Shown: piece after piece, positions 1 to 64,000 of the stretch
Layout: each line of letters begins with the position of its first letter
Numbering within the stretch: the first letter of the stretch is position 1
Source of the DNA: an uncultured Sporosarcina sp.
GTDB taxonomy: Bacteria; Bacillota; Bacilli; Bacillales_A; Planococcaceae
Direction: 5' to 3'
Assembly: GCA_948469885.1 (NCBI GenBank)
Contig: CAOKMT010000001.1
Coordinates: forward strand, 22,187-86,186
Length of the DNA: 64,000 nucleotides
Made by a program: the position numbers and the translations under genes
Notes under the pieces: model-generated
What the model was told of the DNA's origin: nothing
Seen by the model: only the letters and a program-made list of their open reading frames with translations
Database searches by the model: none

Positions 1-234
1 AAATTGAACGACAAAAAATATTACCGTCACTCAGGGTACACTGGAAGCCTTAAAGAGCGTACAGCGCTTGAAATGCGTACAAACTACCCGACGAAAATGC
101 TTGAACTTGCGATTAAAGGCATGCTTCCAAAAGGCTCTTTAGGCAATCAAATGTTCAGAAAGCTAAACGTATACGCTGGACCGGCTCACCCACATGCAGC
201 ACAAAAACCAGAAGCTTATGAGCTTCGCGGATAA
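1..234 (+). CDS. rplM: 50S ribosomal protein L13, C-terminal part
   Basis: Large-subunit ribosomal protein that binds 23S rRNA early in assembly. Only the last 77 codons are in the window; the gene begins upstream. Visible family hallmarks are the K-Y-Y-R-H-S-G-Y start of the conserved C-terminal block, then M-L-P-K-G-S-L-G and the final [13 protein letters not shown] segment. It is followed after 20 bp by rpsI, the conserved bacterial rplM-rpsI operon. Confidence 0.97.
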
Positions 235-254
235 TTAAGAGGAGGAAAAACGCT

Positions 255-647
255 TTGGCACAAGTACAATATCTCGGCACTGGCCGTCGTAAAAGTTCAG
301 TAGCTCGCGTACGTCTCGTTCCAGGAGATGGAAAAATCATCATCAACAAACGTGATGTAGAAGACTACGTACCATACGCGACACTTCGCGAAATTATTAA
401 ACAACCACTTAACGTAACAGAAACTTTAGGCAGCTATGACGTTCTCGTTAACGTTCACGGCGGCGGTTTCACAGGACAAGCAGGTGCAATCCGTCATGGT
501 GTTGCGCGTGCACTTCTAGAAGTTGATCCTGATTTCCGTCCTGCATTGAAATCAGCAGGACTACTGACACGTGACCCACGTATGAAAGAGCGGGAGAAAT
601 ACGGTTTCCGCGGTGCACGTCGTCGTCCACAATTCTCAAAACGTTAA
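255..647 (+). CDS. rpsI: 30S ribosomal protein S9
   Basis: Small-subunit protein whose C-terminal tail reaches the P-site tRNA. At 130 aa it is full length for the family. The N-terminal [12 protein letters not shown] block, the central [15 protein letters not shown] motif and the basic tail ending in a K-R pair are all present. I use a TTG start at 255 because an AGGAGGAAAA ribosome site lies just upstream and the reading begins [12 protein letters not shown]. It is the second gene of the rplM-rpsI operon and is followed by an intrinsic terminator. Confidence 0.97.
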
Positions 648-670
648 TATCTTATATGTTCAACATTCAA

Positions 671-708
671 ATTCCCTGCCGAAGAAAAATACGGCAGGGA
701 ATTTTTTT
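671..708 (+). terminator. Intrinsic terminator of rplM-rpsI
   Basis: An 11-bp perfect stem (ATTCCCTGCCG with its complement at 692-702) surrounds a short A-rich loop and is followed by a run of seven T. It lies 24 bp after the rpsI stop. Confidence 0.93.
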
Positions 709-742
709 GTAGAACATTTTTTTGATGTGAAAACTATACACT

Positions 743-975
743 TGTGGATGAACGGCCATCATTTTTCACCGGCTCTCTTTTTGTCCACAAAGTTGTCCTG
801 ACAATCGTGTAAAGACGTGGTTAGTATATGAAACGATCGACAGGTTGTGGGTAATGATGTTGATGGAACTAAGTGCAGACATAAAAAAGAGAATCATATT
901 CATTCTTTCACTGGGATGCATGTCTATACCTGTTGAAGAAGTTGTGGATAAGCGGCATGAGAGAGGTTGTCCACA
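743..975. promoter_or_regulatory. Cluster of DnaA-box-like 9-mers in a gene-free region
   Basis: The stretch from 709 to about 1233 holds no convincing gene. Inside it are five matches to the DnaA box TTATCCACA: 743-751 (minus, one mismatch), 781-789 (plus, TTGTCCACA), 846-854 (minus, one mismatch), 943-951 (minus, exact) and 967-975 (plus, TTGTCCACA). DnaA-binding clusters away from oriC are known in B. subtilis; that this is one is inference from motif density. Confidence 0.45.
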
Positions 976-1233
976 AATAATGAACAACATCCCACTGAGT
1001 GGGTCTACGTTATTTTTCTTGAGTCATTCTTTGATAAAATGAATCATCTTATTGATGGATAGGGCTTGTGAAAGTCCAGTGCGTATGAATAAGCCGGACA
1101 AGTCTACAACCTTATATTTGTTAGTGGACGTGCAACAGCATTTCTGGAAGGCGTATGCTGTGATGTGACGAACAGGGCGTGGCATGCTGGAATGGAAAGG
1201 CGGGGCGGAAATAGAGTAAATAAGAAATGCTGA

Positions 1234-1273
1234 AAAGGCATGCAACTGAACAATCAGATTGCACGCCTTTTTC
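1234..1273. terminator. Hairpin terminator after the kinase gene, likely bidirectional
   Basis: A 12-bp stem with one A-C mismatch (1234-1245 with 1259-1270) has A residues on its left and a T run on its right, so it could end transcription on either strand. It sits 9 bp beyond the stop codon of the minus-strand kinase gene. Confidence 0.75.
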
Positions 1274-1281
1274 CTTTCCTA

Positions 1282-2910
1282 TTACTGCGCTAGGTCTTTC
1301 AATTTCTTCATAATTCCCGGTTTCTCCAATCCGAAGTAACGATGCATCTCCTCGTAAATGCCGAAAAGCTTTTCGTAAATCGCTACATTTTCAGGGATGG
1401 GTTGGATTGTTTTCAACAAAGGTTGTTTCATTGATTGCACAGCACTTTCAATATTTGGATGACAGTCGCCGGCTACGCCACCTAAAATTGCGGCTCCGAT
1501 GCCAGAAGCATAATCACTAGCCGAAATATGAATAGGTTTGTTCAAAACGTCTGCATAAATTTGCATGAGTAATGCATTTTTCTGTGGTAGGCCGCCGCAG
1601 GCAAACACTTCGTCAATTGTCATCCCTGCTTCCGCATATGCGTTCATAATCATCTTCGTGCCGAATGCCGTTGCTTCCAAATGAGCGCGGTATACGTCCT
1701 CATACGGTGTGTGTAATGTTTGGCCAATCAGCATGCCGCTCAACTCGCTGTTGCTTAATGGAGAACGGTTTCCGTTGTGCCAGTCTAATGCGACGAGTCC
1801 GGATTCTCCGGCATTTTTTTGCGCTGCTTTTTGCCCTAAGTAATCAAAAACCGAAATGTTTTGTGCTTGAGCCTCCACCACGTATTGTTGAGGTGTATTG
1901 CTCACGATATAACCGAAAAGATCCCCGACAGCAGATTGTCCCGCTTCATAAGCAAAGAGGTCTGGTATGATTGCATCTTTCACACTTCCGGAAATGCCCG
2001 AAACTTTTTTCTGTTCCTCATTTAACATCAAATGGCAAGTGGACGTCCCCATCACCATCGTGAATTGGTTCTTTTGGATTGCGCCGATTCCGAGCAAGGC
2101 GGAATGCGCATCGATAATGGCGGTTGCTACCGGTAGTTGTGTCGGCAAGCCGAGCTTACTGCTCCATTCATCGGACAGAGTACCCGCCTGCTCCCCGATT
2201 TTGGAAAGGCGTCCGTCCAGCTTCTGTTCAATGATGTCCGGCAACTCTTCGTCTATTTCAGCTAAAAACTCTTTAGAGAATCCATCTGCTTCATTCCAAA
2301 AAGATTTGAAACCTTTTGCACAGTTGCTCCGGACATTTTCGCCGATGAGTGTGGAGACGACCCAGTCACCCGCTTCGATTAAATAAGCAGCTTCGTTCAA
2401 TAATTCCGGCACCTTGTTTTTCAACTCCAACGCCTTCGGAACGAGCCATTCACTGGACACATTGTCCCCGTAATGGCAAAGCCAGCTTTCCTCTTGCTGA
2501 CCAATCTCATTCATGAGGTTCGCTTCTTCAATCGCACCGTGGTGTTTCCACAACTTTACATAAGCATGCGGATTGGCTTTATGTTGCGCGAATCTGCTCA
2601 GAGGAACCAAATTTTCGTCAGTGATGACAACTGTGGATGACGTGAAGTCCACGCCAAGGCCGACAATGTCTTCTGCATTAATCCCCGCATTTTCAATTGC
2701 CTCTGGAATTCCTTTTTCAATTACTTCGATATAATCATCTGCGTCTTGAAGAGCAAAATCAGGCGGCAAAGGCTTTCCAGCTAGCGACTTTTCCATCGTC
2801 CCGCTTTTATATTGCAAAACGCTCATTCCAATAATTGCACCAGTTTGCACATCGATAATTAAAACTCTGCCAGAACTTGTACCGAAATCTATGCCAATTG
2901 AATATTTCAT
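1282..2910 (-). CDS. araB: FGGY carbohydrate kinase of the L-ribulokinase family
   Basis: Cytoplasmic ATP-dependent sugar kinase, 542 aa, close to the usual length of AraB-type ribulokinases. The N-terminal phosphate-binding FGTSSGR motif lies at about residues 9-15. GVDFTSSTV, the GDNVSSEW block and the family-typical MGTSTCH follow. AraB enzymes are known to phosphorylate D- and L-ribulose and also ribitol and L-arabitol. No arabinose isomerase or epimerase is nearby. The divergent neighbours are a ribitol-5-phosphate-type dehydrogenase and a polyol permease, so I infer a pentitol or ribulose substrate rather than L-arabinose. An AAGGAG site precedes the ATG by 12 bp. A cre-like palindrome just downstream of the predicted transcription start suggests CcpA repression. 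Confidence 0.85.
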   Translation of the reverse strand: MKYSIGIDFGTSSGRVLIIDVQTGAIIGMSVLQYKSGTMEKSLAGKPLPPDFALQDADDYIEVIEKGIPEAIENAGINAEDIVGLGVDFTSSTVVITDENLVPLSRFAQHKANPHAYVKLWKHHGAIEEANLMNEIGQQEESWLCHYGDNVSSEWLVPKALELKNKVPELLNEAAYLIEAGDWVVSTLIGENVRSNCAKGFKSFWNEADGFSKEFLAEIDEELPDIIEQKLDGRLSKIGEQAGTLSDEWSSKLGLPTQLPVATAIIDAHSALLGIGAIQKNQFTMVMGTSTCHLMLNEEQKKVSGISGSVKDAIIPDLFAYEAGQSAVGDLFGYIVSNTPQQYVVEAQAQNISVFDYLGQKAAQKNAGESGLVALDWHNGNRSPLSNSELSGMLIGQTLHTPYEDVYRAHLEATAFGTKMIMNAYAEAGMTIDEVFACGGLPQKNALLMQIYADVLNKPIHISASDYASGIGAAILGGVAGDCHPNIESAVQSMKQPLLKTIQPIPENVAIYEKLFGIYEEMHRYFGLEKPGIMKKLKDLAQ

Positions 2911-2928
2911 TTATATAAGCTACTCCTT

Positions 2929-2942
2929 AGAAAACGTTTTCT
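2929..2942. promoter_or_regulatory. cre-like palindrome (CcpA site)
   Basis: A perfect 14-bp palindrome, AGAAAACGTTTTCT, matches the core of the catabolite-responsive element. It lies just downstream of the predicted start of the minus-strand kinase transcript, where CcpA would block elongation. Assignment is by motif only. Confidence 0.65.
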
Positions 2943-2950
2943 ATAACTAA

Positions 2951-3038
2951 ATCATAAATATAAATGAACAAAGAATCAAGGCGAATTGCTCATTTGTGCG
3001 AATAAAACCTTGACTTTTGACAAAAAAAGCAATAATAT
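2951..3038. promoter_or_regulatory. Divergent sigma-A promoters of the pentitol cluster
   Basis: Minus-strand promoter for the kinase: -35 TTGATT (2979-2974), 17-bp spacer, -10 TATGAT (2956-2951). Plus-strand promoter for the dehydrogenase: -35 TTGACT (3010-3015), 17-bp spacer, -10 TAATAT (3033-3038). Both spacings are ideal for the housekeeping sigma factor. Confidence 0.7.
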
Positions 3039-3074
3039 AAGTCCGAATGAGCAAATTATTGCATAAATGAGCAA
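2962..3074. promoter_or_regulatory. Four-copy operator repeat AATGA(G/A)CAA
   Basis: Copies occur at 2962-2971 (AAATGAACAA), 2986-2995 (reverse complement of AAATGAGCAA), 3045-3054 (GAATGAGCAA) and 3065-3074 (AAATGAGCAA). One lies between the -35 and -10 of the kinase promoter and one at the expected start of the dehydrogenase transcript; the last overlaps its ribosome site. The natural binder is the DeoR-family regulator at 5582-6343 (inferred). Confidence 0.65.
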
Positions 3075-3089
3075 AGGATGAATGCCTGA

Positions 3090-4196
3090 ATGAATAACTT
3101 AGTCGGAAAAAGAATTGATTCAACCGCATTTCGTTTAACTGAACCCGGTATTTTCCGAGAAGAAGTGATTACGCATACAGTAAAAGAAAACGATGTCATC
3201 GTGGAGCCTTACTTGGCGAGCGTATGTCATGCAGATTTACGATATTATACAGGAAATAGAAGGAAGGAAGCGCTGGAAGCGAAATTGCCAATGGCGTTGT
3301 TTCATGAAGGGATCGGCATTGTAAAAGAGTCTCTTCATCCGAATTATAAAGTGGGCGACCGCGTTGTCATCGTACCAAGCATTCCCGGCTACGTCTTAAA
3401 CAATAAGTCGAAAGAAGAGTGCTGTAAAAACTGCCAAGATGGCGGATTGCCAAACTATTGTTTAGAAGGTGTGTTTTTGGCGAGCGGATTTGACGGCATC
3501 GGCCAAAGTGATTTGGTCATCGGTGGCGACAGTTTAGTCCATATCCCTGAACAATTGGAGGACGATGTTGCATTACTAGCGGAACTATGTTCTGTTTCTT
3601 TGTTTGCGATTAACTCGATCGATCGCCTGACGACACCAAACTCTGAAAAAGTTGCGGTTTTTGGTGACGGTCCTGTCGGTTATTTAACAGCTGCGGCACT
3701 CCATTTCATTTATGGCGTAGTGAAAGAGAACTTACTCGTTTTCGGAGCGGTCCAAGAGAAAGTCGAGCAATTTGACAGTTTTGCAACGACAGCCCTTGTT
3801 CATGATTATGACTTCAAGAACACAAATGGCGTCCATACAGTATTTGAATGTACGGGCGGAAAGTTCAGTTCGAGTGCGATCAACCAAGCGATTGACTTGC
3901 TCGATACGGAAGGCAAGCTCGTGTTAATGGGCGTTACAGAAGAATTGGTGCCGATCAATACAAGAGATGTATTGGAAAAACGTATCCAGCTGATCGGAAG
4001 TTCGAGAAGTAATGTCGTGGAATTCGAACAATTGATGGAAGCGATGTTAAATGAAGATTATCAACGGGTGTTGAGAAAGTTAATTCCCGAAGAGCGTACT
4101 TCAATCGAGTCCGTAAGTGATTTAACGACAGCGATGGATGAGGCAGCTGCGCATAAAGGCTGGAAAAAGACGTATCTCTCCTTTAAATGGGAGTAA
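3090..4196 (+). CDS. TarJ-like ribitol-5-phosphate / ribulose-5-phosphate oxidoreductase
   Basis: Zinc-dependent medium-chain alcohol dehydrogenase, 368 aa. It shares its pattern with TarJ, which interconverts D-ribulose-5-P and D-ribitol-5-P with NADP(H): the C-H-A-D-L-R-Y-Y-T-G-N-R active-site region, the FHEGIG motif, a nucleotide-binding FGDGPVGYL, then FECTGGKFSSSAINQAID and EKRIQLIGSSRS. It also has structural-zinc-type cysteines (CCKNCQDGG). In a catabolic cluster the likely direction is ribitol-5-P to D-ribulose-5-P after phosphorylation by the divergent kinase, feeding the pentose phosphate pathway (inference). No tarI partner is adjacent, so a teichoic acid role is less likely. The start is ATG 3090, with AAAGGA 11 bp upstream. 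Confidence 0.82.
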   Translation: MNNLVGKRIDSTAFRLTEPGIFREEVITHTVKENDVIVEPYLASVCHADLRYYTGNRRKEALEAKLPMALFHEGIGIVKESLHPNYKVGDRVVIVPSIPGYVLNNKSKEECCKNCQDGGLPNYCLEGVFLASGFDGIGQSDLVIGGDSLVHIPEQLEDDVALLAELCSVSLFAINSIDRLTTPNSEKVAVFGDGPVGYLTAAALHFIYGVVKENLLVFGAVQEKVEQFDSFATTALVHDYDFKNTNGVHTVFECTGGKFSSSAINQAIDLLDTEGKLVLMGVTEELVPINTRDVLEKRIQLIGSSRSNVVEFEQLMEAMLNEDYQRVLRKLIPEERTSIESVSDLTTAMDEAAAHKGWKKTYLSFKWE

Positions 4197-4284
4197 CTTG
4201 ATTCAATACAAGCTGCCACTTCTATAAGCGGCGTAATTGATTGGAGCAAGATGAAAAAGTAAATATGTATGAGGAGATAGAACG

Positions 4285-5523
4285 GTGAATACGAACAATA
4301 CGTTTTTCGCGAAAGTGGGCTTGCCTCAAAAGATAATTTGGGGATATATAGGTGTTTTGATTTTCATGATGGGGGACGGCTTGGAAATTGGCTGGCTTAG
4401 TCCTTGGTTGGTTGAGCAAGGATTCACCGTGCAACAGACGAGTCTTTTGTTTGTCGCCTACGGGATTACGGTAGCCATCGCGGCTTGGTTCAGCGGTGTG
4501 TTAACGGAAATGTTCGGAGCGAAAAAGACGATGTTCTTGGGCTTTTTGCTGTATGTACTCGGTACAATCGGATTTATCGGTCTTGGTATCTCGTCCATGA
4601 ACTTGTCCGTTATGATACCGATGTATGCTTTGCGCGGATTCGGCTATCCATTATTCGCATTTTCATTCCTCGTGTGGATTTCTTATAGAGCAGATCAAAC
4701 CCGCCTCGGTTCAGCGGTTGGTTGGTTCTGGTTCGTCTTTACGGGCGGATTGAACGTCCTTGGGGCGTACTACTCTGTTTGGGCCATTAAAGAGCTAGGA
4801 CATGTGAATACGCTATGGAGTTCCCTCCTATGGGTGACGATCGGAGCGATTATCGCATTAATGATTAACAAAGACACTTTGCCTGCGAATAAAGCATCGT
4901 CAGCGGAGAAGTTGAAAGAACTTGGGAAAGGGATCACCATCATGAAAGACGAGCCTAAAGTGCTTTTAGGTGGTATTGTCCGGGTCATTAACACGACTGC
5001 CCAATTCGCTTTGCCTGTTTTCTTACCGATGTACTTGGCGAGTCATGGCATTCCGACTTCCCAATGGCTTGGGATTTGGGGTACAATCTTTACAAGTAAT
5101 ATTATATTCAACTTGATCTTTGGAATGGTTGGAGACAAAATCGGTTGGCGTCAAACGATCATGTGGTTCGGTGGGATCGGTTGTGGAATTACGACGTTAG
5201 GTCTCGTTTATATTCCATTATGGACGGAAGGAAATATCTTCTTGGTCGGCTTGATCGGTATCGTATGGGGTGCTTGTCTTGCCGCTTACGTTCCGCTTTC
5301 CGCACTCGTCCCATCATTGGTGGATAAAGATAAAGGGGCGGCGCTTGCTGTCTTGAACTTAGGAGCAGGCCTTCCAGTATTCGTCGGCCCAGCGATCGTT
5401 GGAATTTTTATCGGAGTCGTTGGGGATTTCGGTGTCATCTGGATTTTAGCTTCCCTTTACTTCCTGAGCACCGTATTGACGTATTTCATAAAATTACCTG
5501 AAGAAGTGAAAGCAACTAATTAA
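4285..5523 (+). CDS. MFS polyol permease (ribitol/arabitol transporter type)
   Basis: Twelve-segment inner-membrane transporter, 412 aa. The sequence resembles the polyol permease family of the major facilitator superfamily (RbtT, DalT): an N-terminal MMGDGLEIGWLSPWLVEQG stretch, RGFGYPLFAFSFLVW in the fourth helix region, and GDKIGWRQTIMW in the loop before helix 8. It starts at GTG 4285 after a GAGGAGA ribosome site and follows the dehydrogenase by 88 bp in the same direction. It probably imports the pentitol used by the kinase and dehydrogenase. Confidence 0.83.
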   Translation: MNTNNTFFAKVGLPQKIIWGYIGVLIFMMGDGLEIGWLSPWLVEQGFTVQQTSLLFVAYGITVAIAAWFSGVLTEMFGAKKTMFLGFLLYVLGTIGFIGLGISSMNLSVMIPMYALRGFGYPLFAFSFLVWISYRADQTRLGSAVGWFWFVFTGGLNVLGAYYSVWAIKELGHVNTLWSSLLWVTIGAIIALMINKDTLPANKASSAEKLKELGKGITIMKDEPKVLLGGIVRVINTTAQFALPVFLPMYLASHGIPTSQWLGIWGTIFTSNIIFNLIFGMVGDKIGWRQTIMWFGGIGCGITTLGLVYIPLWTEGNIFLVGLIGIVWGACLAAYVPLSALVPSLVDKDKGAALAVLNLGAGLPVFVGPAIVGIFIGVVGDFGVIWILASLYFLSTVLTYFIKLPEEVKATN

Positions 5524-5527
5524 CAAC

Positions 5528-5554
5528 AGAGACGGCATTATTGTCGTCTCTTTT
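5528..5554 (+). terminator. Short terminator/attenuator before the DeoR gene
   Basis: AGAGACG at 5528-5534 pairs with CGTCTCT at 5545-5551, followed by four T. The short T run suggests partial read-through into the regulator gene 27 bp later. Confidence 0.6.
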
Positions 5555-5581
5555 CATATAAAAAATAAAGTTGGTGAGGGT

Positions 5582-6343
5582 ATGTTACCTGCTGAAAGAC
5601 AAAAGCAGATTTTGAAATATATTGAGCGAGAAAAAGCAGTGAGGACTGAAGATTTATCAAAGCATTTTAATGTCCATGAAGCGACAATCCGACGGGATTT
5701 AACTTTTTTGGAACAAAAAAATAAAATTATGAGAACGCATGGCGGTGTCGTTCTACAAGAGGAAGAAGTTTTTTCGGAGCCCCATTTTGATGTAAGAGAA
5801 GGCTCGTATTCGGAAGAGAAAAAAAGAATTGGCCAGAAAGCGGCCGCATTCATCGAAGAAGGCGATACCCTCATTTTGGATTCGGGAACGACGACGAAGC
5901 AAATTGCCGAGGCGATCAAAGACAGACGGGGCTTAACCGTCATTACGAATGACATCCATATCGCAGCTTTACTAAGACATTCTGACATGAAAGTCATTGT
6001 GACGGGCGGTGTTTTGTATCCCGAAAACTTTATCTTGAATGGAGAAGTGACCGATCGGACTTTGAGAAATTTAAATGTTCAAAAGGCATTTATTGGGACG
6101 CCGGCATTACACCCGGAAAAGGGATTGACACATTTCGATGATACGCTGACCTCTGCAAAAGCCAGCATGATTCGAGCGGCCAAAGAAATATTCGTCGTGA
6201 CGGATCATAGTAAATTAGGATTATTATCGCTCCATACATTTTGTAGCATGGATAAAATTGACCATATCATTACGGATGATCAAGTATATGAACAGATGGA
6301 AGCGAGATTGAAAGAGCGTTGCGATCATGTGTGGATTGTTTGA
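5582..6343 (+). CDS. DeoR/GlpR-family transcriptional regulator
   Basis: 253-aa repressor. The N-terminal DeoR winged helix-turn-helix (RQKQILKYIEREKAV, then VHEATIRRDLTFLE, then THGGV) covers residues 5-55. The C-terminal sugar-phosphate sensor domain contains LDSGTTTKQIAEAI at about 99-112. DeoR members sense phosphorylated sugars and release clustered direct-repeat operators when bound. The four AATGA(G/A)CAA copies between the kinase and dehydrogenase genes are the obvious candidate targets. The start is ATG 5582 behind GGTGAGGG. It closes the pentitol cluster. Confidence 0.85.
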   Translation: MLPAERQKQILKYIEREKAVRTEDLSKHFNVHEATIRRDLTFLEQKNKIMRTHGGVVLQEEEVFSEPHFDVREGSYSEEKKRIGQKAAAFIEEGDTLILDSGTTTKQIAEAIKDRRGLTVITNDIHIAALLRHSDMKVIVTGGVLYPENFILNGEVTDRTLRNLNVQKAFIGTPALHPEKGLTHFDDTLTSAKASMIRAAKEIFVVTDHSKLGLLSLHTFCSMDKIDHIITDDQVYEQMEARLKERCDHVWIV

Positions 6344-6422
6344 TCGGAACAAGGGTTTAAAAAACGAAACGTGGCGCACGATATGTTAAGATGAGGAAAA
6401 CAATGGAGAATAGGTGGTAGAA

Positions 6423-6722
6423 ATGATGAAGGAAATCACACCCATCGAAGTGAAAGAACTACTCGAAAATGGCAGTAATTTAAATTTGATTGACGTGCGA
6501 GAAGCGGATGAAGTGGCGACAGGCATCATTCCTGGTGCGATCCATATCCCGCTTGGTGAAATACCGGAACGTACTGAGGAACTCGATCAATCGAAGCCTT
6601 ATATTATGGTCTGCAAAGCGGGCGGGCGTAGCGCGCGTGCCGTTCAATATTTGGAAGCCCAAGGGTATGACGTAACGAATATGACAGGCGGCATGATGGA
6701 ATGGGCAGGCGACACAGAATAA
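6423..6722 (+). CDS. Rhodanese-like domain protein
   Basis: Single-domain rhodanese, about 100 aa, soluble, carrying the active-site loop CKAGGRS (catalytic Cys near residue 66) and the LIDVREADEV and IPGAIHIPLGEIPER motifs of the family. Such proteins carry persulfide sulfur; the acceptor is unknown. An in-frame GTG lies at 6414, but an AGGTGG ribosome site at 6412-6417 favours ATG 6423 or 6426. It stands alone between the pentitol cluster and cwlD, with a terminator behind it. Confidence 0.85.
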   Translation: MMKEITPIEVKELLENGSNLNLIDVREADEVATGIIPGAIHIPLGEIPERTEELDQSKPYIMVCKAGGRSARAVQYLEAQGYDVTNMTGGMMEWAGDTE

Positions 6723-6791
6723 GTGTTACAAAGTGAGTCGAAGTGACATTTACTAACGTTTGTCATTCCGCTGTATATAGTTGTCAGCGTT

Positions 6792-6825
6792 AAAAGGAGC
6801 CGTGATCGGTTCCTTTTTATTTTTG
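6792..6825 (+). terminator. Intrinsic terminator after the rhodanese gene
   Basis: AAAAGGAGCCG pairs with the following CGGTTCCTTTT across a 4-nt loop (one G-U pair), then a T-rich tract. It precedes cwlD. Confidence 0.85.
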
Positions 6826-6889
6826 TAGCGTTTTATCCTGGACATATCTTCACACTCACGTGCGTATAGTGAAGAAAAAGGCGGTGTCT

Positions 6890-7609
6890 ATGATGAAGCG
6901 GTGGATACTTATTGGATTTATATTTACTTTTTCACTTGGTATTGTCATTTATAGTGTGAAGGCATCATCGGATCGGAATTTTTTTATGCCTGCTGAACTT
7001 GGCGGCGTGAAAGTGCTCATCGATCCGGGGCATGGCGGGATGGATGGCGGCGCTTCTTCAGGGGATGTTGTGGAGAGAGACATCACCCTTAGCATTTCGC
7101 ATGAGGTGGCGAAGCGGCTGAAGAAAAAGGGAGCGACCGTCATCATGACAAGAAAAAAAGCTGGAGATGCGCTCGATGAACATGCGCCGGGGGAAAAGTT
7201 CCCGACAGTTCGCTCAAGAAAACTGGCTGATTTGAAATTGCGGGAAGAGATGGCGATCAAGGAAGAGCCCGACGTTTTCATTAGTGTCCATGTGAACGCG
7301 ATTCCACAAGAGAAATGGCGCGGCGCACAAGTTTTTTATCATGAAAGTGGACATCCAAACGGTGAATTTTTAGCCAAATCAATTCAAGAATCTTTTCGAG
7401 TCAATTTAAAAAATACGGAGCGTGAAGCACAAGGAGTGACGGGTGTTTATTTGTTAAAGAAAGCACCAATGCCTGCGGTTCTTGTGGAAACAGGATTTAT
7501 TTCGAATAATGAAGAGCGGGCGCTTCTGACAGATCCGGCGTACCAAAAGAAGGTGGCCGATTCGATTGTGGAAGGTATCAGCTCATATATGAGTGCAGAG
7601 GAAATGTGA
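6890..7609 (+). CDS. cwlD: Germination-specific N-acetylmuramoyl-L-alanine amidase CwlD
   Basis: Amidase_3-family zinc enzyme that removes peptide side chains during spore cortex synthesis, a step toward muramic-delta-lactam. 239 aa from ATG 6890, matching the B. subtilis length of about 237. An N-terminal membrane/signal segment covers residues 2-22. Metal and catalytic motifs are present: IDPGHGGMDGGA, ERDITL, SVHVNA and VETGFISN. An in-frame GTG at 6860 exists, but AAGGCGGTG sits at the right distance for 6890 or 6893. Position before salA matches the B. subtilis order. Confidence 0.93.
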   Translation: MMKRWILIGFIFTFSLGIVIYSVKASSDRNFFMPAELGGVKVLIDPGHGGMDGGASSGDVVERDITLSISHEVAKRLKKKGATVIMTRKKAGDALDEHAPGEKFPTVRSRKLADLKLREEMAIKEEPDVFISVHVNAIPQEKWRGAQVFYHESGHPNGEFLAKSIQESFRVNLKNTEREAQGVTGVYLLKKAPMPAVLVETGFISNNEERALLTDPAYQKKVADSIVEGISSYMSAEEM

Positions 7610-7648
7610 AGGCAAGTTCAGCGTTTAGAGCCCGATCTCTATGTTATA

Positions 7649-7700
7649 CTTGGAGGTGTGTATGAATAAACCTCCAAGGGGTGTCAAAATTGATCAATGA
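7649..7700 (+). promoter_or_regulatory. Leader hairpin and 12-codon upstream ORF before salA
   Basis: CTTGGAGGT (7649-7657) pairs perfectly with ACCTCCAAG (7670-7678), placing most of the salA ribosome site (AAGGGG 7676-7681) in a stem. The left arm contains a GGAGGT ribosome site for a mini-ORF, ATG 7662 to TGA 7700, whose end overlaps the salA start. A TATACT hexamer at 7645-7650 could instead be a -10 box, which would remove the left arm from the transcript. Confidence 0.4.
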
Positions 7701-8748
7701 GCAAACAGTACATGAATTAATCGGTCAGCTGAAAGATCCGTTTTTACATAAAACACTTGCGGAGACTGAAGGCATAACCGAAGTGTCGATTAATCCTGAG
7801 AAAAAGCATGTCAGCGTCAAGCTCGCACTTGCTAAAATCAACACTGCGGAACAACTGTCGTTTCAAATGCAAGTTGTCGAAACATTGAAAGAAGCGGGTG
7901 CGGAGACCGTAGGCATTCGATTTGAAGAATTACCTCAAGAAACACTTGAAAAATTTAGGGGGACTGCGACGGAAGCAGAAGCGCAAGACATTCTTTCTCC
8001 TGTGAATGATGTAGAATTCATTTCAATCGCATCAGGGAAAGGGGGCGTCGGAAAATCGACAGTTTCTGTCAATCTCGCCGTTGCCCTTGCCCGTCTTGGA
8101 AAAAAGGTGGGGCTGATTGACGCGGATATTTACGGTTTCAGTATTCCGGATATGATGGGGGTTACTGAAATGCCCAAGGTTCGGGATAACCGTATCATGC
8201 CTGTCGAGCGACTTGGTGTCAAAGTGATTTCCATGGGCTTTTTCGTTGAAGATAATGCGCCGGTTGTATGGCGAGGCCCGATGCTTGGAAAAGCATTGGA
8301 CCAATTTTTCAGAGATGTGGAATGGGGCGACCTAGATTTCTTATTCCTTGATCTACCGCCGGGGACTGGAGATGTCGCACTGGACATTCATCAAATGATT
8401 CCCTCATCGAAAGAAATTATCGTGACGACGCCACATCCAACAGCGGCTTTCGTAGCAGCCCGGGCTGGCGCGATGGCTTTACAAACAGATCATGACTTGC
8501 TTGGTGTTATTGAAAATATGTCTTGGTTTGAATCGAAGGAAACGAAGAAACGTGAGTTTGTCTTTGGCCAAGGCGGCGGTGTGAAGCTAGCCCAAGAACT
8601 ACGGACTGATTTACTTGGTCAAATCCCACTCGGGCAACCGGACTGGGATGAGGAAGACTTTGCGCCTTCCGTCTACGGGGCAGACCATCCGATCGGACAA
8701 ATTTATGCGGACATCGCAAAAAATATTGTGCGTAAAATCGGTAAGTGA
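7690..8748 (+). CDS. salA: SalA / Mrp-family P-loop ATPase
   Basis: Mrp/NBP35-type ATPase. SalA of B. subtilis is a regulator of scoC and related genes; relatives carry Fe-S clusters. 352 aa: an N-terminal MIP18-like domain (residues 1-85), then the ParA-like domain with GKGGVGKST near residue 117, DADIYGFS, and DLPPGTGDVALD. I choose TTG 7690 because AAGGGG lies 8 bp upstream and the protein then begins M-I-N-E-Q, parallel to the B. subtilis M-I-R-E-D start; an in-frame GTG at 7681 has no spacing. It lies between cwlD and gerD as in B. subtilis. Confidence 0.92.
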   Translation: MINEQTVHELIGQLKDPFLHKTLAETEGITEVSINPEKKHVSVKLALAKINTAEQLSFQMQVVETLKEAGAETVGIRFEELPQETLEKFRGTATEAEAQDILSPVNDVEFISIASGKGGVGKSTVSVNLAVALARLGKKVGLIDADIYGFSIPDMMGVTEMPKVRDNRIMPVERLGVKVISMGFFVEDNAPVVWRGPMLGKALDQFFRDVEWGDLDFLFLDLPPGTGDVALDIHQMIPSSKEIIVTTPHPTAAFVAARAGAMALQTDHDLLGVIENMSWFESKETKKREFVFGQGGGVKLAQELRTDLLGQIPLGQPDWDEEDFAPSVYGADHPIGQIYADIAKNIVRKIGK

Positions 8749-8881
8749 TGTTAAGTAGAAAGTATTTATGGGAACTTTTCAGCTTGGCTTGAAAGTGCTT
8801 ATCAAAATCGATCAAAGACCCGAAGTGAACTTTAGTTCGCGAGGGGACGAGTGATGAGTATACGCTTGTCAACAAGCTATG

Positions 8882-8912
8882 GCGGAGGAGGCTATTGCCC
8901 TCCTCCGCTTTT
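8882..8912. terminator. Bidirectional terminator overlapping the end of gerD
   Basis: GCGGAGGAGG (8882-8891) pairs with CCTCCTCCGC (8899-8908) across a short loop, with T-rich sequence to the right. The right arm is also the last codons of minus-strand gerD, which therefore ends in Gly-Gly-Gly-Gln. It serves salA from the left and could slow gerD transcripts from the right. Confidence 0.75.
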
Positions 8913-9485
8913 ATTTTCTTCTTTTGGTTTTTCTTTTTCTTCGTTCTCTTTATCTTCTCCGCCGCCCGCCTCCTGAATGAGTTTTTCCCATTTCGTTTGC
9001 AGTAGCGGACTGTTGATCGTCTCTTCGATCACTTTTTCGTACTGTTCTTTCATCGTGGCGGATTGCATGATCGTTTCCAATTGCTTTTGCATATCGGGTT
9101 GGCCGAAAAAGCTCTCCAGGTCTTTCTGAAAAGAAGCATCACCCATGAGCTGTTTCATAATTTCTTGCTGTTGTTCCTTCATACTTTTAGCGATTGTTTC
9201 AGCGAATTTTGGATCTTCAAATGTTTTTTTCCAAAATGCTTTCCCGTCATCAGAAAGCATCGTCTGTTCGATGGATTTTTTCACTTCATCTTGATCCAAA
9301 ATGAGCTGTTCCCGAAATTCGGAATCCGCGAGTAGTTGCTGGATCGCTTTTTTTCCCTCTTCCGTTTGGAGGGCATCGGTCACCATTTTTTTAGTCTCGT
9401 CGTAAGTCGGAGTACTTGGCTGCATCGTTGTACATCCGGAAAGTAAAAAGATAACGGCGGTCATATGAAGTAACTTTTTTTTCAC
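8892..9485 (-). CDS. gerD: Spore germination lipoprotein GerD
   Basis: Inner-spore-membrane lipoprotein needed for clustering of germinant receptors (germinosome) in Bacillus. From GTG 9485 it has a signal peptide ending in a lipobox L-L-S-G-C (Cys 18), then YDETKKMVTDALQTEEGKKA and long charged helices typical of GerD, and a Lys/Glu-rich tail. The longer reading from ATG 9518 has no ribosome site, while GAAGGGA precedes the GTG. Divergent from kbaA, as in B. subtilis. Confidence 0.9.
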   Translation of the reverse strand: MKKKLLHMTAVIFLLSGCTTMQPSTPTYDETKKMVTDALQTEEGKKAIQQLLADSEFREQLILDQDEVKKSIEQTMLSDDGKAFWKKTFEDPKFAETIAKSMKEQQQEIMKQLMGDASFQKDLESFFGQPDMQKQLETIMQSATMKEQYEKVIEETINSPLLQTKWEKLIQEAGGGEDKENEEKEKPKEENKSGGGQ

Positions 9486-9628
9486 GGTGGGATCAGTCCC
9501 TTCAAGAAGCATTTTCATTTATTGTTCACAATATGTCGGATAATATGCATGAAGCGATTCCTGAAATAGATTTTTGTATGAAACGTTGTTACACTGGGAG
9601 GAGCAACGTAAAACGGAGGATTATTGTC

Positions 9629-10315
9629 GTGACAATACGAAATTGGGTTAAATTCTTTTTTAATGCATTAGTCATCGGAGGGCTCGTGACAGCGGTGTTT
9701 GGACTGGTTGTCCGTTGGGAGTTTTTCTCCGGTTATTTACAGTCAGGAGAAATTTGGCAATTTCTTGGTGCACTCTTATGGATGGTATTTCTAGGATTTA
9801 CGATGAGTGTCGTTGCACAAATGGGTTTTTTCGCTTACTTAACAGTTCACCAATTTGGTGTCAATCTTTTTAGAACTCTCACATTGTGGAATTGGGTTCA
9901 GCTTCTTATTATTACTGTCGTGCTATTCGATTTGATTTTCTTCCGTTTCCGCTTAACATCTGGAGAAACGGGACGAACATTGCTTTATTTGACGTTGCTC
10001 GCTTCATTGATCGTTGTTTCTGCATTGACAGCTTATTTCAAAGCGAAGTGGACCAAAAAGCATACGCTCATATCAGCCTTGTTTTTCATGATTGTGATCA
10101 CAACACTTGAGTGGTTGCCGGCCTTGATGGTTCGTTCAGGGAATATAGATGAGTGGGTAACGATCCTTCTCTTTCCATTACTCGCCGTGAACGCGTACCA
10201 AATTTTGGCGCTACCAAAGTATAATGCGATGTCAGATGCAGATAAAGCTAAACTCGATGAACGTCGAAAAGTCCGTCGTCAAAGTAAAGAAAGAAAAAGT
10301 GCCAAATCCAATTAA
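9629..10315 (+). CDS. kbaA: KinB-signalling pathway activation protein KbaA
   Basis: Integral membrane protein that in B. subtilis promotes KinB-dependent entry into sporulation. 228 aa with about six hydrophobic segments, the family signature SVVAQMGFFAYLTVHQFG at residues 60-77, and a basic C-terminal tail. The start GTG 9629 is chosen over upstream in-frame codons because GGAGGA lies 8 bp before it. Gene order gerD-kbaA-pdaB is conserved. Confidence 0.88.
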   Translation: MTIRNWVKFFFNALVIGGLVTAVFGLVVRWEFFSGYLQSGEIWQFLGALLWMVFLGFTMSVVAQMGFFAYLTVHQFGVNLFRTLTLWNWVQLLIITVVLFDLIFFRFRLTSGETGRTLLYLTLLASLIVVSALTAYFKAKWTKKHTLISALFFMIVITTLEWLPALMVRSGNIDEWVTILLFPLLAVNAYQILALPKYNAMSDADKAKLDERRKVRRQSKERKSAKSN

Positions 10316-10317
10316 AC

Positions 10318-10373
10318 GAACAGCACACCTACCGACGGGCGAATCGCCTGCAGGTAGAATGTGCTGTTTTTTT
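10318..10373 (+). terminator. Intrinsic terminator after kbaA
   Basis: An AACAGCACA arm and an inner CTACC/GGTAG pairing fold back on TGTGCTGTT, followed by T residues. Confidence 0.88.
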
Positions 10374-10460
10374 TACGCGACAGTAAGGAATGATAATTCC
10401 GTTCGTATCCACACATGGATAAGGGGACTCCCATGCCACTATCCTGAATTGAGCATTGCG

Positions 10461-11123
10461 TTATTGCGGTATCTTTTTCATCTTCACAGATGTCCCGAAT
10501 AAGACGTCTTCGACGGACTTGAATTCGCGGCTATCCATTAGCTTCTGCAATGTTTGCAATTGCACACGGGCGTTACGATGATGGGGGACGGAAATAATTT
10601 CTCCTTCCATGACAGGTGGAATGCTCCCGCCTTCCCAGACAAATGAAGACCCGAGCGCGTTGACCTCGGCTTCCCAAAGGATTGTATGTAAAAAATGTGG
10701 AAATACCTCATCGGCAGTTCGGAACCAGAGCGGTTTCATCTCGAAAAAACTTTCAAATTGTTCAAGCTGATTGACAAGCAATTTTGCATCTTCTTCGTAG
10801 GCAGCCCCATTATGGCCAAGAAGACCAGTTGGGATGTTTTTTTCATTGATGATACGGACCGAATTCGGAAAACGCTTTGCCCAATCGACATCGATAAAAA
10901 GAAGGGGATACGGCTGCTTCAATTCTTGGAGCCAGTCCGCAACTTCCGCATCTCCGAAAGAAATATTGACAGTAAGTGCCGATCCATGAGATCCATGTGT
11001 AATGGCGACTGGATCTTCTGTTATCCGGAATACTGAAGTGAGCGGGTGATGTTGGGGAATTGGTGGAAACAACAAAAAAGCTGCGCAACTTAGAATGATG
11101 AGTACGATTAACTTCTTGAGCAT
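10461..11123 (-). CDS. PdaB-like protein with an altered deacetylase motif
   Basis: Occupies the pdaB position and orientation after kbaA. PdaB is a polysaccharide-deacetylase-fold protein needed for spore cortex maintenance. 220 aa from ATG 11123, with GGAGG 7 bp upstream and one N-terminal membrane segment. The alignable blocks ALTVNISFGD and WAKRFPNSVRIINEKNIPTG parallel ALTFDISWGD and WAERHPDTVARI of PdaB. The catalytic-position Asp of the TFD motif is Asn here, and the GSM-Y metal-site region reads GLLGHN. Deacetylase activity is therefore doubtful; a structural role in spores is an inference. Confidence 0.72.
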   Translation of the reverse strand: MLKKLIVLIILSCAAFLLFPPIPQHHPLTSVFRITEDPVAITHGSHGSALTVNISFGDAEVADWLQELKQPYPLLFIDVDWAKRFPNSVRIINEKNIPTGLLGHNGAAYEEDAKLLVNQLEQFESFFEMKPLWFRTADEVFPHFLHTILWEAEVNALGSSFVWEGGSIPPVMEGEIISVPHHRNARVQLQTLQKLMDSREFKSVEDVLFGTSVKMKKIPQ

Positions 11124-11287
11124 ATATTGTCCTCCTTCAGCACAATCTATGTATAGGTTATGAGCGGAGCTTGACAAATATGAGGAAGACGTGTTACTAT
11201 AAAAAAGTCGGTGAAAGAAACAATTAAAATAAATGCTTGACAAAAGAAATCATCTTGTTATAATAAGTGATGTCGAGAAGAGATCAT

Positions 11288-11362
11288 TCCGCAGTAGCTC
11301 AGTGGTAGAGCAATCGGCTGTTAACCGATCGGTCGTAGGTTCGAATCCTACCTGCGGAGCCA
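11288..11362 (+). tRNA. tRNA-Asn (GTT)
   Basis: Acceptor TCCGCAG pairs with CTGCGGA, the anticodon loop contains GTT, the T loop reads GGTTCGAATCC, and CCA is encoded. Confidence 0.96.
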
Positions 11363-11365
11363 TAT

Positions 11366-11441
11366 GCTTCCATAGCTCAGTAGGTAGAGTGCTTCCATGG
11401 TAAGGAAGAGGTCGTCGGTTCGATCCCGGCTGGAAGCTCCA
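11366..11441 (+). tRNA. tRNA-Thr (GGT)
   Basis: Acceptor GCTTCCA pairs with TGGAAGC; the anticodon stem CTTCC/GGAAG encloses loop ATGGTAA, anticodon GGT; CCA is encoded. Only 3 bp separate it from tRNA-Asn. Confidence 0.95.
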
Positions 11442-11615
11442 GCTCGTACCACCTACACATAAGCATTTCAACGAAGTTTATACATATAGCTTGAACATAC
11501 TTAGTTTAAGTACAAGAAGAATTACATAAAATTACAGCGTTTATTTGCGATAGAAATATTTATATATTCTATGCAAAGAACACAATTATACGAAATTCAT
11601 CGTTATTTTAACAAA

Positions 11616-11690
11616 GGCCCCTTGGTCAAGCGGTTAAGACACCGCCCTTTCACGGCGGTAACACGGGTTCGAATCCCGTAGGGGTCACCA
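11616..11690 (+). tRNA. tRNA-Glu (TTC)
   Basis: Acceptor GGCCCCT pairs with AGGGGTC (one G-U), the anticodon loop CTTTCAC gives TTC, and CCA is encoded. The 174 bp before it hold no feature I recognise. Confidence 0.96.
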
Positions 11691-11709
11691 TATTATTTAA
11701 CTTTATGAA

Positions 11710-11850
11710 CTTATCGCAACTTCCATTAAAATTGGGGAAGCGAGCAGAACAAGGAAGCAATTGAGAGAAGGAGGGAGCGTACCTAAGTACGTGACCGACT
11801 AAACGAGTGAAGCTGACGCAGTAATGCGAAGCTTATCGCAATTTTAACCA
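11710..11850. repeat. Structured intergenic element between tRNA-Glu and tRNA-Tyr
   Basis: About 140 bp bounded by direct copies of CTTATCGCAA (at about 11711 and 11832). It has an internal CGTAC-ctaa-GTACG hairpin and a purine-rich core. No ORF. It looks like a dispersed intergenic repeat, but no second copy occurs in this window, so the call is tentative. Confidence 0.3.
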
Positions 11851-11935
11851 GGTGGGGTAGCGAAGTGGCTAAACGCGGCGGACTGTAAATCCGCTCCCTC
11901 AGGGTTCGGCGGTTCGAATCCGTCCCCCACCACCA
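11851..11935 (+). tRNA. tRNA-Tyr (GTA)
   Basis: 85 nt with a long variable arm; acceptor GGTGGGG pairs with CCCCACC; anticodon GTA in loop CTGTAAA; CCA is encoded. Confidence 0.96.
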
Positions 11936-12021
11936 TTATTTTAAAACCTTTTGAAAAACATGAATAAATTTTCGAGAAAAGTGTAAGCTAGGAAAGTGCT
12001 TGCTTGAAAGTTCTTTATCGT

Positions 12022-12093
12022 TGGGGTATAGCCAAGCGGTAAGGCAACGGACTTTGACTCCGTCATTCGTTGGTTCGAATCCAGCTACCCCAG
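12022..12093 (+). tRNA. tRNA-Gln (TTG), CCA not encoded
   Basis: Acceptor TGGGGTA pairs with TACCCCA, anticodon TTG in loop CTTTGAC, discriminator G. Unlike the four preceding tRNAs the 3' CCA is absent (TCT follows), so CCA-adding enzyme would be needed. Confidence 0.94.
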
Positions 12094-12101
12094 TCTAATT
12101 G

Positions 12102-12158
12102 AAAACTCTTTTACCCGTCCTTCATTGACAGGTAAGAGGGTTTTTTGTATTTTTTTAA
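12102..12158 (+). terminator. Terminator of the tRNA cluster
   Basis: AAAACTCTTTTACC pairs with GGTAAGAGGGTTTT, followed by T-rich sequence, 8 bp after tRNA-Gln. Confidence 0.88.
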
Positions 12159-12360
12159 AAAAAGCAAACTTCCGAGAAATAGTGGTTGTCCACGTCAAAA
12201 ACAAACAGTCGGCCCAATCATATAGGTCTTTGTCATTGTAGTAGTAAAAAGCGGCGGATCGAACATTTTTCCTATACAATGGAAGGACAAACGTTTCAGT
12301 TATGAAATAGATTGGGAATTGTGGATAAATAGACTCACTTTGAAGAAAAGGGATGTTCAT

Positions 12361-14439
12361 ATGAAAAGTGAAGATAAGCAACATGTGCTGAATAAAAATT
12401 TGAAGGATATTACGTATGCGCTCGATCGGTCATCGATTGTTGCCATTACAGATCGTACGGGGAAAATTATGTATGTGAACGACAAGTTTTCGGAACTGTC
12501 TAAGTATACGGCGGAAGAATTGATTGGTCGTGATCATCGTGTGATCAATTCGGGGTATCATGCGAAAGCATTTTTTAAGGATATGTGGGCCACTATTGGG
12601 AAAGGTGAAATGTGGCGCGGAGAGATTCGAAATCGAGCAAAAGATGGAACGATTTATTGGGTGGATTCGACGATTGTTCCGTTTCTAAATGAAAAAGGAA
12701 TTCCGTATCAATATATTTCAATTCGAAATGATATTACAAGGCAAAAGAATATGGAGATTGAACTTGAGGAAAATATCGCGATGTATAATTTGATTGCGGA
12801 AAATTCCTCCGACTTCATTTCAGTCATCAATAAGAACGGTGATTTCCAATATGTTTCTCCTTCTTATGAACAGCAGTTAGGCTATGATTTGAAGGAGCTG
12901 GCGAACAGTAACTTTTTCTCTCTTATCGTTAAAGAAGATCGAGAGCTTGCTAGGGAAAAAGTGAAGGGGGCCAGCGTTGCGACGTCGTCTGAGGCTATTG
13001 AACTTCGGTTGCGGCGGGCAGATGGAGAATGGATCTATACGGAAACAACGATGAACCGGGTGCGGAACGAAGGAGAAAATACAAATAATCTTGTTCTCGT
13101 CACGCGTGATGTGACGACGCGTAAGCATGCGGAAAAAATGATTCTCGATCTCGCTTATAATGACCAGTTAACAGATTTGCCAAATCGGGTTTCTTTTCGA
13201 AAGAAATTATATACAGCGATAGAAGCAGCAAGGGAAAAATCCGAAAAACTCGGCTTTGTTGTACTCAATATCGACCGGCTTCGGTACGTCAATGATGCGC
13301 TTGGTCAAGAATCGGGTGATTACATTTTATCGATCATTGCGAAAAGGCTAAAAGCGATTTTGCCGACCGAGGATAGTATAGGCCGGATTGCCGGGGATGA
13401 GTTCGCGTTTGTTTTGAATGACATCCAAGATGCGGCGCACGTTGAAAAAATAACAAAAAGCGTCCAAGAACATCTGATGGAACCCATTTCGGTTGCGGAT
13501 GAGTCGTATACATTATCGATGAGCATCGGCATTTCTTTATATCCAGAGCATGGGAAAAACGTTTCCGAGTTGACAATGAAAGCTGAAAAAGCACTTTATA
13601 ATGTAAAGGAACTTGGTGGAGGCAGTTACGAAGTATATGAGCCGGGTAGCGCTCAAAAAACGTTAGATCGAATTTTTCTTGAAAACGAGTTGAAGAAAAG
13701 TATTAAGCAGGCGTATTTTTTACTCGATTACCAACCAAAGTTTCATATAGAAAGTGGAGAAATGATTGGTGTTGAAGCACTCGTCCGATGGGAGCATCCC
13801 GACCTAGGGCGCATTCCGCCTGATCAGTTCATTCAAGTTGCTGAAGAAACAAAAATGATCATCCCTTTGGGGGAATGGATTTTACGGCAAGCGTGCAAAC
13901 AGGTGAAAATTTGGCAAGACGATGGCTTTTGCTTATACCCGATCGCTGTAAATGTCTCGGCTATACAATTGGAGGAAGCATCTTTCCCCGCAACGCTTCA
14001 AAGCATTTTAGAAGAGGTCGGTATCGCAAGCGATGCCATCGAAATTGAATTGACAGAAAGTGCATTTGCGGATCTAAAGAGTATGCAAGAAGTGATCGCG
14101 AAGATTCGAGCATTAGGCGTCAAGATTGCTATCGATGATTTTGGGACAGGGTATAGCTCGCTCAGTTACATTAAGGAGTTGCCGGCTGATACACTTAAAA
14201 TCGATCGCTCTTTCATCCGTGATATTCATAAGAATGAAGGAAGTCGGGCTATCGTGGATGCAATCATCACAATCGCCAACACAGTTGGCTTAACTGTTGT
14301 TGCCGAAGGTATAGAAGAACAGGTGCATATTGACATTTTGAGACGATCGGGCTGTCAGCAAGGGCAAGGGTATTTCTTTAGCAAACCAGTCTCTCCTAAA
14401 GCGATTGAACAATTTATGTGCCGAAAAGTCTGTGAATAA
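12361..14439 (+). CDS. PAS-PAS-GGDEF-EAL cyclic-di-GMP signalling protein
   Basis: 692-aa soluble sensor/regulator. PAS 1 (about 20-110, with GKIMYVNDKFSEL), PAS 2 (about 135-250, with GDFQYVSPSYEQQLGY), GGDEF domain (about 265-420) and EAL domain (about 435-690). The GGDEF signature is A-G-D-E-F near residue 343, a variant still seen in active cyclases. The EAL domain has an intact VEALVRW, the Glu of ELTESAF, DDFGTGYSSL and KIDRSF, so phosphodiesterase activity is likely. No transmembrane segments are seen. I use ATG 12361 with AAAGGG upstream rather than the in-frame codon at 12319. Monocistronic. Confidence 0.9.
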   Translation: MKSEDKQHVLNKNLKDITYALDRSSIVAITDRTGKIMYVNDKFSELSKYTAEELIGRDHRVINSGYHAKAFFKDMWATIGKGEMWRGEIRNRAKDGTIYWVDSTIVPFLNEKGIPYQYISIRNDITRQKNMEIELEENIAMYNLIAENSSDFISVINKNGDFQYVSPSYEQQLGYDLKELANSNFFSLIVKEDRELAREKVKGASVATSSEAIELRLRRADGEWIYTETTMNRVRNEGENTNNLVLVTRDVTTRKHAEKMILDLAYNDQLTDLPNRVSFRKKLYTAIEAAREKSEKLGFVVLNIDRLRYVNDALGQESGDYILSIIAKRLKAILPTEDSIGRIAGDEFAFVLNDIQDAAHVEKITKSVQEHLMEPISVADESYTLSMSIGISLYPEHGKNVSELTMKAEKALYNVKELGGGSYEVYEPGSAQKTLDRIFLENELKKSIKQAYFLLDYQPKFHIESGEMIGVEALVRWEHPDLGRIPPDQFIQVAEETKMIIPLGEWILRQACKQVKIWQDDGFCLYPIAVNVSAIQLEEASFPATLQSILEEVGIASDAIEIELTESAFADLKSMQEVIAKIRALGVKIAIDDFGTGYSSLSYIKELPADTLKIDRSFIRDIHKNEGSRAIVDAIITIANTVGLTVVAEGIEEQVHIDILRRSGCQQGQGYFFSKPVSPKAIEQFMCRKVCE

Positions 14440-14459
14440 AAATCCGCTTTCATGTTGAG

Positions 14460-14488
14460 TTGAGCCAAATTGTTCAACGATTTATAAT
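14460..14488 (+). promoter_or_regulatory. Sigma-A-type promoter of the arginase gene
   Basis: -35 TTGAGC at 14460-14465, 17-bp spacer, perfect -10 TATAAT at 14483-14488, about 30 bp before the start codon. I see no -24/-12 sigma-54 element of the B. subtilis roc type. Confidence 0.65.
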
Positions 14489-14517
14489 AGACGTATTGAG
14501 TGAGGAGGTTATTCAAC

Positions 14518-15423
14518 ATGAAAGAATTGAATATGTCGATTATTGGTGTACCATTGGATCTTGGACAAAGTCGTCGTGGAGTGGACATGGGGCCAAGCGC
14601 GATTCGTTACGCAGGTGCGGTAGAACGACTTGAAGCGATTGGGCACGTTGTACGTGATGAAGGGAATATCCCTGTGGATGCGGTTGAGCGAAGAGATTCG
14701 AATGATTCAAGTTTGAAGAACTTGGAAGAAGTGATTAAAGCGAATACGAAGCTGGCTGAAAAAGTGGAAGCTGTCGTCAATGACGGTGATTTTCCACTCG
14801 TACTCGGCGGAGACCACAGCATTGCGATTGGAACGCTTGCCGGCCTTGCGACTAAATATGAGAACCTTGGTGTGATTTGGTATGACGCGCATGCGGATCT
14901 GAATACGAGCGAAACATCGCCTTCCGGAAATATTCATGGTATGCCGCTTGCTGTCAGCATTGGCCTTGGTCATGAAAGCCTTGTCAATCTACATAAAGAC
15001 GGTCAAAAGGTTAAGCCTGAAAACGTTGTCATTATCGGTGCACGTTCCGTAGATCCAGGCGAACGTCAGCTTATTAAGGAACAGGGCATTAAAGTATTTA
15101 CGATGCATGAAATTGATAAGCACGGAATGACAGCAGTAATGGAAGAAGTACTCGCCTACTTGAAAGAACGAAACGTTGATGGTGTACATTTATCGCTTGA
15201 TCTGGATGGACTGGATCCACTATACACACCAGGTGTCGGAACACCGGTGCCTGGTGGCATCAGCTACCGGGAAAGCCATTTAGCGATGGAAATGCTTGAA
15301 GAATCTGGGATGATCACGTCGGCGGAGTTCGTTGAAGTGAACCCGATTTTGGATAAACAGAATAAAACAGCAGATGTCGCGGTTGGCCTAATGGGCTCGC
15401 TGTTCGGCGAAAAGTTGCTGTAA
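14518..15423 (+). CDS. rocF: Arginase
   Basis: Hydrolyses L-arginine to ornithine and urea using a binuclear manganese centre. 301 aa, normal length. Metal-ligand motifs are complete: GGDHS, DAHADLNT and SLDLDGLDP; the N-terminal GVPLDLGQSRRGVDMGP is typical of Bacillus arginases. The start ATG 14518 follows GAGGAGG with ideal spacing; an in-frame GTG at 14500 is rejected. It sits before sigW as in B. subtilis and has its own terminator. Confidence 0.95.
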   Translation: MKELNMSIIGVPLDLGQSRRGVDMGPSAIRYAGAVERLEAIGHVVRDEGNIPVDAVERRDSNDSSLKNLEEVIKANTKLAEKVEAVVNDGDFPLVLGGDHSIAIGTLAGLATKYENLGVIWYDAHADLNTSETSPSGNIHGMPLAVSIGLGHESLVNLHKDGQKVKPENVVIIGARSVDPGERQLIKEQGIKVFTMHEIDKHGMTAVMEEVLAYLKERNVDGVHLSLDLDGLDPLYTPGVGTPVPGGISYRESHLAMEMLEESGMITSAEFVEVNPILDKQNKTADVAVGLMGSLFGEKLL

Positions 15424-15431
15424 TTTTTCGG

Positions 15432-15466
15432 AAACCTGTCCTCAGTAGATGAGGGCGGGTTTTTTG
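15432..15466 (+). terminator. Intrinsic terminator after rocF
   Basis: AACCTGTCCTCA pairs with TGAGGGCGGGTT (with mismatches) across a short loop, followed by a T run. Confidence 0.88.
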
Positions 15467-15642
15467 CTGTTCGAAGAAATGAGTTGCTGGTACTTGGAAG
15501 CTAGCTAGCGGTGTTCGATTAGCTGAACCGTATTTTTAGGGAGGGGGTCATTCGGAGGCAAGTTTACAATTATAAAGTTTTCGTAAAAAAGACAAAAGTT
15601 ATTCAAACTTTGATAAAATAAGAGTAACTATGTAAAAATAAA

Positions 15643-15669
15643 TGAAACCTGTTAAAGCCTTCAAACGTA
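15643..15669 (+). promoter_or_regulatory. Autoregulatory sigma-W promoter
   Basis: TGAAAC at 15643-15648, 17 bp, CGTA at 15666-15669. This matches the B. subtilis sigma-W consensus (TGAAAC, about 16-17 bp, CGTA) and lies 39 bp before sigW, as expected for an autoregulated ECF operon. Confidence 0.9.
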
Positions 15670-15707
15670 TAGAAGGGACAGCCGCATAGAGCGGAGGAGA
15701 ATTTGCA

Positions 15708-16271
15708 ATGGATGAGTTAATTAATAAACGAATAAATGAAGTGTTGAAAGGGGATCAAAGTGCATTTGAGGAAATTGTTACTTTGTTTCAACACCGTCTG
15801 TACCATGTTTGTTTTCGAATGCTCAGCAATCGCCAAGAGGCGGAAGATATTGCACAAGAAGCGTTTGTGCGTGCTTATATGAATATTCATACGTTCGACC
15901 AGAAGCGAAAGTTTTCAACGTGGTTGTTTCGGATTGCTACCAACTTATGCATCGATCGGATTCGAAAGAAAAAGCCCGATTATTATTTAGATGCGAATGT
16001 ACCGGGGACGGAAGGGTTGACGATGTATTCACAAATTGCCGCAGATGGCGAACTGCCTGAAGACGTCGTTGAACGAATGGAAACGCAAGAAAGGGTCCAG
16101 TATGAAATTGGAAGACTGCCAGATAAATACCGTTCAGTCATTATTTTGCGTTATCTTGAAGAATTGCCGTTAAAAGAAATAAGTGATATTTTAGAACTAC
16201 CACTTGGGACCGTAAAAACCCGAATCCACAGAGGGCGGGGAGCGCTTAGAAAACAGATGGGTAACTTGTAG
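15708..16271 (+). CDS. sigW: ECF RNA polymerase sigma factor SigW
   Basis: 187 aa, the same length as B. subtilis SigW, which directs the envelope-stress/antimicrobial-peptide response. Region 2 includes EAEDIAQEAFVRAYMNIHTF and FSTWLFRIATNLCIDRIRKK; region 4 includes LPLKEISDILELPLGTVKTR. It is preceded by its own sigma-W promoter and a GGAGGAG ribosome site, and followed 13 bp later by its anti-sigma gene. Confidence 0.96.
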   Translation: MDELINKRINEVLKGDQSAFEEIVTLFQHRLYHVCFRMLSNRQEAEDIAQEAFVRAYMNIHTFDQKRKFSTWLFRIATNLCIDRIRKKKPDYYLDANVPGTEGLTMYSQIAADGELPEDVVERMETQERVQYEIGRLPDKYRSVIILRYLEELPLKEISDILELPLGTVKTRIHRGRGALRKQMGNL

Positions 16272-16284
16272 GAGGGAATTTAGT

Positions 16285-16923
16285 ATGAATACGTGTCCGG
16301 AACATATCGTTCATTATATGCACGCGTATTTAGACGGCGATATCAATCGCGATGAAGAGCGGCAATTGAACGAACACTTAGATAAATGTTCAGCATGTAG
16401 TGAAATCATGGCTGGGTTGAGTGAAACCGTTGCGTTCATGGAACTAGCCAAGCCGGTTCAAGCGCCGGAAGGCTTTGTCGAAGGGGTTATGCAACGTTTA
16501 CCGAAAGAGAAATCACAAGTAGGCATACGACGGTGGCTACGTAGTCACCCGTTACTTGCTGCAGCTGCGATGTTTCTTATCTTAATGAGCGCATCCGTAT
16601 TTTCCAGCTATGGAAATGATCAGCAGTTTTCAGTCTCTAAACAGCCGAACTTGATTGTTGAAGGAGAGACTGTTATTGTGCCAGAAGGCGAAGTCGTCCG
16701 AGGAGATGTCATCGTAAAAAATGGGAAGCTACGGGTTGAAGGGGAAGTCGATGGCAATATCATTGTCATTAACGGCTCCAAATACATGGCATCGACCGCA
16801 GTTGTAACTGGAACGAGCGAAGAAATTGACAGAGCATTTGATTGGTTATGGTACAAAATTAAGAACACAGTAAAAGATGTCATTCCGTCTTCGCTGAAGA
16901 AAGAGCAGCCAGTGGAGGAGTAA
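16285..16923 (+). CDS. rsiW: Anti-sigma-W factor RsiW
   Basis: 212-aa membrane anti-sigma factor. The N-terminal zinc-binding anti-sigma domain has the H-x3-C-x2-C signature HLDKCSAC at about residues 32-39. One transmembrane helix lies at about 88-110 (LLAAAAMFLILMSASVF). An extracytoplasmic beta-rich region with repeated valine/glycine turns follows. In the family, regulated proteolysis by PrsW and RasP releases SigW. Co-transcribed with sigW and ends at a terminator. Confidence 0.95.
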   Translation: MNTCPEHIVHYMHAYLDGDINRDEERQLNEHLDKCSACSEIMAGLSETVAFMELAKPVQAPEGFVEGVMQRLPKEKSQVGIRRWLRSHPLLAAAAMFLILMSASVFSSYGNDQQFSVSKQPNLIVEGETVIVPEGEVVRGDVIVKNGKLRVEGEVDGNIIVINGSKYMASTAVVTGTSEEIDRAFDWLWYKIKNTVKDVIPSSLKKEQPVEE

Positions 16924-16927
16924 GCGT

Positions 16928-16971
16928 AGCGACCAAAACAAACCGCATAGAGACGGCATGGTCGCTTTTTC
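16928..16971 (+). terminator. Terminator of sigW-rsiW
   Basis: AGCGACCA (16928-16935) pairs with TGGTCGCT (16959-16966), then a run of T. Confidence 0.85.
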
Positions 16972-17052
16972 TTGTAGGTGAAAGAAGCTTGGATGAAGAC
17001 GTTGTGATATACTATACGCATAGGAAATCGTCAATGAAGGTAGGCGAAGCAC

Positions 17053-17889
17053 ATGCCATTTTGGGAAAAAATCGTTAGTCTCAGTCCGGTTGCAACATTC
17101 ATCAACATCGTGGATGTGCTTCTAGTCTGGTTCGTCATTTATCAACTTATTAAAATTGTAAAAGGCACGAAAGCCGTTCAATTATTAAAAGGAATTTTCG
17201 TCATTATCATTGTTCGGATTTTGACTGGTATCTTCCATCTCGACACGCTTAAATGGATGATGGACCAAGTGCTCATTTGGGGAATTCTCGCGGTCATCAT
17301 CATATTCCAACCGGAGGTACGCCGAGCGCTTGAACAGATTGGGCGAGGTCGATTGTTTGCACGTACTGCGATGCAGGAAGAAGAAGAGCGGAACCGATTG
17401 GTGGAAGCCTTATCGAAATCAGTCAATCATATGGCGAAACGTCGGATCGGTGCACTGATTTCCATTGAGAAAGAGACAGGTCTGACTGAATATATTGAGA
17501 CAGGAACACCGCTCACTTCAACGATTACGTCCGAATTGCTTATCAATATATTCATTCCAAACTCGCCACTTCACGATGGTGCGGTAATTATTCAAAATAA
17601 TCGTATTGCCGCAGCAGGTTGTTATTTGCCGCTTTCAGAAAGTCCTTTCATTTCAAAAGAGCTGGGAACGCGTCATAGAGCGGCACTTGGCTTAAGTGAA
17701 GTGACCGATGCAGTCACAATAATTGTGTCTGAAGAGACGGGTGCCATCAGTATCGCCACAGACGGGGATTTACACAGAGATTTGAGCATCGAAGAATTCG
17801 AAGCCCGATTGCGTCGTGTCTGGTTTGGTGCAATGCCTGACCAAGATAGCGCTTCGAAATGGAAATGGGGAGGGAGAAAAAATGGATAA
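17053..17889 (+). CDS. cdaA: Diadenylate cyclase CdaA
   Basis: Membrane c-di-AMP synthase, 278 aa. Three transmembrane helices at the N-terminus (to about residue 80) precede the DAC domain with DGAVII near 174 and RHRAALG near 206, the ATP-binding and catalytic motifs. c-di-AMP controls potassium and osmolyte homeostasis and is essential in most Bacillales. Its stop overlaps the cdaR start by 8 bp, and glmM follows: the conserved cdaA-cdaR-glmM module. Confidence 0.96.
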   Translation: MPFWEKIVSLSPVATFINIVDVLLVWFVIYQLIKIVKGTKAVQLLKGIFVIIIVRILTGIFHLDTLKWMMDQVLIWGILAVIIIFQPEVRRALEQIGRGRLFARTAMQEEEERNRLVEALSKSVNHMAKRRIGALISIEKETGLTEYIETGTPLTSTITSELLINIFIPNSPLHDGAVIIQNNRIAAAGCYLPLSESPFISKELGTRHRAALGLSEVTDAVTIIVSEETGAISIATDGDLHRDLSIEEFEARLRRVWFGAMPDQDSASKWKWGGRKNG

Positions 17890-19189
17890 GTTGATGGATA
17901 GCCCATGGTTTCTCCGCTTCACTGCCTTATTTCTTGCGATGATTCTTTTCTTTTCGGTTCAAACAGAGGAAAAGGATTCCAAAAATAAAACAGTCGGCGA
18001 TCAAGTTGACGTTATCCGGGATGTACCGGTGGAAGTGTACTACGATGACGAAAACTTGGTCGTCACTGGTGTACCTGAAACGGTGAATATGACGATTGAA
18101 GGACCGATCAATATCGTCCAAACGACGAAATCATTGAAAGATTTCACACTATTCATTGACTTGCGGACGATGACGATGGGCAAGCACCAAGTGCGTATTG
18201 AACATGAGAATATATCCGATAAGTTACAAGTCCGTCTAGACCCGGCAACAATCGAAGTGTTCATTGAAGAAAGAATAACGAAATCTTTCCCGGTCGATCC
18301 GGAAATGAACGAGCGTCTGCTTGCTGAAGGGTTTCATTTGGTTGGCGTGGAAGTAGAGCCATCGACAATCGAAGTGACCGGTGCAAAAAGCATTGTCGAG
18401 TCGATCAGCTTTGTGAAAGCGACTGCAGCAAGCGAAGCGGGGATCACGAAGTCGTTCGAGCAAGACGCCAGGGTTCGTGTATTGGACAAGGACTTGAATA
18501 AGTTGAACGTCTCGATTGATCCGGAGCATGTAAAGGTGAAGGTCGAAATTGCGGAAAACAGTAAAGAGGTGCCGATCACTTTGAAACCGAAAGGCACGCC
18601 ACCTGCACATGTCGCCATCGATTCCTTGAAGACGGATGCGAAAGTAGTGACACTGACAGGTCCGAGCAAAGTGCTTGATGAGTTGGAGGAACTGGTCGTG
18701 GATGTCGACGTTTCCAAAGTGAAAGGAAAGGAAGTGCTCGATGTACCGATTCAGAAGCCGAAAGGCGTTTCTTCTGTTTCGCCTTCCAAGATCAAGGTGA
18801 ATGTGGAAGCGACTGTGACGGGGGAACCCGACGAAAAAGAGGAAGCTTCCGCTGAAGACGTGCAGGAGGAAGAGCCCGACGAACCCGAAGAACCTAAAGA
18901 TTTAGTGGAAACTGTAAGTTTTGACAATGTCCAAATTGCTGTGATCGGTCTAGATGAAAAGTTTAAATGTACAATCGTCAAACCTGCTGACGGGCAGCTC
19001 ACAGTGTCTGCGACTGCCGAAGAAGAGGTCATTAAGACATTGAGAAAATCGGACTTCTCTGTAACAGTCGATGCATCTGAGGCAACTGGCGAAGGAGAGC
19101 AAGTGTTTCCGGTTACCGTGAAAGGTCCTTCCGACGTAAATTGGACACTTTCAAATCAAGAAGTGACATTGAAGATTGAATTAGCCTGA
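17882..19189 (+). CDS. cdaR: CdaA regulatory protein CdaR (YbbR-domain protein)
   Basis: 435 aa with one N-terminal membrane helix (about 9-24) and an extracellular array of four YbbR domains; an acidic proline-containing linker (near residue 330) precedes the last one. CdaR binds and modulates CdaA. ATG 17882 is chosen because GGGAGG lies just upstream and it overlaps the cdaA stop; the longer in-frame reading from 17816 is internal to cdaA. Confidence 0.94.
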   Translation: MDKLMDSPWFLRFTALFLAMILFFSVQTEEKDSKNKTVGDQVDVIRDVPVEVYYDDENLVVTGVPETVNMTIEGPINIVQTTKSLKDFTLFIDLRTMTMGKHQVRIEHENISDKLQVRLDPATIEVFIEERITKSFPVDPEMNERLLAEGFHLVGVEVEPSTIEVTGAKSIVESISFVKATAASEAGITKSFEQDARVRVLDKDLNKLNVSIDPEHVKVKVEIAENSKEVPITLKPKGTPPAHVAIDSLKTDAKVVTLTGPSKVLDELEELVVDVDVSKVKGKEVLDVPIQKPKGVSSVSPSKIKVNVEATVTGEPDEKEEASAEDVQEEEPDEPEEPKDLVETVSFDNVQIAVIGLDEKFKCTIVKPADGQLTVSATAEEEVIKTLRKSDFSVTVDASEATGEGEQVFPVTVKGPSDVNWTLSNQEVTLKIELA

Positions 19190-19231
19190 AAATAGACAAG
19201 GCAATGCACAGGATTGAAAGGGAGAATGGAA

Positions 19232-20581
19232 ATGACTAAGTATTTCGGTACAGATGGCGTCCGTGGGGTCGCGAATGAAGAATTGACACCAGAACTAGCA
19301 TTTAAATTAGGTAGAATCGGTAGCTATGTGTTGACGAAGGAATCGGAAAACAAACCGCGAATTCTCGTCGGTCGGGATACGCGTATTTCAGGATATATGC
19401 TTGAAAGCGCGCTAATTTCAGGGATTTTGTCAACAGGTGTTGAAGTGATGACACTCGGCGTTATTAGTACACCCGGCGTTGCGTATTTGACCCGAGTAAT
19501 GAATGCCAATGCGGGGATTATGATTTCCGCTTCACATAATCCAGTTGCAGATAACGGGATTAAATTTTTCGGTGCGGATGGTTATAAGTTGACCGACGAA
19601 CAAGAAGCTGAAATCGAAAAATTGCTCAATGAACCAGAAGATACGTTACCGCGTCCAACTGGCGGGAAAGTCGGTTCAGTGATGGAATATTTCGAAGGCG
19701 GTCATAAATATATCCAGTATTTAAAACAAACAGTAGATGAGGACTTCACAGGAATCCACGTTGCGATTGACTGTGCGCATGGTGCGACATCGACACTGGC
19801 AACGCATGTATTTGCTGATTTGGACGCAGACTTAACGACGATGGGGGCTTCGCCGAATGGATTGAACATAAATGATCAAGTCGGTTCGACGCATCCTGAA
19901 GAACTAGCGAAACTTGTCGTCGAAAAAGTAGCGAATATTGGTTTGGCCTTCGATGGCGACGGGGATCGGCTCATTGCTGTCGATGAAAATGGAAAGATTG
20001 TTGATGGCGATCAAATCATGTACATTATCGGTCGTCACCTCCACGCGGAAGGACGTTTGAAAGAAGCGACAATCGTATCAACGATCATGAGTAACCTCGG
20101 CTTCTATAAAGCGCTGACGGAACACGGCATGGATAGCGTGAAAACGGCAGTTGGAGATAAGTATGTTGTAGAGGAAATGAGAAAAGGAAATTACAACCTT
20201 GGTGGAGAACAATCGGGGCATATCGTTTTCCTTGATTACAATACGACAGGGGACGGACTCTTAACAGGCCTGCAGCTCGTCAACATTATGAAAGTGACAG
20301 GGCGAACACTATCTGATCTTGCTTCGGAAATGACCATTTATCCGCAACGCTTAGTGAATGTTCAAGTGACGGATAAACATGCAGTCACGACAAACCCACG
20401 TGTTGCAAAAGTGATTGCCGAAGTCGAAAAAGAGATGGCAGGCAATGGTCGCGTACTCGTGAGACCTTCTGGAACAGAGCCTCTTGTGCGCGTCATGGTG
20501 GAAGCACCGACACAAGAAGAATGTGAACGCCAAGTGGAGCGGATCGTTGCAACTGTAGAAGAAGAAATGGGCACAGAGTAA
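19232..20581 (+). CDS. glmM: Phosphoglucosamine mutase GlmM
   Basis: Converts glucosamine-6-P to glucosamine-1-P for peptidoglycan precursors. 450 aa, usual length. N-terminal [13 protein letters not shown], active-site serine loop ISASHNP near 99-105, magnesium loop DGDGDR near 240, and C-terminal phosphate-binding [12 protein letters not shown] are all present. The start ATG 19232 has AAAGGGAG 7 bp upstream. Third gene of the c-di-AMP module. The glmS gene that follows in B. subtilis is not here; a terminator and the pst genes follow instead. Confidence 0.97.
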
Positions 20582-20607
20582 AACAATGAGGAACCTAAGG
20601 ATCAATA

Positions 20608-20656
20608 AAAAGCTATCCGGATGTCAGGGGAGATATTGACATCCGGATAGCTTTTC
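20608..20656. terminator. Strong bidirectional terminator between glmM and pstA
   Basis: A 19-bp perfect stem (20608-20626 with 20637-20655 region) has AAAA on one side and TTTT on the other, ending both converging operons. Confidence 0.93.
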
Positions 20657-20688
20657 TTTTGCATTCCAATTATATGTTTTTCAAAGCA

Positions 20689-21573
20689 TCAAAATTTGTG
20701 TTGGAATTTATTTCGGATCATAATAGCCGTTGAATTTAAAATGAATAAAGCGATGAGCAACACGATGATCGTTGCGGCAGCTAAGTTGGCATACTCTGCA
20801 AGAAGGGCAGAATCAAGTGTCCAGTAGTAGATTTGCATAGGCAGCACTGTGAATTTGTCGAAAATCCCATCAGGAAAAGGAATTAATAACGCTGGAATGC
20901 CAATGACGACTAATGGAGCTGTTTCACCAATTGCACGTGAAAGCGCTAAAATGGCACCTGTTAAAATACCGGGTAGGGCGACAGGTAAAATGATGTTTTG
21001 GATCGTCTGCCACTTCGTCGCGCCCATGCCATAAGAAGCTTCGCTCAAAGTGCTGGGAATCGCCCGGATGGCTTCTTGACTTGCCACAATGACAATCGGC
21101 AAGATTAAAAGCGACATCGTTAAGCCGCCCGCTAACACGATGTTTCCAAAATCCATTGCTCTTGCAAAAACAGTTAATCCTAAAATGCCATAGACAATGG
21201 AAGGAACACCGGCTAAGTTGGCAATATTCGTTTGAATGAACGATTGTAGAAAGCCTTTTTTGGCATACAACTCCAAGTAAATCGCTGTACCAACGCCTAA
21301 AAACATGGTGACGGGTGCGACGACAAACATAAGCCAAGCCGTCCCGAGAATGGCACCCATAATACCTGCCCGTTCAGGCTGAGTAGATAGCTTTCCCGTT
21401 AAGAAATCGAGATTGAATGAGCCAACCCCTTCGGAAAAGATACGATATATCAAAATCGAAAGCACCGCCAGGCCGAAAAGCGTCGAAAGAAGAAAGATAT
21501 ATTTGGATATGTCGTTTCGAAGAATACGTATGTTCATCCTTCTGGTGATCTTACGTTCATTCACTTGCTGCAT
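20689..21573 (-). CDS. pstA: Phosphate ABC transporter permease PstA
   Basis: 294-aa inner-membrane permease with six helices. The ABC-permease EAA-type loop reads EASYGMGATKWQTIQNIILP at about residues 177-196. It pairs with PstC to form the phosphate channel. Its start lies 2 bp after the pstC stop, so the two are translationally coupled. Last gene of the phosphate cluster, ending at the strong terminator. Confidence 0.93.
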   Translation of the reverse strand: MQQVNERKITRRMNIRILRNDISKYIFLLSTLFGLAVLSILIYRIFSEGVGSFNLDFLTGKLSTQPERAGIMGAILGTAWLMFVVAPVTMFLGVGTAIYLELYAKKGFLQSFIQTNIANLAGVPSIVYGILGLTVFARAMDFGNIVLAGGLTMSLLILPIVIVASQEAIRAIPSTLSEASYGMGATKWQTIQNIILPVALPGILTGAILALSRAIGETAPLVVIGIPALLIPFPDGIFDKFTVLPMQIYYWTLDSALLAEYANLAAATIIVLLIALFILNSTAIMIRNKFQHKF

Positions 21574-21575
21574 TA

Positions 21576-22544
21576 TTAGTATTCCTCCCTAAACTTCCGA
21601 GAAATTTTTCGAGCGCCTATATTCATCAGGAGTGTAAAGATAAATAACGTCATGGCGACTGCGTAGAGACTATAATAGACGGTTGAGCCGGCGGGTGCGT
21701 CCCCACCTGTCACTTCAACAATATAAGCGGTCATCGTTTGCATGGATTGTGTAATATCGAAAGTGAAATTTTTTGTACTCCCGCTTGCGATGGTGACAAT
21801 CATCGTTTCACCAATTGCGCGTGAGATCCCGAGTACAAAAGAAGCGATAATACCCGATAAGGCGGCAGGGATGATCACTTTTTTCGTCACTTCCAACTTT
21901 GTGGATCCTAGCGCTAAGGCGCCTTCGCGAATAGAACTTGGGACAGAACTCATCGCATCTTCGGACAGCGAAGCAATCATCGGGATGATCATGACGCCCA
22001 TGACAATTCCTGGGCTTAAAATATTTGTCGCTTCAAGCCCGGGGATAAGCGTCCGTAATAGCGGTGTGACAAAAGTGAAGGCGAAAAAACCATAGACGAT
22101 GGTCGGGATGCCTGCCAGGATTTCCAACAACGGTTTGAAGACTTTCCTCACTCTTTCCGACGCATATTGGCTCAAATAGATGGCAGCCATTAACCCGATG
22201 GGACCAGCGACAACCATGGCGATCAATGAGGATGTAATAGTGCCCATGAGAAGTGGTAGAATCCCGAATTCAGGCGTTTGACTCAACGGCTTCAACGCAG
22301 TTCCTGTGAAAAAGTCGAGGAAGGGAACGCGTTTGAAAAATTGAACTGTTTCCGATAACAACGTATAAACAATTCCAGCTGTTGTGAGGATCGATAGCGT
22401 CGCGATGACTAGAAGAAAAGAAGGAATGAGTTTTTCTACAATCCCTTTAAAGTTCCTGGATTGTCTCTTTTCCTCAATTAACTCCCTTATGCGAACGTCA
22501 TTCTTTTGCGGTACATTGCTATTGATGTTCAACATGCGACGCAC
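21576..22544 (-). CDS. pstC: Phosphate ABC transporter permease PstC
   Basis: 322-aa permease partner of PstA, with six helices after an N-terminal cytoplasmic stretch. EGALALGSTKLEVTKKVIIP is the EAA loop. The GIPTIVYGFFAFTFVTPLL segment is typical of PstC. Located between pstS and pstA in a minus-strand run. Confidence 0.93.
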   Translation of the reverse strand: MRRMLNINSNVPQKNDVRIRELIEEKRQSRNFKGIVEKLIPSFLLVIATLSILTTAGIVYTLLSETVQFFKRVPFLDFFTGTALKPLSQTPEFGILPLLMGTITSSLIAMVVAGPIGLMAAIYLSQYASERVRKVFKPLLEILAGIPTIVYGFFAFTFVTPLLRTLIPGLEATNILSPGIVMGVMIIPMIASLSEDAMSSVPSSIREGALALGSTKLEVTKKVIIPAALSGIIASFVLGISRAIGETMIVTIASGSTKNFTFDITQSMQTMTAYIVEVTGGDAPAGSTVYYSLYAVAMTLFIFTLLMNIGARKISRKFREEY

Positions 22545-22664
22545 TCCTTATTAAGTGTAGTAGATTCTATAATCGGTAGGGAAGCCAGAACGCTGCCACG
22601 ATAAATTATGGCAGGATCTGACTCCTGTGCTAACTGGGACAACATTTTCTTATTTCAATGTTCG

Positions 22665-23675
22665 TCAGTTTTTTAATCCGTTCAAGAACTGAATATTTTC
22701 ATTTACTTCCGCTTCGGGAATAGGTGCGAACCCTGTCTCGCCGGCGAATGTATTGATGTTATTCATCAGGTAAATCGCATAGTCTAGCACTTGCGGTTTA
22801 GCCGTTGCGTGATTGACATTCAAATATGTGAAGACAGGACGTGTAAATGGTGCATAGTCACCATCTTCAGCAATGGTGTCAAGGGAAGGCTCCACTGCTC
22901 CGTTGCCGAAATCTACATGGACTGCTTCTAACTTGTCTGTATTGTTCACGTAATATCCAAAACCGAAAAATGCGATGCCATTTTTATCTTCAGAGACTAA
23001 GTTGACCAGTGTGGAGTAGTCTTGCTGAAGATTCACGCTGTCCACTAAATCTTCTTTTTCAAGTACATTTTCATAGAAGAACTCATATGTCCCGTGGTTT
23101 TCATTGGGTCCCATCGGTTTGATCTTTTCATTTGGCCATTCAGGATTCAGGTCGGACCATGTCTCGACGGCACCATCCGCTTTGAAAATGCTGACGAGTT
23201 GTTCAGGTGTCATTTCTTTCGCCCAATCATTGTCTTTATGAATGACAAACGTCAAACCATCCAATGCAACTTTCAATTCTTTTACTTCGAGGTCGAGGTT
23301 CTCGGCTTCAGCTGTTTCTTCGTCTTTTATTTGACGGGAAGCATTATTGAAGTCTGTCCCATTTTCCACTAAGAACTTTTTGAATCCTGCGCTTGTCCCT
23401 GCACGACTTACTTCAACAGAAACGTCTTCTTGTTCATTGGTCATATATTCTTCAGCTATTCTAGCCATTAAGGGATAAACGGTTCCCGACCCATCGATGA
23501 CAACACTGCCGTCTAGAGTTGTAGAAGGATTTGTTTCATCATTGGCTTCGTTTTCTGATCCGTCACCCTTCGCTTTATCCTGCTCACTGCCTTTTTCTGA
23601 TTCTCCACCGCATGCTGCAAGGATTGCTGCCAAAGCAGCAATGGCTAATAATAGGAAATACTTTTTAAGTTTCAT
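22665..23675 (-). CDS. pstS: Phosphate-binding lipoprotein PstS
   Basis: 336-aa substrate-binding lipoprotein. Signal peptide with lipobox L-A-A-C (Cys 22), an acidic spacer, then the family motif IDGSGTVYPLM at about residues 60-70 and SRAGTSAGFKKF contacting phosphate. GPNENHGTYEFF is also typical. It delivers phosphate to PstCA. 145 bp separate it from the upstream pstB, with a GGAGGA/TCCTCC hairpin near 23792-23806 that may be a processing or attenuation site. Confidence 0.94.
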   Translation of the reverse strand: MKLKKYFLLLAIAALAAILAACGGESEKGSEQDKAKGDGSENEANDETNPSTTLDGSVVIDGSGTVYPLMARIAEEYMTNEQEDVSVEVSRAGTSAGFKKFLVENGTDFNNASRQIKDEETAEAENLDLEVKELKVALDGLTFVIHKDNDWAKEMTPEQLVSIFKADGAVETWSDLNPEWPNEKIKPMGPNENHGTYEFFYENVLEKEDLVDSVNLQQDYSTLVNLVSEDKNGIAFFGFGYYVNNTDKLEAVHVDFGNGAVEPSLDTIAEDGDYAPFTRPVFTYLNVNHATAKPQVLDYAIYLMNNINTFAGETGFAPIPEAEVNENIQFLNGLKN

Positions 23676-23819
23676 GTGAGTAGTTCTCTCCTTTAATCAT
23701 TGATTTGAATGATATTATCTTTCTACGATCGATATAGGTAATGAATGTGAAGCAGGTAATTTTTGTAGATGATTGAATGGTGTCACTTGAACTGGAGGAC
23801 GCTCCTCCACAGCAATAGA

Positions 23820-24635
23820 TTAACCGAAACGACCGTTAATATAGTCATCTGTCAGATGATCGGCAGGATGATTGAAAATGGCGGTTGTCGTATCACATTC
23901 GATAATTTCCCCGTTCAGGAAAAATGCGGTGCGATCTGAAATTCGAGCGGCTTGCTGCATGTTATGCGTGACAATCGCAATCGTGACATCGTTTTTAATG
24001 GAGTGGATCAACTCCTCCACTTTATGGGTCGATACGGGATCGAGTGCGGATGTCGGTTCATCCATTAAAATGACTTCCGGGTCTATCGCTAGACAACGAG
24101 CAATGCACAGCCGTTGTTGTTGACCGCCGGACAGTCCGTAGGCGCTTTTATGGAGTCGATCTTTCACTTCATCCCAAAGTGCCGCTTTTTGTAGACTTTC
24201 TTGGACGATTTGATCGAGGACCGTTTTATTACGAATGCCGTGTATTTTAGGACCGAATGCCACATTTTCATAAATGGACTTTGGGAATGGGTTCGGTTTT
24301 TGGAATACCATGCCGACTTTTGCCCGGAGCATTTCAACGGGCATCGATTTGCCGAGTATATTATTTCCTTTAAATGTGACGTTCCCGGAAATGGAGACGT
24401 CGGGAACCATTTCAACCATACGATTCAGCGTCTTTAAGTAAGTCGATTTTCCGCATCCGGAAGGACCGATAATCGCTGTCACTTCTTTTTCATGAATCGA
24501 AAGATCAATGTTTTTTAATGCGTGCGATGTGCCGTACCAAAGATTCAGACCGTTTGTTTCATAGACAGGTTTTCGCCATTGTTTATTTTCCACCATTCGT
24601 AAAGGGGTCTGCTGTCGTTCGGTTAATAAGGTCAT
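23820..24635 (-). CDS. pstB: Phosphate ABC transporter ATPase PstB
   Basis: 271-aa ATPase with Walker [11 protein letters not shown]-loop region [20 protein letters not shown], signature LSGGQQQR and Walker [14 protein letters not shown]. It powers PstCA. It is the first gene of the cluster rather than the last (usual order pstS-C-A-B) and directly follows the PhoP box. GGGAGGA precedes ATG 24635. Confidence 0.95.
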
Positions 24636-24685
24636 AACAATCCTCCCATTGTTTTTCGGTTATGTATAACCGTCGTGCTCATCTT

Positions 24686-24740
24686 CATCATAAAGAAGGA
24701 TTGTTGAGGGAGTGTTAAGGGGACGTAAAAGAATTGTAAA
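24686..24740 (-). promoter_or_regulatory. PhoP box and promoter of the pst cluster
   Basis: On the minus strand four hexamers TTTACA, TTTACG, TTAACA and TCAACA occur with exactly 11-bp periodicity (+ coordinates 24735, 24724, 24713, 24702). This matches the Bacillus PhoP direct-repeat consensus. A TATGAT -10 box follows at 24691-24686. It predicts induction by phosphate starvation. Confidence 0.88.
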
Positions 24741-24766
24741 TTTGAATAAGAGGCTATTTTCTAATA

Positions 24767-24805
24767 TAAAAAGGCCCCCCACTATATAGCAGCGGGGGGG
24801 GCCAT
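24767..24805 (-). terminator. Terminator after the ytoQ-like gene
   Basis: GGCCCCCC and GGGGGGGCC arms flank a short loop, with AAAAA on the left that gives a U run on the minus-strand transcript. Confidence 0.82.
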
Positions 24806-24808
24806 CAC

Positions 24809-25249
24809 TCATTCGAATATATAATGAAGTGCTTTAATCGCCTGGTCGACTGTCTCGACGGTGGTATTCGCTTTTCTGGAAAGTTCTTTCAGCGCGTGGT
24901 GATGCTCTTCTGACCGGATTAAAATAAGGGGTTTGCCGAAAGCGATCGCAGCACTTGCGTCCATGGCGGTGTTCCATTGTTTGTATTTTTCACCGAATAG
25001 CGCAATGACGAGATCGGCTTTTTGCATTAAGATTTCAGTCCGCAAATTATTAAAACTGGAAGCCGCGGCGTCTTTGAAAATGGCATTGGGTTGCTTGCCT
25101 AAAATTTCTTCTCCGATATTGTCGGAACGATCATGATCTTCCATCGGACCGACGAAGTCGATCGGTAAGTTCAGAGAGGCGACTTTCAGTTTGATTTCTT
25201 CACGCCAAGAACTATGGATTTCTCCAGCAAGATAAACGGTTAGTCTCAT
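24809..25249 (-). CDS. ytoQ: YtoQ family protein
   Basis: 146-aa soluble protein of the YtoQ family, found in Bacillales; function unknown. The nucleoside-2-deoxyribosyltransferase-like look (VYLAGEIHSSW at the N-terminus, VGPMEDHDRSD, ADLVIALFGEKYKQWNTAMDA) suggests a Rossmann-like nucleotide-binding fold, which is inference. Single gene. Confidence 0.8.
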   Translation of the reverse strand: MRLTVYLAGEIHSSWREEIKLKVASLNLPIDFVGPMEDHDRSDNIGEEILGKQPNAIFKDAAASSFNNLRTEILMQKADLVIALFGEKYKQWNTAMDASAAIAFGKPLILIRSEEHHHALKELSRKANTTVETVDQAIKALHYIFE

Positions 25250-25380
25250 CTAACAATCCCTCCAATACATTATGTATTCATTGTACCATTCCTTTCCTGT
25301 TACGGGGACTTGGCATCGCTGGCAATTGCCTTGTATTGTCCGAAAGTTTACAATATAAGGAGCGTAAAGGGGGATTTGAC

Positions 25381-26946
25381 ATGAAAACTGTTTGGTATAA
25401 TGGAAAGATATATACAATGCAAAAGGCAAATGATCAAGTCGATGCGTTGCTGACGGAAAATGGCAAGATCGTAGCGACAGGGACATATGAACAGTTGAAA
25501 GAGGGGGCGGATACGGAAGTGGATTTGCAAGGCGCTGTCATGTATCCAGGATTTGTCGACAGTCATATGCATATGATTTGGCACGGTCAAAAATTACTCA
25601 GTTTAGATTTATCGACAGCATCTTCTGCTGACGATATGATGGATATGCTAATGAACAAGGGAAAACAGGCAGCACAAGGGGAATGGTTTCTCGGAGAAGG
25701 TTGGAATGAAAATAATTTTCCCGATAAAAAGATATTGACCCGTTATGAATTGGACAAAGTAACCGATACACCGATGTTATTAAAGCGAACGTGCCGCCAT
25801 GCATCACTCGTTAATTCGCAAGCGCTTGCACTGGCTGGTATTACAAAAGAAACACCCGATCCGGAAGACGGTGTCATTGTTCGCGATGCGGACGGTGAGC
25901 CGACGGGGTATCTTCAAGAAGGTGCACAAAAGCTTGTGTCCCGGCTCATCCCGAAGCCGACAGAAGTGTCATTGACGCTAGCGTTAACAAAGTCTGTCGA
26001 CCATTTATTGTCGCTTGGATTGACGGGTGCGCATACGGATGATCTAGGCGATTTTGGACCTTATACAGTTCCACTTCAAGCGTTTAAAAATGTGATTGGA
26101 CACGAAAAGAAATTTCGGGCACACTTGCTACGGAGACATACTGTTTTTAAAGATGTAATGGCAAGTGCAACGTATGGCGAGCCGTGGATAGAACCAGGAG
26201 CGATGAAGTTTTTCGTCGATGGCTCACTAGGTGCACAAACTGCGCTGCTTAGTGAACCGTATAAAGATGCACCTGATACATGCGGGGTTGCGATGCATTC
26301 GGATGAAGAGATCGCGGCACTCGTTGCGCTTGCACGTTCCTACGGGGAAGCAATCGGCGTTCACGTTATCGGTGATTTGGCTGCTGAAAAAGTGCTTGAT
26401 GCAATTGAAGCGAATCCGGCACCGAAAGGAAAATTTGATCGGCTCATTCATGTAAGCATATTGCGGGAAGACCTTGTTGAACGGATGGCGAAACTGCCAG
26501 TTGTCCTCGATATACAGCCGCCATTCGTCGCATCCGATTTTCCATGGGCGGAGGACCGGTTGGGTGAACAGCGCCTTGAGTGGGCGTACGCATGGAAAAA
26601 GCTTCTCGACCACGGTTTTATTTGCGGCGGTGGTTCAGATGCGCCAATTGAAGATGTTAATCCATTACTTGGGATTTATACGGCGGTCACACGACGCAAA
26701 CCGGGAGAAACCCATGAAGGCTATTTGCCGCTGGAAAAGCTAAGTCGTTTTGAAGCGATTGGCTTGTATACGACAGGAAGCGCGGCGATAATTGGCAAAT
26801 CGGATGTGCGCGGTCAACTAGCTGTTGGGTTCGATGCGGATTTCACTGTGCTTGACCGTGATTTATTCGAAGTGGAAGAAGAAGCGATTTTAGACGCAGA
26901 AGTGGTGATGACTGTCGTAGCGGGCGAGGTCATGTATACACGCTGA
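25381..26946 (+). CDS. YtcJ-like metal-dependent amidohydrolase
   Basis: 521-aa amidohydrolase-superfamily enzyme of the YtcJ type. The N-terminal metal motif DSHMHMIWHG, a middle VHVIGDLAAEKVLDAI, and C-terminal GGGSDAPIEDVNPLLGIYTA are typical of this subgroup. The substrate is unknown; these enzymes hydrolyse cyclic or N-acyl compounds. The start ATG 25381 follows AAAGGGGG; the in-frame codon at 25336 is rejected. Confidence 0.85.
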   Translation: MKTVWYNGKIYTMQKANDQVDALLTENGKIVATGTYEQLKEGADTEVDLQGAVMYPGFVDSHMHMIWHGQKLLSLDLSTASSADDMMDMLMNKGKQAAQGEWFLGEGWNENNFPDKKILTRYELDKVTDTPMLLKRTCRHASLVNSQALALAGITKETPDPEDGVIVRDADGEPTGYLQEGAQKLVSRLIPKPTEVSLTLALTKSVDHLLSLGLTGAHTDDLGDFGPYTVPLQAFKNVIGHEKKFRAHLLRRHTVFKDVMASATYGEPWIEPGAMKFFVDGSLGAQTALLSEPYKDAPDTCGVAMHSDEEIAALVALARSYGEAIGVHVIGDLAAEKVLDAIEANPAPKGKFDRLIHVSILREDLVERMAKLPVVLDIQPPFVASDFPWAEDRLGEQRLEWAYAWKKLLDHGFICGGGSDAPIEDVNPLLGIYTAVTRRKPGETHEGYLPLEKLSRFEAIGLYTTGSAAIIGKSDVRGQLAVGFDADFTVLDRDLFEVEEEAILDAEVVMTVVAGEVMYTR

Positions 26947-26982
26947 ATCAAATGAAGGCTGAAAGAAAGGAATGGATTATGA

Positions 26983-27597
26983 ATGGGAAACGGTTGGCAT
27001 GAAAGGTTTTCGGCAGAAGAGTACGTATACGGAAAAGAGCCGAATGCATTTGTTGTAGAAGCCGCACAGCAATTACCGGCTAAAGGGAAAGTGCTGTGCA
27101 TTGCCGAAGGAGAAGGCCGGAACGCGGTTTACTTGGCTTCTCTCGGTTTTGACGTGACCGCTTGGGATTTCGCACAATCCGGTCTTGATAAAACGGAGAA
27201 ACTGGCAGAAGAAAAAGGCGTTCATGTGAAAACGGAGCTTCGCAATTTATTGGATGTAGTGTGGGAAGAAGAACAATGGGACGCAATCGTCCATATCTTT
27301 GGCCATTTCCGCGAAGATATTATGGACCGGACGTTAGCAGGCGTTAAAATCGCATTGAAACCAGGTGGCTACTACGTCAGCGAACTGTATTCGAAAGAAC
27401 AGCTTCAATACGGAACAGGCGGCCCCTCCTTAGAAGATCGATTGGCCGATCCAGTCAAATGGTTAACGGCATTCGATGGTTATTTCATTCAACACTTTTA
27501 TATTGGTGAAGTGGAACGTACAGAAGGACGATTGCATACAGGGACTGCGCACGTCGTCCAAAGTATTTTTCAAAAAAGAAAAGAGGCAGGAAAATGA
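26983..27597 (+). CDS. SAM-dependent methyltransferase (TehB-like)
   Basis: 204-aa class I methyltransferase. N-terminal W-H-E-R-F-S-A-E-E-Y-V-Y-G is typical of TehB-like methyltransferases; motif I reads VLCIAEGEGRNAVYLASLGF and the acidic residue of motif II is in VTAWDFAQSG. Substrate unknown. Its end overlaps the ywbE-like gene by 4 bp (ATGA), indicating one transcript. Confidence 0.85.
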   Translation: MGNGWHERFSAEEYVYGKEPNAFVVEAAQQLPAKGKVLCIAEGEGRNAVYLASLGFDVTAWDFAQSGLDKTEKLAEEKGVHVKTELRNLLDVVWEEEQWDAIVHIFGHFREDIMDRTLAGVKIALKPGGYYVSELYSKEQLQYGTGGPSLEDRLADPVKWLTAFDGYFIQHFYIGEVERTEGRLHTGTAHVVQSIFQKRKEAGK

Positions 27598-27788
27598 ACG
27601 GACAAAATCGTGATGATCTAAAGCCGGGGATGAAAGTCGCCGTCATCTTGAAAAAAGACCAACGTTCCGGCGTCCAAACAGAAGGAATTGTAAAAGATTT
27701 ATTGACAAAATCAAAGTTCCATCCACATGGCATTAAAGTGCGGCTTGAGGATGGACAAGTTGGGCGGGTTGCGGAGATTTTAGAGTGA
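27594..27788 (+). CDS. ywbE: YwbE family protein
   Basis: 64-aa protein matching the YwbE family (DUF2196): R-D-D-L-K-P-G, then VAVILKKDQRSG, GIVKDLLTKS, HPHGIKVRLEDGQVGRV. Function unknown; the small beta-barrel look resembles nucleic-acid-binding folds (inference). Translationally coupled to the methyltransferase. Confidence 0.88.
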   Translation: MNGQNRDDLKPGMKVAVILKKDQRSGVQTEGIVKDLLTKSKFHPHGIKVRLEDGQVGRVAEILE

Positions 27789-27933
27789 ATCGTCCATAAA
27801 GTCCAGACATCGATACTATTATGCTTTTCAAATCTGGTATTTTAAATAATATACCGAATATAAAAATTATTTGATAAATTATGCCGTGCCATATATACTC
27901 AAACTAGGTTGTAAAAAAACTGCATATAGAACT

Positions 27934-28140
27934 TATAGGGTGCTATTCGTTGATAAACGAAATGGCTTAATTGGGAAGTTCGGTGCGAATCCGACGCGGT
28001 CCCGCCACTGTAACGCGGAGTTGCTTATCATAGACCACTGACGTAAACGTTGGGAAGGCGATAAGAAAACGATGAAGCGAAGCCAGGAGACCAGCCTTGT
28101 AAGTAAGTTCGACAGTCTCACGAGGATGGGAGGGGATCGT
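27934..28140 (+). promoter_or_regulatory. Cobalamin (adenosylcobalamin-type) riboswitch
   Basis: The conserved core CGGTCCCGCCACTGTAA lies at about 27996-28012 and the B12 box GAAGCGAAGCCAGGAGACC at about 28074-28092. They are preceded by GGGAAGTTCGGTGCGAATCC. Helices P3-P6 can be drawn around them. A terminator follows at 28197. Binding of cobalamin should switch off the downstream genes. Confidence 0.95.
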
Positions 28141-28196
28141 TTATTTAGGGGTGCTTATTTAAGGCACTTGCATGTTTTGCATGCGCATACATATAG

Positions 28197-28226
28197 ACGT
28201 CTTTCCTTGAGGAAAGGCGTTTTTTG
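28197..28226 (+). terminator. Riboswitch-controlled intrinsic terminator
   Basis: ACGTCTTTCC (28197-28206) pairs with GGAAAGGCGT (28211-28220) with one mismatch, followed by TTTTT. A preceding GCATG-tttt-GCATGC hairpin may be part of the expression platform. Confidence 0.85.
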
Positions 28227-28260
28227 CGTTGGGAAGAAATGACTGAAGGGGGAAGAGAGA

Positions 28261-31200
28261 GTGAAAGAAGCTAGAAAGCTAGGGAATAAGAGTTTGGCAT
28301 TATTGATGAGTTTTTTATTGGTGTTTTCATTGGCCATGCCTGCAGTTGGGGCGGTTGAAAGTATCGACGGAGAAATTCAAGCATTCGAAGAGACTTATGT
28401 AGAAGAAGAAAATGAGCTTAAGACAGAGAGTGAGAGGCAAGAGGTAGAAGATGAACAAGATTACTTGAGTGAGTCTTCTACTCCGGACCAGGAGTTAGAT
28501 GAGAATACGAATGTAGAAATAGAAGAGGCCATTGACAGTGAAACGCAATATGCTGATCGAAGTGAAGAAATTAGAAATAAAATAGAACAAGCTATTGGTA
28601 AATCGAAACAGTACTATAAAGATCTCCAACCTAAAGGTAACGTTTCGCATAGCGATTATTGGTTATTTTCAGCTTTGTGGGGCGCGGATGAAAACTTGAA
28701 AGAATTCCCATGGGCAGAAAACGGGATGCCTTGGGAAAATGATACCTTTTGGACGAAGGGGAAAGAAAGTGCAACTAGTACATCCAATGAAGATGCAGGA
28801 ATTATTATAGGTTCAATCTTATTGGGACAGGATCCACAAAAGTTTGGCCAACGTAATATTATTCAAGACTTGGTTGACAAACAAAAAGAAAATGGGGCGT
28901 TCTTTACGATTTGGGGAGAATCTTGGGCAATGATCGCCCTTGATCTGGTCGATGCCCCTTATGATAGGGAAAAACATATTGAGCATATATTAGGGCAACA
29001 GTTTGACAGTGGTCTGTTCGGTGGTATCGACTCGAATGGTTGGATTTTGATGGCTCTAGCTCCTTACATGGATGAACGTCAAGATGTTAAGAAGGCAATC
29101 GATTCAGCCGTTCGTGCTGTCCATGAGGGATACCAAAAAAAGGGTGAGATTTCCGATGGTTGGGGTGCTAATTCAAATAGCGTAGCTGCTGCTCTTATGG
29201 GCCTTGCCGCAGTTGGAGAGGATTTATTTAGTGATAAATGGACCAAGGATGGGAAAAATGTAGTCGAGCAATTCATCGAAACTTATCAACAAGCGGATGG
29301 TTCCTTCTGGTGGCAAGAGAACTCGGCGGGTGCCGTCTCGATGGCAACTGAACAGTCATTGTTAGCCTTGTCAACAGTGATAAAGGGTGAATCTATATTT
29401 GTTCAACTAAAGAAACATAAGGATGAAAATCTAGATGTAAAAACCAATGTGTCCATTCGAGTTGAAGGGGTAAAAGAAACGCTTCTTTCCGAGAAGAACT
29501 TTGAAGTCAAAACACTTGAGAAAACAGCGACTGCCTTTGATGCGACTGAGCAGAGTCTTAATCGTCTGGGTATTCCATTTGAGGATTCAAGTGCTTTTAT
29601 CTCTAAGATTGCTGATGAAGGAACAGCGATTTTTGGTGGTTGGGATGGCTGGCAGTATGTAGTTAATGATAACTATCCCGATGTTGGCGCTGGAGATTAT
29701 CTTGTTAAAGACGGAGATGAGATTGTTTGGTTTTATGGTAATGTCGGAGATGTTTATAAAGGTGAGGCATCTGCCGATGAAGTTGAAAAACTTACGCTGA
29801 AACCTACGATTGCTATGGATTCTGAATTATATGCCGGAAATGAAATCGAAGTAGCTGTGACAGCAGAATATAATATTTACGATGAAGAATTTGAGTTAGA
29901 ACAAGAAAGTGTAAGAGCAAAGATTAAGGATGCTGACGTTCATTTCAACGGGGGGATCTATAAAACAGACGAAAATGGGATTGCCCGGATTCCAGGTGAA
30001 AAAGCAAAAGTAGGCTCCTACGAAATCAAGGTTACGAAAGATATTGAGAATAGTTATCCAAGATTACTTCGCCAAGCCAAGAAAGTTATTATTTCAGAAA
30101 AGGAATCTGAAGAGGGGGGAGGCGGCGGTGGTGGAACGCTACCGTCCACAAAAACGGTTACGCTGTCAGTTGAAAAGCGTACAATCGGTGCAGGCGATAT
30201 TATTAAGTCGACGGAAGTGCCATTAAAAGACGGGGATACTGCATTTTCATTATTAAAGCGCACCGCGGATGAGAGAAGGATTTCGATTGATTATTCTGGA
30301 TCTGGGGCGGGACTCTATGTCCAAGGCATTGACGGCTTAAAAGAGTTCAATCATGGACCTTTAAGTGGCTGGATGTATTCGGTTAACGATTCATTCCCAT
30401 CTATTAGTGCAGGAAGTTATGTTTTAAAAGATGGCGATGAACTTCGCTGGCAGTATACGAAAAACTTAGGGAATGACGTTGGTGATGATTCCAATGGCGG
30501 CTCTGGCGGCGGAGGCGGCGGTGGCCCAGCGCCAACACCAACACCAGATGCGACGCACACTGTGAGCGACAGCGAAGATGAGGAGATCTCCATTTCCGCT
30601 GATGAAAAAGAACTTTATATCCAAACGAAAAACGGAAGTAAAGAAGTCACGAATATTGTCACGTTACAATTTCCGAAGAATAGGCTCCCGAAAATTGAAG
30701 CGGTCCGTGGACATACGATATTGGAAATTACACAAGACACGGAAGTCAAATCCGAATGGGATAAAAAACTGCAGCTGCCAAGAAATTTGGCCGTCAATGA
30801 AAAAGGCTTAGCGGAAAAAGTGAACGCGAAGCTAGTAGATCAGAAAGTGTCTAGCATAGACCATCGGATCAAAGTCGGCGGAGATAAAGGCATTCAGTTT
30901 AACAAACATGTGACCCTCACATTAAAAGGCCATGGCGATAAACATGCTGGATTCATCGATCACGATGGAAACTTTGAAACAATTAAGAAATATAATAGTA
31001 CGAGTGCGCAAGAAGATGACGTTTACGCATTTAAAAATGGTAATGATTTAACCATTAAAACGAAGCACTTCACTGAGTTCCTAGTGTATCAAATCGTCGG
31101 AGAAGAAACGTCAGAACCAACCGTTATGCAACCGTTAATTGATAGCGCTGCAAAATGGGTTGATAAAAACCGAGATTTCTCCACATACGACGAGTTCAAT

Positions 31201-32535
31201 GATTGGGATGTCTTAGCACTTGCAAGAGCTGGAAAAGAAGTGCCGGCGCTTTATTATGGAATTATTGAAAAGCATGTGAAAGAAAATAATGGTGAATTTA
31301 GACTGGTCACAGATTACGAACGAATGGCGTTAACAGCGACAGCACTTGGAAAAGACGCGCGGAACATTGCGGGTTATGATTTCATCGAGAAAATTTACAA
31401 CAACTCCCGTATGACGAACCAAGGGACGAACGGTGCATTGTTTGCGCTGCTCGCACTTGATGCACAAGAAGCTGAAGTGCCTGCAAACGCGATTTGGACG
31501 AGAGAGCGCTTGTTGACATGGCTGCTTGATCAGCAAAATGATGACGGTGGTTTCCCCTTAAGTAAAGAAGCGGGAAGTGCAAGCGATGTAGATATTACGG
31601 CAATGGCGCTTCAAGCCCTCGCCAAATACCAAGATCGCAAAGATGTGAAAGAAGTGACGGAAAAGGCACTGCTTTGGATTTCAGAGCAACAGCTTGCGAA
31701 CGGCGGTTTTATCGTATGGGATGAAGAGAATAGCGAAAGTGTGTCCCAAGTCATCATCGGCTTGACAAGCTTAGGCATTTCATTGGAAGATGAGCGATTT
31801 GTGAAAAAAGATGGCGATTTATTGACCGCACTTCATGCTTTTATCAACAAAGATGGGGGCCTCGCCCATACAAGAGGTGAAGCGAGCAACTATATGGCGA
31901 CACAACAAGGACTCCTTGCACTTGCGGGCAATGATCGGTTATTGAAAAAGAAAAAAAGTGTTTACGATATGACAGATGTCAAGCCTGTCGAAGTCCCAGA
32001 GGAAGAGATCGCATTTTCCGACTTGGATAAAAAACACTTCGCTTACAAGGAAATTATGGAGATGGTGGATGCAGGGATTATAAGCGGCTACCGAGACGGT
32101 ACATTCCGCCCGGATGACAAACTAATCCGCGGTCAGGCAGCAATCTTATTTGCACGGGCGCTCGATTTAGAATCACCTGCAAAGCCCCATGGATTCAAAG
32201 ACATTCCATTGTCAAGCACATTTTATGATGCGGCACATGCAACAAAAGCCGCTGGTGTTTTTGCCGGGAAGAAAGACGGCACTTTTGGTGCACAAGACGA
32301 GCTAACACGTGAGCAAATGGCATCTGTGCTTGTACGTGCATTTAACTTGAAAGAAACAGGAGAAAAAGTACCATTGAAAGATTTGGATAAAGTGTCGAAA
32401 GCGCATCGAAAAGATGTGGAAATTTTATATCAAAACGGGATTACGGCGGGAAGAAGTAACGGTACATTCGATCCAAGATCATCTGTCTCCCGCGCACAGT
32501 TTTCAGCCTTTTTATATCGGGCTTTGGAAAAATGA
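28261..32535 (+). CDS. Giant SLH-anchored protein with transcobalamin-like domains
   Basis: 1424-aa secreted surface protein starting at GTG 28261. Signal peptide (1-31). An alpha/alpha-barrel region of terpenoid-cyclase/prenyltransferase type lies at about 92-385, with repeats such as QQFDSGLFGG and GWGANSNSVAAALMGLAAVG. DUF4430 domain 1 (about 394-500), glycine linker, DUF4430 domain 2 (about 631-738), a glycine/proline linker and a beta-rich middle follow. A second alpha/alpha barrel (about 952-1235, with LLDQQNDDGGFPL and SEQQLANGGFIVWD) and three SLH domains (1245-1424) close it. Animal transcobalamin and intrinsic factor combine an alpha6/alpha6 barrel with a DUF4430-like beta domain. 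With the B12 riboswitch just upstream I infer a cell-wall-attached cobalamin (or cobinamide) binder. Confidence 0.85.
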   Translation: MKEARKLGNKSLALLMSFLLVFSLAMPAVGAVESIDGEIQAFEETYVEEENELKTESERQEVEDEQDYLSESSTPDQELDENTNVEIEEAIDSETQYADRSEEIRNKIEQAIGKSKQYYKDLQPKGNVSHSDYWLFSALWGADENLKEFPWAENGMPWENDTFWTKGKESATSTSNEDAGIIIGSILLGQDPQKFGQRNIIQDLVDKQKENGAFFTIWGESWAMIALDLVDAPYDREKHIEHILGQQFDSGLFGGIDSNGWILMALAPYMDERQDVKKAIDSAVRAVHEGYQKKGEISDGWGANSNSVAAALMGLAAVGEDLFSDKWTKDGKNVVEQFIETYQQADGSFWWQENSAGAVSMATEQSLLALSTVIKGESIFVQLKKHKDENLDVKTNVSIRVEGVKETLLSEKNFEVKTLEKTATAFDATEQSLNRLGIPFEDSSAFISKIADEGTAIFGGWDGWQYVVNDNYPDVGAGDYLVKDGDEIVWFYGNVGDVYKGEASADEVEKLTLKPTIAMDSELYAGNEIEVAVTAEYNIYDEEFELEQESVRAKIKDADVHFNGGIYKTDENGIARIPGEKAKVGSYEIKVTKDIENSYPRLLRQAKKVIISEKESEEGGGGGGGTLPSTKTVTLSVEKRTIGAGDIIKSTEVPLKDGDTAFSLLKRTADERRISIDYSGSGAGLYVQGIDGLKEFNHGPLSGWMYSVNDSFPSISAGSYVLKDGDELRWQYTKNLGNDVGDDSNGGSGGGGGGGPAPTPTPDATHTVSDSEDEEISISADEKELYIQTKNGSKEVTNIVTLQFPKNRLPKIEAVRGHTILEITQDTEVKSEWDKKLQLPRNLAVNEKGLAEKVNAKLVDQKVSSIDHRIKVGGDKGIQFNKHVTLTLKGHGDKHAGFIDHDGNFETIKKYNSTSAQEDDVYAFKNGNDLTIKTKHFTEFLVYQIVGEETSEPTVMQPLIDSAAKWVDKNRDFSTYDEFNDWDVLALARAGKEVPALYYGIIEKHVKENNGEFRLVTDYERMALTATALGKDARNIAGYDFIEKIYNNSRMTNQGTNGALFALLALDAQEAEVPANAIWTRERLLTWLLDQQNDDGGFPLSKEAGSASDVDITAMALQALAKYQDRKDVKEVTEKALLWISEQQLANGGFIVWDEENSESVSQVIIGLTSLGISLEDERFVKKDGDLLTALHAFINKDGGLAHTRGEASNYMATQQGLLALAGNDRLLKKKKSVYDMTDVKPVEVPEEEIAFSDLDKKHFAYKEIMEMVDAGIISGYRDGTFRPDDKLIRGQAAILFARALDLESPAKPHGFKDIPLSSTFYDAAHATKAAGVFAGKKDGTFGAQDELTREQMASVLVRAFNLKETGEKVPLKDLDKVSKAHRKDVEILYQNGITAGRSNGTFDPRSSVSRAQFSAFLYRALEK

Positions 32536-32603
32536 ACTTTCAGAAGTCGGTGTTCGCTGTTTATTAGCGAACACCGGCTTCACTTCTATAAGGGAGTGAA
32601 TGT

Positions 32604-33455
32604 ATGCCAAAAAAGGGTATTGGCCAAAAGCTGATCTTGTTTCTTGTCATGATTGCGCTCGGAATAGGACTCATCGTCGGATTGAACCAAATGGTGAAAA
32701 CTTCCGATGATCAAGAGCAAGCTCGGACGGAACAAGTCGAACAGCAGGATGAAACGGAAGCTGACGAGGAAACGGATGAAGTGAGCACGCCGGAAATTGA
32801 CAAGGAAAATGAATCTGATAAAGAAAATCCGGAAGCGAATGAAGGACAAAAGGAGACGACTGAGGAAGAAGCAGACATAGGTGATGGGCGTTCCGAAGAG
32901 AAACAAGTACCGCCTGCAACTGAAAAAAGGGAACAACCAAAGCCGAGCTGCCAGAAAAAAGACGACCCGCAAACTTCAGTAAAGAAAGAAGTGAAAAATC
33001 CACCACCGGCAGAGAAACCTTCAAAGCCGAAAGATCAGGACGTAGTCAAAGAGGAGCAGAAACCACCTAAGCAGGAGGTTGTTGAAACACCGCCCCCACC
33101 GCCGCCGACCAAAAAGACGGCACAATTGACAATTGTCGGTTCCGAAGATATCGGTGTCATTTTAAACACGGTCGAAGTGGAAATCCAAGAAACGGATACG
33201 GTGCTGGACGTGCTTCAACGGACATTGCGCGAGAAGAAAATCCAAATTTCCGTGAGAGGCGGGGGAGCAGGGGCTTACGTTGAAGGCATTTATAACTTAT
33301 ACGAGTTCGATAGGGGGCCGGGGAGCGGATGGATGTACAGTGTGAACGGATCGTTTCCAAATCGAAGTGCCGGAGTATGGCCGGTACAAGAAGGCGAACA
33401 TATCCGGTGGCTCTATACGGTCGACTTAGGGAAAGATTTGGGAGCCGGGCAGTGA
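32604..33455 (+). CDS. Membrane-anchored DUF4430 (transcobalamin-like) protein
   Basis: 283 aa. One N-terminal transmembrane helix (about 9-30, LFLVMIALGIGLIVGL), a long acidic then lysine/proline-rich linker (30-168) and a single C-terminal DUF4430 domain (about 172-280). The domain carries GAGAYVEGIYNLYEFDRG and SGWMYSVNGSFPN, closely parallel to domain 2 of the preceding giant protein. It probably hands ligand from the wall-bound protein to the ECF transporter encoded next (inference). Start ATG 32604 behind AAGGGAG. Confidence 0.82.
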   Translation: MPKKGIGQKLILFLVMIALGIGLIVGLNQMVKTSDDQEQARTEQVEQQDETEADEETDEVSTPEIDKENESDKENPEANEGQKETTEEEADIGDGRSEEKQVPPATEKREQPKPSCQKKDDPQTSVKKEVKNPPPAEKPSKPKDQDVVKEEQKPPKQEVVETPPPPPPTKKTAQLTIVGSEDIGVILNTVEVEIQETDTVLDVLQRTLREKKIQISVRGGGAGAYVEGIYNLYEFDRGPGSGWMYSVNGSFPNRSAGVWPVQEGEHIRWLYTVDLGKDLGAGQ

Positions 33456-33462
33456 TGATTGT

Positions 33463-34365
33463 ATGGTAAGAAACAGGTCGGAAAGCGGGTTCTCTGCGCT
33501 CCATCCAGCAGTGAGTTTCCTCTACTTTGTCGTTGTAATCACAGCTTGTTTATTATTTAAGCATCCGCTCTATTTGTATACGCTTTTCATGGTCGCCATT
33601 TTGTTGAACTGGACGATAGATGGAGGGAAAGCGTTACATAAATCGATCAAAGGTTATGTGTTTATGGCGCTTATCATAGCGCTTGCCAACCCGTTGTTCT
33701 CTAGTCGAGGGGCAACGATTCTCTTTTATTTGTTTGACCGCCCCGTCACGTTAGAGGCCATCGTCTACGGTGTGCAATTTGGATTCTCCCTCTTTTCTAT
33801 ACTGGTCTTGTTCGTCGCCTACAATTTGATTGTGACGTATGATAAATTTCTTTATCTATTCGGATCGATCGTTCCGAGAACTTCTTTCGTTGTCATTGTG
33901 ACCATCCGATTTATCCCTCTTTTAAAAAGACGCTTACAAGACATTATGGCCATTCAAAAAGTACAAGGTGCCTTTCAGGAGGGCGGAAAGAAAAAACGTC
34001 ATCTGAAAGAAGGAATGGCTACCCTTCATACGTTAGTGACGTGGTCTTTGGAAGAGGCGTTAATGACTGCTAGTTCGATGCGGGCAAGAGGCTATGGAGT
34101 GGGCAAAAGAAGTAGCGCGATTCGGTATGCATTGGACGAGAGAGATGTGATCATTTTGTCGATTATGGCGATAGCGGGCACGTTATTGTTCATCGGTGCT
34201 TTTGGCGGGATGGGGCAGTACGAGGTCTATCCACAATTGCAAGAAATTCCATTTTCTGCGCGTATGCTGTTTCATTATAGTAGTTTTCTTATTTTCTTAC
34301 TGATACCGATTATTGTAAACGGGAAGGTGTGGCTAGAGTGGCGCTTTATCAGATCGAAAATGTAA
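33463..34365 (+). CDS. ECF transporter transmembrane component EcfT
   Basis: 300-aa membrane protein of the CbiQ/EcfT family. Helices at 13-60, 85-125 and near the C-terminus surround the cytoplasmic coupling region. A family-typical Ala-Arg-Gly signature appears as SSMRARGYG at about residues 205-213, preceded by KVQGAF and LKRRLQDI. It couples the ATPases to the substrate-binding S component. It lies 7 bp after the DUF4430 gene and its end overlaps the ATPase start. Confidence 0.88.
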   Translation: MVRNRSESGFSALHPAVSFLYFVVVITACLLFKHPLYLYTLFMVAILLNWTIDGGKALHKSIKGYVFMALIIALANPLFSSRGATILFYLFDRPVTLEAIVYGVQFGFSLFSILVLFVAYNLIVTYDKFLYLFGSIVPRTSFVVIVTIRFIPLLKRRLQDIMAIQKVQGAFQEGGKKKRHLKEGMATLHTLVTWSLEEALMTASSMRARGYGVGKRSSAIRYALDERDVIILSIMAIAGTLLFIGAFGGMGQYEVYPQLQEIPFSARMLFHYSSFLIFLLIPIIVNGKVWLEWRFIRSKM

Positions 34366-36002
34366 CATTCGCTTATCCAAACGCGACGAAGGCATCATTG
34401 GCGCAAGTGAGTTTTAACGTGGAGGAAGGGGACTTCGTTTTACTTTGCGGGCCTTCAGGTTCGGGGAAAACGACGTTGTTGCGGCAATTAAAGCATGAAG
34501 TGCAACCGGAAGGGGCTTTGGAAGGGACAATATTGTATAAAGGCAATTTGTTGGCGGACATCGACCAGACAGCTTCCATTGAAGAAATCGGGTTCGTTTT
34601 TCAAGATCCTGACAATCAAATTGTCATGCATACCGTTTGGCAGGAGCTTACCTTCTCAATGGAAAACCTAGGCTACACAACGACGCAGATTGAACGGCGA
34701 ATGGGGGAACTCGTTCCTTTTTTCGGTATGGAAGAATGGCTTTTTCGGGAGATCCATGAATTGTCGGGAGGACAAAAACAACTCGTGAACTTGGCATCTG
34801 TCATGGCGCTTCAACCAAAAGTATTGTTATTGGATGAACCGACCGCACAGTTAGATCCCATCGGTGCAAAAGCATTTTTACAAATGCTCCATCGTATCCA
34901 CGAAGAATTGGCTGTCACCATTATCATGAGTGAGCATCGGTTGGAAGAAGTGTATCCATACGCTTCGACAGTTGTGATGTTACAAAATGGCCGCTGTACA
35001 TACGCCGGGACGCCCGGTCCTTTTCTTGAGCAGTTATGGCACGGAGAACATCGAGAATTGCAGCATTATATCCCTTCGATCGCGCAATTATTTTTATCGA
35101 CGAATGTAATGGACGATCTCCCCCTTCCGCTCACCGTGAAGCAAGGTAAGCAATGGATCCGGAAAGCGGGAAAAGATAAGAAGGGTGAGTGTGAATTGTT
35201 TGATGGGGAAAGCGGTTTAGTCAATGATGCGGAAGTTTTATTGCAATGCCGAAAACTTCATTTTCAATATGCTGAGCATACGCCTAAAGTGTTGAAAGAG
35301 TTGTCCTTGTCGATCCGCCAAGGAGAGTTCTTTACGTTGTTCGGCGGAAATGGATCGGGAAAATCGACATTGCTTCATAACATTGTCGGCATCGTAACCC
35401 CGCAACGTGGAAAAATATCATTTGCAGGCAAATCAATGAAAAAAATGTCGGCGAAAGAAAGAAGCAAATGGATCGGCTACGTAGCGCAAAATCCGGCACT
35501 TTATTTTACAAAGGAAACTGTTCGCGAGCAATTGGTGGAACGGTACGAAAGTGTGGCGCAAGGACAGGAGGGGAAGTTGGAAGAACTCATCCAGGTGTTG
35601 TCGATAGCGGATGTGTTGGACAGACATCCATTTGACATAAGTGGCGGCGAACAACAAAAAGTTGTCATCGCTTTGGCATTGCTTGCAGATCCGGCTTTGC
35701 TCATTTTGGACGAACCGACAAAAGGGTTGGACCCTTATTCAAAACAACAATTTGCTTTATTGCTTGAAAGATTGAGAGGTCTAGGAAAGACGATCTTCAT
35801 GGTGAGCCATGATATTGAGTTTGCGGCACAGTACGCTACGAGGTGCGGCATGTTGTTTAATGGAAAAGTGATATCGGTCGAGGAGACGAAGTCGTTTCTT
35901 CGAGATAATTACTTTTACACAACGATGATTCATCGGACGGTTGGCGAATGGCTGCCGAATGCGGTGACAGTGGAGGATGCGTTAGCACAATGGGGCACTT
36001 GA
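34338..36002 (+). CDS. ECF transporter ATPase, two ABC domains fused
   Basis: 554 aa with two complete nucleotide-binding domains. Domain 1: Walker A GPSGSGKTT, signature ELSGGQKQ, Walker B VLLLDEPTAQLDP. Domain 2: Walker A GGNGSGKST, signature DISGGEQQ, Walker B LLILDEPTKGLDP. It is equivalent to an EcfA-EcfA' pair in one chain, so the transporter needs one ATPase gene. GTG 34338 is preferred over GTG 34329 because GGGAAGG then has 10-bp spacing. Overlaps ecfT by 28 bp. Confidence 0.9.
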   Translation: MALYQIENVTFAYPNATKASLAQVSFNVEEGDFVLLCGPSGSGKTTLLRQLKHEVQPEGALEGTILYKGNLLADIDQTASIEEIGFVFQDPDNQIVMHTVWQELTFSMENLGYTTTQIERRMGELVPFFGMEEWLFREIHELSGGQKQLVNLASVMALQPKVLLLDEPTAQLDPIGAKAFLQMLHRIHEELAVTIIMSEHRLEEVYPYASTVVMLQNGRCTYAGTPGPFLEQLWHGEHRELQHYIPSIAQLFLSTNVMDDLPLPLTVKQGKQWIRKAGKDKKGECELFDGESGLVNDAEVLLQCRKLHFQYAEHTPKVLKELSLSIRQGEFFTLFGGNGSGKSTLLHNIVGIVTPQRGKISFAGKSMKKMSAKERSKWIGYVAQNPALYFTKETVREQLVERYESVAQGQEGKLEELIQVLSIADVLDRHPFDISGGEQQKVVIALALLADPALLILDEPTKGLDPYSKQQFALLLERLRGLGKTIFMVSHDIEFAAQYATRCGMLFNGKVISVEETKSFLRDNYFYTTMIHRTVGEWLPNAVTVEDALAQWGT

Positions 36003-36682
36003 AACGTTTTTTCTACGTTGGAAGTATTGGATTGATCGTATTTTTGTTAGGACTGGAATTTTGGAAAGAACAACATTATTTACTCATCAGCCTACTCGTC
36101 ATCAGTTGTGCGATGCTTCCTTTTTTCATTCATTTTGAAAAAAGATCAGTGAAGGCGGAGGAAATTGTATTGATCGCGATATTAGCTGCAATAGCTGCCA
36201 TTAGCCGAGTTCCATTCGCCCCGTTACCGAGTGTCCAACCGACTTCGTTCGTCGTCATTATGGCGGCCCTTGTCTTCGGTGGGGAAGTCGGATTTTTGGT
36301 CGGCTGCATCGCGGCGCTCGTTTCCAATCTGTTTTTAGGGCAAGGCCCCTGGACACCATGGCAAATGTTCTCGTGGGGCATGATGGGATTCACTGCGGGT
36401 TTATTGAAAGATACAGTTTTTATGAAAACGTTACTCGGAAAAAACATTTTTGGGTTTGTGTGGGGATTTGTTTTTGGTTGGGTCATGAATCTTTGGTTTG
36501 TGCTCGGCTTTTTTGAAGAACTCACATGGCCTGTATTCGTATCGGCCTATACTGCCAGTTTTCGTTTCGACTTGGCCCATGCTGTCGCCAATGTGTTTTT
36601 TCTGACGTTGTTTTCAGCAGGCTGGCTTAAAATATTGACGCGTGTGAAAGTGAAGTATGGGTTGTTGAAGCCGGACGGGTAG
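35990..36682 (+). CDS. ECF transporter S component, probably cobalamin-specific (CbrT-like)
   Basis: 230-aa protein with about six transmembrane helices. The central AAISRVPFAPLPSVQPTSF, the GFLVGCIAALVSNLFLGQGP stretch and WTPWQMFSWGMMGFTAGLL are typical of vitamin ECF S components. Substrate is assigned from the riboswitch and transcobalamin-like genes in the same operon; CbrT-type S components for B12 are known. ATG 35990 overlaps the ATPase stop by 13 bp with GGAGG upstream; the in-frame codon at 35948 is internal to the ATPase gene. Confidence 0.8.
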   Translation: MGHLKRFFYVGSIGLIVFLLGLEFWKEQHYLLISLLVISCAMLPFFIHFEKRSVKAEEIVLIAILAAIAAISRVPFAPLPSVQPTSFVVIMAALVFGGEVGFLVGCIAALVSNLFLGQGPWTPWQMFSWGMMGFTAGLLKDTVFMKTLLGKNIFGFVWGFVFGWVMNLWFVLGFFEELTWPVFVSAYTASFRFDLAHAVANVFFLTLFSAGWLKILTRVKVKYGLLKPDG

Positions 36683-36727
36683 AAGAGTTGCTGGAATGGT
36701 AGTTTACCAAAGAGGGTGACCTATTTG

Positions 36728-36817
36728 ATGGGAATGATCGTTGATCGTGACAGCGAAGGAAATAATAAGTTTTATACATCTCAAGCCTTAGTTAGAAATA
36801 TATCTCGGGTCCATTAA
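36728..36817 (+). CDS. Possible 29-codon small ORF
   Basis: ATG 36728 with a GAGGGTGA ribosome-like site at good spacing, reading 29 codons to TAA. The product is polar and begins M-G-M-I-V-D-R-D. I recognise no family. It may be a remnant or a chance ORF. Confidence 0.2.
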   Translation: MGMIVDRDSEGNNKFYTSQALVRNISRVH

Positions 36818-36913
36818 CAGGAATTCATTTGCACGGTAAGATAGAAATATAAAGACAGGAGTAAAATGAAGCGTTGATTTTGGGGTCAGTTATGGAGAGA
36901 ATGGGGCGAGCGT

Positions 36914-37366
36914 ATGAAAAAAGGGCTGAAGATGTTTTTACTTGGGGTAATCGGATCAATTTTACTTGTAGGGTGTAGTACAGGAAAGGGAAACGATGAC
37001 ATTGATCTTATCGGTAATTTTGAAGAAACGCAAAAAATTGAGATCATCTTATCGGATGATTCTGAGATAATTACAACCATTTCAGACGACAAGGATATTG
37101 AAAACTTCGTGGATGCGTTAAAAATGGATGATTGGGACCCGGTTGAGATTCCCACGGAAGCGATTAAAGGAAAGACCTTTAAAATTTATCGAAAAGATGC
37201 CGCTAAACTTAGCTGGTCAGCAAAACAAAAGGATAAATTAAAAGAAGTCGCGACGATGACAACGTACGAAGATGTTCCATATATCAAATTTAACCTGAAA
37301 AAATTTTCATTTAGTTTCGAAGTGCCAGCGGAAGTTCATGAATATTTAAATTCACTCGAAATGTAA
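36914..37366 (+). CDS. Hypothetical lipoprotein
   Basis: 150 aa. Signal peptide with lipobox L-V-G-C (Cys 21), then a small globular domain of alternating strands (KIEIILSDDSEIITTI) and charged helices. It resembles short extracytoplasmic lipoproteins of Bacillales but I do not recognise a named family. It stands alone after the cobalamin operon. ATG 36914; no strong ribosome site. Confidence 0.65.
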   Translation: MKKGLKMFLLGVIGSILLVGCSTGKGNDDIDLIGNFEETQKIEIILSDDSEIITTISDDKDIENFVDALKMDDWDPVEIPTEAIKGKTFKIYRKDAAKLSWSAKQKDKLKEVATMTTYEDVPYIKFNLKKFSFSFEVPAEVHEYLNSLEM

Positions 37367-37754
37367 CGGTTGAAATTGGATGCGGTTGCCGTACAATATT
37401 GTGCCAAGACATGACCAGGTGGTAAAGTAATCCATTCAAGATGCGTGGAAATGCGATTGGGTCCAAATTATACGAACGGGCCATTTTGTGAAATAGAGAT
37501 AACCAAAAAGTCTGTATCCATGATTACTTTGTGATCTAAGATACAGGCTTTTTATTTTAGTTAAGGTCCCTCTAAATTAATTCTATTTATCACATGAAAT
37601 ATACATAGCGATAAATTTTTTATATAAGTTGAAACAAAGAATGCGATATTTAGTTGATTGTAGTAGAAAGCGCCCGCTTGGAATGGAAATCAATGAGCTT
37701 TTTGAGTGGGAATCTTTACGTCAACATATATAGATTAAATACGATTTAAAAAAT
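37367..37754. other. Gene-free stretch with one terminator
   Basis: Between the lipoprotein stop and the ECF promoter I see no gene. A terminator-like stem at 37505-37518 with 37540-37553 (AAAGTCTGTATC with GATACAGGCTTT) precedes a T-rich tract. The rest is AT-rich without recognisable structure. Confidence 0.6.
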
Positions 37755-37781
37755 TGAACCTCCTGTGATTTGATAATCGTC
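37755..37781 (+). promoter_or_regulatory. ECF-type promoter, probably autoregulatory
   Basis: TGAACC at 37755-37760, 17 bp, CGTC at 37778-37781, 34 bp before the sigma gene. Same geometry as the sigma-W promoter in this window (TGAAAC, 17 bp, CGTA) but with a CGTC -10 element, as expected for a distinct ECF sigma factor. Confidence 0.65.
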
Positions 37782-37815
37782 TAATAGCAGAGTTGGGTAA
37801 AAAGGGGGGAGTAGA

Positions 37816-38343
37816 TTGGACAATGAAGAAAAAGATTTCCTATTAGAAAAAGTGATGATTGAATATGGCGACGAGTTGGTACGATTGGCATTTTCTTATG
37901 TGAAAGATACAGAGACTGCTAAAGATATGGTTCAAAATACGTTTATCAAATGTTACAAAAACCTTGATTCGTTCCGATTTGATGCGCACGTAAAAACATG
38001 GCTCTATCGTATAACAATTAACGAATGTAAAGATCATTTAAAGAGCTGGAATTACAAAATGGTACAGGTCAAAAGCTTCATCAATGAAACAGCAAAGTCC
38101 ATATTACCATCAACAGAAAGAACCGTTATCGATAAATACAATAATCAAGAAATAAAAGACACGATCTTTTCTCTTCCAAAAATGTATCGGGAAGTGGTTT
38201 ATCTATACTATTATGAGTCATTAAAGACAGGGGAAATTGCCGAAGTCTTGGATATTTCAGTTAATACAGTGAAAACGCGATTAAGAAGAGCAAAACAAAG
38301 ATTAGCGCCGATGATAAAGGAGGCAGAACTCAATGAAAGATAA
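37816..38343 (+). CDS. ECF RNA polymerase sigma factor
   Basis: 175 aa with sigma region 2 (DMVQNTFIKCYKNLDSF, VKTWLYRITINECKDHL) and region 4 (YYESLKTGEIAEVLDISVNT then VKTRLRRAKQRL). Starts at TTG 37816 with GGGGGGA 5 bp upstream. Not SigW, which is present elsewhere in the window. An ECF promoter precedes it, and a membrane protein overlapping by 11 bp is its likely anti-sigma factor. Confidence 0.88.
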   Translation: MDNEEKDFLLEKVMIEYGDELVRLAFSYVKDTETAKDMVQNTFIKCYKNLDSFRFDAHVKTWLYRITINECKDHLKSWNYKMVQVKSFINETAKSILPSTERTVIDKYNNQEIKDTIFSLPKMYREVVYLYYYESLKTGEIAEVLDISVNTVKTRLRRAKQRLAPMIKEAELNER

Positions 38344-39334
38344 ACGAGTAAGAGATAAGTTTTATCATACGTCCGATCCAGAATTAAGATTTACGAAAGA
38401 AGACCGTAATGAAGTGTTTGAACAAATTCATAAGCTGGAGAAGAGTAGTCCAAAAAAGAAATCATTTGTTTCTTCTTCAAAAAAATTTGCTCCCCTTACA
38501 GCTTCTTTAGTCGTGGTAGGCTTGTGTCTATTTTTGTTTATGCCATCGATTTTTCCCGGAAACTTTATTAAGGAAGATAAGGAAAGGAATGCAAGTGGAT
38601 CGGTATTTCAAGAAGACGAGTTTTTAACCACTCTATTAACGGTGAAAGATGATCATAATAGAATCCCTATTAACCTTTTATTTACTTATAGTAAAGATAA
38701 AAAGATGTTGAAAGTTTTATCGATCCCTCGAGATACTTATGCCCCCATATTGGATAAGCCTGGTGGGACTACTTCATATGGTAAATTGACATTCGCTTAT
38801 GATGCTGGTTCAGGAGGTGCTGAGAATGTAAGAACAACAGTTTCTGAGCTATTTGATTTATCAATTGATTATTATGCTGTTATCGATTTAGAAACCTTTT
38901 CAGCAATAATTGATTCAGTGAATGGAATAGATTACGACTTGCAAGAAGATATTCGAGTAAGAGCCATCTCTCAAGTGGCATTTGAATTCAAAAAAGGGAT
39001 GAATCTTTTAAATGGGGAAGAGGTTGCGGCATTAATAATGGATGCTACGGTTGGAACAAACTTGGATGAAGAAGAGCAATTAAAACTCATTCATACAGTA
39101 ATCAATCAAACAATAAACGTATTGCCACAAACACAATTAAAACAATGGACGGCTGAAATAGAAGGTAATTTTCCAATTGAACAATTGTTAAAGGATAAAG
39201 GGGAACTTCCCCAGGTACAATCCGTATCCTTATTGGATGGCATAAAAGATGAAATGATAGATGGGGCTTACTATATTAAATTTGAGAAAGCCTTTTTAAA
39301 TGCAGTTTCAGAAGAGTTAAAGACATTTAACTAA
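38333..39334 (+). CDS. Probable anti-sigma factor with a degenerate LytR-CpsA-Psr domain
   Basis: 333 aa: cytoplasmic N-terminus (1-50), one transmembrane helix (about 52-73), then an extracellular region with LCP-domain features: VLSIPRDTYAPI, KLTFAYDAG, IDYYAVIDLETFSAIIDSVNG. LCP enzymes attach wall polymers using arginines in an R-S-D motif and in the later R-x-R / D-x-x-R-x-x-R-Q block. Here those positions read NRIPIN and MDATVGTNLDEEEQL, so the catalytic arginines are lost. Only the PRDT element is kept. Overlap with the ECF sigma gene suggests it is the anti-sigma partner and that the dead LCP domain senses a lipid-linked wall intermediate (inference). Confidence 0.72.
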   Translation: MKDKRVRDKFYHTSDPELRFTKEDRNEVFEQIHKLEKSSPKKKSFVSSSKKFAPLTASLVVVGLCLFLFMPSIFPGNFIKEDKERNASGSVFQEDEFLTTLLTVKDDHNRIPINLLFTYSKDKKMLKVLSIPRDTYAPILDKPGGTTSYGKLTFAYDAGSGGAENVRTTVSELFDLSIDYYAVIDLETFSAIIDSVNGIDYDLQEDIRVRAISQVAFEFKKGMNLLNGEEVAALIMDATVGTNLDEEEQLKLIHTVINQTINVLPQTQLKQWTAEIEGNFPIEQLLKDKGELPQVQSVSLLDGIKDEMIDGAYYIKFEKAFLNAVSEELKTFN

Positions 39335-39640
39335 TTCGAGATTAAGAATTTCGGGATCGTGACTTATGATTTTCTTCGGTTTTTTTCAAATAATCATTAG
39401 AAAATCGTCAGAAAAAGGCGACGCGCCTGCGGTAATGCCTTTATGATTAACATCTTGTTGGTGTTATGCTCAAAAAATCTAGTTGTAATTAAAAGCACAG
39501 AATATAAAATCTGTGCTTTTTTGCTTGAAGTTAAAATGCAAGCGGAAAACACTTATGAAAAGTGGTCCATGCCATAGTTTTGTCATGTATACTGAATAGA
39601 GGAACCATTTCGAGTATTGTTCATGGAGAGTGATGGCTAA
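39335..39640. other. Intergenic region with terminator at 39491-39523
   Basis: AAAAGCACAGA (39491-39501) pairs with TCTGTGCTTTT, followed by T residues, ending the ECF operon. The 150 bp before it contains no gene that I can support. Confidence 0.8.
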
Positions 39641-40657
39641 ATGGTAAACGAGATGTGGTTAGAAAAATTAGAGATGCTTCATCCGATCGTTCAAGCACCG
39701 ATGGCAGGGGTGACGACGCCCGAATTTGTGGCGGCTTCAGCGGAAGCAGGCATACTTGGCTCAATCGGGGCAGGGTATTTATCGGCGGAAAATACAAGAG
39801 AATTCATTCGAAATGTGAAAAAGTTGACAAGTAAGCCGTTTGCAGTCAATCTATTCGTCCCTGAACAACCGGAGATGTCACAGGATCAATTGCGACAAGC
39901 GTACGAGGCTTTGCAACCGATCGGTCAAAAGCTCGGCATCCCATTTTGGAAAACGCCGCTGTCGACATCCGAGTTTGACGAGCAGCTACAAGTCATCGTA
40001 GAAGAAGGGGTCCAAGCTTGCTCCTTCACATTCGGCTTGCCGGATGAAAAGCATGTGAAATGGCTGAAAGACAATGGCGTCATGCTAATCGGCACAGCGA
40101 CAACGGTGGAGGAAGCGGAGCTTGCTGAACGAGCGGGCATGGACATGATCGTTGCGCAAGGAAGTGAAGCAGGTGGGCATCGCGGTTCATTCACAGCACC
40201 GATGCAACTCATTCCGCTCGACCCGTTGCTTGCAGAGATCATAGCGGCTGTCCGTATTCCGGTCATTGCGGCGGGTGGTATTGCGAATAAAGAGTTCAAA
40301 GATGCATGTTTGGCCATGGGCGCACAAGCTGTGCAAATTGGGACGGTCCTCCTTGCGACTGAAGAAAGTGGTGCGCATCCGCTTTATAAAGAAGCGGTTT
40401 TGAACGTATTACCGGGCAACACATCCTTTACGACAGCTTTCTCGGGGAAGGCGGCACGCGGCATCCGAAATGAGTTCATGGAAGTGATGGAAGATAAAAT
40501 AATTGCGCCGTATCCTTATCAAAATGACTTAACGAAAGAGATACGGAAAGTGGCGGCACAAAAAGGAAAGTCGAATTATATGTCTTTATGGGCGGGCGAA
40601 CAGGCGCATTTAAGTAAGAAAGGAACGATTCAAGAAATCATAGAGACGTTTATATGA
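39641..40657 (+). CDS. Nitronate monooxygenase (2-nitropropane dioxygenase family)
   Basis: 338-aa FMN-dependent TIM-barrel oxygenase. N-terminal HPIVQAPMAGVTTPEFVAA, GSEAGGHRGSF near residue 175, then VIAAGGIANKE and GAQAVQIGTVLLATEES form the FMN phosphate site. Members oxidise propionate-3-nitronate and other alkyl nitronates. Related FabK enoyl reductases share the fold, but the EAGGHRG motif fits class I nitronate monooxygenases. Possibly co-transcribed with the EamA transporter 21 bp downstream. Confidence 0.88.
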   Translation: MVNEMWLEKLEMLHPIVQAPMAGVTTPEFVAASAEAGILGSIGAGYLSAENTREFIRNVKKLTSKPFAVNLFVPEQPEMSQDQLRQAYEALQPIGQKLGIPFWKTPLSTSEFDEQLQVIVEEGVQACSFTFGLPDEKHVKWLKDNGVMLIGTATTVEEAELAERAGMDMIVAQGSEAGGHRGSFTAPMQLIPLDPLLAEIIAAVRIPVIAAGGIANKEFKDACLAMGAQAVQIGTVLLATEESGAHPLYKEAVLNVLPGNTSFTTAFSGKAARGIRNEFMEVMEDKIIAPYPYQNDLTKEIRKVAAQKGKSNYMSLWAGEQAHLSKKGTIQEIIETFI

Positions 40658-40678
40658 CGAGATTGTTGGAGGGATGAA

Positions 40679-41560
40679 ATGGGCAAATATATTGGGGAAA
40701 TCGGGTTAATTTTAACTGCGATTATATGGGGAATTGGATTTCCGGCAAGTGCGATGGCATTGGATCACTATACTCCTTATCAAATTATCGCCGGAAGGTT
40801 TTTAATCGGATTCCTTATTTTAAGTTTAGTTTTTTATAAAAGGTTAAAAGCGATGAATAAAAGTGTTTTGATCAAAAGCGTAGCATTAGGGGCCATATTG
40901 TACATTTCATTTATTTTACAAACAGTTGGTTTACAATTTACGACGCCTTCTAAAAATGCATTTTTAACGGTCATTAATGTCGTTATTGTGCCTTTTATTG
41001 GATTCGCTTTCTATAAGAAACGCCTTGATATATTTGAACTGGTCGGTGCGGTAATGGCGGTTATCGGGATTGCCGTTCTCTCTTTACAATTTTCGGGAAC
41101 AGTCAATATCGGGGATATCCTGACCCTTTGTTGTGCTATCGGATTCGCTGTTCACATTTTCTATACGGCAAAGTTTGTGGCGGAAGAAGATCCTGTGCTT
41201 ATTACAATTATCCAAATGTTTACAGCGGCATTGTTGGGGAGCGGTGTTGTTGTTGCCAAAGGAGAAACGACGTTCGCGGTAGAGTCGGATGCACTGATCC
41301 CCCTCCTTTTTCTAGGGATCTTTTCAACAACAATTGCTTACTTGTTGCAAACTATCTCGCAAAAGTATATTACAGAAACAAAAGCAGCGATCATCTTATC
41401 GACGGAAGCCTTGTGGGGCACATTGTTTTCGGTCATTCTCGTCGGTGAACTCTTTACGATAAGATTGGCTATTGGCGCATTGCTCATCATTAGTGCCATT
41501 TTGATTGCTGAAACGAAAGTAAGTTTCCGATTGTACAAAAGAGAACGGAAGCTGGAGTGA
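40679..41560 (+). CDS. EamA-family (DMT) transporter
   Basis: 293-aa membrane protein with ten predicted helices in two EamA halves (for example IWGIGFPASAMALDHYTPYQ in helix 1, FTTPSKNAFLTVINVV in the first half, STEALWGTLFSVILVGE in the second). Exports or imports an unknown metabolite. ATG 40679 has GGAGGG 5 bp upstream. Confidence 0.87.
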   Translation: MGKYIGEIGLILTAIIWGIGFPASAMALDHYTPYQIIAGRFLIGFLILSLVFYKRLKAMNKSVLIKSVALGAILYISFILQTVGLQFTTPSKNAFLTVINVVIVPFIGFAFYKKRLDIFELVGAVMAVIGIAVLSLQFSGTVNIGDILTLCCAIGFAVHIFYTAKFVAEEDPVLITIIQMFTAALLGSGVVVAKGETTFAVESDALIPLLFLGIFSTTIAYLLQTISQKYITETKAAIILSTEALWGTLFSVILVGELFTIRLAIGALLIISAILIAETKVSFRLYKRERKLE

Positions 41561-41645
41561 GGGCGTGTAGGAAGTGATCCGCAATTGGAAGAGTGTTATC
41601 GGCAGCTTCATAAAGTTATCTGTGTTTAAGGAAGAGATGCCTGAA

Positions 41646-41678
41646 AAAGAAACATGCCAAGGGGCGCATGTTTCTTTG
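41646..41678. terminator. Bidirectional terminator between EamA and YbjQ genes
   Basis: AAAGAAACATGC (41646-41657) pairs with GCATGTTTCTTT (41665-41676); A- and T-rich flanks serve both converging genes. Confidence 0.85.
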
Positions 41679-41681
41679 ATT

Positions 41682-42005
41682 TTATTCGCCTTCCCGATAC
41701 GTGACAGCTGTTCCGGTAGCGATACACATCATCATGCCTTCTCGGACCGTCTCGAAGTCTAAGTCAATGCCGACAATCCCATTCGCGCCTAGTGCTTTTG
41801 CACGTTCGCTCATTTCATTGATAGCAATTTGACGGCCTTCCGCAAGCTTGTCTTCATAGGCGGCACTTCTTCCACCAATGACGTCTGTGACCGACGCGAA
41901 AAGATCGCGGACGATATTGGCCCCCATAATGGCTTCTCCTGAAACGATGCCATGGTATTTTTCAATGGTTTTCCCTTGAATGATATTGGTTGTCGTTTGT
42001 AGCAT
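41682..42005 (-). CDS. YbjQ / UPF0145 family protein
   Basis: 107 aa, full length for the family, with GIVSGEAIMGANIVRD and the conserved ALGANGIVGIDLDFE block. Forms pentameric heavy-metal-binding-like folds in structures of relatives; function unknown. GGAGG precedes the start on the minus strand. Single gene. Confidence 0.9.
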   Translation of the reverse strand: MLQTTTNIIQGKTIEKYHGIVSGEAIMGANIVRDLFASVTDVIGGRSAAYEDKLAEGRQIAINEMSERAKALGANGIVGIDLDFETVREGMMMCIATGTAVTYREGE

Positions 42006-42134
42006 AGAAAACGCCTCCTTTAGAATAACTTTTATACGATTGTAAAATGAAAAAGTTCCCGAGTTCTTAAAATAGCAGAAAAATTACTGAATATTAGGGG
42101 ATTCGTTTATAGTGAAAGGAGAGGAGGAGATTAA

Positions 42135-42554
42135 GTGGAAACACGTATTGTGGAAATGAATGAATTCGTTGTCAAAGGGTTTAGCGTCAAAGGTTCTTTT
42201 GCTGACATTCCGCCGCTTTGGGATCGGTTGAACGAGGAGATTGCAAAGAAAGGCATCATCGCAGAAGAGTCTTTCGGTGTCACTTTGTCGATGCAAGGTG
42301 GTAAGGTCGATTACATCGCTGGTATCAAATCGGCGTTGGCGGAAGACTTTTCCGATGCGGAAGAAGTTGTCATCTCCGCGGGAAAATTTGTCGTCGCAAA
42401 AGTGCAAGGCGGTGTTCCAGCCATTCCTCAAACTTTTGACGCGCTCATACAAAGAGGCGATCTCCAGTTTCGGAAAGGTTATGGGATGGAGCGGTATATT
42501 CATCCGGTTGGTTCGGAAGGGTATGGGATTGAAGTTTGGATGCCGATTAAGTAG
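42135..42554 (+). CDS. GyrI-like / AraC effector-binding domain protein
   Basis: 139-aa stand-alone small-molecule binding domain (GyrI-like superfamily) without a DNA-binding part: FVVKGFSVKGSFADIPPLWD, GVTLSMQGGKVDYIAGI, AGKFVVAKVQGGVPAIPQTF, GIEVWMPIK at the C-terminus. Such proteins bind or hydrolyse cyclopropanoid and other xenobiotics in some cases. GTG 42135 with GGAGGAG upstream. Confidence 0.85.
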   Translation: METRIVEMNEFVVKGFSVKGSFADIPPLWDRLNEEIAKKGIIAEESFGVTLSMQGGKVDYIAGIKSALAEDFSDAEEVVISAGKFVVAKVQGGVPAIPQTFDALIQRGDLQFRKGYGMERYIHPVGSEGYGIEVWMPIK

Positions 42555-42572
42555 TTTTCATAGCCAGATACC

Positions 42573-42656
42573 GTACCGCCACGATCAGACCCTCACGATG
42601 TTGGTCATGATAGAAAGTCGCGCACTTGGATTGCGTTTCTTACTCTGTGGCGGTAC
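42573..42656. repeat. 10-bp perfect inverted repeat enclosing 64 bp
   Basis: GTACCGCCAC at 42573-42582 and GTGGCGGTAC at 42647-42656, followed at 42664 by a third partial copy (AGCGGTAC) and a T run. It may be a terminator-like structure between converging genes or a small mobile remnant. Confidence 0.4.
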
Positions 42657-42662
42657 TAAAAA

Positions 42663-43070
42663 TTAGCGGTACTTTTTTGATACGACGAATTCTGTGATCG
42701 GAAGCGTTATAACTGCAAAACCAATAACAATAACGAGCGGGATATTTTTTATGTCATTCATTGGAACGGCTTTTTCCGATACAATTAATACGATGATCAT
42801 CAGGAAAAGTAACAAAAAATAACTAACTTTTGAACTCAAAAGTGTAATATGTTTTTCCAGTTCATCCTTATCTCCTTCATGTTTGCCTTCCATCTCGCCC
42901 CATGTAATAGATTGAAAGAAAAAATAAATACCCACAGATACAAAGATGAGCGTAGAAGCATTCACTACATCTTTTGCAAACCACTCATATAGTCCAAATC
43001 CACCGATTGCCACAACTAAAACCAAAGAACAGATGATGCTCACTTTTTTGGTAACAGCCATTTTCCTCAT
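42663..43070 (-). CDS. Hypothetical four-helix membrane protein
   Basis: 135 aa with four hydrophobic segments (about 8-27, 36-55, 82-99 and 109-128) and a charged EGKHEGDKDELEKH loop. I recognise no named function. It follows an XRE regulator on the same strand, a common pairing in Firmicutes. Its last helix (IGFAVITLPITEFVVSKKYR) is nearly duplicated by the tiny ORF just upstream. Confidence 0.65.
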   Translation of the reverse strand: MRKMAVTKKVSIICSLVLVVAIGGFGLYEWFAKDVVNASTLIFVSVGIYFFFQSITWGEMEGKHEGDKDELEKHITLLSSKVSYFLLLFLMIIVLIVSEKAVPMNDIKNIPLVIVIGFAVITLPITEFVVSKKYR

Positions 43071-43094
43071 TCCTTTCTTAATAAAATGGAGAAG

Positions 43095-43181
43095 TTATTG
43101 ATATTTTCTTGCGACAAGATATTCGATGACTGGTAAGGTTACGATCGAAATTCCAAATGAGATTGCACCGAATTTCCGCAT
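43095..43181 (-). CDS. 28-aa single-helix peptide, partial duplicate of the neighbouring gene's end
   Basis: ATG 43181 to TAA 43095 encodes one hydrophobic helix, whose core ISIVTLPVIEYLVARKYQ closely resembles AVITLPITEFVVSKKYR at the C-terminus of the next gene. It starts 2 bp after the XRE stop. Either a remnant of a tandem duplication whose 5' part was deleted or a functional small membrane peptide. Confidence 0.5.
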   Translation of the reverse strand: MRKFGAISFGISIVTLPVIEYLVARKYQ

Positions 43182-43183
43182 GG

Positions 43184-43390
43184 TTACTGTTCATCCTTCC
43201 TTTCATCCAAAAATAATTCATCCACGCGAATATTTAAAACTCTTGCCAAATCAAAAGCTAGTTGCAAACTGGGGTCGTATTTATTATTTTCAATGGCATT
43301 GATTGTTTGCCGGCTGACATTGCACAAATCGGCCAGCTTTCCTTGCGAAATCCCTTTACTTTCCCGATGTTCTTTAATGACATTGCGCAT
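43184..43390 (-). CDS. XRE-family helix-turn-helix regulator
   Basis: 68-aa Cro/CI-type repressor. KGISQGKLADLCNVSRQTIN and AIENNKYDPSLQLAFDLARV form the helix-turn-helix; the LNIRVDELFL ending is typical of the short YgzD/YozG group. Start ATG 43390 has AAGGTGG upstream; the longer reading from 43474 does not. Probably co-transcribed with the two membrane ORFs downstream and controls them. Confidence 0.85.
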   Translation of the reverse strand: MRNVIKEHRESKGISQGKLADLCNVSRQTINAIENNKYDPSLQLAFDLARVLNIRVDELFLDERKDEQ

Positions 43391-43576
43391 CTCATCGCCA
43401 CCTTTATAGCGCTGTATCTGTAAAAGAAGTTTTACACCTTGAGTATAAAAGAGAATCACTTGGTTGTCAAACATGTTTTACATACCTGTGTGATTGTTGA
43501 GTGTACGCAAAGAGGGAAGATCAAATAGGGGAAGACTTGATAAAGTTACGATTGAATTGTAAAAAAATAATTCTTC

Positions 43577-43607
43577 GTTGACTCTCACGTTACGTCATGC
43601 TTTATAG
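43577..43607 (+). promoter_or_regulatory. MerR-type promoter with long spacer
   Basis: TTGACT at 43577-43582 and TATAGT at 43602-43607 are 19 bp apart, with an interrupted dyad (TCACGTTACGT) in the spacer. Long 19-bp spacers with a dyad are the hallmark of MerR-activated promoters, so the downstream MerR gene is probably autoregulated. Confidence 0.6.
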
Positions 43608-43633
43608 TTGTTTTTGAAAGGAGGGCGTTACAG

Positions 43634-44362
43634 ATGAAAGTGAAAGAAGTTGCCGAATTGACCGGCATTAGCGTCCGTACACTCCATCATTATGATGGCA
43701 TCGGTTTGCTTACACCAGATGGTACGACAGAGGCGGGTTATCGGCTTTATTCGGATGATAATTTGGCAACGCTTCAACAAATTTTGTTTTTCAGGGAACT
43801 CGGATTTTCGCTGAAAAAGATTAAAGAATTGCTCGATAGTCCTTCATTTGACCGTCAGAAAGCATTGGAAATGCAACACGGTATGCTCATCGAAAAGCGT
43901 GTCCGACTGGACGAAATGATCGACACAATCGAGAAAACAATCCAACAAGGAAAAGGGGAATACAACATGACGAACGAAGAGAAATTCAAAGGATTTGACT
44001 TTAGCAAAGGAAACCAATACGAAGCGGAAGCGAGGGAGCGCTGGGGCGGTGAAGCGGTCGATAAGGCGAATAAAAAGGCGAAGGACTTCGGTCCAGAAAT
44101 GGGCGAGGAAATGAACCGCATCTACCTCAACTTGGCAAGTCTTCGTCAGTTGGATCCAGCATCGGATGAAGCGCAAGAAGCCATTGGTGAGTGGTACGAT
44201 TTATTGAACAAAATGGGCGACTATTCGCTTGAGGCATTTGCCGGACTTGGCCAGATGTATGTCGATGATGAGCGGTTTCGGAAGAATATTGATCGGTTTG
44301 GGGAAGGGTTGGCAGTGTTTATGTGTGGGGCGATGGGGGTATATGCGAACAAAAGAAAGTAA
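43634..44362 (+). CDS. MerR-family regulator with TipAS domain
   Basis: 242 aa. N-terminal MerR winged helix (VKEVAELTGISVRTLHHYD, GYRLYSDDNLATLQQI) at 1-70, a dimerisation coil, and a C-terminal TipAS antibiotic-recognition domain (about 115-240, with EARERWGGEAV). Mta and TipA-like activators of multidrug genes have this layout. No transporter is adjacent. GGAGGG precedes ATG 43634. Confidence 0.88.
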   Translation: MKVKEVAELTGISVRTLHHYDGIGLLTPDGTTEAGYRLYSDDNLATLQQILFFRELGFSLKKIKELLDSPSFDRQKALEMQHGMLIEKRVRLDEMIDTIEKTIQQGKGEYNMTNEEKFKGFDFSKGNQYEAEARERWGGEAVDKANKKAKDFGPEMGEEMNRIYLNLASLRQLDPASDEAQEAIGEWYDLLNKMGDYSLEAFAGLGQMYVDDERFRKNIDRFGEGLAVFMCGAMGVYANKRK

Positions 44363-44743
44363 TATTGAACCATACAAATGGTTATTTAATTACAATTCGA
44401 CTTTATCATAATAAAAACCTTGACCTTTCCGGATTTTAGCAAAGGTCAAGGTTTTTATTGTAGTAGTCTTGTTGTGTAAGACGGTATATGTATTTAACAA
44501 TTAAGGAAAAGGAAGTCAATTTTTCAGGAAAAAAGAAGGAATATAGAATGTATGAGGGAAATAAGTATATATACCCATACATTGCTATAATCCTAACTTC
44601 ATCCTTTTATTGATAGAAAACATTCCGATATCCTATCGTAATGAAGGGGGAAGTTGTTTTGTGAATAAACCGCCATAAGCTACTTTTTAACAAAGTACCT
44701 TTTGAACTATAATCAGATAATATTTGTCAACAGGGGTGATTTT
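44363..44743. other. Intergenic region with terminator; upstream of cas3
   Basis: A strong bidirectional hairpin (AAAACCTTGACCTTT with AAAGGTCAAGGTTTT) occupies about 44415-44458. The remaining ~285 bp is AT-rich, carries no ORF, and should contain the cas3 promoter, which I cannot fix to a single pair of boxes. I found no copy of the CreR-like target here. Confidence 0.7.
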
Positions 44744-47161
44744 TTGGAGTATATTGCACATATTCGGCAAAAAGATAAAGAAATTCAAACAGTTGTAGCA
44801 CATTTATTGGAAGTGAAAGGACTAGCTGAAATATACGGTGGAAAAATAGGTGTAGGTCATATTGCGGGGCTTGCGGGTTTACTACATGATTTAGGAAAGT
44901 ACACGGAAGAATTTAAGGAGTATATTTTGGAAGCGGTTGCAAATCCGAACGAGGCACCAAAACGTGGAAGTGTAGACCATTCAACGGCGGGCGGAAAATT
45001 AATCTTTGATTTGTTACATAAACCAGGTGAACCTTATCGGGTACTTTTGGCTGAAATAGTAGGAAATGCAATTATTTCACATCATTCTTATTTACAAGAT
45101 TTTATTGATCCGAATTTAGAGCTGAATTATTTAAAACGTGTAAAAGAAAAAGAGTTAACAGAGTATGAATTTACAAAAATGTGTTTTTTTGAAAATGTCA
45201 TGAGTGAACAAGAGTTGAATGATTACATTGAAAAAGCGTTAGCCGAATTGACTGCATATTTGGATGTCAGTAAATCTATTCCGAGGCAAGCAATGTTTTT
45301 AAGTAAGTTCATATTTAGTACGTTAATCGATGCTGATCGTACAAATTCTAGGGAGTTTGAGGAAAACAAATACGGAGAAATAAACAAGTCGTATAAACAC
45401 CTGCTATCAAGTTACTACGACAAACTAATGAAGAAAATTAATGGATTTAAAAAAGAGGATGATGCAGATAATCCAATTAATGTTTTACGGAGTGAAATGT
45501 CCGATCAATGCGAGGAATTTGCTAAAAGACCGTCAGATATTTATACGTTGTCTATACCAACTGGAGGCGGAAAAACTTTAGCAAGCTTACGTTATGCTTT
45601 AAAACATGCACAGCTTTATGATAAAAAACGTATTATTTATATTGTTCCTTATACGACTATTATTGAGCAAAATGCAGATGAGGTAAGAAAGATACTAGAT
45701 GACAATGAGCGTATATTGGAACATCATTCTAACGTTGTCAATGATGAGTTAGATGACAATGAGGCAGACGATGGAAGGATAGCCCATTATGAGAAATTAA
45801 AATTGGCGAAGGATAATTGGGATGCACCGATTGTGTTTACAACGATGGTGCAATACTTGGATACATTTTATGCTTATGGCGGTCGGAACATAAGAAGGTT
45901 ACATAATTTGACAGATTCAATCCTTATATTTGATGAAGTTCAAAAAGTACCGACAAATTGTATTTCATTGTTTAATCATTCGTTAAACTTTTTAAAAGAG
46001 AATGCGAAATCAAGTATTTTGCTTTGTACTGCCACGCAACCTGCATTGAATTTTGTCAATGAAAAGTTGAATATAGGGAAGCAGGCGGAAATCATTTCTA
46101 ATATTGACGCAGTTGTTGAAAAGTTTAAACGGGTTCAAGTAGTTGATCGTGTGACAGAGGAACGGTTTGATAAAGAGAAATTGGTCGATTTTATCGCAGA
46201 TAAGTTTGACGAAGTGAATAATATTTTAGTTATATTGAACACGAAAATAGTTGTAAAGGACTTATACGAATCGTTAAAGGAAACATATGCGAAAGGAACA
46301 GTGTTCCATTTAAGTACATCGATGTGTCCGAATCACCGTACTATTATTTTGAATAAAATAAAGGATAGGTTGAAAAATAAAGAGCCTGTTATTTGTATAA
46401 GTACGCAACTAATTGAGGCGGGAGTTGATATTAGTTTTGAGTGTGTTATTCGTTCGCTTGCGGGACTTGATTCAATCGCGCAAGCGGCTGGTAGATGTAA
46501 TAGACATGGGAAAGACGAAATACGTTCTGTTTATGTTATTAATTATGAAGAAGAAAATTTAAAGTTTTTAAAAGAGATTGCATTAGGGAAAGAGATAGCC
46601 CAGAAGATATTGAAAGACTTAAGAATCAATTCGAGTGCACATGGTGGGAGTATTTTATCCATGCAGGCGATGAACTATTACTTTAGGTATTTTTATACGG
46701 AACGTCAGGTAGACCTTGATTATCCGATTAAAGGAATGAATGGAACGATGATTGAACTGCTTATGGCAGAAGAGCAAAATAACAGTTTGTATTTAGCTTA
46801 TAAATCAAGTTTAAACAAAGCAATTCCATTAGCGTTAAAAAATAGTTATCAAACAGCAGCAAGAAATTTCCAAGTCATAGACAGTCCAACAACATCAATT
46901 ATCGTACCATATAGGGAAGGAAAGGAACTAATTACTAAGCTAAATGGTGCAGCAACAATCGAAGATTTATCAAAAATTCTTCAAAAAGCCCAACGTTATT
47001 CAATTAGTGTTTATTCCTATCAACTTGATCTGTTAAAGAAATCGGGTAATTTAACAACGCTGTTTGATGATCAAGTTTACGCGTTAGTTGCAGGTGCTTA
47101 TGACGAGGAGTACGGATTAAATATTGAAGGAGATAGTAAGCAAGAAAGCCTCGTTTATTAA
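44744..47161 (+). CDS. cas3: CRISPR-associated helicase/nuclease Cas3 (type I-C)
   Basis: 805-aa HD nuclease plus DExH helicase that degrades targets recruited by Cascade. HD domain: AHLLEVKGLA, LLHDLGKYTEEF, DHSTAGGK and ISHHSYLQDF. Helicase: Walker A IPTGGGKTLASL, DEVQ box in LIFDEVQKVP, CTATQPAL, and motif VI in QAAGRCNRHGK. All look intact. TTG 44744 is chosen because AGGGGTGA precedes it; the in-frame codon at 44702 lacks a site. A 216-bp gap with the mini-repeat RNA separates it from cas5, so it is its own unit. Confidence 0.94.
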   Translation: MEYIAHIRQKDKEIQTVVAHLLEVKGLAEIYGGKIGVGHIAGLAGLLHDLGKYTEEFKEYILEAVANPNEAPKRGSVDHSTAGGKLIFDLLHKPGEPYRVLLAEIVGNAIISHHSYLQDFIDPNLELNYLKRVKEKELTEYEFTKMCFFENVMSEQELNDYIEKALAELTAYLDVSKSIPRQAMFLSKFIFSTLIDADRTNSREFEENKYGEINKSYKHLLSSYYDKLMKKINGFKKEDDADNPINVLRSEMSDQCEEFAKRPSDIYTLSIPTGGGKTLASLRYALKHAQLYDKKRIIYIVPYTTIIEQNADEVRKILDDNERILEHHSNVVNDELDDNEADDGRIAHYEKLKLAKDNWDAPIVFTTMVQYLDTFYAYGGRNIRRLHNLTDSILIFDEVQKVPTNCISLFNHSLNFLKENAKSSILLCTATQPALNFVNEKLNIGKQAEIISNIDAVVEKFKRVQVVDRVTEERFDKEKLVDFIADKFDEVNNILVILNTKIVVKDLYESLKETYAKGTVFHLSTSMCPNHRTIILNKIKDRLKNKEPVICISTQLIEAGVDISFECVIRSLAGLDSIAQAAGRCNRHGKDEIRSVYVINYEEENLKFLKEIALGKEIAQKILKDLRINSSAHGGSILSMQAMNYYFRYFYTERQVDLDYPIKGMNGTMIELLMAEEQNNSLYLAYKSSLNKAIPLALKNSYQTAARNFQVIDSPTTSIIVPYREGKELITKLNGAATIEDLSKILQKAQRYSISVYSYQLDLLKKSGNLTTLFDDQVYALVAGAYDEEYGLNIEGDSKQESLVY

Positions 47162-47237
47162 AAAATAAAACCTGTCCTTAAAAGGATAGGTTTTATAATA
47201 TCATGATGTGCATTTCAATCCACGCATTACTGCGACA
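47160..47237 (-). ncRNA. Candidate crRNA-like cas-regulating RNA (CreR-like)
   Basis: Minus-strand transcription unit in the cas3-cas5 gap. Promoter: -35 TTGTTC (47272-47267), 17 bp, perfect -10 TATAAT (47249-47244), predicted start near 47237. The RNA begins with a shortened CRISPR repeat (47236-47212, 25 nt): stem CGCA-GTAA-TGCG plus the intact 3' handle GTGGATTGAAAT. A pseudo-spacer beginning GCACATCATGATATTAT (47211-47195) comes next. A hairpin (AAAACC...GGTTTT) and a T-rich tail terminate it at about 47160. The pseudo-spacer matches 16 of 17 positions at 47291-47307 beside a TTC motif. Expression is inferred, not shown. Confidence 0.75.
47212..47236 (-). repeat. Orphan shortened type I-C CRISPR repeat
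   Basis: Reverse-strand copy of the array repeat (51266-51298) with the inner stem-loop cut by 8 nt, so the stem closes on a GTAA tetraloop. Both ends (GTCGCA and TGCGTGGATTGAAAT) are preserved, as needed for Cas5 recognition and the 5' handle. Confidence 0.9.
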
Positions 47238-47287
47238 ATTTGAATTATATCATGTTCAATATTACTGAACAATAAAAAATAATGGTT

Positions 47288-47335
47288 TTCGCACAACATG
47301 ATATTATTGACTTATCTCATTAGGGTGCGTATGAT
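47288..47335 (+). promoter_or_regulatory. cas5-cas8c-cas7 promoter with embedded pseudo-protospacer
   Basis: Sigma-A promoter: -35 TTGACT (47307-47312), 17 bp, -10 TATGAT (47330-47335). The TTC at 47288-47290 fits the known I-C PAM and is followed directly by GCACAACATGATATTAT (47291-47307), matching the CreR-like pseudo-spacer except at position 6. A Cascade footprint of about 35 bp would cover the -35 box and spacer. Confidence 0.8.
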
Positions 47336-47377
47336 GATAATAGTCAGAAATAAAAGTTAATTTTCGGAGGTGGAATA

Positions 47378-48097
47378 ATGTCGAAATGGAATGGGATTGA
47401 ATTTGATTTACGTGGAGATTATGCACTGTTTACAAATCCGTTGACACGAATGGGTGGAGAAAAAAGCTCGTACCCTGTGCCAACATATGAGGCGCTCAAG
47501 GGAGTAGTTTCTTCGATTTATTGGAAACCGTCGATTTTAATTCAGGTAGATTCGGTCAGGGTGATGAAGCCTATTCAAATGGAATCGAAAGGAATACGAC
47601 CGATTAACTACGGCGGTGGCAATACGCTCGCAAACTATACGTATTTAAGAGATGTTCATTATAAGGTGAAGGCGCATTTTGTTTTTAATCCACATCGTCC
47701 CGAACTTGCACATGATCATAATGAAAATAAACATTACAGTATACTGAAACGTTCATTAAAAGCAGGTGGTAGACGTGATATATTTTTAGGAACGCGTGAA
47801 TGTCAGGGATATGTGGAACCGACAAATTTTGAGGAAGGTGAAGGTTTTTACGATGACGCGGTGGATATGCATTTGGGAACAATGGTCCACGGTTTTAATT
47901 ATCCGGATGAAACCACTAAAGAGAAGTTAGAAGTACGGCTTTGGGACCCTGTTATGGAAAAAGGAATTATTAATTTTATTAAACCTGAAGAGTGCACAAT
48001 TATACGTCCTATTTCCGAGTTCGAACCGAAACTTTTTGATGAGAAGAATATGCAGTCGGTCGATGCCTTATATAAGGAATTGGAAGGAGGTCATTGA
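47378..48097 (+). CDS. cas5c: Cas5 (type I-C, Cas5d) crRNA endonuclease / Cascade subunit
   Basis: 239 aa. In type I-C, Cas5 replaces Cas6 and cuts the repeat to make crRNA, then caps the 5' handle in Cascade. Family features: N-terminal [38 protein letters not shown], and RECQGYVEP in the centre. CGGAGGTGG precedes ATG 47378. Directly abuts cas8c. Confidence 0.94.
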
Positions 48098-49975
48098 ATG
48101 CCGTGGCTTTTAAATTTACAAGAAACGTATGACGCAAACTTAAAAGAAGTTGGCGAAATAAAGAAAAATCGTTTTGGTAGGGAATATACCTTGCTTCCGA
48201 TAGCTCATACAACACAAAATGCTCATATTGAAGTGACAGTTACAGAAGAAGGAGAATTTCATTCCGCATTTGTAATTGGCAAAGATGATGCAAGTACACT
48301 CATCCCTAGCACGGTTGATTCTGCAAGTCGTGCAGGTGCCGCTGTATTTCCTTATGCACTTCACGATAAGCTAAATTATACAGCAGGAGATTTTGTAAAG
48401 TACGGCGGAAAAATAGGGAAGGAAGATCCGTTTAAAGCATACATCGATAATTTATCAAGTTGGGTAAACTCACCATTCAAAAACAAAAAAGTCGTGGCAA
48501 TTTATAATTATGTTAAAAAAGGATGCCTTATTAAGGATTTAGTCGCTGAAAAAGTACTGTTTTTAGATGAAAGCGGAAATATGATAGAAAAATGGCATAA
48601 AAAATACGAAGCGCTCCATGGGGAACGCCCACCGATTTTTACGTCTGTTACGGGAAATCAAGAAAGTGCTTTTGTGAGGTTCAAAGTACATTCGCCTGAC
48701 GATATCGTAATTGCACCTTGGCGGGATAAAGAAGTCTATGATTCGTTTGTTAACTTTTATCCGAAGCAAGTAGGAAATGAAGATATTTGTTTTGTCACTG
48801 GAAAACTATTGCCAAGTACTGATAAACATGCAAATAAAATTCGACATGCCGCGGATAAAGCGAAATTAATATCGGGTAATGATTCCAGGGGATTTACATT
48901 CAGAGGTCGTTTCAATAAAAGTGAAGAAGTTGCAAGTATTAGTTACGATACATCACAAAAAGCACATAATGCTCTTAAATGGCTAATAGATAAACAAGGG
49001 AAAATGATAGATCAGCGAGTGTTTCTTATTTGGGGAAATGAAACGATAGACCTAGGAGATCCTTTGGAAAATAGTTATACGTTTGGTGAAAATATAAATG
49101 TGAAGGTTGTTGCTACAACGAGTGATATTTATGCATTAGAGTTTTCTAAAGCATTAGATGGTTACAAACATAATCTAAAGTCTGATTTAAATGTGAATAT
49201 TTTAGTAATAGACTCTGCAACGACTGGGCGCATGGGTGTTTTATATTACCGTAATATGGACAAGGAACTTTATTTTGAAAGAATTAAAGAGTGGCATACG
49301 ACTTGTGTGTGGCGACACAGTTTTGTGCAAGACAAGCAAAGAAAATTCTTTATTGGAGCCCCGGCAACAAAAGATATTGCATTAGCTGCGTATGGTTCAC
49401 ATGCTAATGAGAAATTAGTAAAAGGTTTGATGGAACGCATGTTGTCTTGTGTAATTGAAGGGGCCAAAATTCCCCAAGATATTTTAAGAAGCGCAATTCA
49501 AAGAACGTCTAACCCGATTGCAATGGAATATTGGGAATGGGAAAAGTCATTGAGTATAACGTGTGCATTAGTGAACAAAGAGGAGGGGCTTGAAGTGGGA
49601 CTAGATAAGGGGAATACCCATCGGGATTACTTGTTTGGTAGAATGCTTGCTGTTGCTGATGCTTTAGAAAGAAGTGCGATGAGACCGGATGAGCGAAGAT
49701 CTACGAATGCAATCCGTTATATGAGTGCATTTTCAAAACATCCAGCACGTACATGGAATATAATTCAGGATAGCATTCAACCATATCAAGCAAGACTTGG
49801 TAAAGGTGCAATATACTACACTAGAATAATGGATGAAATAGGTTCGAAAATTAAAATTGAGGATTTTAATGATAGACCGTTATCAGGAATGTATTTGCTT
49901 GGATTATACAGTCAACGTCATGATATTTATACTAAAAAAGATGATAAAACGAATCCGAATGAAAAGGGGGAATAG
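48098..49975 (+). CDS. cas8c: Cas8c (Csd1) large Cascade subunit
   Basis: 625 aa, normal for Csd1. It recognises the PAM and recruits Cas3. Recognisable stretches: MPWLLNLQETYDAN at the start, GNDSRGFTFRGRF, SYDTSQKAHNALKWL, and a C-terminal region with DYLFGRMLAVADALERSAM and PLSGMYLLGLYSQR. In I-C the C-terminus can also give a separate Cas11-like small subunit by internal translation. ATG follows the cas5 stop directly with AAGGAGG before it. No damage seen. Confidence 0.93.
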   Translation: MPWLLNLQETYDANLKEVGEIKKNRFGREYTLLPIAHTTQNAHIEVTVTEEGEFHSAFVIGKDDASTLIPSTVDSASRAGAAVFPYALHDKLNYTAGDFVKYGGKIGKEDPFKAYIDNLSSWVNSPFKNKKVVAIYNYVKKGCLIKDLVAEKVLFLDESGNMIEKWHKKYEALHGERPPIFTSVTGNQESAFVRFKVHSPDDIVIAPWRDKEVYDSFVNFYPKQVGNEDICFVTGKLLPSTDKHANKIRHAADKAKLISGNDSRGFTFRGRFNKSEEVASISYDTSQKAHNALKWLIDKQGKMIDQRVFLIWGNETIDLGDPLENSYTFGENINVKVVATTSDIYALEFSKALDGYKHNLKSDLNVNILVIDSATTGRMGVLYYRNMDKELYFERIKEWHTTCVWRHSFVQDKQRKFFIGAPATKDIALAAYGSHANEKLVKGLMERMLSCVIEGAKIPQDILRSAIQRTSNPIAMEYWEWEKSLSITCALVNKEEGLEVGLDKGNTHRDYLFGRMLAVADALERSAMRPDERRSTNAIRYMSAFSKHPARTWNIIQDSIQPYQARLGKGAIYYTRIMDEIGSKIKIEDFNDRPLSGMYLLGLYSQRHDIYTKKDDKTNPNEKGE

Positions 49976-49977
49976 TA

Positions 49978-50838
49978 GTGTCAATATTAAAAAACAAGAT
50001 TGATTTTGCAGTTGTGTTATCAGTTACGAAAGCAAATCCTAATGGGGATCCGCTAAACGGTAATAGACCACGTCAAAATTATGATGGACATGGTGAAATT
50101 TCAGATGTTGCGATAAAAAGAAAAATTAGGAATCGTTTAATTGATATGGGAGACAATGTTTTTGTTCAATCTAATGAAAAAAGAGTGGATGAGTTTACCA
50201 GCTTAAGAGAACGCGCGGAAAAAAAAGAATCTTTGAGTCTTGTGATGAAAGATAAAAATAGAACCAGTGAAGATTTTGCTGCAGTTGCTTGTGAAGAATG
50301 GATTGACGTGCGAAGTTTTGGTCAAGTCTTTGCATTCAAAGGAACCGGTGCGAAAGGGGTTTCGGTTGGAATAAGGGGTCCTGTGTCCATCCATACGGCA
50401 ACAAGTATCGATCCAATTGATATAAATAGCATGCAAATTACAAAAAGTGTAAATACAGAACCAGGAGAAGGCAAAGGATCGGACACAATGGGAATGAAGC
50501 ATCGTGTAGATTTTGGTGTTTATATCTTGTACGGGAGTATTAACACACATCTTGCAGAACGTACAGGGTTTACGGAAGAAGACGCAGAGAAAATAAAACA
50601 ATCGCTTATCACTTTATTTGAAAATGATGCTTCATCGGCACGACCAGAAGGAAGTATGGAAGTCAATAATGTCTATTGGTGGACACATGAAACAAAACTT
50701 GGTCAGTATTCATCAGCAAAGGTGCACCGTTCTTTAAAATTAGAGAAAAATGTGGATGAGCCTAAAGAGTTTTCACATTACGATGTGAAATTAGAAGAGT
50801 TAGAAGGACTAAAAGTTAATGTTTTCGAAGGACAATAA
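49978..50838 (+). CDS. cas7c: Cas7 (Csd2) backbone Cascade subunit
   Basis: 286 aa. Polymerises along the crRNA spacer as the Cascade backbone. Typical Csd2 features: LSVTKANPNGDPLNGNRPRQ at the N-terminus, DVRSFGQVFAF, GIRGPVSIHTATSIDP, MGMKHRVDFGVY, and a C-terminal SSARPEGSMEVNN followed by WWTHE. GTG 49978 with GGGGGAA upstream, 2 bp after cas8c. Intact. Confidence 0.95.
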   Translation: MSILKNKIDFAVVLSVTKANPNGDPLNGNRPRQNYDGHGEISDVAIKRKIRNRLIDMGDNVFVQSNEKRVDEFTSLRERAEKKESLSLVMKDKNRTSEDFAAVACEEWIDVRSFGQVFAFKGTGAKGVSVGIRGPVSIHTATSIDPIDINSMQITKSVNTEPGEGKGSDTMGMKHRVDFGVYILYGSINTHLAERTGFTEEDAEKIKQSLITLFENDASSARPEGSMEVNNVYWWTHETKLGQYSSAKVHRSLKLEKNVDEPKEFSHYDVKLEELEGLKVNVFEGQ

Positions 50839-51052
50839 CGAAGATGAATACCTAATGCCTTCAGGTATTCAACATTTTAAGTTTTGTAAACGTCAATGGG
50901 CGTTAATTCACATTGAACAACAATGGGAGGAAAATGTAAGAACAATTGAGGGCAAACATCTACATGAAAAGGCAGATCAACCCTTTATTCGAGAAAAAAG
51001 GAAAAACAAATTAATTGTCAGAGGGATGCCCGTTCAATCAAGGCGAACATGA
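50819..51052 (+). pseudogene. cas4: Truncated cas4 (adaptation remnant)
   Basis: Only the N-terminal ~70 codons of Cas4 remain: MPSGIQHFKFCKRQWALIHI, then EQQWEENVRTIEGKHLHEKA and IVRGMPVQS. After that the frame runs into leader-like DNA and stops at 51052. A normal Cas4 is about 220 aa with four cysteines; three are gone. No cas1 or cas2 follows. The start overlaps cas7 by 20 bp as in intact I-C operons. Confidence 0.9.
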
Positions 51053-51196
51053 TTTTCTGGGGAGGTTCGCACCAATAAATAACTCTTTATAAGTGGAAAA
51101 TTAAAAGAAAATCAAGTTTCATCCTTTTTGAGGGGTGTTTTGGCGAATATCATCTTGAAAAGAGGGAAAAAATAACGTTTTTAACTGAAATTCGCT
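51038..51196 (+). other. CRISPR leader fused to the cas4 stump
   Basis: From about 51038 the DNA has a GCGAAC...GGTTCGC dyad (51043-51070) and an AT-rich stretch ending in ATTCGCT before repeat 1, which resembles the leader normally found after cas2 in I-C loci. The deletion that removed the rest of cas4, cas1 and cas2 therefore ends near here. Confidence 0.65.
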
Positions 51197-51362
51197 GTCG
51201 CGTCCTTCATTGGATGCGTGCATTGAAATAAGGGAAGAAATCGAAGACCGCCATTGGACAATGTAGTCGCATCCTACATTGGATGCGTGGATTGAAATAG
51301 TCTTGTCCATTCGATTCACATCCTTTTGAGTGTCGCACTCTTTATGAGTGCGCGGATAAAAT
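51197..51362 (+). CRISPR. Degenerate type I-C CRISPR array, three repeats and two spacers
   Basis: Repeat 1 at 51197-51229 (33 nt, GTGC instead of GTGG before ATTGAAAT), spacer 1 at 51230-51265 (36 nt), repeat 2 at 51266-51298 (best match to consensus), spacer 2 at 51299-51331 (33 nt), and a degenerate terminal repeat at 51332-51362. The stem of repeat 3 (CACTC/GAGTG) differs on both arms from repeat 2 (CATCC/GGATG), keeping the pairing. Same direction as the cas genes. Confidence 0.9.
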
Positions 51363-51686
51363 TTCCCCGCTTCCCACACTCACTTATTTGTCACCATTTC
51401 TTGTAAACGCCTGAATAATTCGTATTTTCGTTCCTTAATCAATCAAAATTCATACCAAACAAAGGCAATCGGGTTCATACTAGGTTGTCTTTTTTTGTTT
51501 CCTTAAAAATATTGTGGTGCTCAATTTTGCAACATATGCAGGTGTCTTGGACATCCGCTACATGTTCCGACATCATATGACAATTATATCGCTGACATTA
51601 CAAGTTTACGAGAAACGTTTGAAAAGGGATTCCACAGGTTAGTTAAGAGAGTGTAGACGGATAAACCAAAAAAGGAGAGAGTAACA
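51363..51686. other. Gene-free stretch after the array
   Basis: No ORF of note. A possible weak sigma-B promoter (GTTTAC at 51604-51609, 16 bp, GGGATT at 51626-51631) lies about 55 bp before the KGG-repeat gene, followed by AAAGGAGAGA as its ribosome site. Confidence 0.4.
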
Positions 51687-52064
51687 ATGGCAAAAGATAA
51701 CAATAAAAGAAATCGAAATAATGACGACGGTGCAATGACTGTGGAAGAGGCGGGTCGTAAGGGCGGAGAAGCGACGGCGCGTAATCACGACCGAGAATTT
51801 TATGAAGAAATTGGACGTAAAGGCGGCGAAGCGACAGCGGAAAATCATGACCGCGAATTTTACGAGAAAATCGGTAAAAAAGGCGGAGAAGCCACTGCCG
51901 AGAATCATAACAAGGAATTTTATGAAGAAATTGGTCATAAAGGCGGGGAAGCTCGTGCCCGACAAGACGGTGATAACGATGACAACAACCGTGAGCGAAA
52001 AATGAGCAAATCAGAAGCGGGGCGTAAAGGCGGGAAACATAGCCACGATAACGACAATCGTTAA
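51687..52064 (+). CDS. KGG-repeat stress protein (GsiB/Con-10 type hydrophilin)
   Basis: 125-aa, highly hydrophilic protein built of about five copies of a ~20-residue unit with EEIGRKGGEATAENHDREFY as consensus (starts near residues 17, 37, 57, 77 and 108). General-stress hydrophilins such as B. subtilis GsiB protect against desiccation or glucose starvation and are under sigma-B. The 60-bp DNA repeats are similar. A diverged paralogue lies at 57378-57800. Good ribosome site. Confidence 0.88.
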   Translation: MAKDNNKRNRNNDDGAMTVEEAGRKGGEATARNHDREFYEEIGRKGGEATAENHDREFYEKIGKKGGEATAENHNKEFYEEIGHKGGEARARQDGDNDDNNRERKMSKSEAGRKGGKHSHDNDNR

Positions 52065-52093
52065 CTACAACACAAGTCAAACAATTATTCATT

Positions 52094-52136
52094 AACCCCT
52101 AGCACAACAGTAAATTGTGTTGGGGGTTGTTTTTTA
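52094..52136 (+). terminator. Terminator after the first KGG-repeat gene
   Basis: AACCCC-t-AGCACAA pairs with TTGTGTT-GGGGTT across a 7-nt loop, then a T run. Confidence 0.88.
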
Positions 52137-52270
52137 GATGGAGCGTGGGGAGCCACTTGGTTCGTTCCGATTCTGACAGCTTTTTGAGTTGTAAATTGCG
52201 AAGATAGGCCCCATTCAAAAAGACTGGTAGTTACTTCAGTTACAGATATATTAAAAGGAGAGTTTCGAAT

Positions 52271-53518
52271 TTGTTGAAAAATATTTTATTCATCTCTGAT
52301 CATGGTGATCCACTTGCTCCTTTAGGGAGTGAGCAGGCAGGTGGACAAAATAATTACGTTAAGCAACTTGCAATGGCCCTCGGAAGGGAAGGGAATCGGG
52401 TGGACGTCGTCACTCATTGGGTGAATCCAAGTGAACCACAGATTGAAATGTTCGGAGATGCCTGTCGTGTCATCCGGATTGGCGCAGGTCGCAAAGCGTA
52501 TGTCCCCAAAAAAGAAATGGTTGGGCTATTACCGGAATTTTATGAGGAAATGAAAAACACGATCGACCTTTCTTCTTATGATCTTATGCATTCACATTAC
52601 TGGTTATCGGGTCTGCTTGGTTTACGGATGAAGAAGGAATACGGAATTCCTTGGATTCATACGAATCATTCCCTTGGCATCGCTAAAGAACAAGTGACCG
52701 GCGTACGGGAATCGACAAGGTTTTACGCTGAAAAAGTGATTTTGAGATCTGTCGATAAAATCGTCACTACGACGGAAAGTGAAAGTTCCCTCATCCAAAG
52801 CTTCGTGAAAAAACCGTCTCCCATGTCCGTCATTGCCATTGGGGTGGATGAAGCTTTTCAGCCTACCGATATGGATGGAGAGAGCATTGATACACCTTAC
52901 TTTGCATTCGCCGGCAGGTTGGAGAAGACAAAAGGAATCTATACGTTGTTACACGCATTCCGCAGGCTTGTCGAAAGGGGCGAATTGGAGGATTCCGCCA
53001 AGCTTCTGATCGCAGGCGGTGATACCGATAGTGTCGATCCGGTCAATAAACTGCCAAAGCACCAAGCATTAAGGGCAGCCATAGAAGGCCTCGAAAATCG
53101 AATTGATTTCATCGGGAGACAATCACAACGACAACTCGCTTCTCTTTTCAAAGGAGCGACAGCGACAATCGTCCCTTCTCATTATGAATCGTTCGGAATG
53201 GTGGCGGCAGAAGCGCAAGCATGCGGATGCCCTGTTATCGCTTCAAAGGTGGGAGGGCTGGCGGAAGTCGTGAAAAACCGAACGACGGGCTGGCATATTG
53301 AAAAGGGTAACATTAACAGTTTGGCGTTTGCCATGAAAACGTTGTTGGCCAATGAGTCATATGCTAGCCGTCTCGGTAGGGCGGCAGCCAATTTTGCGAA
53401 CAGGGAATTCAGATGGCCGGTTCTATCAAAAAAAATAAACAAACTGTACGAGGTGACAATGGATGAAAAGAAAGACGCATATGCTGGCAACGGATCTCGA
53501 TGGTACATTGGTGGGTGA
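52271..53518 (+). CDS. GT4 glycosyltransferase, sucrose-phosphate-synthase-like
   Basis: 415-aa GT-B glycosyltransferase. N-terminal SDHGDPLAPLGSEQAGGQNN followed by YVKQLAMALGREG is the acceptor-side signature of sucrose-phosphate synthases. The C-terminal E-x7-E motif lies in ESFGMVAAEAQACGCPVIA, with nucleotide-sugar contacts FAGRLEKTKG. The next gene is a sucrose-phosphatase-like HAD enzyme overlapping by 56 bp, so the pair likely makes sucrose or a related glucoside from UDP-glucose and fructose-6-P (inference). TTG start with AGGAGAG upstream. Confidence 0.82.
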   Translation: MLKNILFISDHGDPLAPLGSEQAGGQNNYVKQLAMALGREGNRVDVVTHWVNPSEPQIEMFGDACRVIRIGAGRKAYVPKKEMVGLLPEFYEEMKNTIDLSSYDLMHSHYWLSGLLGLRMKKEYGIPWIHTNHSLGIAKEQVTGVRESTRFYAEKVILRSVDKIVTTTESESSLIQSFVKKPSPMSVIAIGVDEAFQPTDMDGESIDTPYFAFAGRLEKTKGIYTLLHAFRRLVERGELEDSAKLLIAGGDTDSVDPVNKLPKHQALRAAIEGLENRIDFIGRQSQRQLASLFKGATATIVPSHYESFGMVAAEAQACGCPVIASKVGGLAEVVKNRTTGWHIEKGNINSLAFAMKTLLANESYASRLGRAAANFANREFRWPVLSKKINKLYEVTMDEKKDAYAGNGSRWYIGG

Positions 53519-54182
53519 CCAAGAAGCGCTTAGACAACTGTTCGTTCATTATGATGATCTGCCCTATGAAACAGCCCTTGTTTATGTGACGGGGAGACAT
53601 TTGGCTTCCGCCGTATCTCTTATGGAAGCGGAGGACTTGCCGCAACCGGATATTCTTATAACAGATGTCGGGACTGCGATTTACAGAACAGATCGTCTGG
53701 AGGAGGATGAGGAGTGGCGTCGACGGATGAAGGCGGATTGGCAACCAAATCGGATTATTGAAGAGGCTTCTGCTTTTCCTGCTCTGCTTAGACAGGACTT
53801 GCCTGATCATCGCCGCGTCTCGTTTACCATACCGACGAATGACAGAAGTGTGAATGAGTTTGGAAAAGTGCTCAACCAAAAAGCGATACCGCATCAGATG
53901 ATTATCAGTTCGAATCGTGACGTGGATATTTTGCCTCGAAAAAGCGGGAAGGGAAATGCTTTGACCTACGTCATCGATAAGTATGCCGACCAAGATGTAG
54001 AGGTTCTAATCGCCGGGGATTCAGGCAATGATATCGATATGCTGACACTTGGCTACCCCGCCGTGATTGTTGGGAATGCCCAGCCTGAACTGCTTGCCAT
54101 AGCCTCGCATCCCGATTTATTCCGTGCCAGAGAACATTGCGCGGGTGGCATTCTTGAAGCTTGGCATTATTTTTACGCTTGA
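53463..54182 (+). CDS. HAD hydrolase, sucrose-phosphatase-like
   Basis: 239-aa Cof/S6PP-type phosphatase. Nucleophile motif ATDLDGTLVGD at residues 9-19, motif II VYVTGRHLASA, Lys in LPRKSGKGNALTYVID, and acidic motif IV in IAGDSGNDIDMLTLG. Sucrose-6-phosphatases share this layout and the adjacent synthase-like gene supports the assignment. ATG 53463 with GAGGTGAC upstream, inside the end of the glycosyltransferase gene, implies tight translational coupling. Confidence 0.82.
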   Translation: MKRKTHMLATDLDGTLVGDQEALRQLFVHYDDLPYETALVYVTGRHLASAVSLMEAEDLPQPDILITDVGTAIYRTDRLEEDEEWRRRMKADWQPNRIIEEASAFPALLRQDLPDHRRVSFTIPTNDRSVNEFGKVLNQKAIPHQMIISSNRDVDILPRKSGKGNALTYVIDKYADQDVEVLIAGDSGNDIDMLTLGYPAVIVGNAQPELLAIASHPDLFRAREHCAGGILEAWHYFYA

Positions 54183-54334
54183 AAATGGCTAATGGGGATG
54201 TGGCTCAATCAGGATGTAGGTTGCCAATTATTGGTTTTCTGTATTAGCGCGTGTTTGAGAAGTCTTATCCCTATATATGGATTGAAGTGCTATTCCTCAG
54301 GAAACATGCGATAATATAGAAAAAGAAAAATGGA

Positions 54335-55543
54335 ATGGATGACGAAATGACGAAAACTATCGACGTACAATTAAATGCAAAAGGCATAACAGATTTGAGA
54401 AAAGGGTATCCGCTCATTTTGAAGGATACTGTTCTGAATCCGCAAGTGTTAACAGAAGAAGGACGTGTTATCCGACTTGTCGACCGCAATTGGCGGTTCA
54501 TGGCGAAAGGGTATTACGGTGTGCAAAATAAAGGGATCGGTTGGGTGTTGACGCGCCGGGCAGACGAAGCGATCGATTTTGAATTCTTTGAAGCGAAGCT
54601 TACGGCGGCTTTTCAAAGACGTGCGTCGCTTTTTGAAGATTCGGAGACGACGGCGTTCCGGGTGTTCAACGGCGAAGGTGATGGCATCGGCGGATTGACG
54701 ATTGATTATTTCGACGGGTATTACATGGTCAGTTGGTATAGTGCGGGCATCTATTCCTTGAAGCACCATGTGTATGGCGTTTTGGATAAAATCGTGGACT
54801 ACCGAGGGATTTACGAAAAGAAGCGGTTTGACACGAAAGGACAGTATATTGAACAGGATGATTTCGTGAGAGGGGAGCCTGGTGATTTCCCGATCATCGT
54901 GAAAGAGAACGGTATGCATTTTGCGGTCGATTTGAATGACGGGGCGATGACGGGCATTTTCCTCGATCAGCGCGACGTCCGGAAAGCGATCCATGATCGG
55001 TATGCGGAAGGTAGAACCGTATTGAATACATTTTCTTACACGGGTGCGTTTTCTGTGGCAGCTTCACTCGGTGGCGCGACGAAAACGACGAGCGTCGATC
55101 TTGCGAGTCGGAGTGAATCGAAGACGATTGAACAATTTAGTGTCAATGGGATCGATTACGAACAGCAGGAAATCCGGGTCATGGATGTGTTTGATTATTT
55201 CCGCTATGCGAAACGGCATGAACTGAAATTCGGTCTTGTCATTCTTGACCCACCGAGTTTTGCCCGTTCCAAAAAGTATACGTTTAGCACGGCGCGTAAT
55301 TATCCGGAGTTGTTGATGGATGCGATTGCGGTGACGGAGAAAAATGGGATCATTGTTGCTTCCACGAATAATGCATCTTTCGGGATGAAGCGGTTCAAGT
55401 CGTTTATCGATAAAGCGTTCAAAGAAGCGAGTTCTACTTATAAAATTTTAGAAGAATCTTCTTTGCCAAAAGATTTCCGAACGCCGCGTGATTTCCCGGA
55501 ATTCAATTATTTAAAAGTCGTGATTTTACAAAAAATAAAATAA
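54335..55543 (+). CDS. Class I rRNA methyltransferase (RlmI/YwbD family)
   Basis: 402-aa protein with N-terminal PUA-like domain (about 15-85, RKGYPLILKD), EEHUB-like middle, and C-terminal SAM-binding Rossmann fold. FLDQRDVRK, NTFSYTGAFSVAASLGGAT (motif I) and ILDPPSFARSKK (motif IV, with D-P-P-S-F) are typical of 23S rRNA m5C1962 methyltransferases. ATG 54347 is an alternative start; neither has a strong ribosome site. Confidence 0.9.
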   Translation: MDDEMTKTIDVQLNAKGITDLRKGYPLILKDTVLNPQVLTEEGRVIRLVDRNWRFMAKGYYGVQNKGIGWVLTRRADEAIDFEFFEAKLTAAFQRRASLFEDSETTAFRVFNGEGDGIGGLTIDYFDGYYMVSWYSAGIYSLKHHVYGVLDKIVDYRGIYEKKRFDTKGQYIEQDDFVRGEPGDFPIIVKENGMHFAVDLNDGAMTGIFLDQRDVRKAIHDRYAEGRTVLNTFSYTGAFSVAASLGGATKTTSVDLASRSESKTIEQFSVNGIDYEQQEIRVMDVFDYFRYAKRHELKFGLVILDPPSFARSKKYTFSTARNYPELLMDAIAVTEKNGIIVASTNNASFGMKRFKSFIDKAFKEASSTYKILEESSLPKDFRTPRDFPEFNYLKVVILQKIK

Positions 55544-55555
55544 TGTTTATTTTTC

Positions 55556-55591
55556 CCGCATGGACTGGCAGCTGTCTATGCGGATTTTTTT
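55556..55591 (+). terminator. Terminator after the rRNA methyltransferase gene
   Basis: CCGCATGGAC pairs with GTCTATGCGG (one G-U), followed by TTTTTTT. Confidence 0.85.
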
Positions 55592-55658
55592 GTTTTTCTT
55601 TTCGCTATGATAGATAATTGTGATGATTCTTATAACTTTTCGATAGAATAGGAGCGAA

Positions 55659-56285
55659 GTGGTCGTGTTTGAAGCAATTATACATGGTATTATTCTTGCA
55701 TTTGGACTCATTATTCCGTTAGGCGTCCAAAATGTGTTTGTGTTTAACCAAGGCGCACTGCAGCCGAAGTTTTCTAGGGCGTTACCCGTTGTGATCACGG
55801 CTGGGATTTGCGATACGATTTTAATTGTTGCGGCGGTATCGGGTGTGTCTTTGCTCGTTTTGACCTTTGGGTGGTTGGAAAATATCGTTTTTACAGTTGG
55901 GATCGTTTTTCTTGTTTATATGGGTATCGTTTTATGGCGTACGACGGTTTCCACAACGGAGATGGATGGACGGACATTTTCGATGAAAAGGCAAATTATC
56001 TTCGCCGTGTCGGTTTCTTTATTAAACCCGCATGCGTTACTGGATACGATTGGCGTCATCGGCACGAACTCATTAAGTTATGCGGGCGAAGTACGACTGG
56101 CTTTTACACTGACGACGATCTTGGTGTCGTGGATTTGGTTTTTCGGACTTGCCTTGGGGGGACGCTATTTCGGGAAGTTGGATTCGAGTGGAAGGCTCAT
56201 GGCTTTGTTGAACAAAATTTCGGCACTCGTTGTTTGGGGTGTTGCGGTGTATATGGCGAGTAAATTGATTGGCAATATGCTTTAA
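55659..56285 (+). CDS. LysE-family amino acid exporter
   Basis: 208-aa protein with six transmembrane helices. LIIPLGVQNVFVFNQGAL at about residues 17-34 and LLNPHALLDTIGVIG near 125 are LysE signatures (ArgO/LysE branch), indicating export of basic amino acids. GTG 55659 or GTG 55665 may be the start; AGGAG lies 4 or 10 bp upstream respectively. Confidence 0.88.
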   Translation: MVVFEAIIHGIILAFGLIIPLGVQNVFVFNQGALQPKFSRALPVVITAGICDTILIVAAVSGVSLLVLTFGWLENIVFTVGIVFLVYMGIVLWRTTVSTTEMDGRTFSMKRQIIFAVSVSLLNPHALLDTIGVIGTNSLSYAGEVRLAFTLTTILVSWIWFFGLALGGRYFGKLDSSGRLMALLNKISALVVWGVAVYMASKLIGNML

Positions 56286-56401
56286 ATAGTCGGTTCCTTG
56301 CCAAATAAGCTTGGATTTTATTTAAAGAAATTTTGGATTGAAACGTGTGAAGTGTAAAAAAGAAGGGAAAATAATAAATAAATAGAAAGGAGTGAAGCGT
56401 T

Positions 56402-57199
56402 ATGCGTTTTTTACTTCCGATTCTTTGTGTGCTTGCACTTACTGCGTGTTCGGGAATGGGAAATGAAGAAGGAACGACGGCGCCGCCTGATACGCAACAG
56501 CCAGGGGAGCCGCCGATAGAAAAGCCCGATGGTGAAGGCAGTGCAGAAGATGACGATGCGACCGAAGAGATGACGATAGAAGACGTCATGGCTAAAACAC
56601 GGGAGGCTATCGATGCGGATTTTGAAGTGAAGTTGCCAGCAACCCTTGATATTTCAACAGAAAAATACTTATCGACGAAAATTTTAGCGGATGCAAACCA
56701 TTACGATGTCGCGTTTTTTGAAACAGATGAACAACTTGAAACAAATGATCTGCAGCTAGATCAGCAAGAACCGATTGCGATTGTTAAAGGAAAGGCATAT
56801 GAAACGAGTGAAGAAGCGAATGAGCAAATCGGCTATCAACTCATTCAAGAAGGAATGCCGGAAGTCGATCTAGGATTTGGGATCACCGGTTTTCAAGATG
56901 CCGGGGCGGGTAGCTCATTCATTACATGGCATGAGGGACGTTGGTCTTTCATTATGAGATCTCGGAATGATGAAGCTGGCAATGAAGCGGGATTGCATCT
57001 CGCGGAAGAAATCGTTGAAAAGTTGGAAAAGCAAGCGCTCCCTGTACCGCATGAAAACGGCGCCGGCTCTTTCAGTAGTGGCGATCATGCCAGTCCCGAT
57101 ACAAACCGCATTGCTTGGCAGGAGGAAAATATCGTATATGAAGTTTATATGGCAGATCCGTTGGCATTAGTGGATATGGTGACAGGAGAATGGAAATGA
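56402..57199 (+). CDS. Hypothetical lipoprotein
   Basis: 265 aa. Signal peptide with lipobox L-T-A-C (Cys 16), then a low-complexity Pro/Glu/Asp linker to about residue 55 and a folded domain with FITWHEGRWSFIMRSRN. No named family recognised. AAAGGAG precedes ATG 56402. Single gene, followed at 57272 by a terminator. Confidence 0.7.
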   Translation: MRFLLPILCVLALTACSGMGNEEGTTAPPDTQQPGEPPIEKPDGEGSAEDDDATEEMTIEDVMAKTREAIDADFEVKLPATLDISTEKYLSTKILADANHYDVAFFETDEQLETNDLQLDQQEPIAIVKGKAYETSEEANEQIGYQLIQEGMPEVDLGFGITGFQDAGAGSSFITWHEGRWSFIMRSRNDEAGNEAGLHLAEEIVEKLEKQALPVPHENGAGSFSSGDHASPDTNRIAWQEENIVYEVYMADPLALVDMVTGEWK

Positions 57200-57271
57200 G
57201 AGAGGCGGATGGCATGGATTCCATTAGGGGAATTCATGTCATTTTGCTTTACTCTGTATCGTCAGACATCA

Positions 57272-57316
57272 AAAAATCAGCTAAAAGCATTATGATTTGC
57301 TTTTAGCTGATTTTTC
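57272..57316. terminator. Strong bidirectional terminator
   Basis: AAAAATCAGCTAAAAGCA pairs with TGCTTTTAGCTGATTTTT across an 8-nt loop, between two converging genes. Confidence 0.92.
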
Positions 57317-57377
57317 CAATATAGCTAAATAATTTAGGGAGATGCCGAGTTTTACTGGCAGTTCGTCAGTTTGCGGA

Positions 57378-57800
57378 TTAGTCCTCTTCTTTCATTTGTC
57401 TGGCGCGTGCTTCTCCGCCTTTGCGACCGGCTTCTGCCTTACTCATTTTGCCGTTACTGCCATCGTTACGCTGATTGGCACGGGCTTCTCCACCTTTTTG
57501 TCCGATTTCCTCGTAAAATTCCTTGTCGTGGTTTTTAGCAGTCGCTTCTCCGCCTTTTTGTCCGATTTTTTCGTAAAAATCACGGTCATGGTTTTCAGCG
57601 GTCGCTTCTCCGCCTTTTTTCCCGATTTTTTCATAAAAATCTTTATCGTGATTTTCAGCGGTTGCTTCTCCACCTTTTCGTCCGATTTCTTCGTAAAATT
57701 CCTTGTCGTGGTTTTTAGCAGTTGCTTCTCCGCCTTTACGTCCAGCTTCTTCTAGTGACATTCCTTCACGGTTTCTATTGTTATTATTGTTCTTTGGCAT
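57378..57800 (-). CDS. KGG-repeat stress protein, second paralogue
   Basis: 140-aa hydrophilin with about six ~20-residue KGG units (EEIGRKGGEATAENHDKDFY type), one more than the copy at 51687-52064. The asparagine-rich N-terminus and the SKAEAGRKGGEARARQ end mirror it. A possible sigma-B-like promoter on the minus strand is GTTTAT, 13 bp, GGCAAT near 57873-57849 (weak match). AAAGGAG ribosome site. Confidence 0.87.
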   Translation of the reverse strand: MPKNNNNNRNREGMSLEEAGRKGGEATAKNHDKEFYEEIGRKGGEATAENHDKDFYEKIGKKGGEATAENHDRDFYEKIGQKGGEATAKNHDKEFYEEIGQKGGEARANQRNDGSNGKMSKAEAGRKGGEARARQMKEED

Positions 57801-58015
57801 TTTTAATACTCTCCTTTTTTGTTGTGATAACTTCTACTCCTCTTATTGCCGTTAGGCGGAGTGATAAACGGGAAAACGGGATTTGTTAATTTTGTTATAT
57901 TGTTCAAAAAGACTTAATGTTTAAAGTAATACTTGACACAAAGACTTTGTTTCGTTATTGAAAGATGAATCTTTCTCGGTGGCTTGGCGTACAAGAAAGC
58001 AGGAGGGGGATGCGG

Positions 58016-59671
58016 ATGCGTTGGATAAAAGTTTTTGCCCTACTATTCTTCACATGGTTACTATGCAAACCATTGCACGGATTAGCGGTGACATTCACGA
58101 TTCCCGAAGTAGAGATTGAAGCATATGTACACGCGGATGGTCACGTGGAAGTTGTTGAATCGTATTTGTATGAATTCGAAGGCGAATTCAATGGGTTTAC
58201 TCGCGTGATAGAGCCAACAGCAGATAAGGGGATTGAGGATTTTAGCGCTTATGAAAATGGGGAGCCGCTTCCTTTTGAAGTGGAAGAAGGAGCGTATCGC
58301 ATGTTTCGCCCAGGGACGGATGAAACTGTCCGTTTGACGATTCAATACACGATTGTGAACGGAGTGGAAAAGTTTGAAGATGCGGCCCAATTTAATTGGT
58401 CTTTTATTGGTCGAGGCAACACATCCACTTACGGTAAGATGGGTATTGTCATTTATCCACCTACGTCGACGACCAATGTTCACGCACTTGGCTATGGGAT
58501 TACGAATGGGACAGACACGGTGGACGAGGAAGGAATTGTCTATTTTCATCTTGGTACGGTGAAGCCTGGGAAAAAAGGGGAGATCCGTGTCGCTTTTCCA
58601 AAGGGTTTATTTCCTCAAGTGATTGAAAAAGAAGGCATGATTATCGAGGAGATTGTCTTGTATGATGAAGAGCGACAAGCGACAAAAGAGTTTGGCATTG
58701 TATTTACGGCGCTTCTTGGTTGTGGCTTATTATTATTGTTTAGTTGGATGGTGACCGCCCCCCGGCGCCGTCGTAAACGGGCGGCTACATGGGTAAATGC
58801 CAACAGAACAGGCATCCCTCCAGAAAAGATTAGTCTATCGGCTATTTTGCATTTTATCTATGACCATACAATCCGGATGAATGGAGACGGTTCTATTGAA
58901 GTGGCGGCATTGTTGGAGCTGATCCGAAAAGGGCATATTGAGCAACTGACAGATGATCGCTTCAAGCTTGTGGACCGAACTGCTGTCCAAAATACGCATG
59001 AAGAAGTGTTGATCCATTTACTTTTCGATGAAATTGGGGACGGCTTTGAATTTGGCATGGCTGATTTAAAGGACTATGTTGCTAATAAGGGAAACCATCG
59101 GACATATAGAAAATGCATGTTAAAATGGAAAAACGGATTGGAGAAGGAATTACGGAAGCATAAAATCATCAAGCGAAGGCTAGGGATACGTCTGCTATTT
59201 TTTGGCTCGAGCTTACTGACAGCTCTTCTTATGATTCTTTTTCTTAATTATGAGTTGTATGGACTGATGGCATGCCATCTCGGGTTTTCGATCGTTCTTT
59301 TTCTGACAGCCATTTTTTATCAACCGATGGCGCTCAATGGCTACATATTATTGGAAGAATGGAAGCAATTCCGACTATATTTCCGGGATCCGCATTCAAA
59401 TTTACAAGAACTGAGTTTCAACGATCAATTACGTGCTTATACTTTTGCTGTTGGTATGGGAGATAAAAGAATCGGTCAGCAAGCGAACGCTTTCACGGAC
59501 GCCGTGTTATCGACAATGAAACCGAGGGGTACGGCTGATTATGCGAATTACGCAAGTATGTCGGCTTCCTTCAGTGAAGCGGGCGATGCCGTGTCCACGA
59601 CGAGTGGCGGTTCTTCGGGTGGTGGCGGAAGCGGTGGGGCTGGCGGGGGCGGTGGAGCCGGTGCATTTTAA
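58016..59671 (+). CDS. DUF2207 domain membrane protein
   Basis: 552 aa. Signal peptide (1-25), extracellular beta-rich DUF2207 domain (about 30-215, with FTIPEVEIEAYVHADGHVEV), transmembrane helix near 230-250, cytoplasmic helical part, two more helices near 390-440, and a glycine/serine tail ending in GGAGAF, typical of the family. Function unknown. ATG 58016 is preferred since AGGAGG lies 9 bp upstream; in-frame 57965 and 58010 are alternatives. Confidence 0.88.
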   Translation: MRWIKVFALLFFTWLLCKPLHGLAVTFTIPEVEIEAYVHADGHVEVVESYLYEFEGEFNGFTRVIEPTADKGIEDFSAYENGEPLPFEVEEGAYRMFRPGTDETVRLTIQYTIVNGVEKFEDAAQFNWSFIGRGNTSTYGKMGIVIYPPTSTTNVHALGYGITNGTDTVDEEGIVYFHLGTVKPGKKGEIRVAFPKGLFPQVIEKEGMIIEEIVLYDEERQATKEFGIVFTALLGCGLLLLFSWMVTAPRRRRKRAATWVNANRTGIPPEKISLSAILHFIYDHTIRMNGDGSIEVAALLELIRKGHIEQLTDDRFKLVDRTAVQNTHEEVLIHLLFDEIGDGFEFGMADLKDYVANKGNHRTYRKCMLKWKNGLEKELRKHKIIKRRLGIRLLFFGSSLLTALLMILFLNYELYGLMACHLGFSIVLFLTAIFYQPMALNGYILLEEWKQFRLYFRDPHSNLQELSFNDQLRAYTFAVGMGDKRIGQQANAFTDAVLSTMKPRGTADYANYASMSASFSEAGDAVSTTSGGSSGGGGSGGAGGGGGAGAF

Positions 59672-59696
59672 CCGCTAGCGCCGGAATTCAACATGA

Positions 59697-59728
59697 AAAG
59701 ACCACTCCAATGGTTGGAGTGGTTTCAT
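59697..59728. terminator. Bidirectional terminator between DUF2207 and YitT genes
   Basis: GACCACTCCAA pairs with TTGGAGTGGTTT-type sequence around a very short loop; flanks are A-rich and T-rich. Confidence 0.85.
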
Positions 59729-60606
59729 TTATCCTCAGATTCAGCTGGGGGCGGTACTTCTTCGCCTTCCCGTCTGAAGAAGCCGAATACATTAGAAGTT
59801 TGGACGACGTTTGTGAAGGCGCGTGGATCCGTTTCATGTATGATCTTTTCTAAATCGTACAATTCGTAACGGGTAATGACGAGATAGAGCATGTGCATTT
59901 CTTTTTTCGTATACGCCCCTTTGGCAGGAAGGATTGTAATCCCGCGAACCATCGTTTGGTGGATTGCCGCCTGCAATTCGTCAGCCTTGGATGTGATAAT
60001 CATTGCGGTCATCTTTGCATGTCTTGTATGGAGCGTGTCGATGACGGTAGTCGTCACATAGAGGGCAAGCATCGTATAAAGCGCATTTTCAGGCTCATAT
60101 AAAAAGCCGGCCATCACGATGATAACGCCGTTTAACAGGAGAAAATAGACACCGATCGGTTTATCGTTTAATCGGGCTAACACCATGGCAACGATGTCCA
60201 TCCCGCCTGTCGAAGCCCCCAATTTCAAGGAAATTCCGACCCCGACACCAGCGATAACGCCGCCTGCCACGGCATTTAAAATAATATCCTCCGACACGGA
60301 AATGACGGGTAACAGTTCTAAGAAAATTGTTGCAAACACGACTGACACGATACTATAAATCGTAAAACCTTTCCCGACTTTGTACCAACCTAAAATGATA
60401 ACTGGTATATTCAGTAAAAATAAAAGAATTCCCGTACTGATTTTAACGCCAAGAAAATCGTCGAAAATACTGGAGGCTAACTGTGCAAAGCCTGCAAATC
60501 CGCTCGCGTAGACATTGGCATTAATTAAAAAGAAGTTCAAGGAAATGGCAAGTAAAAATGAACCGAAAATGACGACGATGATACGCTTTGCTTCTATAAA
60601 AAACAT
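59725..60606 (-). CDS. YitT family membrane protein (DUF161/DUF2179)
   Basis: 293 aa. Five to six transmembrane helices with FFLINANVYASGFAGFAQL and GISLKLGASTGGMDIVAMV in the membrane part, then the cytoplasmic DUF2179 domain from about 210 (KADELQAAIHQTMVRGITIL), which resembles GlnB-like folds. Function unknown. Usual length. GGAGG before the start. Confidence 0.9.
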   Translation of the reverse strand: MFFIEAKRIIVVIFGSFLLAISLNFFLINANVYASGFAGFAQLASSIFDDFLGVKISTGILLFLLNIPVIILGWYKVGKGFTIYSIVSVVFATIFLELLPVISVSEDIILNAVAGGVIAGVGVGISLKLGASTGGMDIVAMVLARLNDKPIGVYFLLLNGVIIVMAGFLYEPENALYTMLALYVTTTVIDTLHTRHAKMTAMIITSKADELQAAIHQTMVRGITILPAKGAYTKKEMHMLYLVITRYELYDLEKIIHETDPRAFTNVVQTSNVFGFFRREGEEVPPPAESEDK

Positions 60607-60914
60607 GGCAACCTCCTTAAGTTATGAGTGAAGGCAAACAATAAACCATTTCTATATACATTTAGTTTAAGAATCTTAGCACGATTCAAACGAAAGTTTT
60701 TTCGCATTCCACTTCCCGGGAAAGATTTCCCCTACCACCAAAATAGCAGGAAGGGAACTAGGTCTGCTATATGATCCCTTTGAAATTTGTCAGAACACCA
60801 TTGTATCGAATCTGCGCTTAAAATGGTAACAATAAACATTTTTCAGGAAATGAATGATGCGGTCAACCTAAAGAAGCCATTACATCTCTTGGAAAGATGC
60901 AATGGCTTCTTTTC
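60607..60914. other. Intergenic region with terminator at 60872-60920
   Basis: AAGAAGCCATT pairs with AATGGCTTCTT (about 60872-60916), overlapping the thiF stop and serving the minus-strand thi operon. The remaining ~260 bp probably holds the YitT promoter; nothing else is seen. Confidence 0.7.
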
Positions 60915-61931
60915 TTATCCTAATAACTCCGCGGCAATTTTCTTCGCAACGACGATGTCTTTCGTGCCATGAACGAGCATCCGGCCGTCGCGGAACAGGA
61001 CGAGTCGGTGGTTGCCGTATTCACAGGCGAGCAGATGCGGATTATAGACCATTTTTGAAACGGTGCCACGGAGGGATACCGCAACTGCGGCGAGTTCGAA
61101 CGGCCGGCTTTTGGGCCATGAAAGTTGGACAGTGTCGCGCCCGCATAAAACTGCGGTTTGCATCGAATGCTTGGCAGTTAAGAACGGGTAAACCGCGGAT
61201 GCCGAACAGCTTGGACAAAGTTCTTTTTTTAAGCTGCGAACGTCGATGGATGCGCGGTCGCCTGACCATACATCGGCCGATACAAGCGCGGGCGTTAACG
61301 GATTACCCGTTATATATTTCAAGACGTCCGCGACTTGACGGGCGGCGGTTGTGACGACGATTGGACTGATGACGCCGACCGTATCGCAGGTCATCGTTTG
61401 TAATGGCATCATCTCCAGTAAACAATGAAGACAAGGCTGATTTTTTTCGATGCCAATTGGAAAAGTGAGCCCGTAACTGCCTACACAAGCCCCCATGAAA
61501 AAAGGGATGTTCAGTTTCAATGCGGCATCATTGACGATTAACCGAGTCTCCATATTATCGGTAGCATCCAAAATAACGTCATATCCCTCAATCATGTTCA
61601 GTACATTGTCGGGCGTCACATCAACAACTTGACCTTTTACTTCTACGTCGCTATTAATAGCAGCCAAACGTTGTTTAGCCGCTACCGCTTTCGGCAACTG
61701 ATCGACAACATCTTGCTCGGTATACAGTTGTTGGCGGTGAAGATTTGTCCATTCGATAATGTCGCGGTCAACAATTGTCACTTGTCCAACGCCTGCCCGG
61801 ACGAGCATTTCCCCGGCAGATGAACCGAGTGCGCCTGCCCCTAAGATGAATATTTTCGCTTGACGAATTTTCTTTTGCCCTTCCGCACCAATCGGCGTGA
61901 ATAATTCTTGCCTGGAATAACGTGTGCTCAA
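60915..61931 (-). CDS. thiF: ThiF/MoeB-type sulfur-carrier adenylyltransferase
   Basis: 338-aa E1-like enzyme that adenylates the C-terminal glycine of ThiS. Nucleotide site [19 protein letters not shown] at about 31-49, [25 protein letters not shown], and zinc-binding cysteines (CLHCL, C-P-S-C later) are present. The context with thiS and thiG supports ThiF rather than MoeB. Its start overlaps the thiG stop by 4 bp. Last gene of the operon. Confidence 0.9.
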
Positions 61932-62695
61932 TTCGGAAGCAATCCTTCCATCGGACTACTAGCCACAGCGTAATCGCGTTTTGGCATACGTCCTGCTTCG
62001 TATCCGAGTCTTCCTGCCTCAATTGCAAGCTTCATTGCTTCCGCCATTTTTACAGGATCTTTTGCTTCTGATACGGCGGTGTTCAATAAAACGGCGTCTG
62101 CCCCGAGTTCCATTGCATACGTTGCATCCTTCGGCGATCCAATGCCTGCGTCGATAATGACAGGCACATTGGATTGTTCGATGATCAATGATAAGTTAAG
62201 CGGGTTTAAAATCCCACGTCCCGATCCGATCGGCGCTGCGCCCGGCATGATGGCATGGACACCCATTTCACACAAAGTGCGGGCTAAGACGACATCATCT
62301 GACGTATAAGGTAGCACGATGAACCCTTCGTCAAGCAACATGCTGGTCGCCCGCAATGTTTCGACAGGGTCAGGCAGTAAGGAGCGGTCACAGCCGATGA
62401 TTTCGACTTTCACCATGTCACAAAGGCCGGATGCTTTCGCTAAATGGGCAATCCGAACCGCCTCTTCCGCCGTTTTTGCCCCCGCCGTATTCGGTAGTAA
62501 CGTATAGTTGGATAAATCAAGTTGTTCCAGAAAATTCGGTTGGGACGATTCGAAAATATTCATCCGCCTGACAGCGAATGTTAAAACTTCCGCTTCCGAG
62601 ACGCGAACTGCTTCTTTCTGCACGTCAAATGAAGGATACTTACCTGTTCCCAATAGTAGTCTTGATGAAAAACTTCGGTTTCCAATTGTCAGCAT
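61928..62695 (-). CDS. thiG: Thiazole synthase ThiG
   Basis: 255-aa TIM barrel that builds the thiamine thiazole from deoxyxylulose-5-P, dehydroglycine and ThiS thiocarboxylate. [37 protein letters not shown] (with the Schiff-base lysine), [11 protein letters not shown] and [13 protein letters not shown] are typical. Two bp after thiS. Confidence 0.96.
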
Positions 62696-62697
62696 TA

Positions 62698-62904
62698 TTA
62701 GCCGCCTCCTACAAAGTGAATGATTTCAATCTGATCACGGTCTTGAATCGGTTTGTCGTAAGCCTCTTTTGCGATGATCTTTTTGTTCCTCTCGACGACG
62801 AGAATGCGCTCCGCCAATTGAAGGTGGATGAGTAGTTGTTGGACAGATTGCACTTCTGTTGGGACATCATACGTTTTGCCGTTTAATTGAATCGTTTTCG
62901 TCAT
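62698..62904 (-). CDS. thiS: Sulfur carrier protein ThiS
   Basis: 68-aa ubiquitin-like carrier ending in Gly-Gly-Gly after H-F-V; the last Gly-Gly accepts sulfur. LNGKTYDVP at the start matches ThiS. Overlaps tenI by 4 bp. Confidence 0.93.
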
Positions 62905-63512
62905 GGAAAATCCTCCCTTTCGTAAATGGCATCATGATAAGCTTGTGCCGCTTCTTTTGGATTGTCACTTGTGAAAATCGAAGACATGACTGCAAGGCCA
63001 GCGACTTTTGCTTTGCGTAAAGCTTGGATATGTTTGACTTGGATGCCTCCGATGGCATAGACAGGGACCGGAAGCGATGTTGTGATCCGGTAAAGTTCTT
63101 CCGTCCCACGCGGCGGCAAGCCCTGTTTTGAATCTGTCGGAAATAAGTGTCCGTAGAGTAGCCAGTCTGCGCCTTCATGCACGGCAGTTTCCGCTCCTCG
63201 GTGTGAATGAATAGAGCGCCCGAATGACAAGTGGGGGAACTGTTCCTTCGCGAGGGTAAGCGGGATGCCATGGCTAGGAAGCTGCACTTTTTGAATATTT
63301 GCTACGGTTGCGATATCGACGCGTCCATGCACGATTATCTTTTCTGAGTCGAACCCCCTCGCAAGGATCGTTTGTAACAGACCAAGAAGGGTTGCGTCTA
63401 CTTTCGTTTTTTCGCGCACAATGACTGCATCTATATAAGGCTCAATCGCAAGCAGTGTGGCGGCGAGTTGCTGAGGTTGCATGGTGTCATTTGTCACTGC
63501 TATTAATTTCAT
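62901..63512 (-). CDS. tenI: Thiazole tautomerase TenI
   Basis: 203-aa TIM-barrel relative of thiamine phosphate synthase. TenI aromatises the thiazole produced by ThiG. KLIAVTND at the start, the GRSIHSHRGAE loop (His in place of the ThiE residues), LLYGHLFPTDSKQG and VYAIGGI are typical. ThiE is less likely because of the TenI-type loop and the thiS-thiG context. ATG 63512 has AAGGAGGG upstream; the longer frame to 63578 is in the riboswitch terminator. Confidence 0.88.
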   Translation of the reverse strand: MKLIAVTNDTMQPQQLAATLLAIEPYIDAVIVREKTKVDATLLGLLQTILARGFDSEKIIVHGRVDIATVANIQKVQLPSHGIPLTLAKEQFPHLSFGRSIHSHRGAETAVHEGADWLLYGHLFPTDSKQGLPPRGTEELYRITTSLPVPVYAIGGIQVKHIQALRKAKVAGLAVMSSIFTSDNPKEAAQAYHDAIYEREDFP

Positions 63513-63531
63513 AAAACCCTCCTTTGAAACA

Positions 63532-63566
63532 TAAAAAAGACCGCTTCCTGAAATCGGAAAGCGGCC
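63532..63566 (-). terminator. TPP-riboswitch terminator
   Basis: On the minus strand GGCCGCTTTCC pairs with GGAAGCGGTC, followed by TTTTTTAT, 20 bp before tenI. It should form when TPP is bound. Confidence 0.88.
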
Positions 63567-63599
63567 TTGTAATGACAAAGTCGTTGCTTAAAAAGACGC

Positions 63600-63692
63600 G
63601 CCACTTCCCTCCGCAGGTACAAACCTGTTCAGGTCATAAGGGTATCGGAGTTACACTCGTCTCTCAGTCCTTTAAAAGGATTCCCCTAATGG
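63600..63692 (-). promoter_or_regulatory. Thiamine pyrophosphate riboswitch (THI element)
   Basis: Minus strand shows AGGGG near the 5' end, CTGAGAG (63667-63661), ACCCTT, GACCTGAACAGGTT, TGTACCTGCGGAGGGAAG at the 3' end: the conserved TPP aptamer core. It lies directly ahead of tenI-thiS-thiG-thiF. Confidence 0.95.
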
Positions 63693-63952
63693 TCGAAAAA
63701 TTATGGAATTGTCAATCTATTCAAAGCATAGCACGACTTGGTTCAGAATGGAAGGGGAAATAAGAAAGGGACTGGTTGTCCGCATTGGCAAGTGAATTTC
63801 GTGTAAATTGATTTGGTGTTTAGCACGTCTTGGGAAATGAATCCTTGACACCCAGCAAGAAGCGCATGAAGTTTGTTGATAATTTCTTTTTCTTCTTCCT
63901 GAAATTGCTTTATACTAGAGGAAACGATGAAAGATAGAAAGGAACGGGACGG

Positions 63953-64000
63953 ATGGAGCTTCTTTATAAAGGAAAGACGAAAGATGTGTACGAGGCGGGC
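63953..64000 (+). CDS. purC: SAICAR synthase PurC, N-terminal fragment
   Basis: ATG 63953 opens a frame reading MELLYKGKTKDVYEAG to the window edge, the start of phosphoribosylaminoimidazole-succinocarboxamide synthase (family pattern LLYxGKxKxxY). Only 16 codons are visible. A TATACT -10-like box lies at 63911-63916. Confidence 0.7.
   Translation, partial: MELLYKGKTKDVYEAG

Follow-up and report, generated by a model that had tools for sequence, protein, structure and literature searches.

The cas-regulating RNA CreR was reportedly described by Liu et al. 2023 in Cell Host Microbe (doi 10.1016/j.chom.2023.08.005). Passages of reviews name CreR for types I-B, I-E, and V-A (PMC13131331) and present it as a mini-CRISPR with proposed autorepression (PMC13131331, PMC12737573), traits which are shared by the element analyzed here. 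Related principles are described in parts of three further groups of reports. CreA of the CreTA modules, known from I-B haloarchaea and I-F Acinetobacter (PMC8501985, PMC9458426, PMC10097628), likewise consists of a degenerate repeat and a guide, with a TTC PAM and a seed at positions 1-5 and 7-11, positions 6 and 12 being free (PMC8501985). The long-form tracrRNA of type II-A also directs RNA-guided autorepression of a cas promoter by a short match (PMC8730458), and Racr RNAs also comprise a solitary repeat behind a promoter (PMC10651486).

The DNA analyzed here (the window, 64 kb in total) harbors a type I-C locus with a mini guide RNA gene on the minus strand of the cas3-cas5 gap. This element is very probably a type I-C CreR, the RNA of which would be loaded into Cascade and repress its own cas5-cas8c-cas7 operon. 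It differs from the reviewed CreRs in its effector, which belongs to type I-C, with Cas5c rather than Cas6 cutting the repeats; in its single shortened repeat with its own predicted promoter and terminator, located in the cas3-cas5 gap; and in a match that spans some 16-17 nt in the majority of called loci. Judged from review descriptions naming I-B, I-E, and V-A, type I-C looks like a new CreR subtype. In contrast to CreA, which according to the excerpts represses a toxin RNA, the window target is the predicted cas5 promoter. The type II-A system uses Cas9 and tracrRNA, an unrelated effector and RNA, and Racrs are described as virus- or plasmid-borne inhibitors acting via the repeat and not via a DNA target (PMC10651486).

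The putative guide RNA gene and its target

The locus encodes ordinary Cas proteins as judged by Pfam and comprises the following features:

44702..47161, plus strand: cas3, 819 aa (Pfam Cas3-like_C_2, DEAD, HD)
47158..47196, minus strand: terminator-like hairpin (47196-47165) with U-rich tract (RNA fold, z -2.5)
47195..47211, minus strand: pseudo-spacer (guide), the 17 nt preceding the terminator stem, GCACATCATGATATTATAA from 47211 (repeat list and sequence)
47212..47236, minus strand: shortened CRISPR repeat (mini-repeat) of 25 nt, GTCGCAGTAATGCGTGGATTGAAAT, its 3' 16 nt identical to an array repeat
47244..47249, minus strand: -10 box TATAAT of the putative CreR gene, 17 nt from the -35 box (read from sequence)
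47267..47272, minus strand: weak -35 box TTGTTC of the putative CreR gene (read from sequence)
47288..47290, plus strand: PAM TTC, directly before the target (sequence)
47291..47307, plus strand: putative CreR target (protospacer), GCACAACATGATATTAT, 16/17 guide matches with the mismatch at position 6
47307..47335, plus strand: predicted cas5-cas8c-cas7 promoter TTGACT-17-TATGAT (consensus match only)
47378..48097, plus strand: cas5c, repeat-cleaving subunit (Pfam Cas_Cas5d, 2.5e-38)
48098..49975, plus strand: cas8c (csd1) (Pfam Cas_Csd1, 1.6e-107)
49978..50838, plus strand: cas7c (csd2) (Pfam Cas_Cas7, 9.6e-82)
50819..51052, plus strand: truncated cas4 remnant, 77 aa (Pfam Cas_Cas4, 3.8e-6 across 40 residues)
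51197..51298, plus strand: local array, one spacer between two I-C repeats (repeat list and sequence)

A degenerate third repeat-like sequence lies near the short local array at about 51332. This two-repeat array was rejected as the sole array of the genome, in which contigs C13, C86, C96, and C114 carry 43 additional I-C-type repeats. Cas1 was not found in the draft genome (88% complete).

The 25-nt shortened repeat reported in the initial annotation at 47236-47212 of the minus strand was found there, and the RNA would start at about 47236. Of the proposed sigma-A promoter, the boxes TTGTTC and TATAAT with a 17-nt spacing are present; the consensus promoter scan, which needs four matches, did not list it as its -35 box has 3/6. 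Similarly, the proposed terminator was recovered by RNA folding as the hairpin with its U-rich tract and was absent from the terminator scan of the region at the thresholds used; this hairpin is probably shared with cas3, which would use it on the plus strand. The 4-bp repeat stem is absent from the minimum-energy fold of the window RNA, and mini-repeat stem lengths did not exceed those of shuffled sequence; hence, a hairpin in the mini-repeats is not claimed from them. Rfam covariance models gave two matches at E up to 1 between 46900 and 51500, neither to a CRISPR family and both with scores well under the gathering threshold; as the pair of array repeats in this region also remained unmatched, this search is of little informative value.

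TTC directly before 47291-47307 and the guide/target mismatches at positions 6, 18, and 19 were confirmed by the sequence, and the 17-nt inverted guide/target pair is listed among the window repeats. Among the non-self sites of the 64-kb window, only the target has 15/15 scored matches; the runners-up reached 12 and lack TTC. Searching the window with TTCGCACANCATGATNTTAT at ≤3 mismatches returned two matches, the target (no mismatch) and the pseudo-spacer itself (three), with 0.05 expected, and TTCGCACANCATGA has one exact match in the draft genome, i.e., the target, besides two forward sites with one mismatch. The target touches the -35 box TTGACT (47307-47312) of the predicted cas5-cas8c-cas7 promoter. 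The consensus scan agreed with the initial annotation on this overlapped promoter; as the scan found a mean of 2.6 promoter-like sites in shuffled sequence, this assignment is an interpretation rather than a test.

From this promoter, transcription would start at about 47342, and cas5 begins 87 nt past the first target base. This short distance also bears on the idea that the guide is an antitoxin (CreA of CreTA or CrePA) controlling a toxic small RNA or protein encoded between target and cas5. Far-target I-C loci elsewhere have small ORFs behind a ribosome-binding-site-like motif in that interval, and a window frame of 8-11 codons with ATG ATG ATA ATA overlaps the -10 box at 47325-47334, reminiscent of the haloarchaeal CreT mini-ORF with its two consecutive AUA codons, as reported in part of PMC8501985. 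However, the 8-11 codon frames begin no later than the -10 box, before the point where the transcript is predicted to start, and past about 47342 the sole frame before cas5 (starting with ATG, GTG, TTG, or CTG) has two codons. A toxin ORF longer than two codons behind the targeted promoter was thus not found in the window; a toxic RNA devoid of an ORF would escape this test. We consider an antitoxin very unlikely here.

Recurrence and pairing pattern in related loci

The decisive evidence for the guide/target relation is comparative and comes from sequences of related I-C loci. A family-level search of 261 genomes yielded 43 matches, the order-level search gave an identical set, and loci from the genome search included no more than about 1.5 kb of upstream sequence. 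The comparison set comprised 157 distinct loci, from which exact copies over 180 nt had been removed and in which near-copies were kept. Of these, 51 carry the exact handle on the minus strand ahead of cas5, and in 47 of the 51 a TTC-flanked target with at least 12/15 matches lies in the interval from the handle to cas5 (plus 20 nt). After dinucleotide shuffling of the handle-to-cas5 gaps (200 shuffles per locus), 20 of 10200 cases passed, and of the real array spacers compared with their own gap, none of 1196 did (31 loci). Guides swapped among loci passed in 308 of 2550 cases, a number inflated by the many guides which start with ATATA.

Furthermore, a PAM-blind test was carried out in which the best window within 450 nt on either strand had to score at least 12 and adjoin TTC. 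It was passed by 43/51 exact minus-strand handles and by 0/34 plus-strand handles (one mismatch each). Among 28 solitary exact handles elsewhere in 80 named loci, one, located in L040 at the edge of an array 5.2 kb downstream, reaches 12 matches at a TTC site. Of the 61 loci whose cas3-cas5 gap reaches at least 100 nt, 48 had a called pair, compared with one of the 93 in which the gap measured less; three gaps were not measurable. The gap of the single short-gap call, L033, was mis-measured via an open frame in another phase.

The 49 called pairs comprise 30 different seeds and 38 different guide 14-mers. Promoter-like box, handle, and hairpin recur among these loci: an exact TATAAT lies within 55 nt before the handle in 26/49 (without a shuffle control), AACCTATC occupies the corresponding hairpin position in 18/49, and for 30 of 45 plus-strand targets, the best -35-like box begins or falls 14-28 nt past the first base of the target. 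The initial annotation had named relatives which keep the target and lose the match as the case that would speak against it; in most loci guide and target co-varied, TTC was kept, and position 6 was mismatched. Hence, a putative self-targeting layout recurs in dozens of related bacteria with differing yet matching guide and target sequences.

All 49 pairs matched at positions 1-5, 7-8, 11, and 15, and 47 did so at 9-10; matches numbered 45 at position 13, 43 at 14, 40 at 16, 22 at 17, and 9-21 at 18-30. Position 12 was matched in 16 pairs. Position 6 was matched in five, more rarely than the mean of 11.1 derived from its own base composition (permutation P about 0.005), as if a mismatch were selected for at this position, beyond its being merely free. 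Cascade flips out positions 6, 12, and 18 in type I-E structures, as stated in part of PMC5965380, and 6 and 12 are the positions free in CreA beside its TTC and its seed at 1-5 and 7-11 (PMC8501985, in part). The pattern over the called pairs corresponds to a Cascade pairing signature and not to that of a protein operator. Dozens of natural pairs obeying the 6-nt rule would amount to a direct natural map of what Cascade needs for binding without cutting, and they provide a simple pattern by which such RNAs can be sought in other systems.

This pattern bears directly on a protein repressor bound to an operator common to both divergent promoters, with the likeness of guide and target as a by-product. 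CATGATAT is indeed present in the CreR promoter too, and guide positions 1-11 form a near-palindrome, with at least 4 of 5 arm pairs, in 21 of the 45 loci of the PAM-blind set; the other 24 guides are not. Yet an operator would not explain why one copy directly follows TTC and the other a repeat handle, or why 6 and 12 are free when 1-5, 7-11, and 13-16 are fixed, and 30 different seeds would require many repressor specificities. The shared operator, raised earlier as a caveat to explain part of the inverted repeat, leaves the 6-nt periodicity and TTC unexplained and is very unlikely.

A decoy resembling phage Racr RNAs would sequester Cas proteins and need no DNA target. The solitary repeat unit behind a promoter fits this idea, and an I-C Racr (RacrIC1) appears among those described (PMC10651486, in part); however, the same source presents Racrs as solitary repeats borne by viruses and plasmids. 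The present element lies inside a cas locus, and 47/51 exact-handle loci retain a cognate target with its PAM ahead of cas5, making a decoy highly improbable. The leftover of a decayed array or a chance match, suggested by the short local array and the degenerate sequence at about 51332, is hardly credible, being contradicted by co-variation, by the shuffle, spacer, and window-search controls, and by the recurrent promoter-like box, handle, and hairpin.

Proposed autorepression of Cascade

Anatomy, co-variation of guide, target, and PAM, 6-nt mismatch periodicity, and placement by promoter-like boxes were observed for the putative CreR. As in CreRs, the mini-repeat lies outside the array and near cas genes, in the window (47212-47236) and in the 49 called loci, and the guide is partly complementary to its own cas promoter next to a PAM, this promoter being assigned by consensus only. 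Guide/target co-evolution is a supporting feature beyond any published CreR definition seen.

We infer from these features how the CreR would be transcribed and loaded, and would repress without cleavage until derepressed. A small RNA would start at about 47236 on the minus strand; its repeat-derived handle would be taken up by Cas5c and Cascade, and the terminator hairpin would substitute for the 3' repeat part of a crRNA. Loaded Cascade would recognize TTC and 47291-47307, pairing at positions 1-5, 7-11, and 13-17 with position 6 flipped out, and once bound would cover the predicted cas5-cas8c-cas7 promoter across its -35/-10 region. Because guide homology stops at about 17 nt, at the start of the terminator stem, the R-loop should not be long enough for Cas3 to be licensed; the length argument made earlier for Cas3 recruitment draws on a type I-F1 study rather than on I-C results (PMC7296934). 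Cascade would thereby repress Cascade reversibly, with relief when crRNAs or inhibitors take Cascade away. Such an RNA feedback loop becomes testable in Halalkalibacterium (Bacillus) halodurans, for which type I-C is characterized in the work excerpted in PMC5965380; its locus in the comparison set, L032, is one of those with a small ORF, as is L162.

Distribution and exceptions

CreR is not claimed for all I-C systems, as 108/157 distinct loci gave no call. Four of the 51 exact-handle loci had no called target (L031, L046, L096, and L100), L100 showing a seed-only match of 10/10 on the minus strand. TTC sites of the one-mismatch handles L040, L043, and L087 reached at most 7/10 seed matches. 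In L132, the called target is at the start of cas5, some 510 nt away from the handle, and was therefore missed by the PAM-blind test; in L110-L112 a self-palindrome scored above the TTC site. Eight of 29 held-out plasmid records with a Cas5 match were examined, and one (L175) has a mini-repeat in the gap, its TTC site matching at 9/10 in the seed and 10/15 overall, below the cut-off. A whole-locus plasmid search at the DNA level found nine records with distant I-C loci.

In a Cas5 tree of 156 proteins, near-copies included, CreR-called loci fell into several clades with 31 changes, at least nine of them forced by starred branches and gains being indistinguishable from losses. Shuffling gave a mean of 41.9 changes, and none of 500 shuffles was as low as 31.

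A broader reading is tentative and rather doubtful as a whole: a widespread two-armed I-C module in the cas3-cas5 gap, in which window-like loci autorepress Cascade through CreR, longer-gap loci repress an ORF before cas5, and the mismatch at position 6 is selected. If the longer-gap arm were true, the controlled ORF, tiny, a solitary HTH, or enzyme-like, would point to an undescribed I-C CreTA/CrePA addiction module. In some relatives, the targeted promoter is followed by tiny ORFs, and these may be CreTA-like variants.

Candidate CreR in the cas3-cas5 gap

The type I-C locus of the window harbors a candidate CreR (cas-regulating RNA), consisting of a mini-repeat and a pseudo-spacer, within the 216 nt that separate cas3 from cas5. 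The following features were assigned:

44702-47161, cas3, start of the type I-C locus
47196-47165, hairpin and U-rich tract after the pseudo-spacer (RNA fold)
Directly downstream of the shortened repeat, minus strand, pseudo-spacer
47236-47212, minus strand, shortened repeat of 25 nt, GTCGCAGTAATGCGTGGATTGAAAT, within the cas3-cas5 gap
Upstream of the shortened repeat, minus strand, TTGTTC-17 nt-TATAAT (read from the sequence)
47291-47307, plus strand, target, preceded by a PAM-like TTC
47307-47335, plus strand, cas5 promoter-like site TTGACT-17-TATGAT (consensus scan)
47378-50838, cas5c, cas8c and cas7c, 3' of cas3
Between cas7c and the array, truncated cas4
51197-51298, two-repeat array, end of the type I-C locus

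Re-reading of the window sequence placed the element within 1-2 bases of the initial annotation, which had also proposed a TTC-flanked site at the cas5 -35 box with a mismatch at position 6. This site was confirmed: pseudo-spacer and target match at 16 of 17 positions, position 6 being the sole mismatch, and the target touches the -35 box. The 4-bp stem of the mini-repeat was absent from the minimum-energy fold, and comparison of mini-repeat stem lengths with shuffled sequence was not informative. An 8-11 codon frame (47325-47360, plus strand) overlaps the -10 box of the cas5 promoter and begins upstream of the predicted transcript start; its ATG ATG ATA ATA resembles the tandem AUA codons of a haloarchaeal CreT (the toxin RNA of CreTA modules), perhaps by chance.

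Matches were scored over guide positions 1-17 except 6 and 12 (15 in all). The target is the single non-self site in the 64-kb window with 15/15 matches; the next-best sites reach 12 and lack TTC. In the draft genome, the exact target site is unique. A protein operator common to both sites would also produce such a resemblance, and uniqueness in the window alone does not remove this explanation; therefore, related loci were compared.

Recurrence of guide and target in related loci

Related I-C loci were gathered by Cas5c searches in the window's genus, family, class and phylum (at most 30 loci per class or phylum search) and among named genome contigs (best 80 of 369). Cas5c matched at E 1e-20 or better in 168 of 171 loci, and dropping 11 exact copies left 157 distinct loci, near-copies still included. 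Over the compared stretch, one Sporosarcina MAG locus (L061) was identical to L002, which is assigned to the window's genus; this genus is therefore probably Sporosarcina. The 1400 nt upstream of cas5 were searched for the repeat-derived handle [AG][TC][AG]GATTGAAA. Exact handles occurred on the minus strand in 51 loci, one per locus, and never on the plus strand; handles with one mismatch were found 26 times on the minus and 34 times on the plus strand.

The guide was taken as the sequence from one base past GATTGAAA. A TTC-flanked site with at least 12/15 matches lay between handle and cas5 in 47 of the 51 exact-handle loci, as compared to 20/10200 for dinucleotide-shuffled gaps, 308/2550 for guides exchanged between loci and 0/1196 for genuine array spacers (31 loci). 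The count for exchanged guides is high because many guides begin with ATATA. Pseudo-spacer and target thus covary in related loci, as the initial annotation had suggested checking. In a PAM-blind test, 52 handle/window pairs reached a score of 12 or more, and 45 of them had TTC. Among 28 exact handles standing alone at other places in the best 80 of 369 named loci, one (L040) had a 12-match TTC site. TTC is the PAM of type I-C systems, and the pair data support this assignment.

Together with two one-mismatch handles, 49 pairs were called. A call was made in 48 of the 61 loci whose cas3-cas5 gap measured at least 100 nt versus 1 of 93 with a shorter gap, and in this one (L033) an open frame in another phase had led to a wrong gap length; gap length was not measurable in three loci. 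A good TTC site was absent from exact-handle loci L031, L046 and L096 and from one-mismatch loci L040, L043 and L087. In L100, guide/target agreement was confined to the seed (positions 1-5 and 7-11), and the called target of L132, mismatched at 6 and 12, was situated at the start of cas5, some 510 nt away from the handle. Of 29 plasmid records with a Cas5 match, eight served as a held-out check; one of these eight (L175, Paenibacillus amylolyticus plasmid) contained a mini-repeat in the cas3-cas5 gap, with a minus-strand TTC site matching at 9/10 seed and 10/15 overall positions, below the cut-off of 12/15. By eye, this 536-nt gap also contains a small ORF.

Pairing signature and regulatory reading

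Positions 1-5, 7, 8, 11 and 15 matched in all 49 calls, positions 9 and 10 in 47 each, 13 in 45, 14 in 43, 16 in 40, 17 in 22 and 18-30 in 9-21; the high counts at 1-5, 7-11 and 13-17 are partly due to the cut-off, the fall at 17 is not. Positions 6 and 12 matched in only 5 and 16 calls, and since both were left unscored, their drop is not built into the calling. Matches at position 6 even fell below the composition expectation (5 against a mean of 11.1, P ~0.005), whereas 12 and 18 were neutral. The commonest position-6 pair was guide T over target A (23/45). I-E structures of Cascade show a flipped-out guide base at each sixth position (PMC5965380), and haloarchaeal CreA, the guide RNA of CreTA modules, is described as requiring a seed of 1-5 and 7-11 beside TTC, with 6 and 12 freely changeable (PMC8501985). 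The I-C pairs resemble the latter in TTC, seed matches and the drop at 6 and 12. A protein binding site is not expected to yield this pattern, and we regard a shared operator as very improbable.

Anatomy and evolutionary signature thus support identification of the element as a type I-C CreR, and we infer its CreR function with high confidence. As far as the accessible literature shows, I-C would be a new subtype for CreR: no I-C CreR was found among the literature matches listed, and the primary CreR paper could still predict one. The accessible part of a structured-RNA survey of CRISPR operons reports 34 I-C candidates; the intergenic one described is situated upstream of cas3, at a distance of about 300 bases (PMC9067536), in a different place from the window element.

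Plus-strand targets made up 45 of the 49 calls. In 30 of these 45, the best sigma-A-like -35 box followed the first target base at a distance of 14-28 nt, the promoter being picked as best of the region and hence no test on its own. At this spacing, the promoter would fall within a full Cascade footprint. Guide homology stops at about the start of the terminator stem, so that the R-loop would not extend beyond about 17 nt. Short R-loops block cleavage in type I-F1 (PMC7296934) and, by analogy, may do so in I-C. The hairpin after the guide (window 47165-47196) contains AACCTATC, common to 18 of 49 called loci from many genera; such sharing is more than termination would require.

Additional ORFs and genome context

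A plus-strand target was located 150-350 nt before cas5 in 15 calls. By raw count, nine of them (L024, L030, L032, L045, L053, L054, L056, L060, L162) have, 3' of the targeted promoter, a ribosome-binding-site-like motif and after it an ORF of 17-38 aa; the ORF search found none in L039, L042 and L109-L112. Excluding that of L024, the ORFs encode 24-38 aa, with a relationship between the L056 and L162 products. The gap is longer still in L027, L073 and L114, which come from Brevibacillus, Neobacillus and a genome of the window's family and belong to different Cas5 clades; these three loci carry a solitary HTH_Tnp_1 (IS3 OrfA-like) ORF between target and cas5, and the remaining 206-487 nt are short for OrfB. 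Furthermore, in L094 the target lies 884 nt upstream of cas5, and the 140-aa ORF behind the targeted promoter weakly matched nucleoside deoxyribosyltransferase (E 8e-4, short of the Pfam cut-off). As the CreT toxins of haloarchaea take the form of mini-ORF RNAs (PMC8501985), loci with extra ORFs may be I-C CreTA/CrePA variants with candidate CreT/CreP-like products, which we note as a lead only.

Cas5c had one match in the genome, and no Cas1 was found in the draft (88% complete). Cas5d is the repeat-cutting enzyme of I-C (PMC5965380). Away from the cas locus, contigs C13, C86, C96 and C114 carry 43 I-C-type repeats of other versions; hence, the ordinary guides available to Cascade are probably numerous, and a CreR could compete with them. 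A degenerate third repeat-like sequence (51332-51364) lies 3' of the two-repeat array. A 125-aa ORF with 60-nt internal repeats (51687-52064) presumably resembles KGG-type stress proteins. Upstream of cas3, the stretch 43634-44459 contains a TipAS-type MerR regulator and, after it, an inverted repeat of 19 nt without mismatches (44410-44459).
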